Shown piece by piece: positions 1 through 64,000 of a stretch of DNA of 64,000 bases (positions are counted from its first letter, which is position 1; every line of letters starts with the position of its first letter). The stretch is from the NCBI RefSeq assembly GCF_000010985.1, contig NC_013939.1:2013501-2077500 (forward strand). Direction: 5' to 3'. The notes beneath the pieces were generated by a model. That model was not told the DNA's origin, searched no databases, and worked only from the letters and a program-made list of their open reading frames with translations. This stretch comes from Deferribacter desulfuricans SSM1. Its GTDB lineage: Bacteria > Chrysiogenota > Deferribacteres > Deferribacterales > Deferribacteraceae. A program made the translations under genes and the position numbers.

Positions 1-163
1 TATGAAGGAAACCAATATCGGGTCTAACATCTACAATTGTTTCACCATCTAAGTCAACAACTAACCTCAAAACACCATGTGTACTGGGGTGCTGAGGCCC
101 CATGTTAACTGTTATAACTTCGCCTAAATAGTCTTTATTATCCTTAACTCTAACATTCTCCAT
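1..163 (-). CDS. nuoD: NADH-quinone oxidoreductase subunit D, 5' part (runs off window)
   Basis: Only the first 54 codons are in the window; the gene continues past base 1. NuoD is the 49-kDa subunit of the peripheral arm of complex I and helps form the quinone pocket. The visible N-terminus carries the family signature [15 protein letters not shown], followed by the DIGFLH stretch. The start ATG lies 9 bases after the nuoC stop and has a purine-rich AGGGGTTGG upstream, so it is translated from the nuoABCD message. NuoC and NuoD are separate genes here, not the fused nuoCD of some enterobacteria. Confidence 0.95.
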
Positions 164-172
164 AACCAACCC

Positions 173-667
173 CTATTTTGTAAACCTTATACCTAAATTC
201 TGCTCATCAGCCTTATTAAACCACTTACGCTCTTTCAACGGAAAATCTTTTCTGAGAGGATGGCCCTCAAAGAAATCAGGAAGCAATATTCTTCTTAAAT
301 CAGGATGACCTTCAAAAACTACACCAACAAGGTCATACTGCTCCCTCTCCATAAAGTTGGCACCTTTCCATATATCTGTAACTGTCTCAATCTTTTCATC
401 AGGAATCATAACTTTAACAAAAACCCTTATATTATTTTCTATAGAATATATGTTATAAACAACATCGAACTTCATATCTCTATTTGGCCAGTGTGTTGCA
501 ACCACATCAACAATATATTTAAATGAAAATTTTTCTTTCATTTCACGGAGAACATCCTTGAAAATCGACTTGTCCACTGTCAAGAAGTTGCATTTAAACT
601 CTACCTTACCTGAAACTTTGCCTGGATACTTTTCTGAAAAATATTTTACTATATCATCAAACACCAT
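173..667 (-). CDS. nuoC: NADH-quinone oxidoreductase subunit C (30 kDa subunit)
   Basis: Peripheral-arm subunit of complex I that packs against NuoD and NuoB. The C-terminal half has the 30-kDa signature: EREQYDLVGVVFEGHPDLRR, then ILLP and GHPLRKDFPL. I place the start at the ATG at 667 (164 aa), because AGGTG lies four bases upstream of it. An in-frame ATG at 679 overlaps the nuoB stop but has its purine run only two bases away, and is the alternative. The gene sits between nuoB and nuoD in one operon. Confidence 0.95.
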   Translation of the reverse strand: MVFDDIVKYFSEKYPGKVSGKVEFKCNFLTVDKSIFKDVLREMKEKFSFKYIVDVVATHWPNRDMKFDVVYNIYSIENNIRVFVKVMIPDEKIETVTDIWKGANFMEREQYDLVGVVFEGHPDLRRILLPDFFEGHPLRKDFPLKERKWFNKADEQNLGIRFTK

Positions 668-675
668 AATGCACC

Positions 676-1152
676 TCATTTCCTCAATATCTTATCATGC
701 TTAATCTTCTCTTGAAGAGCAACTATCGCATCCAGTAAAGCCTCAGGTCTAGGAGGACATCCAGGAATATAAAAATCCACAGGAACAATCTCATCAACGC
801 CTTGAACTGTTGAGTAAGTATTAAAAATACCTCCGCTTGTCGCACAACTCCCCATCGCTATAACCCATTTTGGCTCAGGCATCTGATCGTACACCTTCCT
901 AACCACTGGAGCCATCTTCCTTGTAACGGTTCCAGCTACTATCATCAAATCAGCCTGTCTAGGTGTAGCTCTAAAAATAACACCAAGCCTATCAAGGTCA
1001 TACTTAGATGCACCGGCAGCCATCATTTCAATCGCACAACAAGCCAAACCGAATGTAACTGGCCATATAGATGATTTTCTAGCCCAATTAATTACTCCAT
1101 CAATTGTTGCTGTAATAATGTTGTCTGAAAACTTATGCTCGATTAAGCCCAT
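676..1152 (-). CDS. nuoB: NADH-quinone oxidoreductase subunit B (cluster N2 subunit)
   Basis: Binds Fe-S cluster N2, the last electron carrier before quinone in complex I. From the ATG at 1152 the protein has 158 residues. The four expected cluster ligands are visible: adjacent Cys38-Cys39 in [11 protein letters not shown], Cys103 in GSCATSGG and Cys132 in the PGCPPRPE motif. The start at 1152 is preferred because AAGGAG precedes it at normal distance; an in-frame ATG at 1173 is possible. It overlaps the end of nuoA by 10 bases, which suggests translational coupling. Confidence 0.96.
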
Positions 1153-1496
1153 TCTAACGCTCCTTTTCTCCAAGCATAAAAATAACCAAACACTAGGATT
1201 ATTATGAATATTATCATTTCAACCAACCCAAACAGCCCAATCATATCAAACGCTACTGCCCACGGAAACAGAAAGACAGTTTCCACGTCAAATATCACAA
1301 ACAGCATAGCAATGATATAAAACTTTACACTATACCTCTTACGAGCGTCAGAAAACTCTGGCATACCACATTCATAAACGCTCAACTTAACCTTCTCAGG
1401 TTTCTTAGGTCTTACTAAAACACCAACTGTGATTGTAATAGCTCCTATTAGAGCTGAAATTATTAGCATTAATGCTATCGGTAAATAAGGACTCAT
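1143..1496 (-). CDS. nuoA: NADH-quinone oxidoreductase subunit A
   Basis: Small membrane subunit of complex I (117 aa from the chosen start), with three hydrophobic segments and the conserved loop between the first two: [20 protein letters not shown] and then a run ending [12 protein letters not shown]. The ATG at 1496 is chosen because AGAGGTG lies just upstream; an in-frame start at 1541 would lie upstream of the predicted transcription start. First gene of the nuo operon. Confidence 0.94.
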
Positions 1497-1531
1497 AACC
1501 CACCTCTGTATTTTGTATACAGTATGCACTT

Positions 1532-1560
1532 TATCTAACACATCATTATAAAAGTGTCAA
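1532..1560 (-). promoter_or_regulatory. Predicted sigma70-type promoter of the nuo operon
   Basis: On the minus strand a perfect TTGACA (1555-1560) is followed after 17 bases by TAGATA (1532-1537). Transcription would start near 1525, about 30 bases before the nuoA ATG. It lies in the 114-base gap between the rluD stop and nuoA, so nuo need not depend on rluD read-through. Confidence 0.7.
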
Positions 1561-1610
1561 CTATAAACATCGTTTTAATAAACATTCGTTAAATATTATG
1601 ATTATCTATA

Positions 1611-2519
1611 TCAGCTATTTGTATTTAGCGATCCCAAAAAAGCTTTCATATCTTCAGACATATCAATTTCAAATATTTTTTTCTCTTTAGTGAAAGGGCA
1701 ATCAAATGCAAGATAATACGCATGTAAAGCCTGCCTTTCAAATCTAATTTTATTACTCAATTTATTTCCATAAACCTTGTCACCTATTATTGGACAACCC
1801 AAATATGAACAATGCACTCTGATTTGATGAGTTCTGCCTGTGTATATTTTTACATCTGCCAAAAAAATATTATCATACCTTTTTAGAACAGTTATTTTAG
1901 TTTTAGCATATCTTCCGTTTTCAACAACAGCCATTTTTTTTCTATCTACTGGGTGTCTCCCAATACTGTTTTCAACCAAAATTTCATCCCATTTTGGATT
2001 ACCATAGCATATAGCCAAATACTTTTTATCCACTTCCCTCTCTTTAAACATTTCTGACATTTTTTCCCTTACATCTCTATTTTTAGCCACCAAAATTAAA
2101 CCAGAAGTATCTTTATCCAGTCTGTGAACAATCCCTGGTCTCACATCATTATCATCATTTATTTGAAAATGATATAACAAAGCATTTACCAAAGTATTAT
2201 CAAAATTGCCTGGTGCAGGATGAACACATAAACCTGCCGGTTTGTTTATAATCAAATAATACTGATTTTCATAAATGATATTAAGCGGAATATTAGCTGG
2301 TTTCAAATCAAGTTTTTCTTCTTGTGGGATTTTTACTAAAATTTCATCCCCTAAATTAACATTGTATGAAGGTTTAACAGTTTTATTATTAACTAAAACT
2401 AACCCTTTTTTTATAATTTTTGAACAGAAGCTTCTAGATTTTCCAATAACTTCAGACAAATACGTATCTATGCGCAAATCTGAAGTTTCGCAAGAAATCT
2501 CAATCTCTCTTTCGATCAT
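1611..2519 (-). CDS. rluD: 23S rRNA pseudouridine synthase, RluD-type
   Basis: 302 residues, the usual length for RluC/RluD enzymes, which isomerise uridines of 23S rRNA to pseudouridine. The first ~65 residues form an S4-type RNA-binding domain (RIDTYLSEVIGKSRSFCSKI). The catalytic domain has the diagnostic HRLDKDTSGLILVAKN motif, whose Asp is the nucleophile, plus the downstream GRTHQIRVH motif. RluD is more likely than RluC because of the S4 domain and overall layout, but the exact uridines cannot be told from sequence. It is divergent from rpsF. Confidence 0.9.
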   Translation of the reverse strand: MIEREIEISCETSDLRIDTYLSEVIGKSRSFCSKIIKKGLVLVNNKTVKPSYNVNLGDEILVKIPQEEKLDLKPANIPLNIIYENQYYLIINKPAGLCVHPAPGNFDNTLVNALLYHFQINDDNDVRPGIVHRLDKDTSGLILVAKNRDVREKMSEMFKEREVDKKYLAICYGNPKWDEILVENSIGRHPVDRKKMAVVENGRYAKTKITVLKRYDNIFLADVKIYTGRTHQIRVHCSYLGCPIIGDKVYGNKLSNKIRFERQALHAYYLAFDCPFTKEKKIFEIDMSEDMKAFLGSLNTNS

Positions 2520-2581
2520 AATCTTGATTTAATCCATTTTTTACTTAAAAGTAAAGTTGAATATTAATTATAAAGAAATTA

Positions 2582-2610
2582 TTGACAAAGTACCGAACAA
2601 CTGATAATAG
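2582..2610 (+). promoter_or_regulatory. Predicted sigma70-type promoter of the rpsF operon
   Basis: TTGACA at 2582-2587, 17-base spacer, TAATAG at 2605-2610 (an overlapping GATAAT is two bases nearer). Transcription would begin near 2617, leaving a leader of about 55 bases ahead of rpsF. Confidence 0.6.
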
Positions 2611-2617
2611 CTACAAC

Positions 2618-2668
2618 CACCTTGCTATGTGACAATAAGGGCACATGGCTAAAAAACCGTAAGGAGGA
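2618..2668 (+). promoter_or_regulatory. rpsF leader, probable S6:S18 binding autoregulatory RNA
   Basis: An 8-bp stem is formed by GCTATGTG (2624-2631) and CACATGGC (2642-2649), with one G-U pair. It is followed by an A run and the trinucleotide CCG (2657-2659) directly before the ribosome site AAGGAGG (2661-2667). CCTT at 2620-2623 can pair with AAGG of the ribosome site and would close the structure. This is the layout known for the rpsF leader motif, in which the S6:S18 dimer recognises a bulged CCG and represses its own operon. The encoded operon contains both S6 and S18. Confidence 0.7.
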
Positions 2669-2671
2669 ATA

Positions 2672-3049
2672 ATGAGAGTATACGAAACACTATTTATCGT
2701 TAAGCCTGATTTATCTCAGGAAGATGCCAACAAAGTATTTGAGCAATTCAAAGAACTCATCGTAAAACACAATGGCAAAATTTTGCATGAAGAAGTTTGG
2801 GGCAAAAAAACACTCGCTTACAAAATTCAGAAATTTAGCGAAGGGTACTATTTCTTAATCAATTTTGAAGCAGAAGCTGATTTTCCTAAAGAATTAGAAA
2901 GAAGATTTAGATTAAACGAAAGTGTTATACGCTTTATAGTAATTAAAATCGATGGGAAAAAATTCAAATTGAGAAATCAACCTAAAAAAGAGGAAACTAC
3001 TCCAGAAGAGCCAAAAGAGACAGTAGAAGAAGCTAAAAACGAGGAATAA
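2672..3049 (+). CDS. rpsF: 30S ribosomal protein S6
   Basis: S6 of the small-subunit platform, which forms a dimer with S18 on 16S rRNA. The 125-residue protein begins MRVYETLFIVKPDL, typical of the family, with the ferredoxin-like S6 fold over about residues 2-95. It ends in a Lys/Glu-rich tail of about 25 residues, as in many S6 proteins. An AAGGAGG ribosome site lies upstream. First gene of rpsF-ssb-rpsR. Confidence 0.96.
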   Translation: MRVYETLFIVKPDLSQEDANKVFEQFKELIVKHNGKILHEEVWGKKTLAYKIQKFSEGYYFLINFEAEADFPKELERRFRLNESVIRFIVIKIDGKKFKLRNQPKKEETTPEEPKETVEEAKNEE

Positions 3050-3050
3050 T

Positions 3051-3455
3051 ATGGGATTTTTAAACAAAGTAATATTGCTGGGGAATGTGACAAGAAACCC
3101 TGAAGTTAGATATATCCCAGGTAGCGGTACTCCAGTGGCAACTTTTGGTCTTGCCGTAAATAGAAGGTATAAACAAGGTGATGAAACAAGAGAAGAAACC
3201 TGTTTTATAGATATTGTAGCATTTTCAAGACTAGCTGAATTTGCTGGTGAATATGTAGCCAAAGGGATATCCATCTTAGTAGAAGGAAGATTAAGCTATA
3301 GAACATGGGAACAAGATGGACAAAAAAGGAGCAAGCACGAAATTGTGGCTGAAAACATCCAGTTAGTTTGGAGAAAAGATAGAACTGCTGATGCATCTGA
3401 CCTTTTGGATGATACAAACAGTGACACTTTTGATGAAGACGATATCCCATTTTAA
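3051..3455 (+). CDS. ssb: Single-stranded DNA-binding protein
   Basis: 134 residues. It coats single-stranded DNA during replication and repair. The N-terminal OB fold (about residues 1-105) contains NKVILLGNVTRNPEVRY, and the protein ends with the acidic tip DEDDIPF, the peptide that docks partner proteins. The linker between them is short. It starts one base after the rpsF stop, in the classical S6-SSB-S18 arrangement. Confidence 0.96.
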   Translation: MGFLNKVILLGNVTRNPEVRYIPGSGTPVATFGLAVNRRYKQGDETREETCFIDIVAFSRLAEFAGEYVAKGISILVEGRLSYRTWEQDGQKRSKHEIVAENIQLVWRKDRTADASDLLDDTNSDTFDEDDIPF

Positions 3456-3477
3456 GAAAAAATAAGGAGGAAAATAT

Positions 3478-3708
3478 ATGGCTGTAATTAGAAGAAGATT
3501 TCAAAGACAAAAAGTTTGCAAATTTTGCACAGAGCATATTGATATAGATTATAAAGATGCTAACTTATTAAAGCAGTTTACAACTGAGCGTGGAAAAATC
3601 ATGCCAAGAAGATTAACAGGAACCTGTGCTAAGCATCAAAGAAGATTAGCAGATGCTATCAAAACTGCAAGGATAATGGCTTTACTACCTTTTACATTAA
3701 ACAAATAA
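3478..3708 (+). CDS. rpsR: 30S ribosomal protein S18
   Basis: 76 residues; partner of S6 on the 30S platform. It has the conserved core [20 protein letters not shown] and the HQRRL element. The pair CKFC near residues 15-18 is often seen in S18 proteins of the zinc-containing type. An AAGGAGG-type site precedes the ATG. The rplI gene that often follows in this operon is absent at this place. Confidence 0.96.
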
Positions 3709-3715
3709 TAATAAT

Positions 3716-3741
3716 AGAAGGGGCTACCCCCTTCTTTCTTG
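3716..3741 (+). terminator. Hairpin after rpsR, probable terminator
   Basis: AGAAGGGG (3716-3723) pairs with CCCCTTCT (3728-3735) around a CTAC loop and is followed by TTCTT. The next gene starts only ten bases on, so read-through is likely to supply it. Confidence 0.6.
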
Positions 3742-3750
3742 ATCTGAAAG

Positions 3751-4626
3751 ATGATAAATCCTATTTCTATTTTTCACTTATTTGTAAGTTTCACATTATT
3801 TACATTTAATATTTATAACCCGTATTTTGGGCTTTTTTTAGGCCTTATATCACCACTTTTTTTAATTTTTTATTTTGATATATCCAAAAGCAACTTTAAG
3901 ATTGAGCTAATTGTAGCTTTATTAATTTACGGTTATTTATTTAAAATAATCGCTTTATATTACATTTTATTTGTTTTACTCCCAGTAATATTTATTGTTA
4001 AAGGAAAAGAAAAAGCTGAATTCACTGCAGGGTTACCATCTTTAATTGTTACAATCATAATTATTTTGTTTTTACCAAATATAAGAGATATGTTTATCTC
4101 AACTATGATAAGTAATATCAATTCCTATTTAGAAATACTAAAAAGCAGTGCGCCGGTAGAGAAGCTTTTTTATATTGAAAAAATAAGTAAAAATGTAAAT
4201 CAAATAGCTAAAATATTTGTTTATCTTATGCCCTCATTGAGTTATGGCTACATCGTTTTTATAACTTATATAAACAAACGTTTTTATTTGAGATTGAAAA
4301 AGCAAACAGTAAAGCCTTTTACTGTACCTTTCAAGTTTATTCCAATACTTGTAATAGGTGGGTTTCTTATTTTATCAAAATCGTTTTACACTAAAATGAT
4401 ATCATATAACACGTTGATCATCTTTTTCGTACTTTTCTTTTTACAAGGGATTGAAGTTTTGGAATACTGGTTGAAAAAAATGAAAATACCGTTAATTTTA
4501 AAATATTTAGTTTACTTTTTTGTCATATTAGAACCACCATTAACCGTAATTGTGAGTATTTTCGGTCTTTTTGACGTTTGGATAGATTTTAGAAAATTAA
4601 ATAAAGTGGGAGGGGAAAATGGATGA
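3751..4626 (+). CDS. DUF2232 (YybS-like) polytopic membrane protein
   Basis: 291 residues with about eight hydrophobic segments along the whole length. The sequence resembles DUF2232/YybS membrane proteins, which are often found next to rpsR or rplI; their function is not established. The ATG at 3751 has only a weak purine run upstream (GAAAG), so translation may depend on coupling or another start. The reading frame overlaps the following DUF1844 gene by eight bases. Apart from family resemblance and location, I see no catalytic motif. Confidence 0.7.
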   Translation: MINPISIFHLFVSFTLFTFNIYNPYFGLFLGLISPLFLIFYFDISKSNFKIELIVALLIYGYLFKIIALYYILFVLLPVIFIVKGKEKAEFTAGLPSLIVTIIIILFLPNIRDMFISTMISNINSYLEILKSSAPVEKLFYIEKISKNVNQIAKIFVYLMPSLSYGYIVFITYINKRFYLRLKKQTVKPFTVPFKFIPILVIGGFLILSKSFYTKMISYNTLIIFFVLFFLQGIEVLEYWLKKMKIPLILKYLVYFFVILEPPLTVIVSIFGLFDVWIDFRKLNKVGGENG

Positions 4627-4894
4627 AAAAAGCTATTTTGAAACACTATTTTTCTCTCTCGTGACCACTTTTGAAACAAACGCACTGATTGCAATGGGAA
4701 AAATTAGTAATCCTGTAACAGGTAAACTGGAAAAGGATTTAGATGCGGCAAAAATGAATATAGACATTTTAAGGATGATTAAAGATCGAACAAAAAATAA
4801 TCTTTCTGAAAAAGAGGAAAAACATTTAACAGCAGCAATCACAAATTTAGAACTAAATTATGTTGAAGAGTTAAAACTGAATGGAAAAAGCTAA
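4619..4894 (+). CDS. DUF1844 family protein
   Basis: 91 residues, soluble and helical. The pattern FETLFFSLVTTFETNALIAMG, then NPVTGKLEKDLDAAKMNIDI and a C-terminal NLELNYVEEL, matches the small DUF1844 family, whose function is unknown. A GGAGGGGAAA run inside the previous gene serves as ribosome site. It overlaps the upstream DUF2232 gene by eight bases and the downstream transporter by 14, so the three are probably translationally linked. Confidence 0.75.
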   Translation: MDEKSYFETLFFSLVTTFETNALIAMGKISNPVTGKLEKDLDAAKMNIDILRMIKDRTKNNLSEKEEKHLTAAITNLELNYVEELKLNGKS

Positions 4895-5795
4895 CGCACC
4901 GAAAGTTGCAATAATAGTCGCTTTTTTTTTAGCATGCACTAAAGTTGCTTTTGGTTTTCTTGTTAATTCAATGGCAATTGTTTCTTCTGCTGCAGATTCC
5001 ATATTAGACGTAATATCTTCATCCATTAACTATATTGCGATAAAAAAAGCTGAAGAACCTCCTGATGAAAAGCATCCATATGGACATGCAAAATTTGAAT
5101 CATTGGCCACATATATTCAATCATTAATTATCCTTATATCAGGCGGTTTCATCCTTTATAAAAGTATAATAAAAATTATACATAAACAAGCAATAACAGA
5201 CTTAAATACCGGTATCTACATTATGTTACTCTCCCTTATCACCACTTTTTTCTTAGTTTCATATTTAACACGTGTAGCCAAAAAAACAAAATCTTCAATA
5301 ATTGAAGCTGATGCACTTCATTACAAAGTTGATATATTAAGTAATGCAGGGATTTTAGTGGCACTAATTATAATCAAGTTTACTAATTTTCAAATTATAG
5401 ACCCTATCCTTTCAATGCTTGTTGCTTTCTATATAATATATTCTGCTATCAAGTTAAATATTAAAGTCAGTATGGATCTTTTGGATGCAGAAATCCCGCC
5501 TGAGATTAAAGAGGATATTTTAAACATATTAAAAGAGTTTGATGAATATCATCTTGATACGCATAAAATTAGAACACGTAAAGCAGGTAATAAAAAGTTT
5601 TTAGATATGCATATTACATTATGTAGAAATCTAAAATTAGAAGATGCTCACAAAATAACTCAACTAATAGAAAACAGACTCAAAGAAAATATTGAAGATT
5701 TAGATGTAACAATCCATATGGATCCATGCGATGTAAAAAATTGCCCAGGTTTTGACGCTTGCAATAATCACAAAATACGTTTAGATAAAATATAA
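4881..5795 (+). CDS. Cation diffusion facilitator family transporter
   Basis: 304 residues, a CDF-type exchanger that exports divalent metal ions (Zn, Fe, Mn or Co) from the cytoplasm against protons. Six membrane segments fill about residues 8-205. Likely site A residues are Asp39 and Asp43 in ADSILD and the HxxxD pair in ALHYKVDIL on helix 5. The HPYGH motif (65-69) follows helix 2. The cytoplasmic C-domain carries a His-rich region. The last ~25 residues contain three cysteines (DPCDVKNCPGFDAC), an unusual tail that could bind metal. Substrate cannot be fixed by sequence alone. Confidence 0.88.
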   Translation: MEKANAPKVAIIVAFFLACTKVAFGFLVNSMAIVSSAADSILDVISSSINYIAIKKAEEPPDEKHPYGHAKFESLATYIQSLIILISGGFILYKSIIKIIHKQAITDLNTGIYIMLLSLITTFFLVSYLTRVAKKTKSSIIEADALHYKVDILSNAGILVALIIIKFTNFQIIDPILSMLVAFYIIYSAIKLNIKVSMDLLDAEIPPEIKEDILNILKEFDEYHLDTHKIRTRKAGNKKFLDMHITLCRNLKLEDAHKITQLIENRLKENIEDLDVTIHMDPCDVKNCPGFDACNNHKIRLDKI

Positions 5796-5819
5796 ATAAA
5801 ACAAACAGTGGAGGATTGG

Positions 5820-7049
5820 ATGAGAGAGTTTATGGAAAATGTAATAGCCGAAAGATTAGGCGGCAAAATGTTTGGAAAAGATACCAAAATTTACAAATTC
5901 GAAAAGATAAAAAGAGCAAAAAGAGCTGCAATGGAGGCTAACCCAGGAAAGGAGTTAATTGACCTTGGCGTTGGTGAACCAGACGATATGGCTGATATGA
6001 GTATTGTTAAAGTTTTACAAGAAGAAGCGACAAAAAAAGAGAATAGATTTTATGCTGATAACGGTATTCAAGAGTTTAAAGATGCAGCTGCAGAGTATAT
6101 GAAAAAAAGATTTGGAGTAGATATTGATCCTGTAAAAGAGGTAAATCACGCCATTGGTTCTAAACCTGCTCTTGCTATGATACCATTTTGCCTTATAAAT
6201 CCTGGCGATATTGCTCTTATGACTGTACCAGGCTATCCAGTAACTGGAACAATCACAAAATATTTGGGTGGAGATGTTTATAATCTACCATTAACAAAGG
6301 AAAACAGCTTCTTACCAGATCTAGATAGTATCCCTGAAGACATCAGGAAAAGGGCTAAAATCCTTTATTTAAATTACCCAAATAACCCCACTGGTGTTTT
6401 AGCACCAAAAGAGTTTTTTGAAAAAGTTGTTAAATTTGCAAAAGAAAATAATATTGCAGTAATACATGATGCTGCATACATAGAGCTCACTTATGGAGAA
6501 AGACAGCCATCATTTTTAGAAGTAGAAGGTGCTAAAGAGGTAGGTGTAGAGATTCATTCGCTTTCAAAATCTTATAATATGACCGGTTGGAGAATGGCTT
6601 TTGTATGTGGTAACGAATTGCTTGTACAGGCTTTTGCAACTGTCAAAGATAACAACGATTCTGGACAGTTTATACCAATTCAAAAAGCTGCAGCATATGC
6701 ATTAAGACACCCAGAATTAATAGACAATGTAAGAGAAAAGTATCAAAGAAGACTAAATGCACTTGCAAATGTTTTGAAAGATTTAGGTTTTTATGTAAAC
6801 GAACCAAAAGGGACATTTTACTTATATTTTGAAATTCCAAAAGGGACAAAAAGTGGTAGGACATTTAACAGTGCTGAGGAGTTTTGCGATTATTTAATAA
6901 GGGAAAAGTTGATATCATCAGTTCCTTGGGATGATGCTGGCCATTATTTAAGATTTACCGTTACTTTTGAAGCTAAGGATTTAGATGATGAAAAAAGAAT
7001 TATTGACGAAGTAGCTAAAAGATTATCTGAAGAAAAATATATTTTTTAA
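5820..7049 (+). CDS. dapL: LL-diaminopimelate aminotransferase
   Basis: PLP-dependent aminotransferase of fold type I that converts tetrahydrodipicolinate directly to LL-diaminopimelate, for lysine and peptidoglycan. The N-terminus RLGGKMFGKDTKIYKFEKIK and the early IDLGVGEPDDMAD motif are typical of DapL. The Schiff-base lysine is Lys250 in SLSKSYNMTGWRMAF. The ATG at 5820 (409 aa) is preferred because GGAGG lies five bases upstream; an in-frame GTG at 5808 is possible. It follows the CDF gene by 24 bases and may be cotranscribed. A related aminotransferase specificity cannot be fully excluded. Confidence 0.88.
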   Translation: MREFMENVIAERLGGKMFGKDTKIYKFEKIKRAKRAAMEANPGKELIDLGVGEPDDMADMSIVKVLQEEATKKENRFYADNGIQEFKDAAAEYMKKRFGVDIDPVKEVNHAIGSKPALAMIPFCLINPGDIALMTVPGYPVTGTITKYLGGDVYNLPLTKENSFLPDLDSIPEDIRKRAKILYLNYPNNPTGVLAPKEFFEKVVKFAKENNIAVIHDAAYIELTYGERQPSFLEVEGAKEVGVEIHSLSKSYNMTGWRMAFVCGNELLVQAFATVKDNNDSGQFIPIQKAAAYALRHPELIDNVREKYQRRLNALANVLKDLGFYVNEPKGTFYLYFEIPKGTKSGRTFNSAEEFCDYLIREKLISSVPWDDAGHYLRFTVTFEAKDLDDEKRIIDEVAKRLSEEKYIF

Positions 7050-7100
7050 CAAATTGAGGTCTTTGCAAGTGGTTTAACCAGTTCAAATTTGTATAAAAAT

Positions 7101-7174
7101 GAGATTGCTTCGTCGATTTTGCTCCTCGCAATGACGTGAAAACATCAGTCATTGCGAGCGTAGCGAAGCAATCT
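7101..7174. repeat. Intergenic hairpin repeat, facing pair
   Basis: One repeat arm (GAGATTGCTTCG to CTCGCAATGAC) is followed after a 17-base spacer by its inverted counterpart (GTCATTGCGAG to GAAGCAATCT). The rest of the 215-base gap between dapL and fmt shows no gene. A degraded TGAGGTCTTTGCA near 7055 resembles the terminal repeats of the larger elements. Confidence 0.85.
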
Positions 7175-7264
7175 ATGATGGCATTTTATATATTATATAA
7201 AGTAGTTACAAAAATAACGGTGGTTACCCGTTTGCCTTTATTAATAATAGACAGGAGATAAAAA

Positions 7265-8197
7265 ATGAATGTTGTTTTTATGGGAACACCTGAAATTGCT
7301 GTGCCAACATTAAAAGAACTAATTGATAATGATATAAATGTGAGTCTTGTAGTTTGCCAGCCGGATAAACCTAAAGGAAGAGGTAAGAAACTCACACCCC
7401 CTCCTGTAAAAGAGTTTGCTTTACAACATAATCTTGAAGTTTATCAACCAGACAAAATTAAAAATAATCAGGAAGCTTATGATAAAATTAAATTCTGTAA
7501 TCCAGATTTCTTAGTAGTAGTAGCATATGGAAAAATTTTACCAAAAGAAATACTTGATGTCCCTAAAAAAGGACCAATCAATGTTCATTTTTCACTCTTA
7601 CCAAAATATCGCGGAGCAGCACCTGTAAACTGGGCTATCATAAATGGTGAAGAAAAAACTGGTGTAACAACTATGCTTATGGATACAGGGCTCGACACAG
7701 GTGATATCCTTTTAAAAGAAGAAACTTTTGTTGATAAAAAAACTGCTCCAGAATTATTAGATGAGCTATCCATTACTGGGGCAAAGCTACTAATCAAAAC
7801 ATTGACAAATTTTGATGACATTACGCCTATAAAACAGGATGATGAGCAGGCAACTTATGCTCCTATTCTAAAAAAAGAGGATGGGATAATAAACTTTGAT
7901 GAAGATGCCACTATTATTGAAAGAAAGATAAGAGGGCTTCAACCATGGCCATCAGCGTACACCTATTTAAATGGAAAGATACTGAAAATTTTTGAAGCAG
8001 ATGTTGTAAAAGATAATACTGAGGTTGAACCTGGAACAATTTTTGATATCACCAAAAAAAACTTTAAAGTTAAATGCAAAAGTGATGCGTTAGTTATAAA
8101 AGAATTGCAATTTGAAGGGAAAAAACGTATGAATACAGCAGCGTTTTTAAGTGGCTATAAATTAGAGAACGGTTTAAAACTTGGCAAAAACTCTTGA
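7265..8197 (+). CDS. fmt: Methionyl-tRNA formyltransferase
   Basis: 310 residues, the usual length. It formylates Met-tRNA(fMet) from 10-formyltetrahydrofolate so that it can start translation. The Rossmann N-domain starts VVFMGTPEIAVPTL. The catalytic region has NVHFSLLPKYRGAAPVNWAI and MDTGLDTGDIL (Asn, His and Asp of the formyltransferase active site). The C-terminal OB-like domain begins after about residue 205 (RKIRGLQPWPSAY). CAGGAGATAAAAA precedes the ATG. A def gene is not in the adjoining sequence. Confidence 0.95.
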   Translation: MNVVFMGTPEIAVPTLKELIDNDINVSLVVCQPDKPKGRGKKLTPPPVKEFALQHNLEVYQPDKIKNNQEAYDKIKFCNPDFLVVVAYGKILPKEILDVPKKGPINVHFSLLPKYRGAAPVNWAIINGEEKTGVTTMLMDTGLDTGDILLKEETFVDKKTAPELLDELSITGAKLLIKTLTNFDDITPIKQDDEQATYAPILKKEDGIINFDEDATIIERKIRGLQPWPSAYTYLNGKILKIFEADVVKDNTEVEPGTIFDITKKNFKVKCKSDALVIKELQFEGKKRMNTAAFLSGYKLENGLKLGKNS

Positions 8198-8261
8198 ACC
8201 AAAAATAAGTTTTTCTATCTTTAATTAAAAACAGAACCAATTTTAAGGAGGAGTAAACAAT

Positions 8262-9119
8262 ATGAATCTAAATACGATTAAAACAGCTCTACTTTTAGGG
8301 TTGTTAACTGTGTTATTTATATTTATCGGAGGGCTATTAGGCGGTAGAACAGGAATGATGATAGCATTCATTTTTGCATTAGGTATGAATTTCTTTTCTT
8401 ACTGGTTTAGCGACAAAATTGTATTATCCCTTTATAGAGCAAAACAGGTAACAGAATCTGAAGCTCCAAGACTTTATGCAATAGTGAGAAGGCTGACACA
8501 AAAAGCTGGTCTACCAATGCCAAAAATTTATATTATTCAGTCCCCTACCCCAAATGCTTTTGCTACAGGTAGAAACCCAAGTCATGCTGCAGTAGCTGTA
8601 ACAACAGGTATATTAGAACTACTTGATGAAGATGAGCTCGAAGGGGTTATAGGACACGAACTTGCCCACATCTATGGTAGAGATATCCTTATTTCCACAA
8701 TAGCAGCAAGTATTGCTGGAGCTGTTATGATGCTTGCAGATTGGGCTAGATGGGCATTTATTTTTGGTGGATTTCGATCAGATGATGATGATAATCCTGT
8801 TGGAGCTTTTGCTGCATTAATTGCAATGATTATAGCTCCCATTGCGGCACTTTTGATACAGATGGCTGTATCTAGATCAAGAGAATATCTTGCAGATGAA
8901 AGAGGTGCAAAGCTCACAGGCAAACCTCTGGCTCTTGCTAACGCTCTTAGAAAAATAGCTTACGGTGTGCAAGCAGCACCTATGGATGCTAACCCTGCAA
9001 CAGCTCACATGTTTATCATGAACCCACTTTCAGGCCGAAATATATTAAACCTTTTTTCTACTCACCCACCAGTTGAAGAGCGAATAAAACGACTTGAACA
9101 AATGGCCTATGCCAGATAA
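8262..9119 (+). CDS. htpX: HtpX-type membrane zinc protease
   Basis: 285 residues, an M48 metalloprotease of the inner membrane that degrades misfolded membrane proteins. Two hydrophobic segments at about residues 8-55 precede the active site. The zinc motif His132-Glu133-x-x-His136 lies in [11 protein letters not shown], with the third ligand in [15 protein letters not shown]. Two more hydrophobic stretches lie near 145-200. A strong AAGGAGGAG site lies upstream. The downstream rsmB frame overlaps the end. Confidence 0.94.
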
Positions 9120-10263
9120 AAATAGGAGGAGGCTTTTTAACCTCCTCCTTTCTTTTTTTAAAGGGGAATTAAAAGAAGATTTTTTTCATGACTCACCATA
9201 TAGAAAATTTTATAGAAAAATATACTTTGAAACATTTAAACATCTTGGTTTCATTCAATACATTTTGACTAGTTATCTAAAAAAAGAAACACCGATAGAA
9301 TCGATAGCAGCACTTACATTAGGCACAGCACAAATCCTTTTTTTATCTGATATCCCTGAATATGCTGCTGTAAATGAATCGGTAAACCTTGTAAAAGGGA
9401 AACAAAAATCACTTGTTAATGCTGTTTTAAGAAGAATAGCTTCAAATAAAGAAGCTATTCTAAAGCAATACTCAATATTATATGATTTCCCTGAATATTT
9501 TATCGATAGATGGAAAAACAAATTTAATAATCAAGAAGACTTTGAAAAGTTTTTAAAATCTATACATGAAAAACCTGAATATTATCTACTTGAAGTAGAC
9601 ACATTAAAACCAACTCCATACTTTGAAGATTTTGATAAAAAAAGATATTACCCAATGGATATAAACTCACAAAGAATACCTTTACTTTATGAAGTTAAAA
9701 ACCCTCAAAAAATATTAGATTGCTGTGCTGCACCAGGCGGTAAAACAATTATTTTATCAAAAAAGTACCCAGAATCAAAAATAACTGCTATGGACAAATC
9801 AAGAGAAAGATTAATACTTTTAAAAAATAACATAAAAAACTTTTCATTAGAAAATGTAACACCAATACTTGCAGATTTCTTAGATTATAAATTTAATGAA
9901 AAATTCGACTTTATACTTCTCGATGCTCCTTGCACATCACTTGGAACCATCAGAAAACATCCTGAAGTAGTATGGCTTAAAAACGATAAAGATATAAATA
10001 AAATGTCTAAAATTCAAAAAAGATTTTTGGATAAAGCGTTATCTCTCTTAAATAATAATGGGATATTAATCTACAGTGTCTGCTCACTTGAAAAAGAGGA
10101 AGGGATTAATAATATAAACTATATTATAAACAAATATAAAAATGTAAAACTTTTAAAACCTACCATCCCTTTAAATTCAGAAGAAAAAGACTTTTTCTAT
10201 ACACCTTTTCATTTATCAAAAGGGGATGGTTTTTTTGCAGCAGTTCTAACAAAAACTGAATAA
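9109..10263 (+). CDS. rsmB: RsmB-type 16S rRNA (cytosine-C5) methyltransferase
   Basis: SAM-dependent methyltransferase that modifies a cytosine of 16S rRNA. The N-terminal NusB-like helical domain covers about residues 5-135. The C-domain has the SAM loop [15 protein letters not shown] and the two catalytic cysteines in [16 protein letters not shown] and [11 protein letters not shown]. The first ATG is at 9109, overlapping the htpX stop by 11 bases (384 aa); an in-frame TTG lies at 9094. No ribosome site is seen before either, so coupling to htpX is likely. The codons for residues 6-17 form the hairpin at 9124-9159. The N-terminal pattern [17 protein letters not shown] matches the expected start of the NusB-like domain, so these codons do seem to be coding. 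Confidence 0.85.
9124..9159 (+). terminator. Terminator-like hairpin inside the start of rsmB
   Basis: AGGAGGAGG (9124-9132) pairs perfectly with CCTCCTCCT (9141-9149), followed by TTCTTTTTTT. It begins five bases after the htpX stop and has every feature of a Rho-independent terminator, yet lies within the rsmB reading frame. Confidence 0.75.
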
Positions 10264-10310
10264 ATTATTATAACCTACCAATAGGACAATAATAATTGCT
10301 CAAGTTTTCC

Positions 10311-10383
10311 AGTTTGCTTCGCTACCGCTCGCAAAGACGAAAGATGGTGGTCATTGCGAGGAGCTTTAGCGACGAAGTAGTCT
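10311..10383. repeat. Intergenic hairpin repeat, facing pair
   Basis: A diverged arm (TTTGCTTCGC to CTCGCAAAGAC, 10311-10338) faces a second arm GTCATTGCGAG to GACGAAGTAGTCT (10350-10383). It fills the gap between the convergent rsmB and thioredoxin-like genes. The sequence GTTAGTCTATTGTTC just after it resembles the right end of the larger elements. Confidence 0.8.
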
Positions 10384-10409
10384 TAAAGTTAGTCTATTGT
10401 TCATATACT

Positions 10410-10844
10410 TTATTCTTTAAGCATTTCTAAAATTTCATCAAATGTTTTGTAACCAGGTGCGATATCAACGAGTTCCCCTTTTTTATTGTAAACTGCAGTT
10501 ATTGGTACAAATCTCGCGTTAATATGGTTTACTAATTCCTCCGAAGCCAAGTAAAAGGGGTAATTAACATTTAGTTTTTTATACGCTCGTTTTGCGCTGC
10601 TTTCAATTTTGTCAATTGCAACAAGAATAACATTTATATTTTTTTTGCTCAAAAACAGATTATTTTCATGCAACTCTTTTATCTCTTTTTTACAATATGG
10701 ACAGTATGAAGCCCAAAAAACAACTATTACATCTGATTTTTCCCCTTTTATTATCCCTTCATATTCTTTCACAGAAAGCCTATTTGATGAATAGGAAATA
10801 TCAGCAATAAAAATAATCAACAATAAAATTAAATATTTTTTCAT
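10410..10844 (-). CDS. Exported thioredoxin-like protein (TlpA/ResA type)
   Basis: 144 residues. A hydrophobic leader of about 20 residues after MKKY predicts export, so the thioredoxin fold should act in the periplasm. The redox motif is CPYC in VVFWASYCPYCKKEIKE, and the cis-proline loop is RFVPITAVYN. Such proteins reduce disulfides, often on apocytochromes or other envelope proteins. It is the last gene of the comEC-thiF-thiS run and starts on the base where thiS ends. No haem-lyase genes are near, so the partner is unknown. Confidence 0.85.
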   Translation of the reverse strand: MKKYLILLLIIFIADISYSSNRLSVKEYEGIIKGEKSDVIVVFWASYCPYCKKEIKELHENNLFLSKKNINVILVAIDKIESSAKRAYKKLNVNYPFYLASEELVNHINARFVPITAVYNKKGELVDIAPGYKTFDEILEMLKE

Positions 10845-11044
10845 TAACCACCTCCAACAAATTGAATCAACTCCAAAACATCACCATCTTTTAACACTAT
10901 ACTATCATAATTTTTTTTATCTAATACTTCACCATTGTATTCTATGACAATTCTATCAACATTAAGTTTTAAATTATTAATAATATCTGCAACTGTTTGA
11001 TTATCTTCAACTATCTTAGTTTTGCCATTTATTTTTATCTCCAT
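10844..11044 (-). CDS. thiS: Sulfur carrier protein ThiS
   Basis: 66 residues from the ATG at 11044, which has GAGGTG upstream; an in-frame GTG lies at 11050. Beta-grasp fold ending in Gly-Gly-Gly (LIQFVGGG). In this family the terminal glycine is adenylated by ThiF and then carries the sulfur for thiazole synthesis of thiamine. The gene lies directly after thiF. A thiG gene is not in the window. Confidence 0.9.
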   Translation of the reverse strand: MEIKINGKTKIVEDNQTVADIINNLKLNVDRIVIEYNGEVLDKKNYDSIVLKDGDVLELIQFVGGG

Positions 11045-11054
11045 TAACACACCT

Positions 11055-11864
11055 CTAATCTTTTAACAAACCAAGTAGATATCTAATCACTAAATTTGCT
11101 TGCATATTGGCTGCTACTGCAACTCTTGTAGCCATCAACCCTTCCCCTGGCTTTGCTTCATTTATAAAGTCACCAACAATATAAACATTCTTACCAATCC
11201 TTTCAACCCTTAATAGCGAAGTATCGTGCACCCCAGCAACCCCACTTGCACCAATTATAATCTTATCAGGAAAAAGTTTCATACACGATTTTATAAGCAT
11301 AGCTTTCGTTTCAGCCTTATCAAAGGCCTCAACTATAACATCAACATCATCAAATAAATCTTTAACATTATTTTCATCTACTAATACATCAATAGCATCA
11401 TATGTAATATAAGGATTAACTCTCAATAAAGTTTCCAACAATGCTTCTGTTTTTTTCAACCCTATTTGATCTATAAAATAATATTGTCTATTTAAATTTG
11501 ATGGTTCCACCACATCAAAGTCTATTAACCTTAAAAATCCAACGCCCATTCTTGCTAAAGAAACAGCAATATTAGAACCAAGACCACCAAGACCAGTAAT
11601 AGCCACTCTCCCTTTTTTCAATTTTTCATGTACACCTGGGGTATGCCTTGCCACCATCAAGTATTCAAGCTCTTCTTTAGATGGCTTTTCACCTCTTTTA
11701 ATAAAAACCACTTTATCTCCGGATTTAAGCCTTATATCTGTATTAACAATATGACCATTATAAATTATAATATCTGCATCAGGTTTTAAATTACCCTTTA
11801 ACTGATAAAGTGTTATCTCATCATCAATTTCATATTCTTTCTCATTTACAAAAATCTTCATCAT
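11055..11864 (-). CDS. thiF: ThiF-type ThiS adenylyltransferase with N-terminal ThiS-like domain
   Basis: 269 residues. Residues 1 to about 60 look like a second beta-grasp, ThiS-like domain without a terminal Gly-Gly. The rest is an E1-like adenylation domain with the nucleotide loop VAITGLGGLGSNIAV and the motif LIDFDVVEPSNLNRQYYF. The CXXC zinc pairs of some E1-like enzymes are absent. This ThiS-ThiF fusion layout is known in anaerobes. It should activate the ThiS encoded just downstream. The ATG overlaps the comEC-like gene by 23 bases and has GGGAG upstream. Confidence 0.88.
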   Translation of the reverse strand: MMKIFVNEKEYEIDDEITLYQLKGNLKPDADIIIYNGHIVNTDIRLKSGDKVVFIKRGEKPSKEELEYLMVARHTPGVHEKLKKGRVAITGLGGLGSNIAVSLARMGVGFLRLIDFDVVEPSNLNRQYYFIDQIGLKKTEALLETLLRVNPYITYDAIDVLVDENNVKDLFDDVDVIVEAFDKAETKAMLIKSCMKLFPDKIIIGASGVAGVHDTSLLRVERIGKNVYIVGDFINEAKPGEGLMATRVAVAANMQANLVIRYLLGLLKD

Positions 11865-13473
11865 AACTTAAGCTCCCGTTAATAATAGTAACACACCTAG
11901 TATTGTATAGCTCTATTATATTGTTTGACTTTACTATATTTCTATAAATTATATAAAGTTTATCTTTTAAAGGTGTATTTATTGAATTTGACCTTGTCAT
12001 ATAAACTATCTCACAATTTGGTTTATTTCCATTTATACAAATCTTTTCTATACTAAAATTCCTATATTTCAAATAGTAATTATTACCATCATAAATAAAT
12101 ATTTCTCCATTATCAAAGACTTTATTTCCATATCTTGCAACAATAGGTAAAAACTTATATTTGAAGTCATTATAAAAACCTTTAAAAAAAACTTGAGTAG
12201 GCTCCCTTAAATCTACAAACCCCTTTGATCTCACCATATTTGGAAAAATTATTATATTTTCTTGCTTCATGTTGATAAAAGGGATCAAAAAAGCCAGCAA
12301 AAGTATCCATATTTTTCTAAATTTTATAAAAAGAGCTATCAACATTATCAAAACAATAAACAGTAAAACATCAATCTTATGCAAAATAAAAAATGAGTAA
12401 CTAAAATTATATAAAGTACTCACCAGCTTTTCTATCAATAGCTCTATCTGTTCAACAGATGGGATTATAAAATTAATTCCCAATGGCAAAAACAATCCCA
12501 ATACAAGCAAAATATAGATAAACGGCAGCACCAAAAACGTATTAATTACTCCTAAATAATTAAAGTTTCCAAAAAAATATAAAATAAAAGGCATAGTAAA
12601 TGCTGTTGCAGCTATAGGAACTGCTATAAATTGATACCTTTTGAGACTACTTACAACTAAAATTATACCAAAAACAGCTGAAAAGGATAAAATAAATGAA
12701 ATATCAAATAACGTTTCTGGTGATAATAGGATAAATAATCCACAAAGAAACAGTGCCAATTTCAACAAGCTAGTTTTAACGTCTAAAAATAATGCAACAA
12801 ATATAATTATTGCAAAAGTAGCAGCTCTTATGACTGTGATTTTAAATCCTGTCAAAATAATAAAAATAATTAATGATAACGAAACAATCAAATATCTAAA
12901 TTTAACAGGCAAAAATGAAAACAGAAAATAAATTATAGAAATTATAAGCCCCACATGCAAACCAGAAATTGCCAATAAATGATAAACACCCGTGATTATA
13001 AACTTATCCTTTAAATCACTACTCAGATAATCTCTATTTCCAAATAGCGCTGCCTGTAAAATTTTTATATTACCAGCAGATAAAATGTAAAGCTTCCTGC
13101 AGACCTTATTCCGCTTTTTAATAATCTTGGAAATAACTGGTATATAGATAATTTTATCACCATAAATTATCTCACCACCTTTAAGCTCCGCCTTAGGAAC
13201 CCCTCTTTTTGCATCGTCAAAATAGATATTTTTAGCTTCAGTAATAACCTGAATCTTTGGTAAAAAAATATTAAAAACAACAATTAAACTTAGAAAAATA
13301 AAGTAAGCTTTACTTTTTATGAAAAATCTTAAACCAAGTGCAATAAAAATTAGGTATAAAAATAAATAAAAGTTTTTTTGTTGTATATCAAAAAGATGTG
13401 CGAAATATCCACATATAATGGAAAATAAAAGAAAAATCTCAGTTTTAAATTTAAGACTTGATAACTTTATCAT
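11842..13473 (-). CDS. comEC: ComEC/Rec2-family membrane protein
   Basis: 543 residues, about ten hydrophobic segments, with the family hallmark YHLLAISGLHVGLIISIIY in the competence domain. ComEC forms the channel that brings transforming single strands across the inner membrane. Full-length homologues of 700-800 residues have a C-terminal metallo-beta-lactamase-like domain; here the last ~130 residues lack its HxHxDH motif, so this is a short form. No other competence genes are near. DNA uptake is therefore plausible but not certain. It is followed directly by thiF, thiS and the thioredoxin gene. Confidence 0.8.
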   Translation of the reverse strand: MIKLSSLKFKTEIFLLFSIICGYFAHLFDIQQKNFYLFLYLIFIALGLRFFIKSKAYFIFLSLIVVFNIFLPKIQVITEAKNIYFDDAKRGVPKAELKGGEIIYGDKIIYIPVISKIIKKRNKVCRKLYILSAGNIKILQAALFGNRDYLSSDLKDKFIITGVYHLLAISGLHVGLIISIIYFLFSFLPVKFRYLIVSLSLIIFIILTGFKITVIRAATFAIIIFVALFLDVKTSLLKLALFLCGLFILLSPETLFDISFILSFSAVFGIILVVSSLKRYQFIAVPIAATAFTMPFILYFFGNFNYLGVINTFLVLPFIYILLVLGLFLPLGINFIIPSVEQIELLIEKLVSTLYNFSYSFFILHKIDVLLFIVLIMLIALFIKFRKIWILLLAFLIPFINMKQENIIIFPNMVRSKGFVDLREPTQVFFKGFYNDFKYKFLPIVARYGNKVFDNGEIFIYDGNNYYLKYRNFSIEKICINGNKPNCEIVYMTRSNSINTPLKDKLYIIYRNIVKSNNIIELYNTRCVTIINGSLSYDEDFCK

Positions 13474-13537
13474 CTAATTTTATAACCTTTAAACACATTA
13501 TAAAGATAATTTATATTATACCTTATTTGGAGTTAAT

Positions 13538-14164
13538 ATGAATAAGAAATTTCCACCACTTTTTACTTTTGTGGGTAGTTCAGGCAGTGGCAAAACAACA
13601 TTTATCGAAAATCTTATACCAATTTTTGTTGATAAAGGGTTAAAAGTTGGTGCTATAAAGCATGATGCACATAAATTTGAAATTGATAAACCTGGGAAAG
13701 ATTCCTACAGATTAAAACATGCTGGTGCAAAACAGGTATTGATATCATCAAAAGAAAAAATAGCAGCGGTTATTGATACAAATAGAGACATCCCCTTAAA
13801 AGAGCTAATTTTAAAATACTTTACAGAGTGTGACATAATCATAACTGAAGGATATAAAAAAAGTAGTATCCCTAAATTTGAAGTTTACAGAATTGCAAAC
13901 GGTAAAAACCCTTTATGCTTAAATGATGAAACTTTGATAGGGGTTATCACTGATAGTAATATCAATACAAATGTTAGAAAATTCTTATTAAATGATTACG
14001 AAAAAGTTGCAGAATATATTTTAACAATTGCAAATATACAAGATATAGATATAGAAATCAATTGCGATGATGAAATTTTAAAAAACATATTAATAGATAA
14101 ATGTAAAAATCTAAAATTTTTCAGTCACGTACAAAAAATAAAGATAAATGTGGAGTTTGATTGA
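13538..14164 (+). CDS. mobB: MobB-type GTP-binding protein of molybdenum cofactor synthesis
   Basis: 208 residues. The N-terminus has the P-loop Gly13-x4-Gly-Lys19-Thr20 in TFVGSSGSGKTTFIENL, then GLKVGAIKHDAHKFEIDKPG, typical of MobB. MobB assists in attaching GMP to molybdopterin. The last ~50 residues after the NTPase domain are less conserved and Asp/Lys-rich. It overlaps dnaE by one base, which suggests cotranscription with the polymerase gene. Confidence 0.9.
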   Translation: MNKKFPPLFTFVGSSGSGKTTFIENLIPIFVDKGLKVGAIKHDAHKFEIDKPGKDSYRLKHAGAKQVLISSKEKIAAVIDTNRDIPLKELILKYFTECDIIITEGYKKSSIPKFEVYRIANGKNPLCLNDETLIGVITDSNINTNVRKFLLNDYEKVAEYILTIANIQDIDIEINCDDEILKNILIDKCKNLKFFSHVQKIKINVEFD

Positions 14165-17100
14165 TGAGTAAAGATTTTGTCCATTTACACCTCCACACAC
14201 AATATTCATTGTTAGATGGAGCAATCCATATTTCAGAACTTATGCAAAAATTGAAAGAAAACGGTAGTAAAGCCGTAGCCATCACCGATCATGGAACAAT
14301 GTATGGGATAGTGGATTTCTATACTCAGGCATTAGCAAATGATATAAAACCGATAATAGGATGTGAGGTCTATGTAGCCCCGGATTCAAGATTTAATAAA
14401 AACTATGATAAAAAAGAGGATAAAAATTATCACTTAGTCCTATTAGCTCAGACTAATACAGGATTGAAAAATCTTCAATATTTAGTTTCAAAAGCCCATA
14501 TTGAAGGGTTTTATTATAAACCACGAATTGATAAAGAGCTTCTTGCAAAACATTCAAAAGGGTTAATTGCCCTATCCGCTTGCTTAGCTGGTGAGCCTGC
14601 AAGAAAGCTATTAAACGAAGGGTATGAAGCAGCAAAAAAAGCGGCTCTTGAGTACTATGAAATTATGGGGAAAGATAACTATTTTTTAGAAATCCAAGAC
14701 AATGGAATTAATGAACAAAATTTAGTTAATAAAAAATTAATAGAGATATCCAAAGAGACAGGAATACCACTTGTAGCAACCAACGATTGCCACTTTTTAA
14801 ACAGAGAAGATTATTATTCTCATCAAGTTTTAATGTGTATTCAATATCAGCAAACTTTAAATGACCCAAATAGAAGAGATTCTCACTCATCAGAACTTTA
14901 TGTAAAATCACCCAAAGAAATGTGGAAATCCTTTAATGAAGTTGAAGAAGCTTTAATAAACACTGTTAAAATTGCCGAAAGATGTAATGTCTCAATGACA
15001 TTTGGTGAATTACATCTTCCTGTATATGATGTTCCGGAAGGATACACTTTAAAAACCTATTTAGAACATATCTCAAAAGAAGGGCTTCATAAAAGACTTG
15101 CAAAAGTGCCATTAGAATTACACTCAAAATATTACGAAAGATTAGAATACGAACTTAAAATAATACACGAAAAAGGGTATGACGGTTATTATCTAATAGT
15201 TTGGGACTTTATAAATTATGCAAGAAAAAATAAAATACCAGTTGGCCCTGGTAGAGGCTCTGGTGCTGGTTCTCTTGTAGCCTATGCCGTAGGGATTACA
15301 GATATTGATCCTATAAAATATAAACTACTTTTTGAAAGATTTTTAAACCCAGAACGTAAAAGCATGCCCGACTTTGATATCGACTTCTGTATGAATAGAA
15401 GGGAAGAAGTAATTGATTATGTGAGAAATAAATATGGGCATGATAGAGTAGCTCAAATCATCACTTTTGGTAAATTGCTTGCAAGAGGTGTTATAAGGGA
15501 TGTTGGAAGAGTATTGGAAATCCCATTAAAAACTGTGGACAAAATAGCCAAAATGATCCCTGAAAAGCCAGGCCTCACTTTGAAAAAAGCGCTGGAAATG
15601 GATTCAGAATTAAAACCAAATATAGAAAGTATAGAAAAGGGGAAAGAGCTTTTAGATCATGCACTAAAATTAGAAGGATTACTAAGAAACGCAGGGATGC
15701 ACGCAGCAGGTGTGGTAATTGCTGATAAACCACTGGTAGAATATGTACCTCTTTGTAAGGGGCAAAATGATGAAGTAGTAACTCAATTTGAAAAGGATAC
15801 ACTTGAAAAAGTTGGGCTAGTTAAATTTGACTTTTTAGGATTAAAAAACCTCACAGTAATAGATTATGCATCTAAACTGATAAGAGAAACAAAAGATTCA
15901 GATTTTGACATATCCTCAATCCCATTAGATGACAAAAAAACCTTTGAACTTTTATCAAGTGGAGAAACAACAGGTGTATTCCAGCTTGAAAGTAGCGGGA
16001 TGAAAAACCTTCTCAAAAAATTAAAACCAACAACCTTTGAAGATATAATAGCCTTAGTGGCCCTTTATAGACCTGGCCCTATTGGTAGTGGGATGCTTGA
16101 TGACTTTGTAAAAAGAAAACATGGTCTTCAAGAGGTTACTTACCCATTACCTGAGTTAGAGGAGATATTAAAAGAGACTTACGGTATTATTGTTTATCAA
16201 GAACAGGTAATGCAGATTGCCCAAATTGTTGCTGGATACTCACTTGGAAGTGCGGATTTACTTAGAAGAGCAATGGGTAAGAAAAAACCAGAAGAGATGG
16301 CAAAACATAGAGAGATATTCCTTTATGGTGATGAAAAATTAGGGATAGAAGGCGCTGTAAAAAGAGGTTTTGATGAAAAAATAGCTTCAGAGATTTTCGA
16401 TTTAATGGCAAAATTTGCAGAATACGGATTTAACAAAAGTCACTCTGCAGCTTATGCAATGGTGAGTTATCAGACTGCATATCTTAAAGCTCATTACCCT
16501 GTTGAATATATGGCAGCACTTTTATCAAATGAACTTGAAAAAGGGGATAAAGTAGTTGGTTTTATTGATGAATGTAAAAAAATGGGGATAAAGGTTTTAA
16601 AACCTGATATAAACGAATCATTTAGAGATTTTATCATAACTGGTGATTCTATCAGATTTGGATTAGGCGCTATAAAAAATGTAGGTTTTGGAGCAATAGA
16701 TGAAATCATAAAAGAGAGAAAAACAAATGGTAAATACAAGAGTATTTATGACCTCTGTAAACGTGTAGACCTCAGAACAGTCAACAGAAAAGTACTTGAA
16801 TCTCTCATCAAGGCCGGAGCACTTGATTCTTTCGGCAAAAACAGAAGACAGCATCTTCAGGTACTCGATGATGCCATTGAAAGCGGACAAAAAGAGCAGC
16901 AACTAAAAAATGAAGGTATCATTACCATAGAAGATATTTTAAAAGAGAATGGGATAGATGAGATTGAAGAGGAACATTATCCAGATGTTGAAGAAATGCC
17001 AGAAAACGAGCTATTAAAGTTTGAAAAAGAGGTTTTAGGATTTTATCTCACAAATCACCCTTTAGTAAATTATTCAAATATTCTTGATATTTTTACTAAA

Positions 17101-17646
17101 AGATCCAGCGATATCGAGACTACTGATGAGAATAATTTAATAATGGTAGGAGGAATTGTAAAAGGGGTTAAAAATTATATCACAAAAACAAACGAAAGGA
17201 TGGCATTTGTAACTTTAGAAGATTTAGAAGGAACAATGGATGTGGTCGTGTTCCCTAAACTTTATAAAGAGAATGTAAGGCACTTAGTTGAAGACGCTAT
17301 AATAATTGTTAAAGGTGTTGTCAATTTTAAAGATGACACATATTCTATCGTAGCAGAAGAGATTTTTGGTATAGAAGAAGCTTTTGAAGAATTAATAAAC
17401 GGTGTAAAACTAAAAATTACCTCAACAGGATTCAATAAAAAGCTATGTCAAGAACTAAAAAATGTAATCCTAAAAGAAAAAGGGGAGAAAAAACTTTTCT
17501 TTGAAGTCAGTGTTCCTAAAAAAGGGGTGGTTACTCTTGAAGCTTCTGAAGACTTTAAAATTTCACCCACATTAGCTTTTTTTAAACAGATAGATGGTAT
17601 ATTAGGTGAAAATAGATATGAGGTAATAGTAGAAAATGGGCAATAG
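14164..17646 (+). CDS. dnaE: DNA polymerase III alpha subunit
   Basis: 1160 residues, normal for DnaE, the replicative polymerase. The PHP domain starts FVHLHLHTQYSLLDGAI and covers about residues 3-215. The palm contains the catalytic motif PDFDIDF with Asp403 and Asp405, and GPGRGSGAGSLVAYA lies before it. The fingers, helix-hairpin-helix and an OB fold (about residues 985-1065, MVGGIVKGVKNYITK) follow. The ATG at 14164 overlaps the mobB stop by one base; an in-frame TTG lies one codon upstream. The 3' end overlaps thiD by 11 bases. Confidence 0.97.
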   Translation: MSKDFVHLHLHTQYSLLDGAIHISELMQKLKENGSKAVAITDHGTMYGIVDFYTQALANDIKPIIGCEVYVAPDSRFNKNYDKKEDKNYHLVLLAQTNTGLKNLQYLVSKAHIEGFYYKPRIDKELLAKHSKGLIALSACLAGEPARKLLNEGYEAAKKAALEYYEIMGKDNYFLEIQDNGINEQNLVNKKLIEISKETGIPLVATNDCHFLNREDYYSHQVLMCIQYQQTLNDPNRRDSHSSELYVKSPKEMWKSFNEVEEALINTVKIAERCNVSMTFGELHLPVYDVPEGYTLKTYLEHISKEGLHKRLAKVPLELHSKYYERLEYELKIIHEKGYDGYYLIVWDFINYARKNKIPVGPGRGSGAGSLVAYAVGITDIDPIKYKLLFERFLNPERKSMPDFDIDFCMNRREEVIDYVRNKYGHDRVAQIITFGKLLARGVIRDVGRVLEIPLKTVDKIAKMIPEKPGLTLKKALEMDSELKPNIESIEKGKELLDHALKLEGLLRNAGMHAAGVVIADKPLVEYVPLCKGQNDEVVTQFEKDTLEKVGLVKFDFLGLKNLTVIDYASKLIRETKDSDFDISSIPLDDKKTFELLSSGETTGVFQLESSGMKNLLKKLKPTTFEDIIALVALYRPGPIGSGMLDDFVKRKHGLQEVTYPLPELEEILKETYGIIVYQEQVMQIAQIVAGYSLGSADLLRRAMGKKKPEEMAKHREIFLYGDEKLGIEGAVKRGFDEKIASEIFDLMAKFAEYGFNKSHSAAYAMVSYQTAYLKAHYPVEYMAALLSNELEKGDKVVGFIDECKKMGIKVLKPDINESFRDFIITGDSIRFGLGAIKNVGFGAIDEIIKERKTNGKYKSIYDLCKRVDLRTVNRKVLESLIKAGALDSFGKNRRQHLQVLDDAIESGQKEQQLKNEGIITIEDILKENGIDEIEEEHYPDVEEMPENELLKFEKEVLGFYLTNHPLVNYSNILDIFTKRSSDIETTDENNLIMVGGIVKGVKNYITKTNERMAFVTLEDLEGTMDVVVFPKLYKENVRHLVEDAIIIVKGVVNFKDDTYSIVAEEIFGIEEAFEELINGVKLKITSTGFNKKLCQELKNVILKEKGEKKLFFEVSVPKKGVVTLEASEDFKISPTLAFFKQIDGILGENRYEVIVENGQ

Positions 17647-18424
17647 TATCCCCGTTGTTTTGACAATAGCAGGCTCTGATGGTAGTAGTGGAGCTGGAAT
17701 ACAAGCTGATTTAAAAACCTTTTCGGCTTTAGGTGTCTATGGCCTTACGGTAATAACAGCAATCACAATCCAAAACACCAGACAGGTAAAACAAATTCAT
17801 CCTGTCTCTTTAAATTTATTAAAAGAGCAATTGGATATCCTTTATGCAGATTTTGATATCTCTTATGTAAAAATTGGGATGCTTGCAACCAAGGACATTG
17901 CTGAGTTTACTCTAAATTATTTAAAAGAAAAAAATAGCAAATATATTATCGATCCAGTACTTAAATCATCTTCCGGAACCCCTCTTTTTGAAGGGAATGC
18001 TGAAAAAATAGTAAATGGTGCGTATCTAATCACACCAAATTTAGATGAAGCCTCTATTTTAGCAGAGGTAAAAATTCAAACCATAGAAGATATGGAACAA
18101 GCTGCTAAATTAATTTACAATCAAGGGGCACAAAATGTTCTTTTAAAAGGTGGGCACTTAAAAGGGGATAAAGCTATAGATATTCTTTACGATGGAAAAG
18201 GGTTTGAATATTTCATAGCAGACAAGATAAAAACCAAAAATACCCATGGGACTGGTTGTACATTATCTTCTGCCATAACATCATATCTTGCTAGAGGTGA
18301 AAATCTTGTAATATCCATTAGAAAAGCTAAAGAATTTTTGCTAAAATCGATGCAAAGAGCTAAAGGACTAAATTTAGGAAAAGGTAGAGGACCTTTAATA
18401 CATTTTGAGGATGTGGCACAATAA
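17636..18424 (+). CDS. thiD: Hydroxymethylpyrimidine/phosphomethylpyrimidine kinase
   Basis: 262 residues of the ribokinase-like ThiD family, which phosphorylates HMP and HMP-phosphate in thiamine synthesis. Signatures are TIAGSDGSSGAGIQADLKTF at the N-terminus, VIDPVLKSSSGTPL-like DPVL in the middle, LLKGGHLKGDKAIDILYDG, and the phosphate loop KNTHGTGCTLSSAI. It overlaps dnaE by 11 bases. The last codons (EDVAQ and the stop) lie within the left terminal repeat of the element at 18406-18651, so the natural C-terminus appears to have been replaced. Confidence 0.94.
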   Translation: MGNSIPVVLTIAGSDGSSGAGIQADLKTFSALGVYGLTVITAITIQNTRQVKQIHPVSLNLLKEQLDILYADFDISYVKIGMLATKDIAEFTLNYLKEKNSKYIIDPVLKSSSGTPLFEGNAEKIVNGAYLITPNLDEASILAEVKIQTIEDMEQAAKLIYNQGAQNVLLKGGHLKGDKAIDILYDGKGFEYFIADKIKTKNTHGTGCTLSSAITSYLARGENLVISIRKAKEFLLKSMQRAKGLNLGKGRGPLIHFEDVAQ

Positions 18425-18651
18425 AAAAATAACATTTTGAGATTGCTTCGCTACGCTTGCAATGACAGCAAAACAGTCATTCGCGAGGAAGTGTAAGCTG
18501 ACGAAGCGATCTCAAATAAAACATTTGAAGCTGGAGATTGCTTCACTTCGTTCGCAATGACTAAAAATGGTCATTGCGAGGAAAAAGCGCCGGAGCAATC
18601 TAATGATTGTACTAATTGCATCAATATATTAAACTATTGTGCAACATCCTA
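18406..18651. mobile_element. MITE-like element with terminal inverted repeats
   Basis: Left end TGAGGATGTGGCACAATA (18406-18423) and right end TATTGTGCAACATCCTA (18635-18651) are inverted copies of each other. Inside are four repeat arms (18439-18600), alternating GATTGCTTCG...CAATGAC and GTCATT...GAGCAATC. About 246 bp, no coding frame. The left end overlaps the last codons of thiD. Confidence 0.7.
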
Positions 18652-18677
18652 ATTTTGAATATTTATAGGGGGCAATT

Positions 18678-19886
18678 ATGAAAAAAATAAATCTTGGTGG
18701 GGTTACTACACCACTTGGTTTTCAATCATCAGCAATTTGTACAGATATAAAAGGGAATAATAGCGCTAAAAAAGATTTTGGTTTACTTGTTAGTGATGTC
18801 CCAGCAACAGTATCAGCAACCTTTACAAAGAATAGAGTTAAAGCAGCACCAGTTATTTATGATATGAATCTTCTGTCAGAAAAAGATGAATTTTTTGGGA
18901 TTGTAATAAATAGTGGTAATGCCAATGCCTGTACAGGAAACCAAGGGTTAAAAAACACTGAAACAATATGTCAAGCATTTGAAAATAAACTACAACTTGA
19001 TAATAAATCATTGCTCATGGCATCAACTGGTGTTATAGGGGTTCAACTCCCTGTTGATAAAATGTTAAACTACGTAGATGAGATTGTAGATGAGCTTGAT
19101 GATACAGACAACAACTTGGCAGAAGCTATACTTACAACTGATACTGTAGTTAAAAAATCCGCATACCTTGTAGAAACTGGAAATGGAGCTTTTGTTGTAG
19201 GTGGTATCGCAAAAGGAGCAGGGATGATTGCTCCAGATATGGCCACAATGTTGGCTTTTATAACCACTGACGCTCTTGTTGATAAAAACATACAGGATGA
19301 AGTTTTAAGGCTTGCAGTTGAAGACAGTTTTAACAGTATAACAGTAGATGGTGATATGAGTACAAATGATTCTGTATTTCTATTTTCAAATGGGATGAGC
19401 GGAATATCAGTAAACCATAGTAAAAACCTTGAGCTTTTTAAAGAAGCTTTAAAAGCTGTTTGCTTAGACCTTGCTAAAATGATTGTAAAAGATGGTGAAG
19501 GAGCAACAAAGTTTGTTTCAATAAATATCAAAAATGCAAAAAATTATGAAGATGCCAAAAAATGCGCCTTTAAAATAGCAAATTCCCCACTTTGCAAAAC
19601 CATGTTTTTTGGTTCAGATCCAAATTGGGGCAGACTCATGGCCACAATTGGCTCTGCTATGATAGAATTTGAAGAGAATAAGGTTGATATCTTCTTCGAT
19701 GATTTAAAATATGTGGAAAATGGACTTTTAATCTCTGATGATTTAGAAGATAAGGCCTATGAAATTATGAAAAAAGATAGTTTTGTTATCACTATAGATT
19801 TAAAAGCCGGCAATGCTAACAAAACTGTTTATACTTGTGACCTTTCATACGATTATGTAAAAATAAATGCAGATTACAGAACCTGA
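18678..19886 (+). CDS. argJ: Bifunctional ornithine acetyltransferase / N-acetylglutamate synthase
   Basis: 402 residues, full length. ArgJ moves the acetyl group from N-acetylornithine to glutamate in the cyclic arginine pathway and may also make acetylglutamate from acetyl-CoA. It is made as a precursor that cuts itself between Ala and Thr; here Thr190 lies in PDMATMLAFITTDA. The N-terminal NSGNANACTGNQG and C-terminal DPNWGRLMATIG motifs are present. A GGGGGC run precedes the ATG. It is preceded by the 18406-18651 element, so its promoter must lie in or after that unit. Confidence 0.95.
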   Translation: MKKINLGGVTTPLGFQSSAICTDIKGNNSAKKDFGLLVSDVPATVSATFTKNRVKAAPVIYDMNLLSEKDEFFGIVINSGNANACTGNQGLKNTETICQAFENKLQLDNKSLLMASTGVIGVQLPVDKMLNYVDEIVDELDDTDNNLAEAILTTDTVVKKSAYLVETGNGAFVVGGIAKGAGMIAPDMATMLAFITTDALVDKNIQDEVLRLAVEDSFNSITVDGDMSTNDSVFLFSNGMSGISVNHSKNLELFKEALKAVCLDLAKMIVKDGEGATKFVSINIKNAKNYEDAKKCAFKIANSPLCKTMFFGSDPNWGRLMATIGSAMIEFEENKVDIFFDDLKYVENGLLISDDLEDKAYEIMKKDSFVITIDLKAGNANKTVYTCDLSYDYVKINADYRT

Positions 19887-19891
19887 TAATT

Positions 19892-20926
19892 TTAATCAGT
19901 TAAAAGATTATCCATAAATGATACTTTGATAAGGGCTGCAATAGGGAGAGAAAAAATCATCCCCGCAATACCAAAAAGTGAACCACCTACCATAATGGCA
20001 AAAATTACTGCAACGGGGTGTAACCCCAAACTTTCACCAACTATTTTCGGTGTAATCAAGTTGCTTTCAATAACCTGCACAATAGTGAAACCCAAAACAA
20101 CAAATAAAGGGTGAAATAAATCTTGAAACTGAATAAAAGCTAAAAGGAGTGAAGTCACAAACCCCACTATAAAACCTAAATATGGGACCATACTTAATAT
20201 ACCAGATAAAACTCCTACAAAAACTGCGCCTTCTATCCCCACAATCAAAAGAGTCACGCTGTATAAAATACCCAACAATACAGATACAATAAACTGCCCT
20301 CTAAAGTAACTCTTCAAAATACTATTAAATTCCTCACTTTTATCCACCACGTTGAGAAAGCCCTTTTTCTCTAACATAGTTTTTGTTTTAGCCACAATTG
20401 AGTCAAAATCCTTTAAAAAGTAAAAAATTAATATAGGTACAATAGAATAAAGTAATACAAAATTTAAGAAATTACCCAAATAACCACTAAGCACATTAAA
20501 AATATCTAAGAGAATATTTGATATTTTACCTAAGTTTTTAACAACAAAACTTTTTATCTCATTTATATAAGGTTGGATTATAGCATAATAATTATACTCT
20601 TTAATCTTGTTGTCTAACATTTGTAAATACACAGGTATCTTTTTTAGCAAAATATTTATTTCATTTATCATCACAGGGAAAATAAAAAGTATTATAGCAA
20701 TCACTATTAAACTAAATAAAACGAAAACTATCAACACTGATAATGTCCTATTAAATTTAAGATTTTCAAGTCTATCTACCACCGGATCTAAAAGATAAGA
20801 TATAAAAAAAGCTATAGCAAAAGGTGTAAGGATATTCTTTATTTTAAAAATCAGAAAAAGAATTAAAATGGTTGATAAAATTATTAAAAAGTTTTTAAAA
20901 TTTATTTCTATTTTTAAGAAATCCAT
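19892..20926 (-). CDS. AI-2E family (PerM/YhhT-like) membrane transporter
   Basis: 344 residues with seven to eight hydrophobic segments and the typical long hydrophilic stretch after the second pair (about residues 85-135). The C-terminal block GVLSGILSMVPYLGFIVGFV and the region LITPKIVGESLGLHPVAVIFAI are strongly conserved in this family. Members are proposed exporters of small molecules or ions; the substrate here cannot be predicted. It converges on argJ with six bases between stops, and is divergent from the chemotaxis operon. Confidence 0.88.
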   Translation of the reverse strand: MDFLKIEINFKNFLIILSTILILFLIFKIKNILTPFAIAFFISYLLDPVVDRLENLKFNRTLSVLIVFVLFSLIVIAIILFIFPVMINEINILLKKIPVYLQMLDNKIKEYNYYAIIQPYINEIKSFVVKNLGKISNILLDIFNVLSGYLGNFLNFVLLYSIVPILIFYFLKDFDSIVAKTKTMLEKKGFLNVVDKSEEFNSILKSYFRGQFIVSVLLGILYSVTLLIVGIEGAVFVGVLSGILSMVPYLGFIVGFVTSLLLAFIQFQDLFHPLFVVLGFTIVQVIESNLITPKIVGESLGLHPVAVIFAIMVGGSLFGIAGMIFSLPIAALIKVSFMDNLLTD

Positions 20927-20962
20927 GCTATAATTGTATCATAAATTAGTTTTTATTTAAAG

Positions 20963-20968
20963 TATAAT
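20963..20968 (+). promoter_or_regulatory. -10 box close to the cheW start codon
   Basis: A perfect TATAAT at 20963-20968 lies four bases before the cheW ATG. A -35 box is not obvious. If used, transcription would start at or within one or two bases of the ATG, giving a leaderless message. Confidence 0.4.
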
Positions 20969-20972
20969 TAAA

Positions 20973-21386
20973 ATGTTTTTATTGTTTGATTACAACCAAA
21001 AAACACTTGCAGTCAATTTATACGATGTTAAAAATATCGTTTTGACTGAAGATATCTACCCTCTACCTTTTATTGGCAACATATTATTGGGTTTAGTAAA
21101 TATTAAAGGGGAGTTATTGCCCGTTTTTAATTTAAACACTATTTTCAAAGATAATTTTATTTCAGCATCAAAAAAACTCATTTCATTTCAAAATGGATAT
21201 AACTTTCTAATACCAAGCGATGGGAAAATATTCATTGAAAATGAGCCAGGTGAAAAGATTGAAACAAATTTAGAAAATGAGTTTATAAAAGCAAACTATA
21301 AATGCAACCGAAAAATAATTAATCTTTTAAATTTGAACAAAATCAAAGACCAAATTAACAATACACTGCTCAAGGAGGCAAAATGA
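20973..21386 (+). CDS. cheW: CheW-like adaptor protein
   Basis: 137 residues, one CheW domain. It links chemoreceptors to the CheA kinase at the membrane. The core FDYNQKTLAVNLYDVKNIV, LPFIGNILLGLVNIKGELLPVFNL matches the beta-barrel core with its typical GLVNIKGELLPV stretch. No ribosome site precedes the ATG, and TATAAT ends only four bases before it, so the message may be leaderless. First gene of a tightly packed chemotaxis-like operon; the stop overlaps the receptor start by four bases. Confidence 0.85.
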   Translation: MFLLFDYNQKTLAVNLYDVKNIVLTEDIYPLPFIGNILLGLVNIKGELLPVFNLNTIFKDNFISASKKLISFQNGYNFLIPSDGKIFIENEPGEKIETNLENEFIKANYKCNRKIINLLNLNKIKDQINNTLLKEAK

Positions 21387-23455
21387 CAAAAGTTAGCCTA
21401 AAAAACATACTTATTTTAAGAATAATTGCATTGACAATACTTTTTACACTATTTGCTTATATATTTTATTCTGTAATTGATAATCAAATTAAACATGTCA
21501 CCGAAAACCTTATCAAACAGTACGCCAGCAATTTAAAGCAAGCAATTAACTCCAAAATAGATTCTGAAGCAGCAATCTATGATAATATAATACACTCTAC
21601 AAACATTTATACAATAACCAAAGAAAAACTCCCCCCTTATCAGCTAAAAATTTACAAAAGAGCGGATAACACTCTACCAAAAGAGTTAATCTCTTTAATA
21701 GAAAAAAATAGCAATATTAAGTTTATATATTTGACAAATGACAATCTTATAATAAACAGATATTTATTGTTAAACGACAAAATATTTCAATTTATTTATA
21801 AAAGTAAAATAGAGCTTAATGACTCCTTAGCAGATATTATCATTAAGTACAATGACACTGTTTTTGATGTAAACAATCATAAACTAAGCTCTGCTAATAT
21901 ATTAAACAGCTCTGATTATTCTTACACATTAAGTCTGCCTGATATAAAAATGGACATTTATTTTAAAGAAAAAAATAAATTTTTAATCTCATCTCACAAA
22001 ATACTATCCATATTAATTTTAACAGTAATTCTATACTTGATATGGTTGATTACAGAGCTTTTATTTATTAGATTTTCAACAAAACCTCTATTTGAAATCT
22101 TCACAAACTTTAAAGAGATTAAAAAAGGTAAAAAAGAGGTGCATTTTAAAGATTTTAACATTTTTGAATACGATTTGATTGCAAAAGCCGCAGAAGAAAC
22201 ACTTTCAGAATTAAAATCAAACGAATTAAAAGTTTTAACAATCTTATCCAGGCTACCAATTCCAGTGACAATGTTGGATAAAAGTTTAAATATTGTCTTT
22301 AAAAACAGGTATTTTGATGAATTATTCAATCTAGATAAAGATAAAGATTATAATTTTTACAATATAATTCCTGACAACCTAAAATCTTTAGAAGAAAATT
22401 TAGATAAATTTATAAACTCCATCAAACAAAAAACAAAATTTGAGCTTTATGACAAAAAATTCAATAATTACTACATTGTCAGATTTACAAAGTTATTTGA
22501 TGCGGAAAACAAACTCTTAGGATACCTTATCACTTTCCACGATATAACTAACCAAAAGATTGAACAAAAATTACAAGAAGAAAGAGCAAATAAGCTCGAA
22601 AAGATTGTATTAAATATTGAAGAAGTTGTAACCCATCTAACAAGTTCATCTTCAGAACTTGAAACTAATGCAAACAATCTGAGTGCTATGTTAGCCCAGC
22701 AAAATGCCACAATCTCTGAATCAAATACATCAATTATGGAATTAAATACATTCACTGAGCAAATTCTTGCAACCTTAAATACGATAGCTCAAAAAAGTGA
22801 TACCATAAACGACATAACTCAAAAAACAGAACACTCTGTCATTGAATCCAACGAAGGGATGAAAGAATTAACATCAAAAATTCAAGAGGTTTTTGACATA
22901 ATAAATAAACTAAACACTAAAACTACTGAAATTCGCAAAATATTAAAAACTATTTACGAAATTTCTGAGCAGACAAATATTTTATCTTTAAACGCTTCCA
23001 TCGAAGCTGTTAGAGAAACTTCAACAAACGAAAGTTTCAAAATTATTGCAGATGAAATAAGAGACCTCGCAGAAAAAACTTATAAATTTACTTCTGATAT
23101 TGAAAATAACATTGAAAATATAAATACATTTACAACAACTTCAGTGATGATAGCTGAAGAAACCATAAAAGACATAAATGAAAGATACGACGATATTAAA
23201 TCCCTTTCAGAAAATTTCGAGCAAATATTCGAATCACTAAAAGATTTAAATGAAAATTTACACGAAATAATAAATTCAGTTAAAGACTTAAAGCAAGCAA
23301 CTAATGATATTTCAAATAGCTCAAATGAAATGACATCTGCTATGAAAGATGCTTTAAGCGCTGCAAATGATTCTTTGCAAACCGCGCAAGATATTAAAGC
23401 TGTTACTAAAACTTTAAAAGAAACTATAGAAGTAATAAAAAATTTAAAATACTAA
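21383..23455 (+). CDS. Methyl-accepting chemotaxis-type receptor with PAS-like domain
   Basis: 690 residues. Membrane helix 1 is at about residues 9-30 and helix 2 at about 209-231, enclosing a periplasmic sensing region of ~180 residues. A HAMP-like segment follows, then a PAS-like domain (about 285-395, SRLPIPVTMLDKSLNIVFKN ... GYLITFHDITNQK). The signalling coiled coil fills about 400-690. Its hairpin tip reads ISEQTNILSLNASIEAVRE, the conserved contact site for CheA and CheW. The tip is followed by IIADEIRDLAEKT. The ligand is unknown. Confidence 0.88.
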   Translation: MTKVSLKNILILRIIALTILFTLFAYIFYSVIDNQIKHVTENLIKQYASNLKQAINSKIDSEAAIYDNIIHSTNIYTITKEKLPPYQLKIYKRADNTLPKELISLIEKNSNIKFIYLTNDNLIINRYLLLNDKIFQFIYKSKIELNDSLADIIIKYNDTVFDVNNHKLSSANILNSSDYSYTLSLPDIKMDIYFKEKNKFLISSHKILSILILTVILYLIWLITELLFIRFSTKPLFEIFTNFKEIKKGKKEVHFKDFNIFEYDLIAKAAEETLSELKSNELKVLTILSRLPIPVTMLDKSLNIVFKNRYFDELFNLDKDKDYNFYNIIPDNLKSLEENLDKFINSIKQKTKFELYDKKFNNYYIVRFTKLFDAENKLLGYLITFHDITNQKIEQKLQEERANKLEKIVLNIEEVVTHLTSSSSELETNANNLSAMLAQQNATISESNTSIMELNTFTEQILATLNTIAQKSDTINDITQKTEHSVIESNEGMKELTSKIQEVFDIINKLNTKTTEIRKILKTIYEISEQTNILSLNASIEAVRETSTNESFKIIADEIRDLAEKTYKFTSDIENNIENINTFTTTSVMIAEETIKDINERYDDIKSLSENFEQIFESLKDLNENLHEIINSVKDLKQATNDISNSSNEMTSAMKDALSAANDSLQTAQDIKAVTKTLKETIEVIKNLKY

Positions 23456-23456
23456 A

Positions 23457-25364
23457 ATGAGCGCTAATAAAAATTTATTTGATATTTTTAATGAAGAATT
23501 AAATGAACATTTAAATAATATACGTGCATCTTTAAACACTTTTTTTGAAACAGAAGATAACACTGTTTTTAGAAAAATAATAAAAGATTTTCATACGTTA
23601 AAAGGCTCGTCAGCCATTTTAGGTTTAAAAGAACTCACTGATATCTTTCATGAATTAGAAAATTATTTCAACAAAATCAAAGATAATCTTTCAGAATCTG
23701 ATAAAATAAAAGTTGTACAACTAATAGAACTCATAGAAAAAATACCTTCACATCTGGAAAACCAAGAAGAAATTAGTAACCAAATAAAAGATATATTATC
23801 CGACAAAAAAAACACAAATTTAAATCAGCTAAAGCCATCAACAGAAATAAAAACACAAAATAAAATAGACCCAGTAAAGATAAATTCATTAAAAAAAGAT
23901 TATTTTGAAATATCTAATGAAATCCATCAACTATTAGAAGGTTTAAATATAGAAAAATATATCAAAAACAGAATCTATAAAAAATTAGAGTCATTAGGCT
24001 ATAAACTAAATAGATTAAACTTATCTTCTTTTTCTATTTTGGATGAAAAGATAAAAAATATTGCTTATTCCACATCATCTCAACTCAATAAAAAAGTGAA
24101 AGTTTTAATTGAAAACTCAGAAATTGAAGCTGATACAGAGATTATAAATATTGTAAATGAAGCTTTAACTCATTTGATTAGAAACGCTATTTATCACGGC
24201 ATAGAAAAACCAGAAGAAAGAAAAAAATTAAAAAAGGATGAAGTAGGGTTAATAACCATACGCTATACGCAATCAAATGACAGAATCCAAATTATAGTAG
24301 AAGATGATGGAAAAGGGATAGATTTAGAAAAGATATTAAAAAAGGCAATTGATGAAAAAATTATAGGTGAAGAAGATTTAAAACACCTAAAGGAAGATGA
24401 TATAATAAACCTGATTTTCTCAGAAAAAATTTCTACCGCTGAAACCGTTGATGAAATCAGCGGTAGAGGTATAGGGATGCAGATCATAAAAGATAAAATA
24501 GAAAGTATTGGTGGTTTACTTGAGATAGAAACCGAAAAAAATAAATTTACCAGATTCTTATTGAATGTGCCTTTTACATTTCAAAGTATTCTCTCAAAAA
24601 TTGTTTCTTCAAATAATTATGATATAGCAATACCCATAACATTTATAGATGTCGTAGAAAAATTTAAAGAAGATAAAGTCATAAAAAAGAGGGACAAATT
24701 TTTATATCAACACAGAAATAAGCTTTTTAAAGTCATAAGCTTGGCAAATTTATTAAACATGGATAGTAAAAAAGAAAAGTTCTTGATATTTTTTAAAAAT
24801 GCAAAATCAGCACTGTTGTCAGAATCTATAAAAGATAACGTGTTGCTGGATATAATCAATATAAAAGGGGTTAACGGACAATATAAATACTTTATAGGAT
24901 TTTCTATTTATAAAAACAAACCCATAGCTATAATAAGACCGTCCGAATTAGATATTGATAAAAATAATAATTTCATAAAATCTGGGTATCAACAACCTAT
25001 AACAAACTCAAATAAAACACTTTTAATAACAGACGATAACAAAATAATCTTAGAAACTTTAACAAATATATTAAAAAACAAATATAATATTATCAAAGCA
25101 AACAATGGTATAGAAGCACTGAATATATTAAAATCAAATAAAGTAGATCTGCTTATCACAGATATCGAAATGCCTGAAATGGATGGATTTACGTTAATTT
25201 CTAAAATTCGCAAAGATAATCAAAAAATTCCGATACTAATATTATCTTCCAGAGGTGAAAAAAGCGATATTCAAAAAGGCTTAGAATTAGGTGCAAACGC
25301 TTACTTTGTAAAAAAAGACTTCAATAAAAATGACCTTATAAAAAAGGTAGAAGAGCTGTTATGA
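23457..25364 (+). CDS. cheA: CheA-type hybrid histidine kinase with C-terminal receiver
   Basis: 635 residues. Order: Hpt domain with phospho-acceptor His46 in DFHTLKGSSAILG; linker and dimer helices (about 140-215) with no recognisable P2 domain; HATPase with N box NEALTHLIRNAIYHGIE, G1 EDDGKGID and G2 GRGIGMQII; CheW-like domain (about 375-500); receiver domain (about 520-635) with phospho-acceptor Asp569 in LLITDIEMPEMDGF. The fused receiver may replace a separate CheY or act as a phosphate sink. It starts two bases after the receptor gene and overlaps cheB. Confidence 0.92.
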   Translation: MSANKNLFDIFNEELNEHLNNIRASLNTFFETEDNTVFRKIIKDFHTLKGSSAILGLKELTDIFHELENYFNKIKDNLSESDKIKVVQLIELIEKIPSHLENQEEISNQIKDILSDKKNTNLNQLKPSTEIKTQNKIDPVKINSLKKDYFEISNEIHQLLEGLNIEKYIKNRIYKKLESLGYKLNRLNLSSFSILDEKIKNIAYSTSSQLNKKVKVLIENSEIEADTEIINIVNEALTHLIRNAIYHGIEKPEERKKLKKDEVGLITIRYTQSNDRIQIIVEDDGKGIDLEKILKKAIDEKIIGEEDLKHLKEDDIINLIFSEKISTAETVDEISGRGIGMQIIKDKIESIGGLLEIETEKNKFTRFLLNVPFTFQSILSKIVSSNNYDIAIPITFIDVVEKFKEDKVIKKRDKFLYQHRNKLFKVISLANLLNMDSKKEKFLIFFKNAKSALLSESIKDNVLLDIINIKGVNGQYKYFIGFSIYKNKPIAIIRPSELDIDKNNNFIKSGYQQPITNSNKTLLITDDNKIILETLTNILKNKYNIIKANNGIEALNILKSNKVDLLITDIEMPEMDGFTLISKIRKDNQKIPILILSSRGEKSDIQKGLELGANAYFVKKDFNKNDLIKKVEELL

Positions 25365-26344
25365 AAAAAAATATTTTAGTAATTGAAGACTCCCCTTATT
25401 TTAGAACGACACTCATTGATATGTTGTCAAAATATGAGGATATAAATATAGTTGGCTATGCAACTGATGGAATAACTGCTGTAAAAATATTTGCAGAATT
25501 AAGACCTGATGTAGTTCTTTTGGATTTAATGCTACCAAAAATGAATGGTGATGCAGTAGCTGAATCAATAATGAGCATAAATCCAACCCCAATAATCATT
25601 ATGACTTCACTCTCAGATTTTGAAATAGAAAAAAGCTTTGTATTAAACGTAGATTATTTTGTTGATATAATAAAAAAACCTTTAGAGATTGATCAAAGAT
25701 TTGTGGAAAAGCTTTATACAAAGATAAAAGATTCTTCCCCTTTCCAAGTCAAAAATATAAAACATGAACGAATTATTACAACTCCAGATGTAAATGTTTA
25801 CAGTAAAGAAGCTGATACAGTATTAGTTATCGGAGGCTCAACAGGTGGTCCTAAAATATTAAAGACAATAATACCAATAATATCCACTATTAAAAGCTTA
25901 CCCATTATCATTGCAAATCATTACGAAGTTGGATTCGAAATTCAGTTAAGAGATTGGATTGCAAGTTTAGCAAAGAAACAAACCGTTTTGATATCAGATA
26001 ATATCCCAGTTGATGATAAAATTTATATAGCTCCTACAGCTTACAATTTTATAATAGAAAATAATCATTTCAAATTAACCCCTATTGATAAAAAACAGAT
26101 ATATTTTCCTCATATAGATAAAGTTTATGAGTCTGTGGCTAAGTTTTATAAAAATAAATGCACTATATTTCAGATAACAGGGATGGGATTTGATGGACTA
26201 AACGGTGTGAAAACAGCAAAAGACCTTGGTGCAAAGATAATTGCGCAAGATCCAGAAACCGCTGTAGCCCAAAGTATGCCTAAATCAGTTTTACCGTATG
26301 CAGATCATATTATAAAGCCGGAAGAATTAATAAAGTATCTATGA
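25361..26344 (+). CDS. cheB: CheB-type receiver-methylesterase
   Basis: 327 residues. N-terminal receiver with Asp55 in VVLLDLMLPKMNGD and the Lys of IIKKPLEI. The C-terminal esterase domain has the catalytic triad Ser160 (VIGGSTGGPKI), His187 (IIANHYEVGFE) and Asp278 (ITGMGFDGLNG). The enzyme removes methyl groups from receptor glutamates and opposes the CheR in the same operon. Around His187 the usual HMP triplet is replaced by HYE, a mild departure. The start overlaps the cheA stop by four bases. Confidence 0.92.
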   Translation: MKKNILVIEDSPYFRTTLIDMLSKYEDINIVGYATDGITAVKIFAELRPDVVLLDLMLPKMNGDAVAESIMSINPTPIIIMTSLSDFEIEKSFVLNVDYFVDIIKKPLEIDQRFVEKLYTKIKDSSPFQVKNIKHERIITTPDVNVYSKEADTVLVIGGSTGGPKILKTIIPIISTIKSLPIIIANHYEVGFEIQLRDWIASLAKKQTVLISDNIPVDDKIYIAPTAYNFIIENNHFKLTPIDKKQIYFPHIDKVYESVAKFYKNKCTIFQITGMGFDGLNGVKTAKDLGAKIIAQDPETAVAQSMPKSVLPYADHIIKPEELIKYL

Positions 26345-27717
26345 AAAAAAACATAATAGTAGCTGTAAACAGTCAGTTAGTTAAAACTGTTATCAACAAT
26401 TATTTCGATAATGACAATATTATAGCTATAAATTCTATAGAAGAGTTACTTCCTTTAGAAAAAGTTGAAAACGCTATATTTATAGCAGAAAACAGCTTTT
26501 TGTCGGAAATAAATCCTGGATTTATCATCACTTTATCTGAATTTAATAAAACCAATAAAAATAGTGTATTACTAATAACTTCTAGCAACAGTTTAAGAGA
26601 TATTTACTCCTTAACAATTCCAAATATCCTAGTATCAACCCCTGATAAAATCATAAATTATCTACCAAGGCTGCTTTATGGTGAAATCGATTTTACTTTT
26701 TGCAAAAGTCACAATTTTCTTAAAAACAAACTTTTTGAGAAAACTATTAAACAAAAATTTTTAGAGGTTTACTCAATAAACATCATAGACAACATATTAG
26801 ATATGAACAACTACTTTTATGAACTTGTAAATATGCTCGAAATAGCTTTTAATATAAAAAAAATCATCATTGAGTTTACCACAGATAACGGCACATTTAT
26901 TTTTACTACAATAAATAAAAATTTTCTTGAACAATTTGTATCCGATATTCAAGGGAAAAAAATCTTTTATACTGAGCAAACTCATAATATAGAGGAAAAT
27001 GAAGCACACTATAAGATCCATATAAGTATAAATGGAATACAAAAAGGATGCATGCATATCATCTACAATGAATATGAAACTGATCAAACCTTCATTGAAT
27101 TGAATACCACACTATTAAATATTTTAAGAAAATTCTATTTTTATCTCAGTACAACCCTTTACAGAGAAACTTTTAAAAACAAATGTATAGATGTAGATAA
27201 AATTAAAATAATAATGGATAATATTTTTAAAGAACCAACTCCAGAACTTATCAAAATTATTAATTACAAAACTAATACCTCATCATTTGCTGTAAATAAT
27301 GATTTATATATAATTTCATCTCATACAAGTTTTTACAACCATTCTCTATTGACATTTTATACCTATCATTTAGCAAATCAAAATATAGATTTTAATGATA
27401 TTGCATTAAAACTAAATGTTTTTATTCATAAAAACTTACTTAAATTCCTCCCAATACCAATTTCACTAATCAAGATAGAAAAAAATACTCTATCTTTTTG
27501 TGCCACAAATGATATGCCTTTAATTGATTATAACAACAAAGATTTAATATTTTGTAAAAACCCATACTTTGGTATGTACAAAAATCTTGACATAGATGTA
27601 AAATTGTTAAATATAGATAAATCTTCTAAATATATACACCTTCCAGATTACATTCTTATTTCTGAGGGGGAGAGAAAAGATTTAATAAGTAGGGTGTTGT
27701 ATGACAATAAATTATAG
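26341..27717 (+). CDS. Degenerate receiver / GAF-like / PP2C-like protein of the chemotaxis operon
   Basis: 458 residues, not recognised as a described family. Residues 1 to about 118 have the length and strand-helix rhythm of a receiver, but the acidic pocket and phospho-acceptor Asp are missing. Residues ~120-270 look GAF-like. Residues ~285-455 follow the SpoIIE/RsbU phosphatase pattern: LNVFIHKNLLKFLPIPISLI, then LSFCATNDMPLIDYNNKDLI, where the family has an AGHPP-like turn, and NPYFGMYKNLDI, where it has PLG. The metal-binding Asp-Gly motifs are replaced (ISSHTSF, LISEGERKD), so catalysis is unlikely. It overlaps cheB by four bases and cheR by 17. I infer a regulatory or scaffold role; the PP2C reading is from pattern only. 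Confidence 0.6.
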   Translation: MKKNIIVAVNSQLVKTVINNYFDNDNIIAINSIEELLPLEKVENAIFIAENSFLSEINPGFIITLSEFNKTNKNSVLLITSSNSLRDIYSLTIPNILVSTPDKIINYLPRLLYGEIDFTFCKSHNFLKNKLFEKTIKQKFLEVYSINIIDNILDMNNYFYELVNMLEIAFNIKKIIIEFTTDNGTFIFTTINKNFLEQFVSDIQGKKIFYTEQTHNIEENEAHYKIHISINGIQKGCMHIIYNEYETDQTFIELNTTLLNILRKFYFYLSTTLYRETFKNKCIDVDKIKIIMDNIFKEPTPELIKIINYKTNTSSFAVNNDLYIISSHTSFYNHSLLTFYTYHLANQNIDFNDIALKLNVFIHKNLLKFLPIPISLIKIEKNTLSFCATNDMPLIDYNNKDLIFCKNPYFGMYKNLDIDVKLLNIDKSSKYIHLPDYILISEGERKDLISRVLYDNKL

Positions 27718-29074
27718 TGAAAATATCAAAAGCTTAGTAAAATCATTCTCCGGTTTAAATCTTACTGGTTCTATAGAAGAAAAGTTTAATGAAACCTTAT
27801 CAAAATGGTTGCAACATTATAAAACTCCGCAAACTGTTTTTGATTTATTAAAGAACGATAGAACAGCTCTTTTTGATTTTTTAGCAGAAATAACTATAAA
27901 TGAGTCATTTTTTTATAGAAACAAAAGTCAATTTACTATTTTAAAAGAGATTATAGATCATATACCATCAAAAACTATCAAAATTTTATCTGTAGGATGT
28001 TCAAATGGATGTGAGCCATACACAATCGCAATGGAAATATTAGAACAATTTGGAAAAACCGATAATATAAAAATTGTGGGCATCGATATAAATCAAAATC
28101 AAATAGAATATGCAAAAAAAGGTATTTACCAAAAATGGTACTTAAGAAATACCCCAAACGATATTATTGAAAAATATTTTATAAAGCTTGATGAAAACAA
28201 TTATAAATTAAAAGATATTGTAAAAAACTCTGTCACACTGCTACACAAAAACCTTTTTGAATTTGATGATGCTGAGTATGATATCGTTTATTGCAGAAAT
28301 ATATTAATGTATTTTGATAAAAAAGATACTGACAAAACTATAAAAAAAATTGATGAGTTAACAAATGAGTATGGTACTATCATTTTTGGCACATCAGATA
28401 TATTAACCATCCCAACAAATACATTTGAAAGATATGAGATTAACGGTGTCACAGTTTTTAGAAAGAAGAAAATAAAAAATGAGTTAATAAAGAAAACATC
28501 AGAAAATATAAATAGACTTGAAAACCATCCTTTCGTTACAGATATAAAGGTCAGAACCAGGAAAATCTCAGAAAAACCTGAAACTGAGCTCTTTGAAAAA
28601 GCAGTCAATTTTATGTTTAATGATAATTTTAAAGAAGCTTCTATTTTATTTAAGAAAATTTTAAATGAACTAAATCCAACAAACTTACGTGCAAAAATAT
28701 TTTATTTAATATGCTTAATAAAAGAAAATCAACTGGATGAGGCAGAAAGGTTTATTACATTCTCACTCGAAGAAAACATTTTTTCTTATGAGATTTTTTT
28801 AATAAAAGGTATAATACATTTTCTAAAAGGCAATTATAAAACATCAAAAAATGAACTGAGAAAATCCATTTACCTAAAAACTGATTCATCAGCATCCTGG
28901 TTTTATTATGGTCTAACATTATTAAAATTAAATGAAAAAATGGAAGCCAAACGTGCTTTCGAAAAAGCTTTAATGTTTATTGATAATAATGTTGACAATA
29001 GTTTATTTTATATAAGTGAACTTTCTGGCGAAGGTCTTAAAAACATAATTAATTATTATCTCTCTCAACTATAA
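27701..29074 (+). CDS. cheR: CheR-type methyltransferase with C-terminal TPR region
   Basis: 457 residues. The N-terminal helical part and the SAM-binding domain (about residues 50-270) match CheR: ITINESFFYRNKSQF, then ILSVGCSNGCEPYTIAM, GIDINQNQIEYAKKG and VYCRNILMYFDKK. It methylates receptor glutamates. After ~290 come tetratricopeptide-like helical repeats (NFMFNDNFKEASILFKKIL ... SASWFYYGLTLLKLNEKMEA) that probably mediate protein contacts, as in CheR-TPR proteins of non-flagellar chemosensory systems. Last gene of the operon. Confidence 0.9.
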   Translation: MTINYSENIKSLVKSFSGLNLTGSIEEKFNETLSKWLQHYKTPQTVFDLLKNDRTALFDFLAEITINESFFYRNKSQFTILKEIIDHIPSKTIKILSVGCSNGCEPYTIAMEILEQFGKTDNIKIVGIDINQNQIEYAKKGIYQKWYLRNTPNDIIEKYFIKLDENNYKLKDIVKNSVTLLHKNLFEFDDAEYDIVYCRNILMYFDKKDTDKTIKKIDELTNEYGTIIFGTSDILTIPTNTFERYEINGVTVFRKKKIKNELIKKTSENINRLENHPFVTDIKVRTRKISEKPETELFEKAVNFMFNDNFKEASILFKKILNELNPTNLRAKIFYLICLIKENQLDEAERFITFSLEENIFSYEIFLIKGIIHFLKGNYKTSKNELRKSIYLKTDSSASWFYYGLTLLKLNEKMEAKRAFEKALMFIDNNVDNSLFYISELSGEGLKNIINYYLSQL

Positions 29075-29087
29075 AGATCATTTTTTT

Positions 29088-29158
29088 GTCTTTGCGAGCG
29101 TAGCAAATCAATCTCAGGTTTTAGTCACTGCGAGAAACGTAAGTGACAAAGCAGCCCA
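29088..29158. repeat. Intergenic hairpin repeats, two tandem arms
   Basis: GTCTTTGCGAG to ATCAATCTC (29088-29115) and a variant GTCACTGCGAG to ACAAAGCAGCC (29123-29155). The second belongs to the CACTGC/GCAG(T) subtype. Confidence 0.8.
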
Positions 29159-29222
29159 ATAATTTATTGCTTTTTTATTTATTTTATTATACTTGATTAA
29201 TTGTTTCTGTTAGGAGGTAAAA

Positions 29223-29567
29223 ATGATTGTAAGACTAAATAATATTGAACCTAAAGAGGTAACAAAACCTAAAGATGGAAGAGGGAGTTTAATAAATTTT
29301 GGCTATGAAGCTGCCACGAAGTTTGGTGGACAAATCAAAATGTTTTCTGTAGTTGAATTAAAACCTGATTCAAAAGTAGGCTACCATATACATGAAAATG
29401 ATATGGAAATATATTTAATACTTGATGGAAAAGCAGTAGTAAATGATAGTGGAACCGAAGAACTTTTAAACCCTGGAGATATGCTTATCACTCCAAAAGG
29501 GGAAGGGCATTCAATAGAAAATAAAACCAATGAACCAATTACATTTTTAGCGGTTATTATAGAATGA
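29223..29567 (+). CDS. Small cupin-domain protein
   Basis: 114 residues, a single cupin barrel. The metal-binding region reads VGYHIHENDMEIYLILDGKA, giving two His and a Glu ligand, and the second motif GDMLITPKGEGHSIENK gives the last His. Such proteins bind a metal ion and sense or modify small molecules; the substrate is unknown. TTAGGAGGT precedes the ATG. It overlaps the DUF72 gene by four bases. Confidence 0.88.
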   Translation: MIVRLNNIEPKEVTKPKDGRGSLINFGYEAATKFGGQIKMFSVVELKPDSKVGYHIHENDMEIYLILDGKAVVNDSGTEELLNPGDMLITPKGEGHSIENKTNEPITFLAVIIE

Positions 29568-30364
29568 AACAAATAAGTATCAACGAAACACCCGTTTTCA
29601 TAGGAACAAGTGGTTACAAATTTGAAGATTGGATTGGAAAATTTTACCCTAAAGGTATATCAAACTATCATATGTTACCTTTTTATACTAAAAAGGATTA
29701 TCTCAACCTTTTAGAGATGACTTTTACTTTTTACAATATCCCCTATTTAAATACTATCAAAAGTATCGTTGATAGAGGTGAAGACTTAACCTTTTCAGTA
29801 AGGTTAAACAAAAGATTTTTAAAAGGGAGATATAATCAGCAAGATATAAAAGATTTTTTGCACGGTTTAACACCAATAATAGAAAAAGGTAAACTTGCTG
29901 CTTTTTTTGCGGACTTTAATTATGCATTTTCTGCTTCAAAAGAAAACTTTGAGCATTTAGAAAAACTGTCCAATGATTTTAAAGATTTCCCTCTGTTTTT
30001 TGAGTTGCCAAACAGAACATGGTATAAAAATAGATTTTTAGAGCTTTTTCAAGAAAAAAGGATAGGCTTAATTGTTTTAGACATGCCTCAAATAAAAGGT
30101 TTAGCTCCATATTACCCCTTTTCATCAAACAATTATACTTATTTTAGGTTGTATGGAAGAAGTAAATTATGGCTTACTCCAGAAGACAAAATCTTAGACT
30201 ATGAATACTCAAAACAGGAATTAGAGCAATTTTATAACGATTTAAAAGTGTTGTCCCTTACAAGTAAAAAAGTTTTTATAAGCTTTTGCAATGTCATAGA
30301 TGCTAAAGCATGTAAAAATGCGAAACAATTTTATGATATAATAGTTCAAAATGAAAAAAACTAA
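29564..30364 (+). CDS. DUF72 family protein
   Basis: 266 residues. The start IGTSGYKFEDWIGKFYPKGI and the middle FFELPNRTWY, then YTYFRLYGRSKLW, are the conserved blocks of DUF72 (YecE-like), a TIM-barrel family whose reaction is not known. It overlaps both neighbours, so cupin, DUF72 and the FlhB-like gene are one translational unit. Confidence 0.88.
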   Translation: MKQISINETPVFIGTSGYKFEDWIGKFYPKGISNYHMLPFYTKKDYLNLLEMTFTFYNIPYLNTIKSIVDRGEDLTFSVRLNKRFLKGRYNQQDIKDFLHGLTPIIEKGKLAAFFADFNYAFSASKENFEHLEKLSNDFKDFPLFFELPNRTWYKNRFLELFQEKRIGLIVLDMPQIKGLAPYYPFSSNNYTYFRLYGRSKLWLTPEDKILDYEYSKQELEQFYNDLKVLSLTSKKVFISFCNVIDAKACKNAKQFYDIIVQNEKN

Positions 30365-30623
30365 AAAGGCCGCTGCTCTAAAATATGATGCCAATAAAGA
30401 TAAAGCGCCTAAGCTAGTAGCAAAAGGGCAAGGCTTAATTGCTGAGAAAATTATCGAAAAAGCTAAAGAACATGGTGTTTTTATAAAAGAAGATCCAGAC
30501 ATTGTTGAAATTTTATCCACATTAGACCTTTTCGAAGAAATACCAGATAAACTTTATCAGGCAATAGCCAACATATTAGTAGAAGTCTATAAAATCAATA
30601 ACAAAATCAAAAATTTAAATTAA
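30351..30623 (+). CDS. Orphan FlhB C-terminal domain protein (FlhX-like)
   Basis: 90 residues. AAALKYDANKDKAPKLVAKG, then IAEKIIEKAKEHGVFIKED and EIPDKLYQAIANILVEVYKI, match the cytoplasmic domain of the export switch protein FlhB/YscU after its self-cleavage site. The NPTH motif itself and the membrane part are missing. Such short homologues can stand in for the cleaved FlhB fragment in flagellar export. It is not next to other export genes here, but within ~4 kb of the flagellin region. Overlaps the DUF72 gene by 14 bases. Confidence 0.88.
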   Translation: MKKTKKAAALKYDANKDKAPKLVAKGQGLIAEKIIEKAKEHGVFIKEDPDIVEILSTLDLFEEIPDKLYQAIANILVEVYKINNKIKNLN

Positions 30624-30661
30624 CTCATAGATTTTTTTCTTAAATAATTTATAATTATAAA

Positions 30662-30776
30662 TGGCGTTGCACAGCAAATGATGGAATTTTGGTGTCATTG
30701 CGAGGGGCATAAGTGACGAAGCAATCTCATAATTATGGTAATTACTAGCTATTGTGCAACTGCCAATATATTGTAA
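30662..30776. mobile_element. MITE-like element upstream of the quinone oxidoreductase gene
   Basis: Ends TGGCGTTGCACAG and TATTGTGCAACTGCCA are inverted; between them lies one repeat arm GTCATTGCGAG to GACGAAGCAATCTC (30694-30727). About 115 bp, non-coding. Its right end lies 27 bases before the ATG of the next gene. Confidence 0.65.
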
Positions 30777-30803
30777 TTGATAAAATTATGTGGGGGTGTA
30801 ATT

Positions 30804-31796
30804 ATGAAAGCTGTTATTTGTGATGGTTTTGGTGGAGTTGATGTCTTAAAAATAATCGACACTGATATTCCTAAACCAAAAGAAAATCAGGTATTAATCA
30901 AAGTTGCTGCAACTTCCATAAATAGACCAGATTTAGTCCAGAGAGAAGGGAAATACCCTCCTCCACCTGGAGAATCTGAAATCTTAGGATTAGAAGTTGC
31001 AGGTATCATAGAAGAGGTTGGATCAAATGTAAAAGGTTGGAAAAAAGGTGATAGGGTAGCTGCTCTTGTCGGTGGTGGAGGATATGCCGAATATGCCGTT
31101 GCATACGCAGATCATTTAATCCCAATACCAGACAGTATGACCTTTGAAGAAGCTGCTTGTATTTGCGAATCATATATAACTGCATTTTTAAATGTAATTC
31201 TTCTTGGCGAATTAAAAGATAACAATTATGCAATTTTTCATGGTGGAGGTGGCGGTGTAAATACTGCTGCTATTCAGATTACAAGGGCAATTAGAAACGA
31301 TGTAAAAATTATAGTAACTGTTTCACCAGAAAAAATGGAAAAAGTAAAAGAATTAGGTGTTGATCTATTAATTAATTACAAAGAACACCCTGATTTCTCA
31401 CAAATAATAAGGGAGTTTACAAATAAAAGAGGTGTAGATGTTATTTTAGATCACATTGGAGCAGCTTATTTAGAGCCAAATATAAAATCTTTAGCCTATG
31501 GGGGTAGACTTGTAATTATTGGAGTTACAAGCGGAATAAAAGCTGAAATAAACCTCGGGCTTGTCATGGTAAAAAGACATAAAATTATCGGCTCTGTTTT
31601 AAGATCAAGACCTGTTGAAGAAAAAGCTGAAATAATAAAAGCATTTAACGAACAGGTTATGCCAAAATTTGCTGATAGAACAATCGTTCCAATTATTTAC
31701 AAAGTTTTTCCATTAGAAGAAGTAAAACTTGCACATCAAACAATGGAAGAAGACAAACATTTTGGAAAAATTGTCTTAAAAATAGCAGATCTATAA
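30804..31796 (+). CDS. NAD(P)H quinone oxidoreductase, zinc-less MDR type (PIG3-like)
   Basis: 330 residues from the ATG at 30804, which has GGGGGTG upstream; an in-frame TTG at 30777 would start inside the element. Medium-chain dehydrogenase fold: GroES-like N-domain with NRPDLVQREGKYPPPPGESE and LGLEVAGIIEEVG, then the Rossmann fold with IFHGGGGGVNTAAIQ. The structural and catalytic zinc ligands of alcohol dehydrogenases are missing. The PPPPGES stretch is typical of PIG3-type quinone reductases. The actual acceptor is unknown. Confidence 0.88.
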   Translation: MKAVICDGFGGVDVLKIIDTDIPKPKENQVLIKVAATSINRPDLVQREGKYPPPPGESEILGLEVAGIIEEVGSNVKGWKKGDRVAALVGGGGYAEYAVAYADHLIPIPDSMTFEEAACICESYITAFLNVILLGELKDNNYAIFHGGGGGVNTAAIQITRAIRNDVKIIVTVSPEKMEKVKELGVDLLINYKEHPDFSQIIREFTNKRGVDVILDHIGAAYLEPNIKSLAYGGRLVIIGVTSGIKAEINLGLVMVKRHKIIGSVLRSRPVEEKAEIIKAFNEQVMPKFADRTIVPIIYKVFPLEEVKLAHQTMEEDKHFGKIVLKIADL

Positions 31797-31832
31797 CTTT
31801 AACCGTAGAAATAGCTACATAATAGAATATTT

Positions 31833-31848
31833 AGGGGCTCTCGCCCCT
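31833..31848. terminator. GC-rich hairpin after the oxidoreductase gene
   Basis: AGGGGC (31833-31838) pairs with GCCCCT (31843-31848) around a TCTC loop. There is no clear T run, so termination is only possible. It lies between the stop of the plus-strand gene and the convergent nucleotidyltransferase gene. Confidence 0.35.
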
Positions 31849-31865
31849 CTACACGACCACATTTT

Positions 31866-31893
31866 GTATTTGCGAGCGTAGTGAAGCAATCTC
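31866..31893. repeat. Single short hairpin repeat arm
   Basis: One arm, TTTGCGAGCGTAGTGAAGCAATCTC, of the short subtype (inner part GCGTAGT), between convergent genes. Confidence 0.75.
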
Positions 31894-31903
31894 AATTAAT
31901 AAA

Positions 31904-32605
31904 TCATTCTGAGAATAATGTATTTATATTACCATTTATGATATCATTACCAATATGTTTTAAATCATTATAAATATCTTCAATATCAACATCTTGTATC
32001 CATTTTAATGATTTTAAATATTCTTTTGGAATAGTTGTTATAATTTCAAATACAGTTTGTGGATCAATACCAGCATCCTTTCTTGATGCATACTTAAAAA
32101 CAATCCTCCAATCAAATAAAAAATTCTTTGCAAGCATCCACAAATCCACAATATCTTTTGGCTCAAACCTATATAAAGCACTCACTTTATTTACAAGAAT
32201 ATTTTTCCATGTATCAACTAAACCATAATTTTCATAAAAAAAAGGTCTATCAATTCTAAAGTTTACATCCGATACAAAATCAATTTTTAGTTCAATTTCA
32301 CTTTTAATCAAATAAATACGAACATAAGTGTCACTTTTTTTAATCCGTTCACTGTCAAAAGTATACTCTAATTCATCAGCACACTTATAGAGTTCTTCCA
32401 AAATTAATGAACAATAAATATCAAAATCTTTCTGCGAATTTACAAAAAAGTCTAAATCATCGGAAAATCTATGATTAAAATATATTCTACTTAATGCTGT
32501 TCCACCTGTTAAATAAAAGGGTGTTTTGAGTTTTTTTAATATATTCAGGATTCCATCTTGAAAAGGGTATAGGTTCTCCAGATAATATTTTACGTAATCG
32601 CTCAT
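31904..32605 (-). CDS. AbiEii/AbiGii-type nucleotidyltransferase
   Basis: 233 residues. The motif TPFYLTGGTALSRIYFNHRFSDDLDFF gives the Gly-Gly-Thr and Asp-x-Asp elements of the AbiEii nucleotidyltransferase family, which includes toxins of type IV toxin-antitoxin and phage-abortive systems; IELKIDFV may give the third acidic residue. AGAGGA before the ATG supports this start. It overlaps the upstream 129-aa gene by 119 bases, so the two are surely linked. The true target is unknown. Confidence 0.8.
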   Translation of the reverse strand: MSDYVKYYLENLYPFQDGILNILKKLKTPFYLTGGTALSRIYFNHRFSDDLDFFVNSQKDFDIYCSLILEELYKCADELEYTFDSERIKKSDTYVRIYLIKSEIELKIDFVSDVNFRIDRPFFYENYGLVDTWKNILVNKVSALYRFEPKDIVDLWMLAKNFLFDWRIVFKYASRKDAGIDPQTVFEIITTIPKEYLKSLKWIQDVDIEDIYNDLKHIGNDIINGNINTLFSE

Positions 32606-32876
32606 ATTTTCCTCTTAATTCTTTATCTCTTAATTGTTTCAAATACTTATCAGATAAAATTTCTTTTAATCCATCCACTCCAAATAAAAAAAGTAAGTCA
32701 TAATATGATAACCTTTCCAGTGCTCTCAAAACCAATTTTTCATAAGTAAAGTGTTGATAACTTATTTTCTTCTTAAAAATAACATCTAAAAGATTTTTAG
32801 GTGAAATATTATAGTCCCATATAATTTTTTTGATTAGTTTTTCGTAGGCTTTTAATGTGTCTTTGTCCATATACAT
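32487..32876 (-). CDS. Partner protein of the AbiEii-like gene (putative antitoxin)
   Basis: 129 residues, helical and rich in Lys and Leu. I do not recognise the family with certainty. The core FTYEKLVLRALERLSYYDLLFLFG, then LKEILSDKYLKQLRDKELRG, resembles small proteins often placed ahead of AbiEii-like nucleotidyltransferases. It has no helix-turn-helix I can name. Position and the 119-base overlap suggest a toxin-antitoxin-like pair; this is inference. The ATG at 32876 has no clear ribosome site. Confidence 0.55.
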   Translation of the reverse strand: MYMDKDTLKAYEKLIKKIIWDYNISPKNLLDVIFKKKISYQHFTYEKLVLRALERLSYYDLLFLFGVDGLKEILSDKYLKQLRDKELRGKYERLRKILSGEPIPFSRWNPEYIKKTQNTLLFNRWNSIK

Positions 32877-32943
32877 AAAATTACAAAATTAAATAATTTT
32901 GCAACAAATTTTAATGATTTTCGAATTATATTTTACGCTTAAT

Positions 32944-33011
32944 AGATTGCTTCGTCGTTTCACTCCTCGCAATGACCACTTTTTGTCATTGCGCGCTAGC
33001 AAAGCAATCTC
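32944..33011. repeat. Intergenic hairpin repeat, facing pair
   Basis: Arm AGATTGCTTCGTCG to CTCGCAATGAC, then GTCATTGCGCG to AAAGCAATCTC after a short spacer. It separates the AbiEii-like pair from the HepT/MntA pair. Confidence 0.85.
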
Positions 33012-33035
33012 AATACTTAATGTTTAAAAAACTCT

Positions 33036-33461
33036 TTATTTTAAAGCAATAAGTGCATCCGATACAAATGAAATATGCTTATACTCTTTTAAGAGAGAAT
33101 TTATCAGTCTTTCCTTTAATTCATAATCTAGCTCATCTATTTTAGCCAAAATTTCATTTTTAAATTTCGACAAATGATTTTTTATAATATCCCAAACTTA
33201 TTCATGGTCTATACCAAAATATTCATGAATTAATACATTTCTAAAATCAACAATTTCTCTTTTATCATCAGAAAAATAAGAATATTTAATAAGTTTGTTA
33301 GTTGATTCACCAATAATTTCAAATTGTCTAATTATAAAATCCCAATCATGATAAGCTAATTTCAACTCATACGCATTTTTATATCTTTTTGCATGTTCTT
33401 CAATTTTCAAAACAGCAATTAAAATATCAAATAAAAATAATTCTTTTATTCTTTTAGACAT
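33036..33461 (-). pseudogene. HepT-like HEPN ribonuclease gene with in-frame stop
   Basis: The open frame from 33461 encodes 87 residues with the HEPN motif RNVLIHEY (Rx4HxY), the active site of HepT toxins. It stops at TAA (33198-33200) directly after GIDHE. Reading past that stop, the same frame continues with VWDIIKNHLSKFKNEI, exactly the expected HEPN continuation, for 53 more codons to a TAA at 33036-33038. A single nonsense change therefore seems to have cut a gene of 141 residues. The active-site motif is before the stop, so a shortened product could still be made. It overlaps mntA by eight bases. A sequencing error is the main alternative. Confidence 0.8.
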
Positions 33462-33741
33462 AAAAAATATCTTTACTTATTTCTTCTTTAATTATCTCTC
33501 GCATACTATCATAATAACCAAGATCAACTTTAACGTTTAGAACTTTTTCTAAAAAATATTTTGCTTTTAGTCTGTTAAAATAATCTTTTTTTGCTACTTT
33601 AATCAAAACTATATCAATATCGCTATTTTTATGAAAATCATCTCTTACCTGTGAACCAAATACAGCAAACTCCTCAATACCAAATTTTTCTTTCAACACA
33701 GGTTTAAGCTTTTTTAATTTTTCAATTAATTCCTTATTCAT
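33454..33741 (-). CDS. MntA-like minimal nucleotidyltransferase antitoxin
   Basis: 95 residues. FAVFGSQVRDDFHKNSDIDI shows the GS-x10-DxD motif of minimal nucleotidyltransferases, and VKVDLGYYD gives the third Asp. In known pairs MntA inactivates HepT by adding AMP to the Tyr of Rx4HxY. Here it precedes the broken hepT-like gene with an eight-base overlap. Start chosen at the first ATG of the conserved frame. Confidence 0.85.
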   Translation of the reverse strand: MNKELIEKLKKLKPVLKEKFGIEEFAVFGSQVRDDFHKNSDIDIVLIKVAKKDYFNRLKAKYFLEKVLNVKVDLGYYDSMREIIKEEISKDIFYV

Positions 33742-33792
33742 AATAAAATTATAGCAAAAAAAGCTTAAATCAGCAATGAATAACTTATATAA

Positions 33793-34084
33793 ATCTTTGC
33801 GAGCGATAGCGAAGCAATCTCAGGTTTCAGTCACTGCGAGGAACAATAGTGACGAAGCAGTCTGTATGTCGTGAATAGTGAATTGTAAAATGTGAAAAGA
33901 AAATAAAAAAAGAGATTGCTTCGGGGCTTACGCCCCTCGCAATGACAACTTTTAGTCTTTGCGAGCGCTAGCGAAGCAATCTCCAATTCAATGTTTTACA
34001 AGAGATTACTTCGTCGCTACCGCTCCTCGTAATGACTGCCGAGCCGTCATTGCGAGGCAACAAAAGTTGCCGAAGCAATCTCTT
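33793..34084. repeat. Cluster of hairpin repeats between mntA and flaG
   Basis: Six arms fill most of this 350-base gap: near 33796-33821, 33829-33863 (CACTGC subtype), 33912-33944, 33953-33982, 34002-34035 and 34052-34084 (with inner stem GGCAAC/GTTGCC). A heptamer-phased stretch GTGAATA GTGAATT ... GTGAAAA lies at 33871-33898. No gene or promoter is evident. Confidence 0.85.
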
Positions 34085-34091
34085 TAACTGT

Positions 34092-34439
34092 TTATGTGGT
34101 CTTGTCAAATAACAAGCCCACCATCTCTCTTATGTTTTTTGCAAGCTTTAATACTTCTTCAGGTGGAATCTGCCTTACCACTTTATCATTTTGGGTATCA
34201 ACTATCTTTACTACTACTTCCCCAAGATCTTTATCCACCTCAAACTCTCGTTTGATATTCATCATATCGAGAGCCTTATTTAGCTCTTCCATCTGTTTCC
34301 TTAATTCCTGCTCGCTTACCTGCTTTTGAGCCTGCTGCCTTGCACTCTGCTCAACAACCTTCTGGGTGTTTTTTACATCACTGGTTGATGATGCTTTATC
34401 TACTGTTGCAACTGTTAAATTTTTTACTGCCTCTAACAT
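34092..34439 (-). CDS. flaG: FlaG family protein
   Basis: 115 residues. A poorly conserved N-half (rich in Gln, Ser, Lys) is followed by the FlaG domain: LNKALDMMNIKREFEVDKDL, VVVKIVDTQNDKVVRQIPPE, EVLKLAKNIREMVGLLFD. FlaG limits flagellar filament length in some bacteria. It lies 57 bases after the first flagellin gene on the same strand and is separated from it by a hairpin. AGGTGGTGATGAGCT precedes the ATG. Confidence 0.92.
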   Translation of the reverse strand: MLEAVKNLTVATVDKASSTSDVKNTQKVVEQSARQQAQKQVSEQELRKQMEELNKALDMMNIKREFEVDKDLGEVVVKIVDTQNDKVVRQIPPEEVLKLAKNIREMVGLLFDKTT

Positions 34440-34472
34440 AGCTCATCACCACCTTTCTTTTATTTTAGGAAA

Positions 34473-34486
34473 GGGGCAAAAGCCCC
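34473..34486 (-). terminator. Hairpin between flagellin and flaG
   Basis: GGGGC and GCCCC pair around a four-base loop, extended by a GGA/TCC pairing outside, and followed on the minus strand by TTTCCT. It probably reduces read-through from flagellin into flaG. Confidence 0.5.
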
Positions 34487-34496
34487 AATCCTTTTA

Positions 34497-36824
34497 TTAC
34501 CTACCCAGAAGTTGTAAAGCGAGCTGAGGAAGCTGATTAGCCTGTGCCAGCATAGCAGTAGAAGACTGCTGAAGTATCTGATACCTTGTAAAGTTAGCCA
34601 TCTCCTCAGCAATATCAAGGTCTCTAATCCTGGACTCAGAAGCTGTCAAGTTCTCCCTTGCTGTGTCAAGGTTTGTAATCGCATGCTCAAGCCTGTTAAC
34701 CTGAGCACCAATAGTAGACCTTGCACCAGAGATAAACTCCAATGCCCTGTCAATCTTCGTAATTGCTTTTTGAGCAGATTCTTGGTCAACTACTAAGACA
34801 TTGTCAAGATCTAATGATTTAGTATCAATCTGAGCAACACTTACATTTATGTCTTGCCCTTCATTTGCTCCTATCTGAAGCGCAGTTGAATTATCAACAA
34901 GGTGTAATTCAATAGTTGTTGTACCTGATGCTGTAAATGTAAGATTTCCACTACTATCTCCTGAAACTGAAACTCCCAAATTTTTATCAAAGCTCAATTC
35001 AACACCACTAATTACTCCTCTTAATGTGTAATCATTTACAGTATCACTACCTACGGTAGCTCCATTTTTTGTAACACTTACAGTTAAAGAGGAGTTTTCA
35101 CCTTTTTGAACTGTAGTCAAGGATAAACCATCAATAAGTTTCTGGTCACCGATGAAAGAAATCTTGCTGTCTTCACCTATTAAACCACTTTGGATTTTAA
35201 ATGTACCTGCAGTAGTATCATAATATACTAAGTCATTTTTAATAGAAGAATCTCCCATTTCCAAATCATTTACAAGCGCATCTTCCAATTTAGATTCAAA
35301 ATCTGCTAAAGTATCATCACCTTCAAGATAAATTGTAGTCTGTTTACCATTACCAAATATTGTCAATGATTGAGTATTATCAAAAATGTTTCTACCATCA
35401 TCATTAACAAACCTCTGTACATCTTTTAGTTTAGTTGTAGATGTTGCTACATCCCCTTCTCCAAGAACGTTAAAAATAAGATTTTCACCATTTGTAATAG
35501 ATGAAACAGGATTAAAATTTATTCTAAAACTATTCAAGCTAAAAGTTCCTGTACTTGTATCAAAATTTCCAACATATACATTGGTACTACTCTCTGAAGT
35601 ACTACTTATTGCATTAGCATATGTAACTTCAGGATGATTAGCTGATGTCGTATATTTTACAGTTATATCAGTAGCACTATCTGTTTTATCATAATCGGAT
35701 AGGCTAATTACTGCTTTATCTCCTACACCAATATTATCATTAGTAGTAATTATCCTTAATCCACCAGCTGAGAACAAATTAGTTGAGCCATCAGTTGTTA
35801 ATCCAGAAGAACTATTTAATTCAATAAATTCGGTATCAGGATTAGTATCATTTGAACCATCACCAGAAATGTAATCCAAATCAACATTTACCCAATCACT
35901 AACATATCCTGTTTCCGCATTATAAAACCTAACTCTTGCAGCATTAGCAATCCTTGTCTGTGTAGAACTACTTGTACTAGTGTCATTCTCATTTGCTGAA
36001 GTAGCAGCCAAAAATTCAACTTCCAAATATCCACTAGCACTTACATCATAAGCTGTCCCATTATTTGCTAAACTAACATTTGCCCCACCAGTATAACCTA
36101 AAACAGCAGCGGCATCATCACTTGTAGTACCATCTGTATCAACTTTTGCAAGTGTTACACTAGAACCAGAATCAAACCCTTCTATATTATCTATTGATTT
36201 CACTGCATTTTTCCAACTTGCTCCAGATGAACTATCTACCTCACCATAACTATTTGTTTCTCCAATTGTCATAATATCAGTTTTATAGATATAATTTTTA
36301 CCAGCACTTGATGTTACAGATACAGAATATTCACCTTCAGCTACTTTACCTTTGATAATAGCTTCAAGTTTGTTGCTGCTTGCTGACCAGAGAGCTGATG
36401 CATCACCGTTTAACAATTTTTTGGTGTTAAATTCTGTTGATGCGGATATTCTGTTGATTTCTGATTTTAGCTGGTCAACCTCTTTTTGAAGCTCTGCTCT
36501 GTCATTTGCAGTATAGGTACCGTTTGCAGCCTGTACTGCAAGCTCTCTCATTCTTTGAACAATGCTTTGAATCTCTTGCAAACCACCTTCAGCAGTCTGC
36601 AGCATTGAGATACCATCTTGAGCGTTCATACTTGCTCTTTTAAGACCACTGATTTGGCCTCTCAATTTTTCACTGATTGCAAGACCAGATGCATCATCTG
36701 CCGCATGGTTGATTCTAAGACCACTTGATAATCTCTCAAGTGATTTTGACATTTGACTGTTTGTGATACCTAAGTATCTTTGTGCATTAAGGGAAGAAAT
36801 ATTGTTGTAAATTCTTAGTGCCAT
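34497..36824 (-). CDS. fliC: Flagellin, very large (775 aa)
   Basis: Filament subunit. The N-terminal ~165 residues (D0/D1) include [20 protein letters not shown] and [18 protein letters not shown]. The C-terminal ~90 residues contain RSTIGAQVNRLEHAITNL and SRIRDLDIAEEMANFTRYQI. Between them lie ~510 variable residues rich in Ser, Thr, Asp, Gly and without Cys, about four times the size of the middle of small flagellins. Strong AAGGAGG site. A sigma28-type promoter lies ~300 bases upstream. Paralogue of the flagellin at 39055-41451. Confidence 0.95.
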   Translation of the reverse strand: MALRIYNNISSLNAQRYLGITNSQMSKSLERLSSGLRINHAADDASGLAISEKLRGQISGLKRASMNAQDGISMLQTAEGGLQEIQSIVQRMRELAVQAANGTYTANDRAELQKEVDQLKSEINRISASTEFNTKKLLNGDASALWSASSNKLEAIIKGKVAEGEYSVSVTSSAGKNYIYKTDIMTIGETNSYGEVDSSSGASWKNAVKSIDNIEGFDSGSSVTLAKVDTDGTTSDDAAAVLGYTGGANVSLANNGTAYDVSASGYLEVEFLAATSANENDTSTSSSTQTRIANAARVRFYNAETGYVSDWVNVDLDYISGDGSNDTNPDTEFIELNSSSGLTTDGSTNLFSAGGLRIITTNDNIGVGDKAVISLSDYDKTDSATDITVKYTTSANHPEVTYANAISSTSESSTNVYVGNFDTSTGTFSLNSFRINFNPVSSITNGENLIFNVLGEGDVATSTTKLKDVQRFVNDDGRNIFDNTQSLTIFGNGKQTTIYLEGDDTLADFESKLEDALVNDLEMGDSSIKNDLVYYDTTAGTFKIQSGLIGEDSKISFIGDQKLIDGLSLTTVQKGENSSLTVSVTKNGATVGSDTVNDYTLRGVISGVELSFDKNLGVSVSGDSSGNLTFTASGTTTIELHLVDNSTALQIGANEGQDINVSVAQIDTKSLDLDNVLVVDQESAQKAITKIDRALEFISGARSTIGAQVNRLEHAITNLDTARENLTASESRIRDLDIAEEMANFTRYQILQQSSTAMLAQANQLPQLALQLLGR

Positions 36825-36903
36825 AACACTACCTCCTTGTTTTGTTTTTTGGCTTCCCTGCCTTTTTTTGTTCTAAGTTCTAAGTTCTACGTTAAACTGT
36901 TGC

Positions 36904-36978
36904 TTGAGATTGCTTCGTCGCTACCGCTCCTCGCGATGACTGCCGAGCCATCATTGCGAGCATCAGCGAAGCAATCTC
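36904..36978. repeat. Hairpin repeat pair within the flagellin leader
   Basis: GAGATTGCTTCGTCG to CTCGCGATGAC and TCATTGCGAG to GAAGCAATCTC, facing each other. Confidence 0.85.
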
Positions 36979-37039
36979 TCTACTATTCACCATTCACTAA
37001 TCACCGTCTTTCCATCACCCCCTTTTCAACTTTTTTGGC

Positions 37040-37086
37040 ACCAAAACAAAAAAGGCCGATGCAACTCTAATCGAGTTACACCGGCC
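37040..37086 (-). terminator. Terminator-like hairpin in the flagellin leader
   Basis: On the minus strand GGCCG, two short mismatches and AACTC pair with GAGTT and CGGCC around a five-base loop (37054-37086). It is followed by TTTTTTGTTTT. Transcripts from the promoter at 37127-37153 would end here after about 75 bases unless termination is overcome. Confidence 0.7.
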
Positions 37087-37126
37087 TGAATGTTTCAGTA
37101 CCGCTTATTCAATTTTTCTGATTTAT

Positions 37127-37153
37127 AAATCGAACAATCACATAAAAACTTTA
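37127..37153 (-). promoter_or_regulatory. Predicted sigma28 (FliA) promoter of the first flagellin
   Basis: On the minus strand TAAAGTTT (37146-37153), 11-base spacer, TTCGATTT (37127-37134). This fits the FliA pattern TAAAGTTT-N11-GCCGATAA fully at -35 and in the CGAT core at -10. Confidence 0.75.
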
Positions 37154-37168
37154 GAAAAAATTTAATAG

Positions 37169-37398
37169 GAGATTGCTGGTCGTTTCACTCCTCGCAATGA
37201 CCAACAAGACCGTCATTGCGAACGAAGTGAAGCAATCTCGGTTTTTTATCACTGCGAGGAACGATAGTGACGAAGCAGTCTATATCTCGTGAACAGTGAA
37301 TAGTGAAACGTGAAAAGATAAAAAAGAGATTACTTCGTCGCTATCGCTCCTCGTAATGACTACTATTTTTGTCATTGCGAGCGTCAGCGAAGCAATCT
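37169..37398. repeat. Cluster of hairpin repeats downstream of the DUF4143 gene
   Basis: Five arms: 37169-37201, 37212-37240, 37250-37281 (CACTGC subtype), about 37325-37359 and 37371-37398. A heptamer-phased stretch GTGAACA GTGAATA GTGAAAC GTGAAAA lies at 37289-37316. With the leader this explains the 619-base gap; no gene is seen. Confidence 0.85.
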
Positions 37399-37443
37399 GG
37401 GATATTTAGCAGATATTGTACAAGACTTCCAATTTTATTAATT

Positions 37444-38664
37444 TTATAATAAATAATAAAGAAAATTATCAGCCGAAATTATGTATTGCACATAATTATT
37501 TCTTTTAAGTTTTTTAAGTACACCACTTTTTGAAACAACCTGTATTGCATAAGGAACTTTCAACTTTTCTTGAAAATAAAGTAAGTTTTTAGATAAATCA
37601 GTATCGTTTAATTTTACTTCTACTAAAAAAAGCAACTGATTATCCTTAGTTACTAAAAAATCCACTTCCCTTTTTTCTTTATCCCTGAGGTAATACAAAT
37701 CAAAATTCCCTTTTCCAGTTTGAGTCCACAATGTTATTGTTTTAAAAAGATGTAGAGCAACAAGATTTTCAAATTTTGCTGCATTATCTTCAATTTCTAC
37801 CCAATCATAAAGATAAACTTTATTTTCCTTTTTAATCGCTCTTGGCAAAGATTTACTATAAGGTTTTACTGTAAAAATATAATAAAATTGCTCTAAAATT
37901 AATAACCACTTTTTTATTGAATCAAAAGCTACATTTAGATCTTCTCTAATAGAATTAACTGATAAAGGTGATCCCACTTTGAATGGTAAAAGAGTTGATA
38001 ATATTTCAATATTTGAAATATCTTTAATATAATATGCATCTCTGATATCTTCTTTTATAACTGTTTTCTTTCTTTCATTAGCCCAAATATTATAAAATTC
38101 TATATTATTTTTCAAAAAAGGTTCAGGAAATCCAGAAAAGCTCCAAAGTTGCTCATAAGTAGTCTTAAAACTTTTAAGCTCAAATCCATTTAATAATATT
38201 TGCTCAAATTCATCCCAGGAAATAAATTTTTTATTTTCAAGCTCCCCTAATGTAAAAGGAAATAAGTTTACAGCAAAATATCTACCAAAAAGGCTGTCAC
38301 CACCTTTTTTAAAAAGGTCTAACCTACCACTACCAGTAACTAAAAAATTAAAGTCATCTTTATAGCCGTCATAACAACCTTTTAGATAATTTTTCCAATC
38401 TTTATATTTATGTATTTCATCAAAAACTACTAAAAATCTTTTTTGTAAATCTCTATTTTCATTTTCAAAGAAGTATGGATCTTTAATAATTTTTTTCTGA
38501 TGGTTAATTATATCCCAATTTATGTATGAACTCTGCTGAAAATGTTCCAATATCATCTTTGAAAATGTGGTTTTACCAGATTGTCTGGGGCCACTAATAA
38601 AACAAATTTTATTATATGAATGTAAAATTTGTAATACAAAATCTTCAATATTTCTGCTTATCAT
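37444..38664 (-). CDS. AAA ATPase with DUF4143 domain
   Basis: 406 residues. Walker A in ISGPRQSGKTTFSKMI, Walker B in RFLVVFDEIHKYKDW, sensor-like LVTGSGRLDLFKKGGDSL. The C-terminal DUF4143 part has a nuclease-like KREVDFLVTKDNQLLFLVEVKL core. Such proteins are common, often horizontally spread, and mostly without known function. It is isolated, flanked by repeats on both sides, and lies between two flagellin genes. A palindrome overlaps its putative promoter. Confidence 0.85.
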   Translation of the reverse strand: MISRNIEDFVLQILHSYNKICFISGPRQSGKTTFSKMILEHFQQSSYINWDIINHQKKIIKDPYFFENENRDLQKRFLVVFDEIHKYKDWKNYLKGCYDGYKDDFNFLVTGSGRLDLFKKGGDSLFGRYFAVNLFPFTLGELENKKFISWDEFEQILLNGFELKSFKTTYEQLWSFSGFPEPFLKNNIEFYNIWANERKKTVIKEDIRDAYYIKDISNIEILSTLLPFKVGSPLSVNSIREDLNVAFDSIKKWLLILEQFYYIFTVKPYSKSLPRAIKKENKVYLYDWVEIEDNAAKFENLVALHLFKTITLWTQTGKGNFDLYYLRDKEKREVDFLVTKDNQLLFLVEVKLNDTDLSKNLLYFQEKLKVPYAIQVVSKSGVLKKLKRNNYVQYIISADNFLYYLL

Positions 38665-38686
38665 ATTTACAAATTTATATTATACT

Positions 38687-38731
38687 CGAAAATAGTCAAG
38701 ACTAATTTTCGATTAGCTAGAAAATAGTCGT
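38687..38731 (-). promoter_or_regulatory. Palindromic operator-like site at the ATPase promoter
   Basis: CGAAAATAGTC (38687-38697) faces GACTAATTTTCG (38700-38711), with one base of difference, and a third half-site AGAAAATAGTCG follows (38720-38731). A minus-strand TTGACT (38694-38699) lies within it, with TAAATT 16 bases on. Autoregulation is possible but unproven. Confidence 0.4.
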
Positions 38732-38787
38732 TTTCAATTTTTAATGATATTACTTAATAGTGAAAGTTTGTCAAGCTAACTCAATTT

Positions 38788-38825
38788 AGAGATTGCTTCG
38801 TCAGCTTACGCTTTTTCGCAATGAC
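38788..38825. repeat. Single hairpin repeat arm
   Basis: GAGATTGCTTCGTCAGCTTACGC to TTCGCAATGAC, between the ATPase promoter and the small gene at 38869. Confidence 0.8.
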
Positions 38826-38843
38826 TGCATTTAATTTTTTACA

Positions 38844-38868
38844 AAAAAAGAGGGCTTAAAGCCCCCTT
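38844..38868 (-). terminator. Terminator of the second flagellin unit
   Basis: On the minus strand a GGGCT/AGCCC hairpin with a TAA loop is followed by TCTTTTTTTG. It lies directly after the stop of the small gene at 38869. Confidence 0.65.
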
Positions 38869-39039
38869 TTAGATTTTGATACTCTCTGTTTTCTTTACAA
38901 TGGTAACTTTTCCAGCCTCAAACTTTATTTCAATAGACCCATAAAAATTTGAGTCAAACATCTCCTTGAGCATTTTATAAAGCTCATTAAGCTGCATCTT
39001 CCTTTTTGTGTCAACTTCTTTTAATGGATATGCACCCAT
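38869..39039 (-). CDS. Small YezD/DUF2292-like protein
   Basis: 56 residues read from ATG 39039 to TAA 38869. The C-terminal half FYGSIEIKFEAGKVTIVKKT, then ESIKI, follows the DUF2292 (YezD) pattern of a short beta hairpin with a Gly-Ser and a final Thr-Glu. Function unknown. It starts 15 bases after the second flagellin gene, with an AAGGGGG run before the ATG, and ends at a terminator, so it is probably cotranscribed with the flagellin. Confidence 0.65.
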   Translation of the reverse strand: MGAYPLKEVDTKRKMQLNELYKMLKEMFDSNFYGSIEIKFEAGKVTIVKKTESIKI

Positions 39040-39054
39040 ATCAGCCCCCTTTCA

Positions 39055-41451
39055 TTATCCTTGAAGTAGTTGAAGAGCCATTTGAGGTATTTGATTTGCC
39101 TGAGCAAGCATCGCAATACCTGATTGAGATAGAATTTGATAGCGTGTAAATGTAGCCATCTCCTCTGCCACATCAAGATCTCTAATCCTTGACTCACTTG
39201 CTGTCATATTTTCATGCGCAACATTCAAATTATTTACAGTATGCTCAAGTCTGTTTATTTGAGCACCAATTGTCGCCCTAATTGTCACAACTTGACTCAA
39301 GGCATTATCAATATCAGGAATCGCTCTTTTAGCTAATTCTTGAGAAACTACCCAAATTTTATCAACACCAAGCCCAACAGTATTAAGCTGTGGAATTGAT
39401 ACTGATAAATCCTGCCCTTTATTTGAACCAATCTGCAAATCAGTAGAATTATCTACCACATGTAAATAATAATCCTCATTTGTTAAATTTGGATTTTCCA
39501 CAAATTCCAACTCATTTGATGAATTTAATTGAGAATTTACACTTGTTCTTGAATCTATTACCAACTCAATACCTTGTATTACACCGTCAACCCTATCGTT
39601 ACCAGTTTCGTCACTGCCTATTAAATCGCCTGTAGTGGCATCGTAAACTGTCACTTTTACACTACTACTTTCAGCTTTTTGCACTTCTGCTAATGATAAA
39701 GCATTTATCAACCTTTGATCACCAGAAAATGCAATTTCACCCTGCTCCCCAACCATAGCAGTTTGAATAACAAATGTACCTGCAACAGTTCTAAATTTAC
39801 TATTTGGATCAGCTGTTGTGATATAATCCACTAAATGCTCATTGACAGTCGGATCATCAGATCCCATTCCTAGATTGTTTACTATGGCATCAGTCAATTT
39901 CTTTTCTAAATCTGCTACTGTATCATCTGCTTCTAAATAAATTGTTGTTGATTTACCATTTCCCCAGATTGTAAGTTCTTGCTTATTCTCAAATAGGTTA
40001 TTTCCATCAGCATCTATAAACCTAGCGATATTGCTCAATTTAGTATTTTCATTAGCAACATCTCCAGGATTTAAAGTATAACCTTGAAATGTTGCATCAT
40101 CAGGATCTAAAAATCCATTAGAATCTGATCCAATCTTTAATGTAAAAGAATCTGTCGTTTGTAAATTACCATTTGTATCAAACCCTAGTAAGGCTACTTG
40201 ATGTTCAGAATTAGCTAATCCACTATCCGCTGTAACTTTTAATACTTGATTTGATGGTGTACCACTTGTAACTGGTGCATAAACATCAAAATATCCACCA
40301 GTTGCTGTTGTAGGTATAGAGGCATTATATACTGAAATAAGGACTTTTTCCCCTGCACTAATAGTTAATTCTGTCGATCCATCATCTAATAATATATCAT
40401 TAAATGATATCGCTCCACTTGTAGCTGAACTTACATTACTCATATTTAAAATAACATTACCACCACCATCACCTGTAGTGGTATCTTCTATATTAGCAAT
40501 AATTCCTGTCTGAAATGCAGTACCATCTGAATTATAAATATTAATATATGCATTTCCAAGTGTACTCCTATTTGCATCACCATCATTTGATGTACTATCA
40601 TAAGTTGTCCCATCAAAATCATTATTAAATATAACTTCTATATAATAAGTTCCATTTGTAGAGTTTAAAGCACTACCTATAACATCACCATCAACTGTCG
40701 AATCAAACGTGTTATCCCCTCCATCATATGTAGAAACCTTATAATAACCATCTGACGCAGTTGTTGCACCGTCTACAGTCACTCGATATATATTATCAGA
40801 ATTACTACTAACAAGATCTTTTATCTCTTCTACACCATTACTCGTTGATGGATTATGAGTAATTGTTACTCCATTTTCTGCTTCAGATACTGTCATGATA
40901 TCGGTTTGGAAGACTTGATTTTGGCCAACACTCAGGCTTTCCATTTTTATTTTGTAATTTCCCTCTTGAACATTACCTCTTATTATTGCTGAGATTTTAT
41001 TATCACTTGCTGACCATAGAGCTGTCCCATCACCATTTAATAGCTTTTTAGTGTTAAACTCTGTGGCAGTTGATATTCTATCAATCTCTGCTTTTAGCTG
41101 TTCAATCTCTTTTTGTAGCTCAACTCTGTCATTTGTGGTATAAGTACCATTTGATGCTTGTACAGCAAGCTCACGCATCCTTTGAAGCATTGAAGATACT
41201 TCTTCTAATGCCCCTTCTGCAGTTTGAAGCATTGAAATACCATCTTGTGCATTCATTACCGCTCTTTTGAGACCTGTGATTTGACCACGCAACTTTTCAC
41301 TGATTGCAAGACCTGAAGCATCATCTGCTGCATGGTTGATTCTTAAACCACTTGATAAACGCTCGAGTGATTTGCTAAGTGCGGATTGAGTCCCGCCAAG
41401 GTGTCTTTGAGAATTCAAAGACATGATGTTTTGATAAATTGTTAGTGCCAT
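39055..41451 (-). CDS. fliC: Flagellin, very large (798 aa), second copy
   Basis: Same architecture as the flagellin at 34497-36824: conserved N-terminus ([20 protein letters not shown]), a long variable middle (about residues 165-705) and conserved C-terminus ([20 protein letters not shown]). The two copies are close in the first ~160 and last ~90 residues, share a block around [20 protein letters not shown] to the GDQRLINAL stretch, and diverge widely elsewhere. Many Asp/Gly/Thr stretches and no Cys. AAGGAGGAT precedes the ATG. It has its own sigma28-type promoter close by. Confidence 0.95.
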
Positions 41452-41505
41452 CTTATCCTCCTTGATTGTTTCAATAGAGGATGTTTCCCCTATTTAATTT
41501 TTTTT

Positions 41506-41519
41506 ACGCTTCCTTGCGT
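41506..41519 (-). promoter_or_regulatory. CsrA-type hairpin in the second flagellin leader
   Basis: On the minus strand ACGC-AAGGAA-GCGT shows GGA in a hairpin loop, the form preferred by CsrA. A second GGA lies in the ribosome site AAGGAGGAT. CsrA control of flagellin translation is known in Bacillus; here it is inference. Confidence 0.45.
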
Positions 41520-41527
41520 CAGATTAA

Positions 41528-41554
41528 AAATCGGAATGAATAAAAATTTCTTTA
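41528..41554 (-). promoter_or_regulatory. Predicted sigma28 (FliA) promoter of the second flagellin
   Basis: On the minus strand TAAAGAAA (41547-41554), 11-base spacer, TCCGATTT (41528-41535). The same spacing and CGAT core as the promoter of the first flagellin. Leader length about 70 bases. Confidence 0.75.
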
Positions 41555-41579
41555 GAAAAAATTTTATAAAAATCTTTTT

Positions 41580-41654
41580 AGATTGCTTCGTCGTTTCACT
41601 CCTCGCAATGACAGCCTTACTCTTTGCGAGAAAATATATTTTGCAGAAGTAATC
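41580..41654. repeat. Hairpin repeat pair upstream of the second flagellin
   Basis: AGATTGCTTCGTCG to CTCGCAATGAC, then a decayed CTTTGCGAG to GAAGTAATCT. GTTAGTCTATTGTAAAATATCC at about 41689 resembles the right end of the larger elements. The rest of the 316-base gap is flagellin leader and the promoter region of the small gene at 41768. Confidence 0.75.
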
Positions 41655-41767
41655 TAATGATTGTTTTAATTATAAAAACGTTAGTCTATTGTAAAATATC
41701 CACAATGATAATTTAAAATGAAAAAATTTAATAATCATGTTATAATTAAGAAAAAAGGGAGGGAAGG

Positions 41768-42010
41768 ATGATAAAAGTAGAATTTTTTTATAATGGTTCA
41801 AAAGACACTAATACACCAGAAATTGCAAAAAATCTTGCAGAAAAATATCGCGATAAAATTGAAGTGATTTTAATAGATACAGAGAAAGAAAAAATCCCTG
41901 AAGAATATGGAATTCTCAACCCACCAGTAGTAATTATTGATAAAAAGAAGAAGATACAACTTGATTCAAAAGAAAACCTGGATGAAATTGTAACTAAAGC
42001 TATTTTTTAG
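41768..42010 (+). CDS. Small thioredoxin-fold-like protein without cysteines
   Basis: 80 residues. The layout VEFFYNGSKDTNTPEIAKNL, VILIDTEKEKIPEEYGILNP, PVVIIDKK, DEIVTKAIF fits a small thioredoxin or glutaredoxin-like fold with the cis-proline at NPP, but the usual CxxC position is occupied by NGSKDT. No redox role is expected. Strong GGGAGGGAAGG site before the ATG. The gene stands alone between a repeat and a MITE-like element. Family not recognised. Confidence 0.6.
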   Translation: MIKVEFFYNGSKDTNTPEIAKNLAEKYRDKIEVILIDTEKEKIPEEYGILNPPVVIIDKKKKIQLDSKENLDEIVTKAIF

Positions 42011-42031
42011 TTTAGTATAGTATACAATATT

Positions 42032-42178
42032 TGAGGCTGTTGCACAATGAGTCAATTTTTTTGATATCATTGTATTTTTGAGATTGCTTAGGGGCTTATG
42101 CTCCTCGCAAAGACTGCTTTTCGTTTTTTCAAGTGTTTGAGAAAAAATCTAAAATGTTATTTTTTATTGTGCAACAGG
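42032..42178. mobile_element. MITE-like element abutting the 3' end of the ferredoxin-like gene
   Basis: Left end TGAGGCTGTTGCACAATGA and right end TTATTGTGCAACAGGT are inverted copies. One repeat arm (GAGATTGCTTAG to CTCGCAAAGAC, 42080-42115) lies inside. 147 bp, non-coding. The right end touches the stop codon of the minus-strand gene at 42179. Confidence 0.7.
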
Positions 42179-43714
42179 TTAGAATTTTTTAAGAATAGCG
42201 TTATAGTTTTCGTTTTTATATAGCTCAATAGAATTCAGCTCATTAAAGTTTTTATTCAAAAATGACGGAACATTTTTATAGCCAAAAAACTTGATTGATA
42301 ATAATGCTGGATCACCACTAAAAAATGTAATTTTTTTAGAATACTTTTTAGGAAAAACACCTAAATTAATCAGCACATTAACAGCATCCTCAATATCCGT
42401 GTAAGAATACAATACAATGCTTGATATTTTGCCAAGAAATTTTTCTGTATAAATTATAATTGAATTTATAAGTTTTCTTAATTCATAAAAGTTAATTAAA
42501 TCTTTATCCGAAACAAATAAAGTAACCTCTTTTTTTCTGTAAACATTAAACCTGCTCTCATCACCTTTTTTATTTATTTTTACCAAAATTTCTATTGGCA
42601 CCTTGTCTAAAAGCTCATTTCTATCCTTTATACGATATTGGTCATCTACTATCCCCATATTTACCAAGTTATTTACAGTTTTCAAAATAGCTTTGGGACT
42701 TATTGAATCTGGTTCAAAATATGTATCTTTTATTGATATCTCTTTAAAATCATCTGAAATATCTATAATAGGGTTAATACCGCTTTGAAACAAAAAGCTC
42801 ATATCAATTCTGTTTGAAAGATATTTTAAATCAAGAGAATAAAGCTTGTTATCCAACTTAAAATATGAAGCGTTCAAATTATCTATAGGAATTAGTAATG
42901 AGCCATCTTGTAGATTTAATAGTCTAAAAAAAGTCAAAAGATCAGAAGGCTTTTCAAGCGGCTGAACTATTTCACAAAACATCTCCCCTATTTCAAAAGA
43001 ATAATAATTTATCAAATTTAGAAGGTTATCTCCCTGATAATATGCTTTATCGAGAATTATCAAAACTCTATCAATGTCTGGCACATCAACATTATTGTAA
43101 ATAAAATCAGAGAGCAGATTGTTGTCAATTAAATCAATCAGAGGCTCATCTGTCTTTACATAACCATCAAAAGAAATAGTCCCAATACTTGCACTATAGA
43201 CAAAATATTTAATACCCTTTGGATATTGAATCAGTATCAAACCATCCTTTAACTCTTTAAGTTCACCTTCAGACTCTTCAACTACATTTTTATTACTTTT
43301 CTCAATTTTTTCAGAATCTTTAGAATCATCATCTGCAACTTCATCTGTTTTAGTTTCTTGGCCTACTTTTTTTACCGTAACTTTTAGAATATTTGGATCC
43401 TCTTCCACAATCCATTCTTCAGTATCTACAATTACATCTGATTTAACAATATATTGACAGGCAAGTCTATACCCGTTATCAAGATTAATTTTTGCTAAAA
43501 TCAACCTATCTTTTTTTGTTGGCTTATTTATCTCTTTTCCATCTGCAGAAACTATTTTAACCTTACACTTACCACACTGTCCACTGCCTTTACATAAAGA
43601 TTCTATAGGGATACCATTGTTTATTAATACCTCAAATAAATTAGAGCCACTTTTTGCTTCAATAATAAGGTTTTTATTTTTAACATTAATTTTTACCTTT
43701 TTACTAAAAAACAT
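42179..43714 (-). CDS. [2Fe-2S] protein resembling a diverged RACo/DUF4445 activator
   Basis: 511 residues. Residues ~1-95 form a plant-type ferredoxin domain with ligands in ESLCKGSGQCGKCKVKI and a later Cys in YRLACQYIV. An acidic linker (about 110-150) follows. The rest lines up loosely with the ASKHA part of RACo/DUF4445 proteins, which re-reduce corrinoid proteins using ATP; near the end VLYSYTDIEDAVNVLINLGV, then FFSGDPALLSIKFFGYK stands where they have GNAAL-type motifs. The nucleotide-binding motifs are weak or lost. It lies seven bases after the transporter ATPase gene. The function is unknown; the RACo link is inferred from pattern. Confidence 0.6.
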   Translation of the reverse strand: MFFSKKVKINVKNKNLIIEAKSGSNLFEVLINNGIPIESLCKGSGQCGKCKVKIVSADGKEINKPTKKDRLILAKINLDNGYRLACQYIVKSDVIVDTEEWIVEEDPNILKVTVKKVGQETKTDEVADDDSKDSEKIEKSNKNVVEESEGELKELKDGLILIQYPKGIKYFVYSASIGTISFDGYVKTDEPLIDLIDNNLLSDFIYNNVDVPDIDRVLIILDKAYYQGDNLLNLINYYSFEIGEMFCEIVQPLEKPSDLLTFFRLLNLQDGSLLIPIDNLNASYFKLDNKLYSLDLKYLSNRIDMSFLFQSGINPIIDISDDFKEISIKDTYFEPDSISPKAILKTVNNLVNMGIVDDQYRIKDRNELLDKVPIEILVKINKKGDESRFNVYRKKEVTLFVSDKDLINFYELRKLINSIIIYTEKFLGKISSIVLYSYTDIEDAVNVLINLGVFPKKYSKKITFFSGDPALLSIKFFGYKNVPSFLNKNFNELNSIELYKNENYNAILKKF

Positions 43715-43721
43715 GACACCC

Positions 43722-44459
43722 CTATAATATTTGTCCTAAAAACTGTTTTAATCTTTCATTTTTAGGATTACTAAAAATTTCCTGAGGTGTATTTTCCTCA
43801 ATCAACTCACCTTCATCCATAAAAACTACTCTATCAGCAACCTCTCTTGCAAACCCCATCTCATGAGTAACAACAACCATCGTCATCCCTTCTTTTGCCA
43901 ATGTCTTCATAACATCAAGTACTTCACCAATCATTTCTGGATCAAGTGCACTCGTTGGCTCATCAAAAAGCATTATCTTTGGTCTCATAGCAAGAGCTCT
44001 TGCAATTGCTACCCTTTGTTGCTGTCCACCAGAAAGCTGTGAAGGATAACTATTAACCTTGTCAGCTAACCCCACCTTTTCTAATAGCTTTATTGCAATC
44101 TCTTCTGCTTCTTCCTTTTTCATTTTTCTCACAACCATTGGCGCAAGAGTAATATTACGAAGGACTGTCATATGTGGGAAAAGATTAAATTGCTGAAAAA
44201 CCATCCCAACTTCTTCTCTCACTTTATTAATATTTGTTTTTGGACTAGTCAAATCCACACCATCTATTATAATTTTACCATCATTTATTGTCTCTAACAA
44301 GTTCAATGTCCTCAAAAAAGTTGATTTCCCCGAACCACTTGGTCCAATAATAACCACCACTTCCTGTCTTTTTACTTTTAAAGTCACGCCTTTTAAGGCA
44401 TGCACCCCATTTGGATAAACTTTATGCACATTAGTGGCTTCAATTATATAATCAGTCAC
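43722..44459 (-). CDS. glnQ: Polar amino-acid ABC transporter ATP-binding protein
   Basis: 245 residues from a GTG at 44459, preceded by AGGAGG; an in-frame ATG lies at 44480 but its own ribosome site would then be inside the gene. Walker [14 protein letters not shown]-loop [14 protein letters not shown], signature [16 protein letters not shown], Walker [16 protein letters not shown], and the H-loop VVTHEMGFA are all intact. It powers uptake by the permease and binding protein encoded just upstream. Substrate most likely a polar amino acid. Confidence 0.93.
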
Positions 44460-45393
44460 TTTCTGCCAACCTCCTTTCAAGTAATTGTGTTAAAAATGAC
44501 AGGGTAGTTGTAAGAATTAGATACAATGCTGCAACAGTAAACCACACCTCAAATGGTTGAAATGTAGATGTAACAACCTCTCTACCAGCCTTTGTTAAAT
44601 CAGTAATAGAAATAACAGATACAAGAGAAGAATCTTTTATTAAGGATATAAACTGCCCTGCCATAGGAGGAATAGTTCTCTTTAGTGCCTGCGGCAAAAT
44701 AATATATCTCATGGTCTGGAAATAGTTCATACCCAGACTCCTTGCTGCCTCTGTTTGACCTCGATGTATAGACTGGATACCTGCCCTTACTATTTCTGCA
44801 ACGTATGCACCTGCAAAAACAGCTAACGCAGCAACACCAGCAGTAAATCTATTTAATTGTAAAACTGTACCGATAAAAAAGTAAAAAATAAATATTTGAA
44901 CAAGAAGAGGAGTCCCTCTAATTAATTCAATATAAGTAATAGCAAGTTTTTTTAAAGCAGGATTTTCAGAAATTCGCATTAAACCAGTAATTATCCCAAT
45001 TATGATTGCAAAAAATATCGAAATAATTGAAAGTTTTAAAGTAACATAAAGCCCCATTAGTAATGGGCCTGGTTCACTAACCCTCTTTTTAGCAACAACA
45101 TCACCTTCAAATACAAGATCACCATTTGAAACCGTTATTTTAGTAAACCCTTTAATAAGCTCTTTTTCTCCATCATCTGCCACTATAATAAGCTTTTCAC
45201 CATCAATCTCGGCAGTCCCATCAAAAGGAGCTCTAATCTCTTTATCATAGGTGTGCCAAACAAATTGTAATACTCTGTCCCATCTCCAGATATAGTTAAT
45301 CTGTTTTGTAGAAAAATAAAAAAATGCACCAATTGATATCAAGATGAGAACAAACACAATATTCCATAAAAATCCGTTTTTCTTTCTATTCAC
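44452..45393 (-). CDS. Polar amino-acid ABC transporter permease
   Basis: 313 residues, longer than the usual ~220. An N-terminal membrane helix (about 10-28) is followed by an extra-membrane beta-rich insert of ~90 residues ([20 protein letters not shown] onward). The remainder is the HisM/GlnP type permease domain, with the EAA loop around [29 protein letters not shown]. The insert resembles those of some glutamate/glutamine permeases of anaerobes. It overlaps the ATPase gene by eight bases. Confidence 0.9.
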
Positions 45394-45419
45394 TTTCTAT
45401 CCTCTCTTGTATATGTATT

Positions 45420-45442
45420 AAGCCCCCAAAGACTGGGGGCTT
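45420..45442 (-). terminator. Hairpin between binding-protein and permease genes
   Basis: AAGCCCCC (45435-45442 read on the minus strand) pairs with GGGGGCTT around a seven-base loop. No T run follows. Most likely an mRNA-stabilising or partial-termination hairpin that raises the yield of the binding protein. Confidence 0.6.
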
Positions 45443-45450
45443 TAGATTGT

Positions 45451-46260
45451 TTATTGAACTTGTTTATGCCAAGATTTGCTTTTGAACCATTTTTTATAGA
45501 TTCTGTCGTAAGTACCGTCACCTTTAATCTGTCTTAAAAAGTTATTTAACCAGTTTAAGAAATCTGGATCTCCTTTTTTGATAGCCCAACCTAATGGCTC
45601 AAATGTAAAAGGCTTATCTAAAAACACAACTCTGTCTTTGTATAATGAATAGTAATATGCACAAAGTGGAAGATCATATACAAAAGCGTCAGCTTTACCA
45701 TTTATAAAATCTTGAAAAGCATCTGCCTCAGTTTCAAAAGCATTTACTTTTGCTTTTGGTATATACTTTTTAGCAGCAAAATAACCTGTCGTGCCAAGTT
45801 TTGAAGCTATCACATATTTTGGATTATTCAAATCTTTATATGATTTGATTTTCCCAGCATCTTTTTTATGAATTAATAGTGTTTGTCCCACAATAATATA
45901 AGGATCAGCAAAATTTACTTGCAGATTCCTCTTTTGAGTTATTGTCATACCAGACATAATAATATCAAACTTGTCAGTAATTAATGCAGGGATTATTCCA
46001 TCCCAAGCGGTGTTAACTATTTTGAGTTTTACACCCATAGCTTTTGCCATTACTTTTGCAAGATCCACATCAAAACCTATAATCTCGCCATTTTTTGCAG
46101 TCATTTCAAATGGCTTATAACCGGATTCAAGTCCAACTCTTAATTCACCTCTTTTTAAAATTTGATTTAGAGTGGACTTTTCCCAAAGGGAATTATCTGC
46201 AGCATAAAGAAAAGTTGCTGCAAAAAGAAAAACTAACAGTGAAACAAAAAACTTTCTCAT
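45451..46260 (-). CDS. Periplasmic amino-acid-binding protein of the ABC transporter
   Basis: 269 residues. A signal peptide of about 20 residues (RKFFVSLLVFLFAATFLYAA) is followed by the type II binding-protein fold: LKRGELRVGLESGYKPFEM, IGFDVDLAKVMAKAMGVKL and AWDGIIPALITDKFDIIMSG are the family landmarks. It traps the substrate in the periplasm. Ligand probably a polar amino acid. It is followed by the permease after a hairpin. Confidence 0.93.
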   Translation of the reverse strand: MRKFFVSLLVFLFAATFLYAADNSLWEKSTLNQILKRGELRVGLESGYKPFEMTAKNGEIIGFDVDLAKVMAKAMGVKLKIVNTAWDGIIPALITDKFDIIMSGMTITQKRNLQVNFADPYIIVGQTLLIHKKDAGKIKSYKDLNNPKYVIASKLGTTGYFAAKKYIPKAKVNAFETEADAFQDFINGKADAFVYDLPLCAYYYSLYKDRVVFLDKPFTFEPLGWAIKKGDPDFLNWLNNFLRQIKGDGTYDRIYKKWFKSKSWHKQVQ

Positions 46261-46269
46261 CGCATCCTC

Positions 46270-46422
46270 CTAATATGATTTTCCTTCATCTAAAAGTTCA
46301 CTAATTACCATTTGTGTCCCACAATCAGGACACTTTGGTATTGGTTCCTTTGGTATGTAAACTATCTGTTTTCTATTGCATTTTGGGCATTTTACTTCCA
46401 CTGCCTCAATCTTATCTCTCAT
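46270..46422 (-). CDS. Small zinc-ribbon protein
   Basis: 50 residues from the ATG at 46422, which has GGGAGG upstream. Two pairs of cysteines, CPKC and CPDC, about 20 residues apart give a zinc ribbon. No other domain. Only nine bases separate it from the binding-protein gene, so it probably heads the transporter operon. Role unknown. Confidence 0.75.
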   Translation of the reverse strand: MRDKIEAVEVKCPKCNRKQIVYIPKEPIPKCPDCGTQMVISELLDEGKSY

Positions 46423-46472
46423 AAATCCTCCCACGTTTAGGATTACTAAATCCACACTACTTTAAAAATTTA

Positions 46473-46502
46473 TTGCATTTTTTGCAAGTAATTTGTTAGA
46501 AT
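46473..46502 (+). promoter_or_regulatory. Possible promoter of the lipoprotein gene
   Basis: TTGCAT (46473-46478), 18-base spacer, TAGAAT (46497-46502), 27 bases ahead of the ATG at 46530. Confidence 0.4.
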
Positions 46503-46529
46503 AATGCAAAATTATTAATAGGTGTTTTC

Positions 46530-47123
46530 ATGAAATATTTAACAATTTTACTATTAGTTGTCATTTTGACAAGTTGCTCCAAACCTTCACAAGTTAATTA
46601 TGTAAATACTGTTGCAAACCCAAAAAATAGTTACACAAGGTTTTTAAAATCAAAATACACCATTGAATTAAACAATATTGTAGAAAATATTAAGATTCTA
46701 AACTTGAATATTGTAAATGATGGGATAGGTTTCACTGGTGCAACCGACTGCAAAAAATGCGATAATAAACCGGGTGATTTTTGGCTTTTCATCAATTTTC
46801 AAGGGAAAAATTTAAATGCTTTAATAGAAAAAAACATAAATATAAAAATAAAAGATATTTTACAAAATAAAACAAAAGACATCCTTTTTGTTTTAAAAAA
46901 CTGTAAATTAGATAGGCTTATTAAAGATAACCATTTTAAAGGTTTTTTAATAAGTGGTGTTTGGGGAGTAAGTGACAACATAAAAGAAATATTATCACCT
47001 AAAAAATATCAAACTGCAGAATATTATATTACTAAAGAAACATTTTCAAAATTTATAAAAGGGGAAATCAATTACTCAAAAATATTTTTAATATCGTTAT
47101 ATAGATTTTATCAACTAAAATGA
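46530..47123 (+). CDS. Predicted lipoprotein of unknown function
   Basis: 197 residues. The N-terminus MKYLTILLLVVILTSCSKPS is a lipoprotein signal with lipobox LTSC, so the mature protein should be anchored at Cys16. The body contains a CKKC pair (ATDCKKCDNKPGDFWLF), and further on ISGVWGVSDNIKEI. I do not recognise a family. It is transcribed toward the cytochrome gene, whose stop is three bases from its own. Confidence 0.75.
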   Translation: MKYLTILLLVVILTSCSKPSQVNYVNTVANPKNSYTRFLKSKYTIELNNIVENIKILNLNIVNDGIGFTGATDCKKCDNKPGDFWLFINFQGKNLNALIEKNINIKIKDILQNKTKDILFVLKNCKLDRLIKDNHFKGFLISGVWGVSDNIKEILSPKKYQTAEYYITKETFSKFIKGEINYSKIFLISLYRFYQLK

Positions 47124-47126
47124 AAA

Positions 47127-47450
47127 TTATTTTTTACTGTGGCAATCAATACACTTTTGTAAATCAGCATGATAACCATCATTTGGCCATTTATCATGGC
47201 AATCAAAACATCTGTCACCACATCCATCATTCATTGATGAAGTAATTGACAATTCACTACTGGATTTATTATGGCAGTTGGCACACATTGTCATAGAGAT
47301 ATGCGTTTCATCACCTTTTAAAGATTCATGACAACTCATGCAATCTCCAGCACATCCTGAAGGATACGAATTAACTGTAAATATCATGAGTTGGAATACA
47401 AATATTCCTGTACATAATCCAAAAACAAAGTTCCTTTTTTTGTTAAACAT
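47127..47450 (-). CDS. Exported tetrahaem c-type cytochrome with internal duplication
   Basis: 107 residues. A signal or anchor segment (residues ~7-28) leads to four CxxCH haem sites at 37-41, 56-60, 81-85 and 100-104. The two halves repeat exactly in spacing: Cys-x3-CxxCH-x14-CxxCH, so it is a duplicated two-haem unit. It probably moves electrons in the periplasm. The ATG at 47450 has GAGGA upstream; the first 67 bases overlap the 3' end of the hemW-like gene in another frame. A later ATG would remove most of the signal peptide. Confidence 0.85.
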   Translation of the reverse strand: MFNKKRNFVFGLCTGIFVFQLMIFTVNSYPSGCAGDCMSCHESLKGDETHISMTMCANCHNKSSSELSITSSMNDGCGDRCFDCHDKWPNDGYHADLQKCIDCHSKK

Positions 47451-48454
47451 ACTCTATCCTCATTATTTTCTAAATATCCTTTTTTTATTAAATATGACAA
47501 TAAATCTAAAATATCCAACTTTTTAAAAATTTCTAACTCAACACCTGAAGTGAGTCTCAAGCCAAACACTAAGTTTTCTAACAATATTTCTTTTTCATCT
47601 CTTATTATTTCAATATTATCAAAACAAAAACTGTTTTCAATATATCTTTTCACCTCAGCAGGATGAGAATATCTAACTCTACAATTTTTCAGATTTTTCA
47701 TAGAATGTGCAGCTGCTCCAACACCTATAAAATCACCCATCTTCCAATAGGTTATATTGTGGAGAGATTCGTAACCTTTTTTTGCAAAATTGGAAATCTC
47801 ATATCTGTGATAACCCCTATCTTTCAAAAAATCCACTATTTCAATTAAGTGAGATTTCATATCACCTTTATACTCAGACAAAAAAGCTGTGTCATATGAA
47901 TAAGAATAAGCAGAAATATGATTTGGATTTAAATCACAGAGTTTAGTTAATGTGTTATAAATCTTTTTATAAGAAACAGTGGGGATATCAAAAATTACAT
48001 CCACATTAAAATTAAAGTTATGTTTTTTTAGAAAATAGATACAAGTATAAACATCTTTTACTTGATGTATTCTACCCAAAAACTGCAATACATTGTTATC
48101 GAGAGATTGAACACCAATACTTATTCTAGAAACCCCACAATCTTTTAAAATTTTTATTTTTGTTTCATCTATGCTTTCTGGGTTTGCCTCAAATGTAAAC
48201 TCTTTCAACTTCTTTAAATTTAGCTTTTGAATAGCTTTTAAGAGATTTTCTAATTCATCATAATCTAAAACCGATGGCGTCCCACCACCAATATAAATAG
48301 TGTCAAACAGATAATCTGTATAAACAGAAAGCTCTTTCTCTATTGCATGTAAATAATTCTTCACAATATCAGTATCAAAATTAGATATGGAAAAAAATCC
48401 ACAATATTTACATTTACTTTTACAAAAAGGGATATGAATATACAGTCCAAGCAT
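47384..48454 (-). CDS. hemW: HemW-like radical SAM protein (coproporphyrinogen oxidase-like)
   Basis: 356 residues. The radical SAM motif CX3CX2C plus a fourth Cys-like position lies in IPFCKSKCKYCGFFS near the N-terminus. IYIGGGTPSVLDYDELENLL and RISIGVQSLDNNVLQFLGRI are typical of HemN/HemW. The CXXXCXXC with Phe before, plus the overall length of ~360, points to HemW, a haem chaperone, more than to HemN (~450 aa). A haem-related role fits the overlapping cytochrome gene downstream. Confidence 0.85.
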   Translation of the reverse strand: MLGLYIHIPFCKSKCKYCGFFSISNFDTDIVKNYLHAIEKELSVYTDYLFDTIYIGGGTPSVLDYDELENLLKAIQKLNLKKLKEFTFEANPESIDETKIKILKDCGVSRISIGVQSLDNNVLQFLGRIHQVKDVYTCIYFLKKHNFNFNVDVIFDIPTVSYKKIYNTLTKLCDLNPNHISAYSYSYDTAFLSEYKGDMKSHLIEIVDFLKDRGYHRYEISNFAKKGYESLHNITYWKMGDFIGVGAAAHSMKNLKNCRVRYSHPAEVKRYIENSFCFDNIEIIRDEKEILLENLVFGLRLTSGVELEIFKKLDILDLLSYLIKKGYLENNEDRVCLTKKGTLFLDYVQEYLYSNS

Positions 48455-48552
48455 TTTTATAAATTAATAAAACACATCTACCAAAGCAATCAAAAATTTT
48501 TTACAATCTTTCCACAGTTTTTCAAAAATCTATAATGTTTTATAAAAATGTC

Positions 48553-48780
48553 CTCAATTTGCTTCAATTCGTTCGCAATAACTGTAGAAGTGAGACATTA
48601 CGAGGAGCGTAAGCGACGAAGCAATCTCTTTTTTTTATTCTCTATTCACGATTCACTACTTCCGACATATAGACTGCTACGTCACTTTGTTTCTCGCAGT
48701 GACAAAACCTGAGATTGTTTCACTTCGTTCGCAATGACAAAATATGCCCATTGCAAGAAGCATAAGTGACGAAGTAATCA
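48553..48780. repeat. Cluster of hairpin repeats in a 705-base gap
   Basis: Arms at about 48556-48583, 48591-48628, 48678-48705 (CAGTGAC subtype), 48710-48738 and 48747-48778. A heptamer-phased stretch, inverted TTCACGATTCAC type, lies at 48641-48660. Sequence from 48781 to 49098 is AT-rich with no gene I can support. Confidence 0.8.
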
Positions 48781-49098
48781 TAAAATTACTTTAATTTCAG
48801 AAAATTAAACTATTGGATAACTGTTTTAAATAATTATCAAAAAATAAAAATGTAGACATTTTGCTTTATTTCACCAATTTGCCTAAATTTTAATCAATTT
48901 TGCTATCCCCCTTGAAGAGACTAAGTTTTCACTTTTGATACTTTGAAGAAAACTTCATAAGACATTTATAAATCAACATAATTTTATAGGTATCCTTAAA
49001 TATAAGATTAGCTAAAAAAATCAACTATCTAAAATTAAGCAGCAATTGAGCTTATAGACTATTTTTCAAAAAAAATTATAGATTTTTTACAAGTTTTG

Positions 49099-49128
49099 TT
49101 GAGAACAGTACTTACAATATTATATAAT
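49099..49128 (+). promoter_or_regulatory. Predicted promoter of the WSC-domain protein
   Basis: TTGAGA (49099-49104), 18-base spacer, TATAAT (49123-49128), 32 bases ahead of the ATG, with AAAGGAG as ribosome site. Confidence 0.6.
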
Positions 49129-49159
49129 TAAATAACAATATATTTCAAAGGAGTCAAAA

Positions 49160-52100
49160 ATGAAAAAAATAATATTAGCATGTATACTTTTAATATCATT
49201 ATATGGATTCACTTATGCACAAAATAACAAAATAATTTATGACAGTTCATTAGGAGGGGAAAATTTTTTAGATAATCAATATAATTTTCTTGGCTGTTAT
49301 AAGGATCAAGGGGATCCTTTTGGTACAAAAGGTAGAGATTTAGACGGTTTTATGTATGGCTCCAATCAAATGACACCTCAGATGTGTATCAACTTGTGTG
49401 CTCAAAAAGGGTTTAAATACGCAGGGGTACAATACTCTACTCAATGTTTTTGTGGGAATAGTTACGGGAAATATGGAGTTGCCAACAATTGCAATATGAA
49501 GTGTTCAGGTGACCAAAACCAAATTTGTGGGGGGACATGGGCAAATAGCGTTTACCTTGCATCAAATATAAAGCCACCAAAAACAAACATAAATGGAAAA
49601 ACAAATTTAATAAAAAATGGTAGCTTTGAACTTGGTCCACAACATGTAGGAAGCTGGCTAACTCTATCAAAAGGCTCAAACAAAATTAATAATTGGACAA
49701 TTACCAAAGGATCCATAGATTTGATTGAAAATTACTGGCAAAGCAGTCATGGGAAAAGGTCAATAGATATGTGTGGTTCCACATGTGGAGCTATTAGTCA
49801 AAATATTAATACAGCACCTGGTACTACATACCAACTCACATTTGATTTGGCAGGTAATCCTGATAATCAAGGGATAAAATATCTAAAAGTTATTGCTGGT
49901 TCAGTTTCAAAAACATTCCAATTTAACACAACAGGTAAAAATAAAAGAAATATGGGGTGGATTAAAAAATCTCTTACTTTTACTGCAACATCAAACATAA
50001 CAAATATCTCATTCATCGCTCTTGATAACAACCCATCTGCTTGGGGACCTGCTATAGATAATGTAAAAATCGTAAGAATATCTAATATAAACACATCTAA
50101 CAACATAAATAATCATGCTTTAACAACAATTAATGTAGCTGGTAGCTGGGATACAAATTTTGGTAAAATGAATTTAATACAAAGGGGTAATACAGTAACA
50201 GGCAGTTATACTCATGATAAAGGGCGATTAACTGGAACAATCAATGGAAATGTTTTAACTGGAAAATGGAGCGAATATCCTTCTTATAAGCCACCTCACG
50301 ATGCCGGTGATTTACAGTTTGTTTTTTCAAAAGATGGGACAAAATTTACTGGTAAATGGAGATACGGTTTTGGAGGAAATATCTGGAATGGGGATTGGAA
50401 TGGTACAAAAGTCTCAACTAACTCAGCTAATTCAGAAAAAACAAATTCTGACAATTATCTAAATGATTATTTTAAAAATTCACCTTATGCAGAAGACTGG
50501 TTTAAAAACTGGAATGTTATAAAAACAGGTACATTACCTGATGGAACTGTAGCAAAAATAGCAGGAGTAAATAATAGATTTGGCTGGTATTACCCTGTAA
50601 AAAAAATTGGGGATGCTATGCCACCTGAAGGAGCTCATGGAGCTGCATTATATCTCCACCCAATTTCAACAACTGAACCAACTCATTTAAAAGGTAAATA
50701 CTATGTAAATTCAAACGATAAATCACTAATGTTCAGAGTTGCAGGTAACAAAAATGGTGACTGGGTAATGGAAGTTAGGATAAATGGAGTAAAAGCCTTT
50801 GAAAGAGTTATTGATGGGAAAAAGTGGTATGAACTTACAATACCTCTGCAAAAATATTACGGGCAAACAATCGATGTAGATTTATACATAAAAGCTAATG
50901 GATGGTATTTTGAGTATGCCTTTATAGACGAAATTAAATTTATCAATACTCAATACACAGAAAATGGATTTGAATATAGTACTGACAGGCCTGGCTATGA
51001 TTATAAAAACTTCGATCTTCCACAAAACAATGCTATGTTATGTAAGCAGGCATGCGATAATGACCCAAAATGTAAAGCATGGACTTTTGTTAAGCCCGGT
51101 TATCAAGGGCCAAATCCGCGCTGCTGGCTCAAATATGCAGTGCCAAATCCAGTTTTAAACACTTTTACCATATCAGGTGTTAAAAAAGAAAATCCTCAAA
51201 ATACAAACCATCAACCTTTATCAAAAATCGATTATCACGACGACTTCAATTTTTTAAATAAAGATTTTTGGCTACCTTTAGAGTGGCAAACTCTTAAATA
51301 TGCACCAAATAAAATTTATATAAACAACGGTATTCTTGATTTAAAATGCAACTATACCGACAGAAGTGGATTTTTAGCTTCAAAAGCAATAAAAATAGAT
51401 AAAGGGGACATAATAACTATCAAAAGACGAGTAAAAGTACATTATGCTAACCAATATTTTGAAGGTGGAATATGGTTTTATCAAACAGATAACCCAGACC
51501 TAACTCCTGCTGCAAACCTATCTCAATGGAGCAATAAATTAGGAAGATTTTTATTTCAGGTAACCTACTACAATTATTACTATGAAAAACCGGGAGTAAC
51601 CCAGTATGTGCCCACAAAACATGGATTTGTAATAGCTGGTTATGATTGGCGTAATAAACAAAATTATAAAGTTTTTCAACCAATATGGGATAGATGGTTT
51701 GAAGAAGAAATAGTCTATGATTCAAGTAGTAACATAGCAATATACAAAATAAATGGTCAGACTGCTCAAGTATTTACTGCAGACTTAACATCCCCTTATA
51801 TAAGGTTTATTATGCATTCTTATGGCTGGTATACCGGTCATGATATACAGGTGGATTGGATCGATATCAAAGTTCATAGTAAAAACAATACCAATATTAC
51901 AAATACTGTCAATACCTCAAATAGCTTTAAAATATCTGATTGTGGATTGTATCAATTTAAAGGGGAATATATTCCAAAACTGATGCCAGAAACTCTAAAT
52001 CCCAATATAAAAAAAGTTTACCTAACATGTGCTATAAACAATGTACCTAAAAACACCGAAATTGTAGCTCAATGGTATTATTATCAACCAAATGGGGAAA

Positions 52101-52270
52101 AACTTTTCATTGCCAACTATCCATATAAAATAACAAAGGATAACTACTCAGGATATATAACTTATTATATAGAAATGCCTCCTGAAAAAACTTGGCCACA
52201 AGGAAAATATGAAATAATTTTAACAAATAAGGGGTTGCCTTTAAAGAATATTAATTTTAATATGAAATAA
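49160..52270 (+). CDS. Exported mosaic protein with WSC, choice-of-anchor and PAN-like modules
   Basis: 1036 residues. Signal peptide 1-20 (cut after TYA). Residues ~42-135: WSC domain with paired Cys (FLGCYKDQ, CINLCAQKGFKYAGV, CFCGN, CSGDQNQICGG). ~150-308: choice-of-anchor C/DUF642-like (LIKNGSFELGPQ, RSIDMCGSTCGAISQNI). ~328-420: small beta domain GSWDTNFGKMNLIQRGNTVT. ~440-600: beta domain with repeated Trp. ~610-690: PAN/apple-like (CKQACDNDPKCKAWTFVKPG). ~700-920: concanavalin-like. ~930-1036: C-terminal beta domain. All but the first few are carbohydrate- or protein-binding folds, so a surface or matrix-binding role is likely. No catalytic residues are clear and no anchoring signal is seen. 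The gene stands alone. Confidence 0.8.
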   Translation: MKKIILACILLISLYGFTYAQNNKIIYDSSLGGENFLDNQYNFLGCYKDQGDPFGTKGRDLDGFMYGSNQMTPQMCINLCAQKGFKYAGVQYSTQCFCGNSYGKYGVANNCNMKCSGDQNQICGGTWANSVYLASNIKPPKTNINGKTNLIKNGSFELGPQHVGSWLTLSKGSNKINNWTITKGSIDLIENYWQSSHGKRSIDMCGSTCGAISQNINTAPGTTYQLTFDLAGNPDNQGIKYLKVIAGSVSKTFQFNTTGKNKRNMGWIKKSLTFTATSNITNISFIALDNNPSAWGPAIDNVKIVRISNINTSNNINNHALTTINVAGSWDTNFGKMNLIQRGNTVTGSYTHDKGRLTGTINGNVLTGKWSEYPSYKPPHDAGDLQFVFSKDGTKFTGKWRYGFGGNIWNGDWNGTKVSTNSANSEKTNSDNYLNDYFKNSPYAEDWFKNWNVIKTGTLPDGTVAKIAGVNNRFGWYYPVKKIGDAMPPEGAHGAALYLHPISTTEPTHLKGKYYVNSNDKSLMFRVAGNKNGDWVMEVRINGVKAFERVIDGKKWYELTIPLQKYYGQTIDVDLYIKANGWYFEYAFIDEIKFINTQYTENGFEYSTDRPGYDYKNFDLPQNNAMLCKQACDNDPKCKAWTFVKPGYQGPNPRCWLKYAVPNPVLNTFTISGVKKENPQNTNHQPLSKIDYHDDFNFLNKDFWLPLEWQTLKYAPNKIYINNGILDLKCNYTDRSGFLASKAIKIDKGDIITIKRRVKVHYANQYFEGGIWFYQTDNPDLTPAANLSQWSNKLGRFLFQVTYYNYYYEKPGVTQYVPTKHGFVIAGYDWRNKQNYKVFQPIWDRWFEEEIVYDSSSNIAIYKINGQTAQVFTADLTSPYIRFIMHSYGWYTGHDIQVDWIDIKVHSKNNTNITNTVNTSNSFKISDCGLYQFKGEYIPKLMPETLNPNIKKVYLTCAINNVPKNTEIVAQWYYYQPNGEKLFIANYPYKITKDNYSGYITYYIEMPPEKTWPQGKYEIILTNKGLPLKNINFNMK

Positions 52271-52280
52271 ATCAATATTG

Positions 52281-52425
52281 TGAGGTTGTTGCACGAAAAG
52301 CAGTAAAACTTATTGAGATTGCTTCACTGATGATAGCAATTAAAAAATATTAATTACAAAGGTAAGCAATGAAGCAATCTCTTGATTATTAAATCTTTAT
52401 TTTCAACCTTTATAGAACGACCTCA
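52281..52425. mobile_element. MITE-like element after the WSC gene (degenerate copy)
   Basis: Ends TGAGGTTGTTGCACGA and TATAGAACGACCTCA are imperfect inverted repeats. Inside, GAGATTGCTTCA and TGAAGCAATCTC form a perfect 12-bp inverted repeat. 145 bp, starting 11 bases past the gene's stop codon. Confidence 0.6.
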
Positions 52426-52468
52426 ATCTTACAATCTACAATATCGAGTTAGATTATAATATCTGGTT

Positions 52469-54367
52469 TCAGGTTTTCTTTTTGTGCATTTTGATATTAC
52501 ACATTAACATTTTTAATTTTCTGTAATCCACATGATTATCTTTAAATCTCATTTTATAGAATTCATCTACAAACTCTTCTGCAGCAATTTTTAAGCTTTC
52601 ATCCTCAATCTTTTTTACAATATTTTTAAGCGGCTCGTTCTCTTTTATCACAACCCCCTCTTTTGCTAAAAATTTCAAAAAATTGTTTAGATAATAATCT
52701 GCTTCATATCTTTTCCTAAACTTTACAGAAAGATAAATGAAAACAGATACAATAATTGAGATAAATACCAATTTTATAAAATATTTTTTATTAACTTTGA
52801 TATTTTTAAAAGATGAAGAAACATTTTTAATGATACTCACCTGCTTATCAAAATCATAATTTATAACAAACTTTGTCCAATAATAAGAGATATAGTCAAA
52901 ATAAAGTCGCATTTTAAGAGCAAAAGGTAATCTATTTTTATCTGTAAAATTTTCTATGGCAGCAGGTGTGGGATCAAACCTAACCCAGTAACCATCTATA
53001 AAAGCTTCTACCCAGACATGAGCATTTTTATTAGCCACAGCATAATAACCACCATTTTCATTGTAATATCCACCTTTAAAACCGCCCACAAGCCTTGCAG
53101 GAATTTTATTTACTCTTAACATCAATGCCATACTTGATGCAAAAAATTCACAATTTCCTCTTTTTACTTCAAATAAAAATTTACTAAGAGAATCCTTTCC
53201 AGTGGGTAAATTTTTCAATGAGTATTCAAAGTTAGTTTTTAAATAATTTAATATCTCCTTTGCTGTAGCCATATTACTTTCTTTTTTAAATTTCTTTGCA
53301 AAAATAATTATTCTATTAGAGACCTTTGAGACATCTGTATAAAAAGGGATATCCACATCATCTTTAAATCTATTTGAGATAATTGATTCACCACTATATT
53401 TTATCTTTTTATTAACAGATTTATAAACTCTAACCTCAAGCTTATTTGTAAAATAAAATTTCTTTTTCTTTATCCTCACTTTATAAGGGTAATCAAGCAT
53501 TATTAAAAAGTTTTCATAATGTGGCTCAAGGTAAATCTCATATCTAACCACCTTGCCGTTTATCTCTATAACAAAATCCCTTTTCTTTGAAATTGCAGAT
53601 TTCCATTTTCTTCCATCAAAAACATCAAAAACAACCCCTCTAAAATAAAGTGGCTCATCCAATTTATCCATTACCACTCTAAAAGCTATCCTATTATCTT
53701 CTTGTATTGTATTTACATCACCCAAACCTATTTCACTACTAAACCCAGATGTTGAGCCTACATTATATCCTAATGAGCTAAAAAGAGGATAGTTTGTCCT
53801 AGGCAAAATAATAAATATCAAAGTAGCTAATGGGATTGTCAGAATTATTGACTTCAACCCCTTAAAAATTAACTCTTTAATCTCACTTTTATTTAAAATT
53901 ATACTTTCTTGAAAATCATAAAAAGTAGCAAAAATTGCTAAAAAATAGCCAAAAACGATACTTAAAAGGATAAACACCAGATATATCATACTTAGATTAA
54001 ATAAACCTGAAGCAGTGGTCAAAAAAATAGATAAAACAAGAATCTGCATATAATCTCTGTATTTTTTATATTCGAGCAGTTTTACACAGAGGAAAATGAT
54101 AAGAATATGTGCTAAAGATAAGACTAAATTATTTGAGTTTGTTTTTAAAACTATAACACCCGAAACCAAAAACGACAAAAGAGTTAATATTTTTCTATTT
54201 GGTTTTAAAAATTGATATTTTAGATTTAAAAGAAACAATATCATAGTCAGAATAAGCAATGTAAAAAAGATCACACTGACATACTTAATCACACTAAGCA
54301 ATGAGACTAATATCATCAAAATTGTTAATAAGTTTAACAAATTTTCAATCTTTACCATAAAGAGCAA
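52469..54367 (-). CDS. Transglutaminase-like membrane protein (TgpA type)
   Basis: 632 residues. N-terminal DUF3488-type membrane domain with about seven helices (1-190), periplasmic transglutaminase-like domain, then a helix near residue 545 and a cytoplasmic DUF4129-like tail. The catalytic triad is in RGNCEFFASSMALML (Cys), NAHVWVEAFIDGYW (His) and VRFDPTPA (Asp). TgpA-type proteins often occur with DUF58 and MoxR, as here. The biological substrate is unknown. It overlaps the DUF58 gene by 23 bases. Confidence 0.88.
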   Translation of the reverse strand: MLFMVKIENLLNLLTILMILVSLLSVIKYVSVIFFTLLILTMILFLLNLKYQFLKPNRKILTLLSFLVSGVIVLKTNSNNLVLSLAHILIIFLCVKLLEYKKYRDYMQILVLSIFLTTASGLFNLSMIYLVFILLSIVFGYFLAIFATFYDFQESIILNKSEIKELIFKGLKSIILTIPLATLIFIILPRTNYPLFSSLGYNVGSTSGFSSEIGLGDVNTIQEDNRIAFRVVMDKLDEPLYFRGVVFDVFDGRKWKSAISKKRDFVIEINGKVVRYEIYLEPHYENFLIMLDYPYKVRIKKKKFYFTNKLEVRVYKSVNKKIKYSGESIISNRFKDDVDIPFYTDVSKVSNRIIIFAKKFKKESNMATAKEILNYLKTNFEYSLKNLPTGKDSLSKFLFEVKRGNCEFFASSMALMLRVNKIPARLVGGFKGGYYNENGGYYAVANKNAHVWVEAFIDGYWVRFDPTPAAIENFTDKNRLPFALKMRLYFDYISYYWTKFVINYDFDKQVSIIKNVSSSFKNIKVNKKYFIKLVFISIIVSVFIYLSVKFRKRYEADYYLNNFLKFLAKEGVVIKENEPLKNIVKKIEDESLKIAAEEFVDEFYKMRFKDNHVDYRKLKMLMCNIKMHKKKT

Positions 54368-55220
54368 GCCTTTTTAGTGCTTCCAACTTCTCTGTGGAGC
54401 GTAAAATATTAAATCTTTCACCATCAAGCTCAAAAATAAAAGGTTTTCTCCAGGTATTCATTTCATAAATTATCGTTGTAGCTACCTTAATTGCCATTTC
54501 TGTATTAAATTTTTTTGATAGCTCATCAAAAGATAAATAGGAGTAGCTTTCATCACTCGAACTGAACTCTTTTACATAGAGGTTTCCATCCTTTGCAAAA
54601 TGTTTCCAGAAAATTTTATTTAAAGGGTCGTTATTGTACCTTCTTATATTGCTTATCTCTTCCTGATTTTTTGCTTCATCTATGCCGCTCAAATCTGCAT
54701 TATCAATCTCATTCTTACCACTAAAAGAGATATTAGTTTTTATCAATTCTGGAAAAACAATAAAATCTTCTTTTATATGATAAACCTTTCTCCTTATAAA
54801 AAAATTAAAAGGGTATGTAGAGCTAACAACAATTTTATCAATGCTTACCACCCCCCTATTTTCAAAACTCTTTGAAATTTTAAAATTTTTTGTTTCTCTT
54901 GGGCTTATAAAATCTATAACACCTCTTTCTCCTAATACTTCAATGCTGAGCAGTGATGAAATAAGTTTCTTTTTCCTGTTTGTTACAAAGACTGTTATGT
55001 TGGTTTTCTTTCTTGCATATATTTCATTTTCAAAGGAAAAATCAAAAGAAAGTTTTTCTATATTTGATCTACCATAAAAACCAGACACCCCCATAACAGC
55101 AAGCATCAATGATACCGTTATAAAAACAAGATTATTATTGGTATTTATTGCTGAAAAACCCATTAAAATTGTAAGGATAATATAAATCCAGCCAGCCTTA
55201 GTAAATTTAATAACAGACAA
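54345..55220 (-). CDS. DUF58 family protein
   Basis: 291 residues. Two hydrophobic stretches near the N-terminus (about 10-45), then a beta-sandwich region and the DUF58 core: RRYNNDPLNKIFWKHFAKDG, NLYVKEF. A von Willebrand A-like fold is expected but its MIDAS motif is not complete. Works with MoxR and TgpA-like partners in the same operon. Start at 55220, nine bases after the MoxR stop. Confidence 0.87.
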   Translation of the reverse strand: MSVIKFTKAGWIYIILTILMGFSAINTNNNLVFITVSLMLAVMGVSGFYGRSNIEKLSFDFSFENEIYARKKTNITVFVTNRKKKLISSLLSIEVLGERGVIDFISPRETKNFKISKSFENRGVVSIDKIVVSSTYPFNFFIRRKVYHIKEDFIVFPELIKTNISFSGKNEIDNADLSGIDEAKNQEEISNIRRYNNDPLNKIFWKHFAKDGNLYVKEFSSSDESYSYLSFDELSKKFNTEMAIKVATTIIYEMNTWRKPFIFELDGERFNILRSTEKLEALKRLALYGKD

Positions 55221-55228
55221 AACAACCT

Positions 55229-56161
55229 CTAATAGGGTAATTTAACGGATTTAATAATACTTTCTAAAATATCTAATTTTTCTTCATTAGATAAAGCACC
55301 TTTAAAAGTGATTCTATGTAGCATGGTGTATTTATAATAATCAGTTATATCTTCAGGTATCACATAATCCCTTCTATTTATCAATGCTAAAGCTTTTGCC
55401 ACATTTACGATAGATAAAGCTGCCCTTGTGGAAAGCCCTGTTACCATTTTGCTATGATGTCTTGTTTTATCTACAATTTCTATCAAATACTCCAAAATAG
55501 TATCATCAATCTTAACTTTTTCTTTAACAAACTCTATCAAAGTTAAAGCATCATCTTTACTAATAGCTGGCTCAGATTCATAAATTTTAGACCTTGAGCT
55601 GCCCCCTTTTAATATCTCAAGCTCTTCCTCTTTTGTGGGATAGCCTAGATTAATCTTCATTATAAATCTATCAAGCTGGGATTCTGGTAAAGGGAATGTC
55701 CCGTAAGATTCAACAGAATTTTGAGTAGCAATTACAAAATAAGGCTGGCTAAGTTTAAAAGTTTTCCCCTCTATGGTGACCTGTTTTTCACCCATCGCTT
55801 CTAAAAGCGCACTTTGAGTCTTCGGAGTAGCCCTATTAATTTCGTCAACAAGTAAAATATTGTTAAAAATGGGGCCAGGTTTAAACTCAAACTCCCCAGT
55901 CTCTTTATTGAATATATTAAGTCCTGTAATATCAGTGGGTAAAAGATCATTGGTACACTGTATCCTGCTAAAAGTAACCCCCATCGATTTAGCTATTGCT
56001 ATTGCAAGGGTAGTTTTACCAAGACCAGGGCTATCTTCAATCAAAATATGTCCTCTGCTCAAAAAGGCTATTAAAGATAGTTTTATACCTAAGTCTTTGC
56101 CTTGAAGAAATTTTTTATAATAATTAAATAATCTATCTACCAAACCAATTATTTTATCCAT
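55229..56161 (-). CDS. MoxR-type AAA ATPase
   Basis: 310 residues from the ATG at 56161; an in-frame TTG at 56203 lies inside a hairpin. Walker A in IEDSPGLGKTTLAIAIA, Walker B in ILLVDEINRATPKTQSALLEAM, sensor and arginine motifs in FPLPESQLDRFIMKI and GLSTRAALSIVNVAKA. MoxR proteins are chaperone-like ATPases that act on partners encoded next to them, usually DUF58 and VWA proteins. Here the partners are the DUF58 and TgpA-like proteins. Confidence 0.9.
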   Translation of the reverse strand: MDKIIGLVDRLFNYYKKFLQGKDLGIKLSLIAFLSRGHILIEDSPGLGKTTLAIAIAKSMGVTFSRIQCTNDLLPTDITGLNIFNKETGEFEFKPGPIFNNILLVDEINRATPKTQSALLEAMGEKQVTIEGKTFKLSQPYFVIATQNSVESYGTFPLPESQLDRFIMKINLGYPTKEEELEILKGGSSRSKIYESEPAISKDDALTLIEFVKEKVKIDDTILEYLIEIVDKTRHHSKMVTGLSTRAALSIVNVAKALALINRRDYVIPEDITDYYKYTMLHRITFKGALSNEEKLDILESIIKSVKLPY

Positions 56162-56189
56162 CTCTTTACCATTTAGTTTTTTTGTGAAT

Positions 56190-56215
56190 GCACAAGGGAG
56201 CAAAAGCCCTTATGC
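56190..56215. terminator. Strong hairpin between the PfpI and MoxR genes
   Basis: GCACAAGGG and CCCTTATGC (56190-56198, 56207-56215) form a nine-pair stem with one G-U pair. A T run follows only in the plus direction, whereas both genes are on the minus strand. It may lower read-through from pfpI to moxR or act as mRNA 3' end protection. Confidence 0.45.
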
Positions 56216-56239
56216 ATCTTTTTAAACTTCAAAAAAATC

Positions 56240-56827
56240 TTATGGCTCTATTTTGCTACCCAAAAGTTCTAAAAATTTCCTCATCCATTCAGGATGAGCT
56301 GGCCATGCTGGAGCTGTTACAAAATTTTTATCTACTATAGCATTAGTGAAGGTATCATTAACATCACACCATTTTCCTCCAGCTTTTACAATATCAGGCA
56401 TCACTGCTGGGTATGCTGTACAGGCTACATTTTCTAATACTCCAGCTGCTACAAGTATCTGCTGACCATGACAAATTGAGGCAATAGGTTTGTTCTGAGC
56501 AACAAACTCCTTTACAATCTCTATCAATCTTTGATTAAGTCTCAAATATTCTGGTGCTCTTCCACCAGGGATAACGAGTGCATCATAATCGTTTACATCC
56601 ACCTTATCAAAATCAGCATTTACAAGAAAATTGTGCCCGCGCTTTTCAGAATAAGTTTGGTCCCCTTCAAAATCGTGAACAGCTGTTTTTACAGTTTCTC
56701 CAGGTTTTTTACCAGGACAAACAGTATCAACCTTATGCCCCACCATAGTCAAAATTTGATAAGGCACCATTGCCTCATAATCTTCCACATAATCACCAAC
56801 TAACATCAAAATTCTTTTTACACCCAT
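56240..56827 (-). CDS. DJ-1/PfpI superfamily protein
   Basis: 195 residues. The nucleophile elbow is ASICHGQQIL, with Cys followed by His, and the conserved Glu is in VGDYVEDYEAMVPYQIL. The block ALVIPGGRAPEYLRLNQRLI is typical of the plant/archaeal DJ-1 branch, which contains proteases and glyoxalase III-like enzymes. Catalytic role here uncertain. GAGGTGTC precedes the ATG. It is upstream of moxR on the same strand. Confidence 0.88.
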   Translation of the reverse strand: MGVKRILMLVGDYVEDYEAMVPYQILTMVGHKVDTVCPGKKPGETVKTAVHDFEGDQTYSEKRGHNFLVNADFDKVDVNDYDALVIPGGRAPEYLRLNQRLIEIVKEFVAQNKPIASICHGQQILVAAGVLENVACTAYPAVMPDIVKAGGKWCDVNDTFTNAIVDKNFVTAPAWPAHPEWMRKFLELLGSKIEP

Positions 56828-56921
56828 AAGACACCTCCAAATAAATTTTTGGCACTCATAAAAACTACAAATTATAATATAAGCTTGCTAAAAAGCTTTT
56901 CAATTATACTCTCACAAATTA

Positions 56922-59900
56922 TTACCTACCCAAAAATTGCCATCTAAATTTAATATAAGCCTTCTCCATACTACCACCTGTTTCTAAAACTTCTATTTTA
57001 ACATAATTACCTTCAAGCGTTCTCACACAATATACATGCCTTTCTATTGCTCTCATACCAGAATAGTAATCAGAATATCCATACTTAGGACACGATTTAA
57101 GAGCTTTAAAATTTATAACACCCATATCTTTAATATTACCCACATTAAAATAAGGCTTGTCATACCCTTTTACTTTTGGATTTACAAAGCCAGCAGCAAG
57201 ATCTTTTTCACTATTAAAATATTTCCCTGTCTCAAAATCTATAGAATAACCACCTTTCTTTTTCCCAGGGACATGGCTTATAATCCCAATTTTAACCTGT
57301 TTAGTAATATTTTTATTTCTGTTATTTTTTACCTCAAAAATAAAAGTATCCCCCTCAATCTGCTTAATTTTACAAAACTTCTTTTGAGTTCCGATACTCT
57401 CGTAACAGTCTATGTTAAATATTGATGAACCGTTTTTGTTAATTTTACCTGATAATTTCCAAGTTGTTGAAACTTTAGCTTTATAAATTGTATTATCAAC
57501 ATCCTTTTCAAAATCCTTGAAATTAAGTAACCTAAATTTTTGAAAAACCAGCTTATGTGGGTATTCTTTTCTATTTTTATCAGCTATTAAGCTGTAATTT
57601 TCTGCAATAGTTGAACCTCTTGGAAAATAATTGTATATACTTTTACCTCTGTTATAATCGTTTTCAAAGCTTTTTAAGTATTTAGTTAAGTTCTCTCCAT
57701 AATCTTTATAAACTACATTTATAAATCTTTCTTTAGAGGCATTATTAGTCAGATTTTTAGCCACAAAAGCAACATATACACCACTATTTATTTTAGGCTT
57801 ATAGATACAAACAAAACGATTATTGGACACTTTCTTGCATCTTTTCCATTTATTTTTTTCATAACTAATACTCACCTCTTTTGGCTTACATTTTTCATCT
57901 GCACATGTGCTACTTACATCGACAACAAACTTTACCTCTCCATTTTCAAGATTTATTGGTGAAACTCTCACCCTTTCATAAACCTTCCTTTTGTTATAAT
58001 AGATAGAATCTATTTTTGGAGCAGAATAAACAGTGGTATTTTTGATATAGTTTGCTAACTTCTGTTTATATTGATTGATATCAAATATGGGTATAAAAGG
58101 CAAAATTTCTGCTTTATAAATTAATTGTTGGTAGTTATAAGCTGAGTTTATAGGTTTGGAAAGCTCTACCACTAAATCATTTTGAATTTTTTCATATTTA
58201 TCTATAAATTCTCTTTGCCATATCAACTTATTTTCAAGTGACAAACATCTATTTTCACCGGCTTTTTTCCCTGAAGTTACATTTAAAAAACCTGAAAATC
58301 TATTATGATTACCATCCATCCATAACTTTATATTTTTTGCTAAATTTATAGTTGAGTCTCTTAGAAAATTTATTTCCTTATAAAGTATATCATTTTTTTG
58401 ATTAACCTCTTTACATTTATTAAAATTAGTTTCTGTTTTATCAACAAAACCTTTCAACGCACTAAAAGGTATATTGAGTTTATTTTTTATACTTTCATTT
58501 TTAACATATTTTATAACATCTTCATAAGGGATAAAGTTAGAGTTTAAATCTTTTAGCCCTCTTTCATATAAATTATCTATTTTACTAAACAGTAGAGAAG
58601 CATTATCAGACTCTTTTTCATACTCTTGTATCTGTTTTAAATATTTTAAATCTTTATCTGTGTCATAACTAATTAATGAATTTAAACTTTCATTATATTT
58701 TAATTGACTTTCTATAAAAGGGAGATATTCCTTATTTTCTGATAAAGCCAGTTGCAAATCAAATAATCTGTTTTCAAATTCTGTTAATTTATTAACAGCG
58801 ACTTTATAATGATTTAAAACATCAATTTTACAACTATCATCAATTAACCTTTTATCATTATACCCTTGCACACTGTCAAATCCATTAAATAAAATCGACC
58901 CTTGAATAAGAGGAAAACCATCTAAAAAATTGGAATTTTCTATGTAAAAATTATTTAATTTATCTATTAGCGAAACCTCTTTTAAATAATATTTCTGTAA
59001 CTCACTTTTTAAATATGACGACTTTAATGAAATTGTTTTTATATTTATATTTAAATTATTAATATTTTTTTCTATTTTTGGAATTGTTTTCTTTACATAA
59101 TCACTTGATAATTTATCCCAACCAGATAAAAGTTTAAATGATCTTGTATCATGCTCAAAAGGGGGTTCTGCTTTCAACAGCTTTATTAGACCTAAATCTA
59201 CACTATTTTCTTTTTGCAGTTCAGCGATTTCTTTTTGAATTTTACCTAATTTCTCTAATATGTTATCATTATTGCAAATCTCTTTTTTTAAAGCTATATA
59301 CTGCTCAAATTTTTCATATCTTATATTAACCACATCTTTTTCTAAATATAATATCTGTTTTACAAATTCGTTAAAAACATCTGAATATATTGCACCTTTT
59401 TCTAAAATATTTTGATATTCAAATAATAGATCAGAACAATATTGTAAAATTTTATGCCTTGTGTTTATTAGAGTGCTAAAAGAGATCTCATTTGCCAAAT
59501 AGTTTGAAACAGATTCTCTATAATAATTAATTAAGGGGTTAACAATAGTACTTACTTTAATTTGAATTTGAGTTCCATTTTTAATATTGTTTTTTGTTAT
59601 GTTCTTAATTCTATCATTTATTTGATTAACCAACTCTAATAAAGTTAGACTCTTATTACTGTTAGAAACTAATTCAATAAATTCATTCGACTTTATATTC
59701 ATCAATGAAGATGCAACTTTTTTTACAGTATCATCTGAAGCTTCAGACTCTTTCTTATCTTTTCTTAATTTATCTACAAAACTTTTGTATCTAAAATCTG
59801 TTAAATAAAATCTGATATTTTGTAAATTTGCAGGCAGTTGAGCCCCTTGTAATGATGATATAGCTTCTTTAATCTGCTTTAAATTTACTTTATCAAACCG

Positions 59901-60746
59901 TTTCAATAATTTTAAATAATCATTTATAGTGAATCTCTGTTTTGTTAAAGAGTTTATATGAGCAACTCTATTAACCAAAATTCTATAATTTTTGTTCTTT
60001 TGGTATTTTTCTATATTTTCCTTTGTAACCTTTTCTTGAGCTAATTCGAGTAAACGGGCAATTTTTTTATAATTAATATGAACTAACAAAACTTTCCATT
60101 CAAAATTCTCTTTTGCCCGCTTTGCCGCCTCTTGTAATTTCTTTTTTAAGTAAAAGTATTTTTTATATTTTGTATGTATTTCAAGAGTCTTAGCCCACAT
60201 TTCAGATTTCAAAGTTTCAGCCCAAGTTTTTCTTTCAGAATATAACTTTATTCTCCCAAGGAAAAACTCATTTTCATTAAACCAATTATTTAGCTGTGCG
60301 GCAACTACTTGCCATTTAGGGACATTTCCAGTTTTCCAAATTTTAATTTGCTCCTTTAAAAAACTCTCATAAAAAATTTTTCTATCTTGATCCTCCCCCC
60401 ATTTTTGTATCGATGTAAAAATCGCTTTATCTATATCCCATAAAGTTGTCAGAATTGTTCCTGCACTACTACCTACAAGCACACCAATTAGCTGTTTTAA
60501 AGCTTCTTCAGTCAAGACAAGCTTTGCTTTCTTTATTTCACCGTAATACAAATGATCTAATCCTTGCAAAATACTTTCCACAGGGATATCAGTCCCAACT
60601 AAATCTTCAAGTTGTGAATGAAGCTCATCTTTTACATTATCAATCGCCATCTTCTTTATATAATTTTCATCAAATGAGTACCCATTACAAACAATTAAAA
60701 TATTCACTAAAATTATAACTATCATTTTGAAAATCTTAAAAAACAT
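56922..60746 (-). CDS. Large exported helical protein of unknown function
   Basis: 1274 residues, not recognised. The start MFFKIFKMIVIILVNILIVC and the following NGYS suggest a signal peptide. Residues ~30-950 are Lys/Glu/Asn/Leu-rich and largely helical, with heptad-like stretches that could form coiled coils. Residues ~970-1080 look like an Ig-type beta domain with four cysteines (CADEKCKPKE, KWKRCKKV, RFVCIYKP). The last ~200 residues are beta-rich, ending YCVRTLEGNYVKIEV and FRWQFLGR. No repeats of exact length and no enzyme motif. GGAG precedes the ATG. It stands alone with a MITE-like element 36 bases upstream. Function not assignable. Confidence 0.7.
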   Translation of the reverse strand: MFFKIFKMIVIILVNILIVCNGYSFDENYIKKMAIDNVKDELHSQLEDLVGTDIPVESILQGLDHLYYGEIKKAKLVLTEEALKQLIGVLVGSSAGTILTTLWDIDKAIFTSIQKWGEDQDRKIFYESFLKEQIKIWKTGNVPKWQVVAAQLNNWFNENEFFLGRIKLYSERKTWAETLKSEMWAKTLEIHTKYKKYFYLKKKLQEAAKRAKENFEWKVLLVHINYKKIARLLELAQEKVTKENIEKYQKNKNYRILVNRVAHINSLTKQRFTINDYLKLLKRFDKVNLKQIKEAISSLQGAQLPANLQNIRFYLTDFRYKSFVDKLRKDKKESEASDDTVKKVASSLMNIKSNEFIELVSNSNKSLTLLELVNQINDRIKNITKNNIKNGTQIQIKVSTIVNPLINYYRESVSNYLANEISFSTLINTRHKILQYCSDLLFEYQNILEKGAIYSDVFNEFVKQILYLEKDVVNIRYEKFEQYIALKKEICNNDNILEKLGKIQKEIAELQKENSVDLGLIKLLKAEPPFEHDTRSFKLLSGWDKLSSDYVKKTIPKIEKNINNLNINIKTISLKSSYLKSELQKYYLKEVSLIDKLNNFYIENSNFLDGFPLIQGSILFNGFDSVQGYNDKRLIDDSCKIDVLNHYKVAVNKLTEFENRLFDLQLALSENKEYLPFIESQLKYNESLNSLISYDTDKDLKYLKQIQEYEKESDNASLLFSKIDNLYERGLKDLNSNFIPYEDVIKYVKNESIKNKLNIPFSALKGFVDKTETNFNKCKEVNQKNDILYKEINFLRDSTINLAKNIKLWMDGNHNRFSGFLNVTSGKKAGENRCLSLENKLIWQREFIDKYEKIQNDLVVELSKPINSAYNYQQLIYKAEILPFIPIFDINQYKQKLANYIKNTTVYSAPKIDSIYYNKRKVYERVRVSPINLENGEVKFVVDVSSTCADEKCKPKEVSISYEKNKWKRCKKVSNNRFVCIYKPKINSGVYVAFVAKNLTNNASKERFINVVYKDYGENLTKYLKSFENDYNRGKSIYNYFPRGSTIAENYSLIADKNRKEYPHKLVFQKFRLLNFKDFEKDVDNTIYKAKVSTTWKLSGKINKNGSSIFNIDCYESIGTQKKFCKIKQIEGDTFIFEVKNNRNKNITKQVKIGIISHVPGKKKGGYSIDFETGKYFNSEKDLAAGFVNPKVKGYDKPYFNVGNIKDMGVINFKALKSCPKYGYSDYYSGMRAIERHVYCVRTLEGNYVKIEVLETGGSMEKAYIKFRWQFLGR

Positions 60747-60782
60747 CTTATCAACTCCAAAAACAATTTTCTAAAAAATACT

Positions 60783-60944
60783 ATGAGGCTGTTACACAAT
60801 ATCAGTTGCTCAAGCTCCCAGATTGCTTAGCTGACGCTCGCAATGGTGGAATTTTGAGGTCATTGCGAGGCAACAAAAGTTACCGAAGCAATCTCATTAC
60901 TGCAAAAACTATCACTACAATAGTATTTTGTGCAACATCCTCAT
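60783..60944. mobile_element. MITE-like element upstream of the large exported protein
   Basis: Left end ATGAGGCTGTTACACAATA and right end TTTTGTGCAACATCCTCAT are near-perfect inverted repeats. Two facing arms lie inside, GATTGCTTAGCTGACGCTCG and GTCATTGCGAG to CGAAGCAATCTC (60859-60894), the latter with inner stem GGCAAC/GTTACC. 162 bp. With the flanks it accounts for the 318-base gap before 61065. Confidence 0.75.
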
Positions 60945-61028
60945 TATGATTATAGCACATTTATTGAGATTTCGCCTAAACTAATCACTAACTATAACTT
61001 ATTTGTAAGTTAAAAAATCAGAAATTAA

Positions 61029-61364
61029 ATTTTAACACTTACAGAATTCGTATCTATATCATCTATGTGTGCTGTCTTTGCTGAATCTGAAGTCATTTCT
61101 TTAATAGCAAAAAAAGAGAAACCTGAAAATATTGGATATGGTGTAATTGATTCTATAGCCGAGCGATTAGTGGCTATGGCTAAAAGTATTCAACCCGAAG
61201 AAAGGGTTGTTTTTACGGGTGGCGGTGCTCTTAATTCTTTACTTGTAGATTTGGTAGGTAAAAAACTGGGGTTCAATATATTCGTCCCAGAGTATCCTCA
61301 ATTTATAGGAGCTTTGGGAGCAGCTATTACAGGTTTAGAATATTCTATAGCTAAAACTCTATAA
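61029..61364 (+). pseudogene. 5'-truncated HgdC/BadFG-type activator ATPase remnant
   Basis: The frame from 61029 (after a TAA at 61026) to 61364 encodes the C-terminal part of an ASKHA activator of 2-hydroxyacyl-CoA dehydratases: SSMCAVFAESEVISLIA, VVFTGGGALNSLLVDL, FIGALGAAITGLEY. The N-terminal ~60% with the nucleotide-binding site and Fe-S cysteines is missing. The first ATG in frame is 61065, but homology begins before it. The best reading is a gene remnant; a small functional protein is unlikely. No dehydratase subunits are near. Confidence 0.75.
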
Positions 61365-61389
61365 TGAATTTAAGATCAGTTATCACATA

Positions 61390-62121
61390 TTAACTTCCAT
61401 ACTTTCTCAAATAGCCGCGGGGGGTTATCATTTTTCCATTTTTTAGATAGGTTTTAGTGTTACCAACAATTACGACAGTTGACATGTCTACGATATCATA
61501 GTCAAAATCAGTAATTTTAGTGATTTTGACAATCTCATTATCTCTCTCACAATTTTTTACTATACCACAAATCAAATTTCCTCTTTGTTGATAGAAGGAT
61601 TCCAATACCACTTTTAAATATTTATCCCTTTTTTTACTTTTGGGGTTGTAAATTGCTGTTACAAAATCTCCTATATTTATGGCATCTACCCGTTTTTTTA
61701 TGATTTCAAAGGGGGTTAGTAAATCAGATAGAGAAAGGATGACCAAATCTTCGCAGATTGGGGCACCAAGCCTTGCACTGACTGATAAAGCAGCTGTGAT
61801 ACCTGGTATAATTTCGATATTTTCAAAATCTTCACATAACTCAAAAACAAGTGATGCTAAAGCATAAAGAGATGAATCTCCACCACATACTAAAGATACT
61901 GTTTTGCCAGATTTTGCTTTGTTTAATGCAAACTTAACCCTTTCAATTTCCCCTTTCATCCCATTTGAAAAGGTGGGTTTATTACCAATTAAAGAGTCAA
62001 TCAGATCGATATATTTGTTATAACCACAGATTAAATCGCTTGATAAAATGGCATCTAATCCTCTTTTGGTTATAAGGTCATGTTTGCCAGGACCAATACC
62101 TACAACAAATAATTTACCCAT
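61390..62121 (-). CDS. cobJ: Precorrin-3B C17-methyltransferase (CobJ/CbiH)
   Basis: 243 residues. SAM-dependent methyltransferase that methylates C17 and contracts the ring in cobalamin synthesis. The GxGxGP motif is at the start, LFVVGIGPGKHDLIT, then SLVCGGDSSLYALASLVFE and IIPGITAALSVSARLGAPICED, the last typical of CobJ. C-terminal VVIVGNTKTYLKNGKMITPRGY also fits. The neighbouring CbiG points to the anaerobic route, so CbiH is the better functional name. Overlaps cbiG by eight bases. Confidence 0.93.
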   Translation of the reverse strand: MGKLFVVGIGPGKHDLITKRGLDAILSSDLICGYNKYIDLIDSLIGNKPTFSNGMKGEIERVKFALNKAKSGKTVSLVCGGDSSLYALASLVFELCEDFENIEIIPGITAALSVSARLGAPICEDLVILSLSDLLTPFEIIKKRVDAINIGDFVTAIYNPKSKKRDKYLKVVLESFYQQRGNLICGIVKNCERDNEIVKITKITDFDYDIVDMSTVVIVGNTKTYLKNGKMITPRGYLRKYGS

Positions 62122-62899
62122 TTATTAAATTCTCCTTAGCAATTGCTATAGTGACACCATTAAAAATTGTTTTATTTAAAACTAAAATAGGATTTCTTGC
62201 AGCAAGTAAAGCTGAAGGCTCAGCTACACTTTTAATTCCTAAATATTTTTTGGCTGTTGATTCATTAAAACAGTACAAGTTATTTTGATATAACTCTTTC
62301 GGTAAAAATCTAAGATAGCAATTTAGCTCTTTTGCAGCTTCAATTAACCCAGTTTCATTCTTTTTGTGCCAGCAGGAGGCAATTACCCTTATGTCATTTG
62401 TGGAAATATTAGCCAAATTTGAGCCATAAGATATTGCTTCAATGATAGTTTTTTTATCTACACCTTTTCTACAGCCTATACCTGCCACATAAATTTTATT
62501 TGCCTCACTTGCAGTAGTTATCACTGGTTCTGCACCTGTAATTGAGCTTACCAAAAAGGTTAGCTCGTTTGCCCTTCCTTCATGTCCAGATAACATACTG
62601 ATAGCAAATCTGCCTACCTCATCACAAACCACTACAGCAGGGTCAGTATATTTGCTCTTGATGAGCCTATTTATCATCCTTGTAACAATCCCTTGAGCCA
62701 TTACTGCTACAATACCTTTGAAATTATCAAAACAGAATTTATAAGTTTCTTGTAATTTTTGAAGATATGTAGCTGCGATCCTTCCTCTAAATTTATCAGG
62801 TAAAAATAAAGTGCCATTTAGCTCATCAGCGATTTTACTGGCTAATAAAGCTCCTTTTTCAGTTATTGCTATTACTGCTATCTTTTTTTCTATATCCAT
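62114..62899 (-). CDS. cbiG: Cobalt-precorrin 5A hydrolase
   Basis: About 261 residues from the ATG at 62899, which has GAGGA upstream; an in-frame ATG at 62914 is the alternative. CbiG opens the lactone ring of cobalt-precorrin-5A, releasing acetaldehyde, in the oxygen-independent B12 pathway. The central region FAISMLSGHEGRANELTFLV and the C-domain start YVAGIGCRKGVDKKTIIEAI are diagnostic. It overlaps cobM by 41 bases and cobJ by eight. Confidence 0.92.
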   Translation of the reverse strand: MDIEKKIAVIAITEKGALLASKIADELNGTLFLPDKFRGRIAATYLQKLQETYKFCFDNFKGIVAVMAQGIVTRMINRLIKSKYTDPAVVVCDEVGRFAISMLSGHEGRANELTFLVSSITGAEPVITTASEANKIYVAGIGCRKGVDKKTIIEAISYGSNLANISTNDIRVIASCWHKKNETGLIEAAKELNCYLRFLPKELYQNNLYCFNESTAKKYLGIKSVAEPSALLAARNPILVLNKTIFNGVTIAIAKENLING

Positions 62900-63641
62900 G
62901 CTCAAAATCCTCATCGTATAACTTTGAATATTTAACTATGCTACTTCTATCTAAAATCTTGCCAATAATAATAAGTGTATGCTTTTTAATACTGTTTTCT
63001 TTTAGTGTGTTTACTAAATTACCTAAAGTGGTATTTAAAATCTTTTCATCATCCCAGCAAATTTTATAACATATTGCTACTGGCGTATTTTCCTCCCACC
63101 CGTTTTTTAAAAAGATCTCTTTTATCTTTTCTGCATTAGAAGCTGATAGATAAAAAGCAAAAGTGCCTCCATGCTTTGTAAGTAAATCTAATGTTTCTTT
63201 TTGTGGGACTGGGGTTTTCCCTTCAACTCTTGAAATGGTCACAGTTTGTGAAATTTCTGGAGCTGTTAGCTCAAGTTTTAGTTTTGCTGCTGCTGCAAAT
63301 AGTGCTGTTACCCCTGGTATAATTTCATAAGGGATACCTCTTTTATCAAGTTCTAACATCTGTTCATATATTGCACCATAAATTGATGGATCACCAGTGT
63401 GTAATCTTGAAATAAGTTTTCCTTCAAGATAATGTTTTTCTATTGTTTCTATAATCTGTGTTAGATTCATTTTTGAAGAATCATAAATTTTACAGTGTAC
63501 TGGTGTATACCCCAAAATTTGTCTATTTACCAGTGAACCTGCATAAATAACAACATCTGATCTGATGAGCACTTTCATCCCTTTTACAGTAATTAGTTCT
63601 GGATCCCCTGGCCCTGCGCCTATAAAAAAAACTTTGTTCAT
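62859..63641 (-). CDS. cobM: Precorrin-4 C11-methyltransferase (CobM/CbiF)
   Basis: 260 residues. VFFIGAGPGDPELITVKGMK is the SAM-binding start; GKLISRLHTGDPSIYGAIYEQM and YEIIPGVTALFAAAAKLKLE, LTAPEISQTVTISRVEGKTP identify the C11-methyltransferase. Part of the run cbiE-cobM-cbiG-cobJ. It overlaps the cbiE stop by four bases and extends into cbiG by 41. Confidence 0.94.
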   Translation of the reverse strand: MNKVFFIGAGPGDPELITVKGMKVLIRSDVVIYAGSLVNRQILGYTPVHCKIYDSSKMNLTQIIETIEKHYLEGKLISRLHTGDPSIYGAIYEQMLELDKRGIPYEIIPGVTALFAAAAKLKLELTAPEISQTVTISRVEGKTPVPQKETLDLLTKHGGTFAFYLSASNAEKIKEIFLKNGWEENTPVAICYKICWDDEKILNTTLGNLVNTLKENSIKKHTLIIIGKILDRSSIVKYSKLYDEDFEHGYRKKDSSNSNN

Positions 63642-64000
63642 TTATTTCTTACCTCCAGATAGATGGCATATAATTCTAATTTGATGTTTTTAAGATCATC
63701 TAAAGATTTTAACTTATATATGGTTTCGTTTGGTAAACCAAGATTGTTTAAAATATAGATATCGAAATGGGTTAAAATCCCCTTATATTTGGATAAAAAC
63801 TCGAAAAATTGGTTGTTACCATCGTCTAATACATAAAGATCTTTTTTTTGCTTTAGACATAGATCTATTTTATTCTTAAAATTTTCAAATGGGGTATTTC
63901 TACCGTGTAATGAGAAAAACTCAATATTTTCATAGGTTTTAAACAGTCTTGCCGTACCAAGCTGCATACTGGAAATACCAGGTATTACCTCAATTATTCT
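63638..64000 (-). CDS. cbiE: CbiE-type precorrin-6Y methyltransferase, C-terminal part (runs off window)
   Basis: The frame is open to the window edge at 64000. The visible 120 residues begin RIIEVIPGISSMQLGTARL, the conserved centre of CbiE, which methylates C5 of the corrin ring. The end NIKLELYAIYLEVRNK completes the gene. The N-terminal SAM-binding half lies beyond the window. Length and a stop at 63638 suggest a stand-alone CbiE rather than a CbiET fusion. Confidence 0.85.
   Translation of the reverse strand, partial: RIIEVIPGISSMQLGTARLFKTYENIEFFSLHGRNTPFENFKNKIDLCLKQKKDLYVLDDGNNQFFEFLSKYKGILTHFDIYILNNLGLPNETIYKLKSLDDLKNIKLELYAIYLEVRNK

Follow-up and report, generated by a model that had tools for sequence, protein, structure and literature searches.

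A conserved receiver- and PP2C-like protein with degenerate active sites in a chemosensory operon of the Deferribacterales

HsbR (PA3346) of the Pseudomonas HptB pathway joins a receiver to a C-terminal RsbU/SpoIIE-type PP2C domain; it is fed by a histidine phosphotransfer protein, and its enzymatic target is a neighbouring anti-anti-sigma protein, with separate docking of HptB on the receiver and of the anti-anti-sigma protein on the PP2C domain (PMC2904497). Wsp systems combine CheW, an MCP, a CheA with its own receiver (CheA-REC), CheB and a CheR with TPR repeats (CheR-TPR) with a dedicated output that varies by lineage, and the receivers of the outputs WspR and WspH undergo phosphorylation and are joined to GGDEF or kinase domains (PMC8552884). 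CheA-REC proteins belong mostly to class F3, F5, ACF or Tfp (PMC10782961). In Aspartate-less receiver (ALR) domains, Glu is the commonest substitute for the missing residue, and constitutive activity is known for some members of the class (PMC4395418).

In the 64,000-nucleotide stretch of Deferribacter desulfuricans SSM1 DNA analysed here (the window), Pfam matches and synteny place CheW, an MCP, CheA-REC, CheB and CheR-TPR in one operon with a sixth protein, referred to below as X (Table 1). The gene content is that of the Wsp systems, and X occupies the place of the Wsp output, WspR or WspH; unlike these, it cannot accept phosphate in the usual way (PMC8552884). The predicted domain order of X is like that of HsbR, from which it differs in that the active sites are lost, a GAF-like domain is present and no STAS gene is its neighbour (PMC2904497). 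The REC–SpoIIE–HATPase proteins of the Deferribacterales (e.g. L074, G017) come from the same order of bacteria and pair a receiver with a PP2C domain, as the receiver-like and PP2C-like profiles suggest for X, with a similar spacing of secondary structure within the PP2C part. Unlike X, they have an intact receiver Asp and intact PP2C DG motifs and carry a fused RsbW-type ATPase, and GAF was undetected in them. REC–PP2C proteins whose motifs are intact occur commonly in the order, and therefore a donor architecture for X exists. Most genomes that lack X encode proteins of REC–SpoIIE–HATPase size, compared with just one of the six that have X, a distribution confounded by family kinship and by the E-value cut.

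Table 1. Window coordinates of the operon genes and of the assigned regions of X
Feature	Coordinates	Strand	Evidence
CheW-like adaptor, 137 aa, operon gene 1	20973..21386	+	Pfam CheW 2e-8; position kept in 6/6 genomes
MCP-type receptor with PAS domain, 690 aa	21383..23455	+	Pfam MCPsignal 4.5e-26, PAS_10 1.2e-6
CheA with C-terminal receiver (Hpt-HATPase-degenerate CheW-REC)	23457..25364	+	Pfam Hpt, HATPase_c, Response_reg
CheB (REC + methylesterase)	25361..26344	+	Pfam; alignment
X (degenerate REC-GAF-PP2C protein, 458 aa)	26341..27717	+	ORF call, homologues, profiles, model
Receiver-like domain, X residues 1-118	26341..26694	+	hhalign vs REC 27.3; beta-alpha order in model
GAF-like domain and flanking helices, X residues ~119-285, long helix 248-281	26695..27195	+	AF2 and Foldseek
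PP2C (SpoIIE)-like domain without active site, X residues ~301-458	27241..27714	+	hhalign 46.9
CheR methyltransferase with C-terminal TPR repeats, 457 aa	27701..29074	+	Pfam CheR 3e-37, TPR

The ORF, on the forward strand, agrees in its coordinates with the original prediction of a 458-residue protein between CheB and CheR. The start ATG shares 4 nt with the CheB stop and the 3′ end shares 17 nt with the CheR start, while stops are numerous on the minus strand opposite. Homologues of 458–463 aa with 23–41% identity occur in five further genomes. Against the congener (41% identity within the genus) dN/dS is 0.25 for X, compared with 0.24 for CheR, the ratio being rough because dS values are near saturation. 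On the strength of the homologues and the dN/dS, X is a real gene; being under purifying selection, it is therefore maintained and not a decaying pseudogene.

A search for homologues and their neighbours, which the original prediction had proposed as a check, found X in six Deferribacterales genomes (its own included) from three families, all with one shared operon in the identical order CheW, MCP, CheA-REC, CheB, X, CheR-TPR. X is present in every one of the six genomes that carry the operon-type CheR-TPR (CheR-TPR matches at E < 1e-200), and the genes flanking the operon differ between families. A search for X outside the Deferribacterales, covering 385 genomes, gave no true match, the one hit being a spurious match within the reading frame of an apparent Mfd-type repair helicase. 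Neither the remaining genomes of the phylum nor > 330 genomes from outside it contain X. A scan of genome contigs returned two Deferribacteraceae loci and no further lineage, viral contigs and plasmids gave no matches, and a search outside the phylum, made via CheR-TPR relatives, found no intact ancestor of X placed between CheB and CheR. The family is narrow in distribution, and X is a conserved, apparently undescribed protein family fixed in a chemosensory operon. At two of the loci (L036 and L039, in genomes G008 and G015) X differs by 2 nucleotides but the operon's 5′ end and CheR diverge by ~8–17%, suggesting recent recombination across part of the operon.

Within the operon, CheA has an Hpt domain and its own receiver (a P2 domain was unmatched in Pfam), and CheB has an intact receiver, the REC Asp and the catalytic residues both being conserved in the alignment; phosphate can therefore flow to both. 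A Pfam scan of the operon genes found neither CheY nor any other intact output receiver. Upstream lies a divergent gene for an AI-2E family transporter and downstream a cupin gene and a DUF72 gene. Promoter matches were at chance level, and a terminator-like site was not found.

Comparison of X or its alignment with Pfam (at E up to 10), NCBIfam and PDB sequences returned noise only. As the library models gave no match, profiles were built for X and compared using hhalign, with decoy profiles and shuffled columns as nulls. The N-terminus (residues 1–118) matched a REC profile from the order with a score of 27.3 (Prob 40%), compared to at most ~14 for seven other profiles and at most 17 for 60 column shuffles. 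The AlphaFold (AF2) model shows beta–alpha order in this region at a pLDDT of only ~40–63. This moderate profile match supports a receiver-like N-terminus.

The middle of X is the most confident part of the model, with pLDDT 70–85 across most of residues ~150–270, and Foldseek matched it to the GAF structures 4g3v, 4g3k and 8jrc. The best Foldseek match for the X model is 6ob8/6oap, a dual-sensor histidine kinase from a series that includes a BeF3-bound form; the structure titles suggest that the construct is a receiver plus GAF. A GAF profile scored 14.3 against the middle part in hhalign, inside the null, and Pfam GAF was unmatched, so that the support for a GAF domain here comes from predicted structure.

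At the C-terminus, a diverse SpoIIE/PP2C profile scored 46.9 (P 2e-6, residues ~334–439), compared to at most 18.4 for non-PP2C decoys and at most 17.1 for shuffled columns, and the similarity to the RsbU/SpoIIE type is significant across ~107 C-terminal columns. Only the diverse profile gave a signal; none was obtained with a narrow one (Neff 2.6). When the C-terminal profile of X was run with hmmsearch against 604 ORFs, PP2C proteins came top after X itself (E ~0.008), a ranking we treat as supporting evidence only because the ORF set is enriched in PP2C genes. The region has a pLDDT of ~30–65 in the full AF2 model, which was built from three sequences only, and of 36 when modelled alone. 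Because these models are of low confidence, it is the sequence profiles by themselves that support a SpoIIE/RsbU-type PP2C-like C-terminus. The receiver and PP2C outline of the original prediction is thus borne out in both halves by profiles; the structure prediction proposed as its check recovered the receiver topology, together with the GAF domain, but left the PP2C part at low confidence.

The phospho-acceptor Asp is lost, as had been predicted: it is replaced by E50 (window 26488–26490), which is invariant in 6/6 members and has an equally invariant Asn directly after it. In the alignment of the six members, the receiver also lacks the acidic pair and the Lys. X therefore resembles the ALR domains in having Glu for the phospho-Asp; unlike that class, it has lost the acidic pair and Lys as well and is coupled to a dead PP2C (PMC4395418).

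The PP2C-like domain, unlike RsbU/SpoIIE-type phosphatases, has lost three of the four metal-ligand Asp sites and the last strand, with one site kept, two replaced and the last absent. The predicted loss of the metal-binding Asp-Gly motifs holds for most of them. Alignment to SpoIIE-type PP2C shows no counterpart of the GD hairpin Asp or of the DxxGHG motif, and the protein stops ~45 residues early, so that it lacks the DDxT strand. The TDG Asp, however, is apparently kept as D436, since the invariant P435-D436 (window 27643–27648) aligns with it and the Gly alone is lost; as D436 is invariant, there is a slight possibility that some metal binding persists. The site losses are common to all six members. 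A non-catalytic regulator with a dead receiver and a dead PP2C, as originally proposed, is well supported by the profiles. Having lost both the phosphate-receiving and the catalytic metal sites, X probably acts by binding partners and not by chemistry.

On balance we favour, with moderate confidence, the view that X descends from a REC–GAF–PP2C regulator of the RsbU/HsbR kind and now serves a CheY-less chemosensory array as an adaptor or output without catalytic activity. The most economical model would be that X retains both docking surfaces of such a regulator and has lost the chemistry. The invariant Glu and the broken pocket may lock the receiver in one state, turning it into a docking surface for CheA, the CheA REC domain or CheB. 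The GAF domain could bind a ligand or drive dimerisation via the long helix, and the PP2C-like domain may bind a partner, possibly a STAS protein encoded in the genome, without dephosphorylating it. Signalling would in that case rely on binding and sequestration, with no phosphate transferred to X. The confidence we attach to this model overlaps with that of the alternatives below, and two of these, the partner-switch scaffold and the array protein, are narrower forms of it.

One alternative, raised in the original prediction, is that X is a partner-switch scaffold or decoy, whose dead PP2C holds a STAS protein encoded elsewhere, phosphorylated or not, and so alters an anti-sigma-like kinase. 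STAS proteins are the targets of the ancestral PP2C type, and the genome of D. desulfuricans encodes seven STAS domains, two RsbW-type ATPases and three intact SpoIIE-type phosphatases. Partner-switch parts also occur near che genes in this organism, as seen in two other clusters. In one (L089; G000:C1:410000-424000, 3828-7161), an intact phosphatase (PAS–PAS–PP2C by inspection), a STAS gene and a STAS–HEAT fusion (472 aa) adjoin CheR; the other, a second chemosensory cluster (L032; G000:C1:673000-688000), is adjoined by an RsbW-type ATPase. The X operon itself, however, is without a STAS or RsbW-type gene in 6/6 genomes, such genes lying elsewhere in the genome, and no STAS was present among the scanned flanking genes of the window. 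A conserved genomic link between X and a particular STAS gene was not found either. The scaffold idea thus gains nothing from the operon, and we consider it rather unlikely.

Several further observations were made at these two clusters. Several other genomes in the order have a similarly placed reading frame after this L089-type phosphatase. The first 115 residues of the L032 RsbW-type ATPase resemble a further degenerate receiver, and the L032 cluster ends with a REC–HisKA protein without an ATPase domain. The C-terminus of a REC protein of the second che cluster (P0003) was considered as a further dead PP2C and dropped once the sequence was inspected.

A more speculative proposal, which we hold to be doubtful, makes X a double pseudo-protein output that CheA would steer by binding or through the array only, and that would influence an anti-sigma-type partner switch through sequestration, giving phosphate-independent control of gene expression. 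About equally doubtful is a role as a structural or adaptation protein in the receptor array, e.g. aiding the methylation of the MCP by CheB or CheR, with no output function. The overlap of the X reading frame with CheB and CheR on either side suggests coupled production of the three, but X is without array-adaptor domains (CheW, CheD, CheC), and position in the operon is by itself undecisive.

Catalysis by X, either at a much altered PP2C-like site around D436 or in a different reaction, appears improbable: the alignment of P435-D436 with the SpoIIE TDG Asp and an invariant YFG.Y at the place of the PP2C PLG are in its favour, but X has lost three of its four metal-ligand Asp sites, one of them, the last, along with the final strand. 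It is similarly improbable that X is an unrelated alpha/beta protein whose resemblances arose by chance, as the noise-only Pfam result and the low-confidence C-terminal model might suggest, since the profile scores lie far above the decoy and shuffled-column controls, the domain order is right and the 604-ORF ranking puts PP2C proteins first.

Pseudo-receivers have been described, and so have pseudophosphatases, the latter mainly in eukaryotes. In line with the original prediction, no described family with the layout of X was found in Pfam, NCBIfam, PDB or the literature searched, nor did that literature yield a bacterial protein that joins a pseudo-receiver to a pseudophosphatase and is fixed in a chemosensory operon. 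Pseudo-receivers and PP2C response regulators are thus known individually; what is new is their combination and its place in a chemosensory operon. Should X prove to be the output, arrays of this kind would be able to signal while leaving the dedicated output unphosphorylated. The source organism is a hydrothermal-vent bacterium, and this thermophilic origin should suit X and its neighbours to structural and binding work.

Other features of the window lie outside the operon. A 1036-aa protein (49160-52270, +) carries WSC, DUF642 and PAN domains, a combination found mostly in eukaryotic or extracellular proteins. An AbiEii-type nucleotidyltransferase gene overlaps a 129-aa gene without a Pfam match (31904-32876, -), possibly a type IV toxin–antitoxin-like pair. 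Finally, two flagellin-like proteins are unusually large, at 775 aa (34497-36824, -) and 798 aa (39055-41451, -), and the latter has Flagellin_N and Flagellin_C at its ends.
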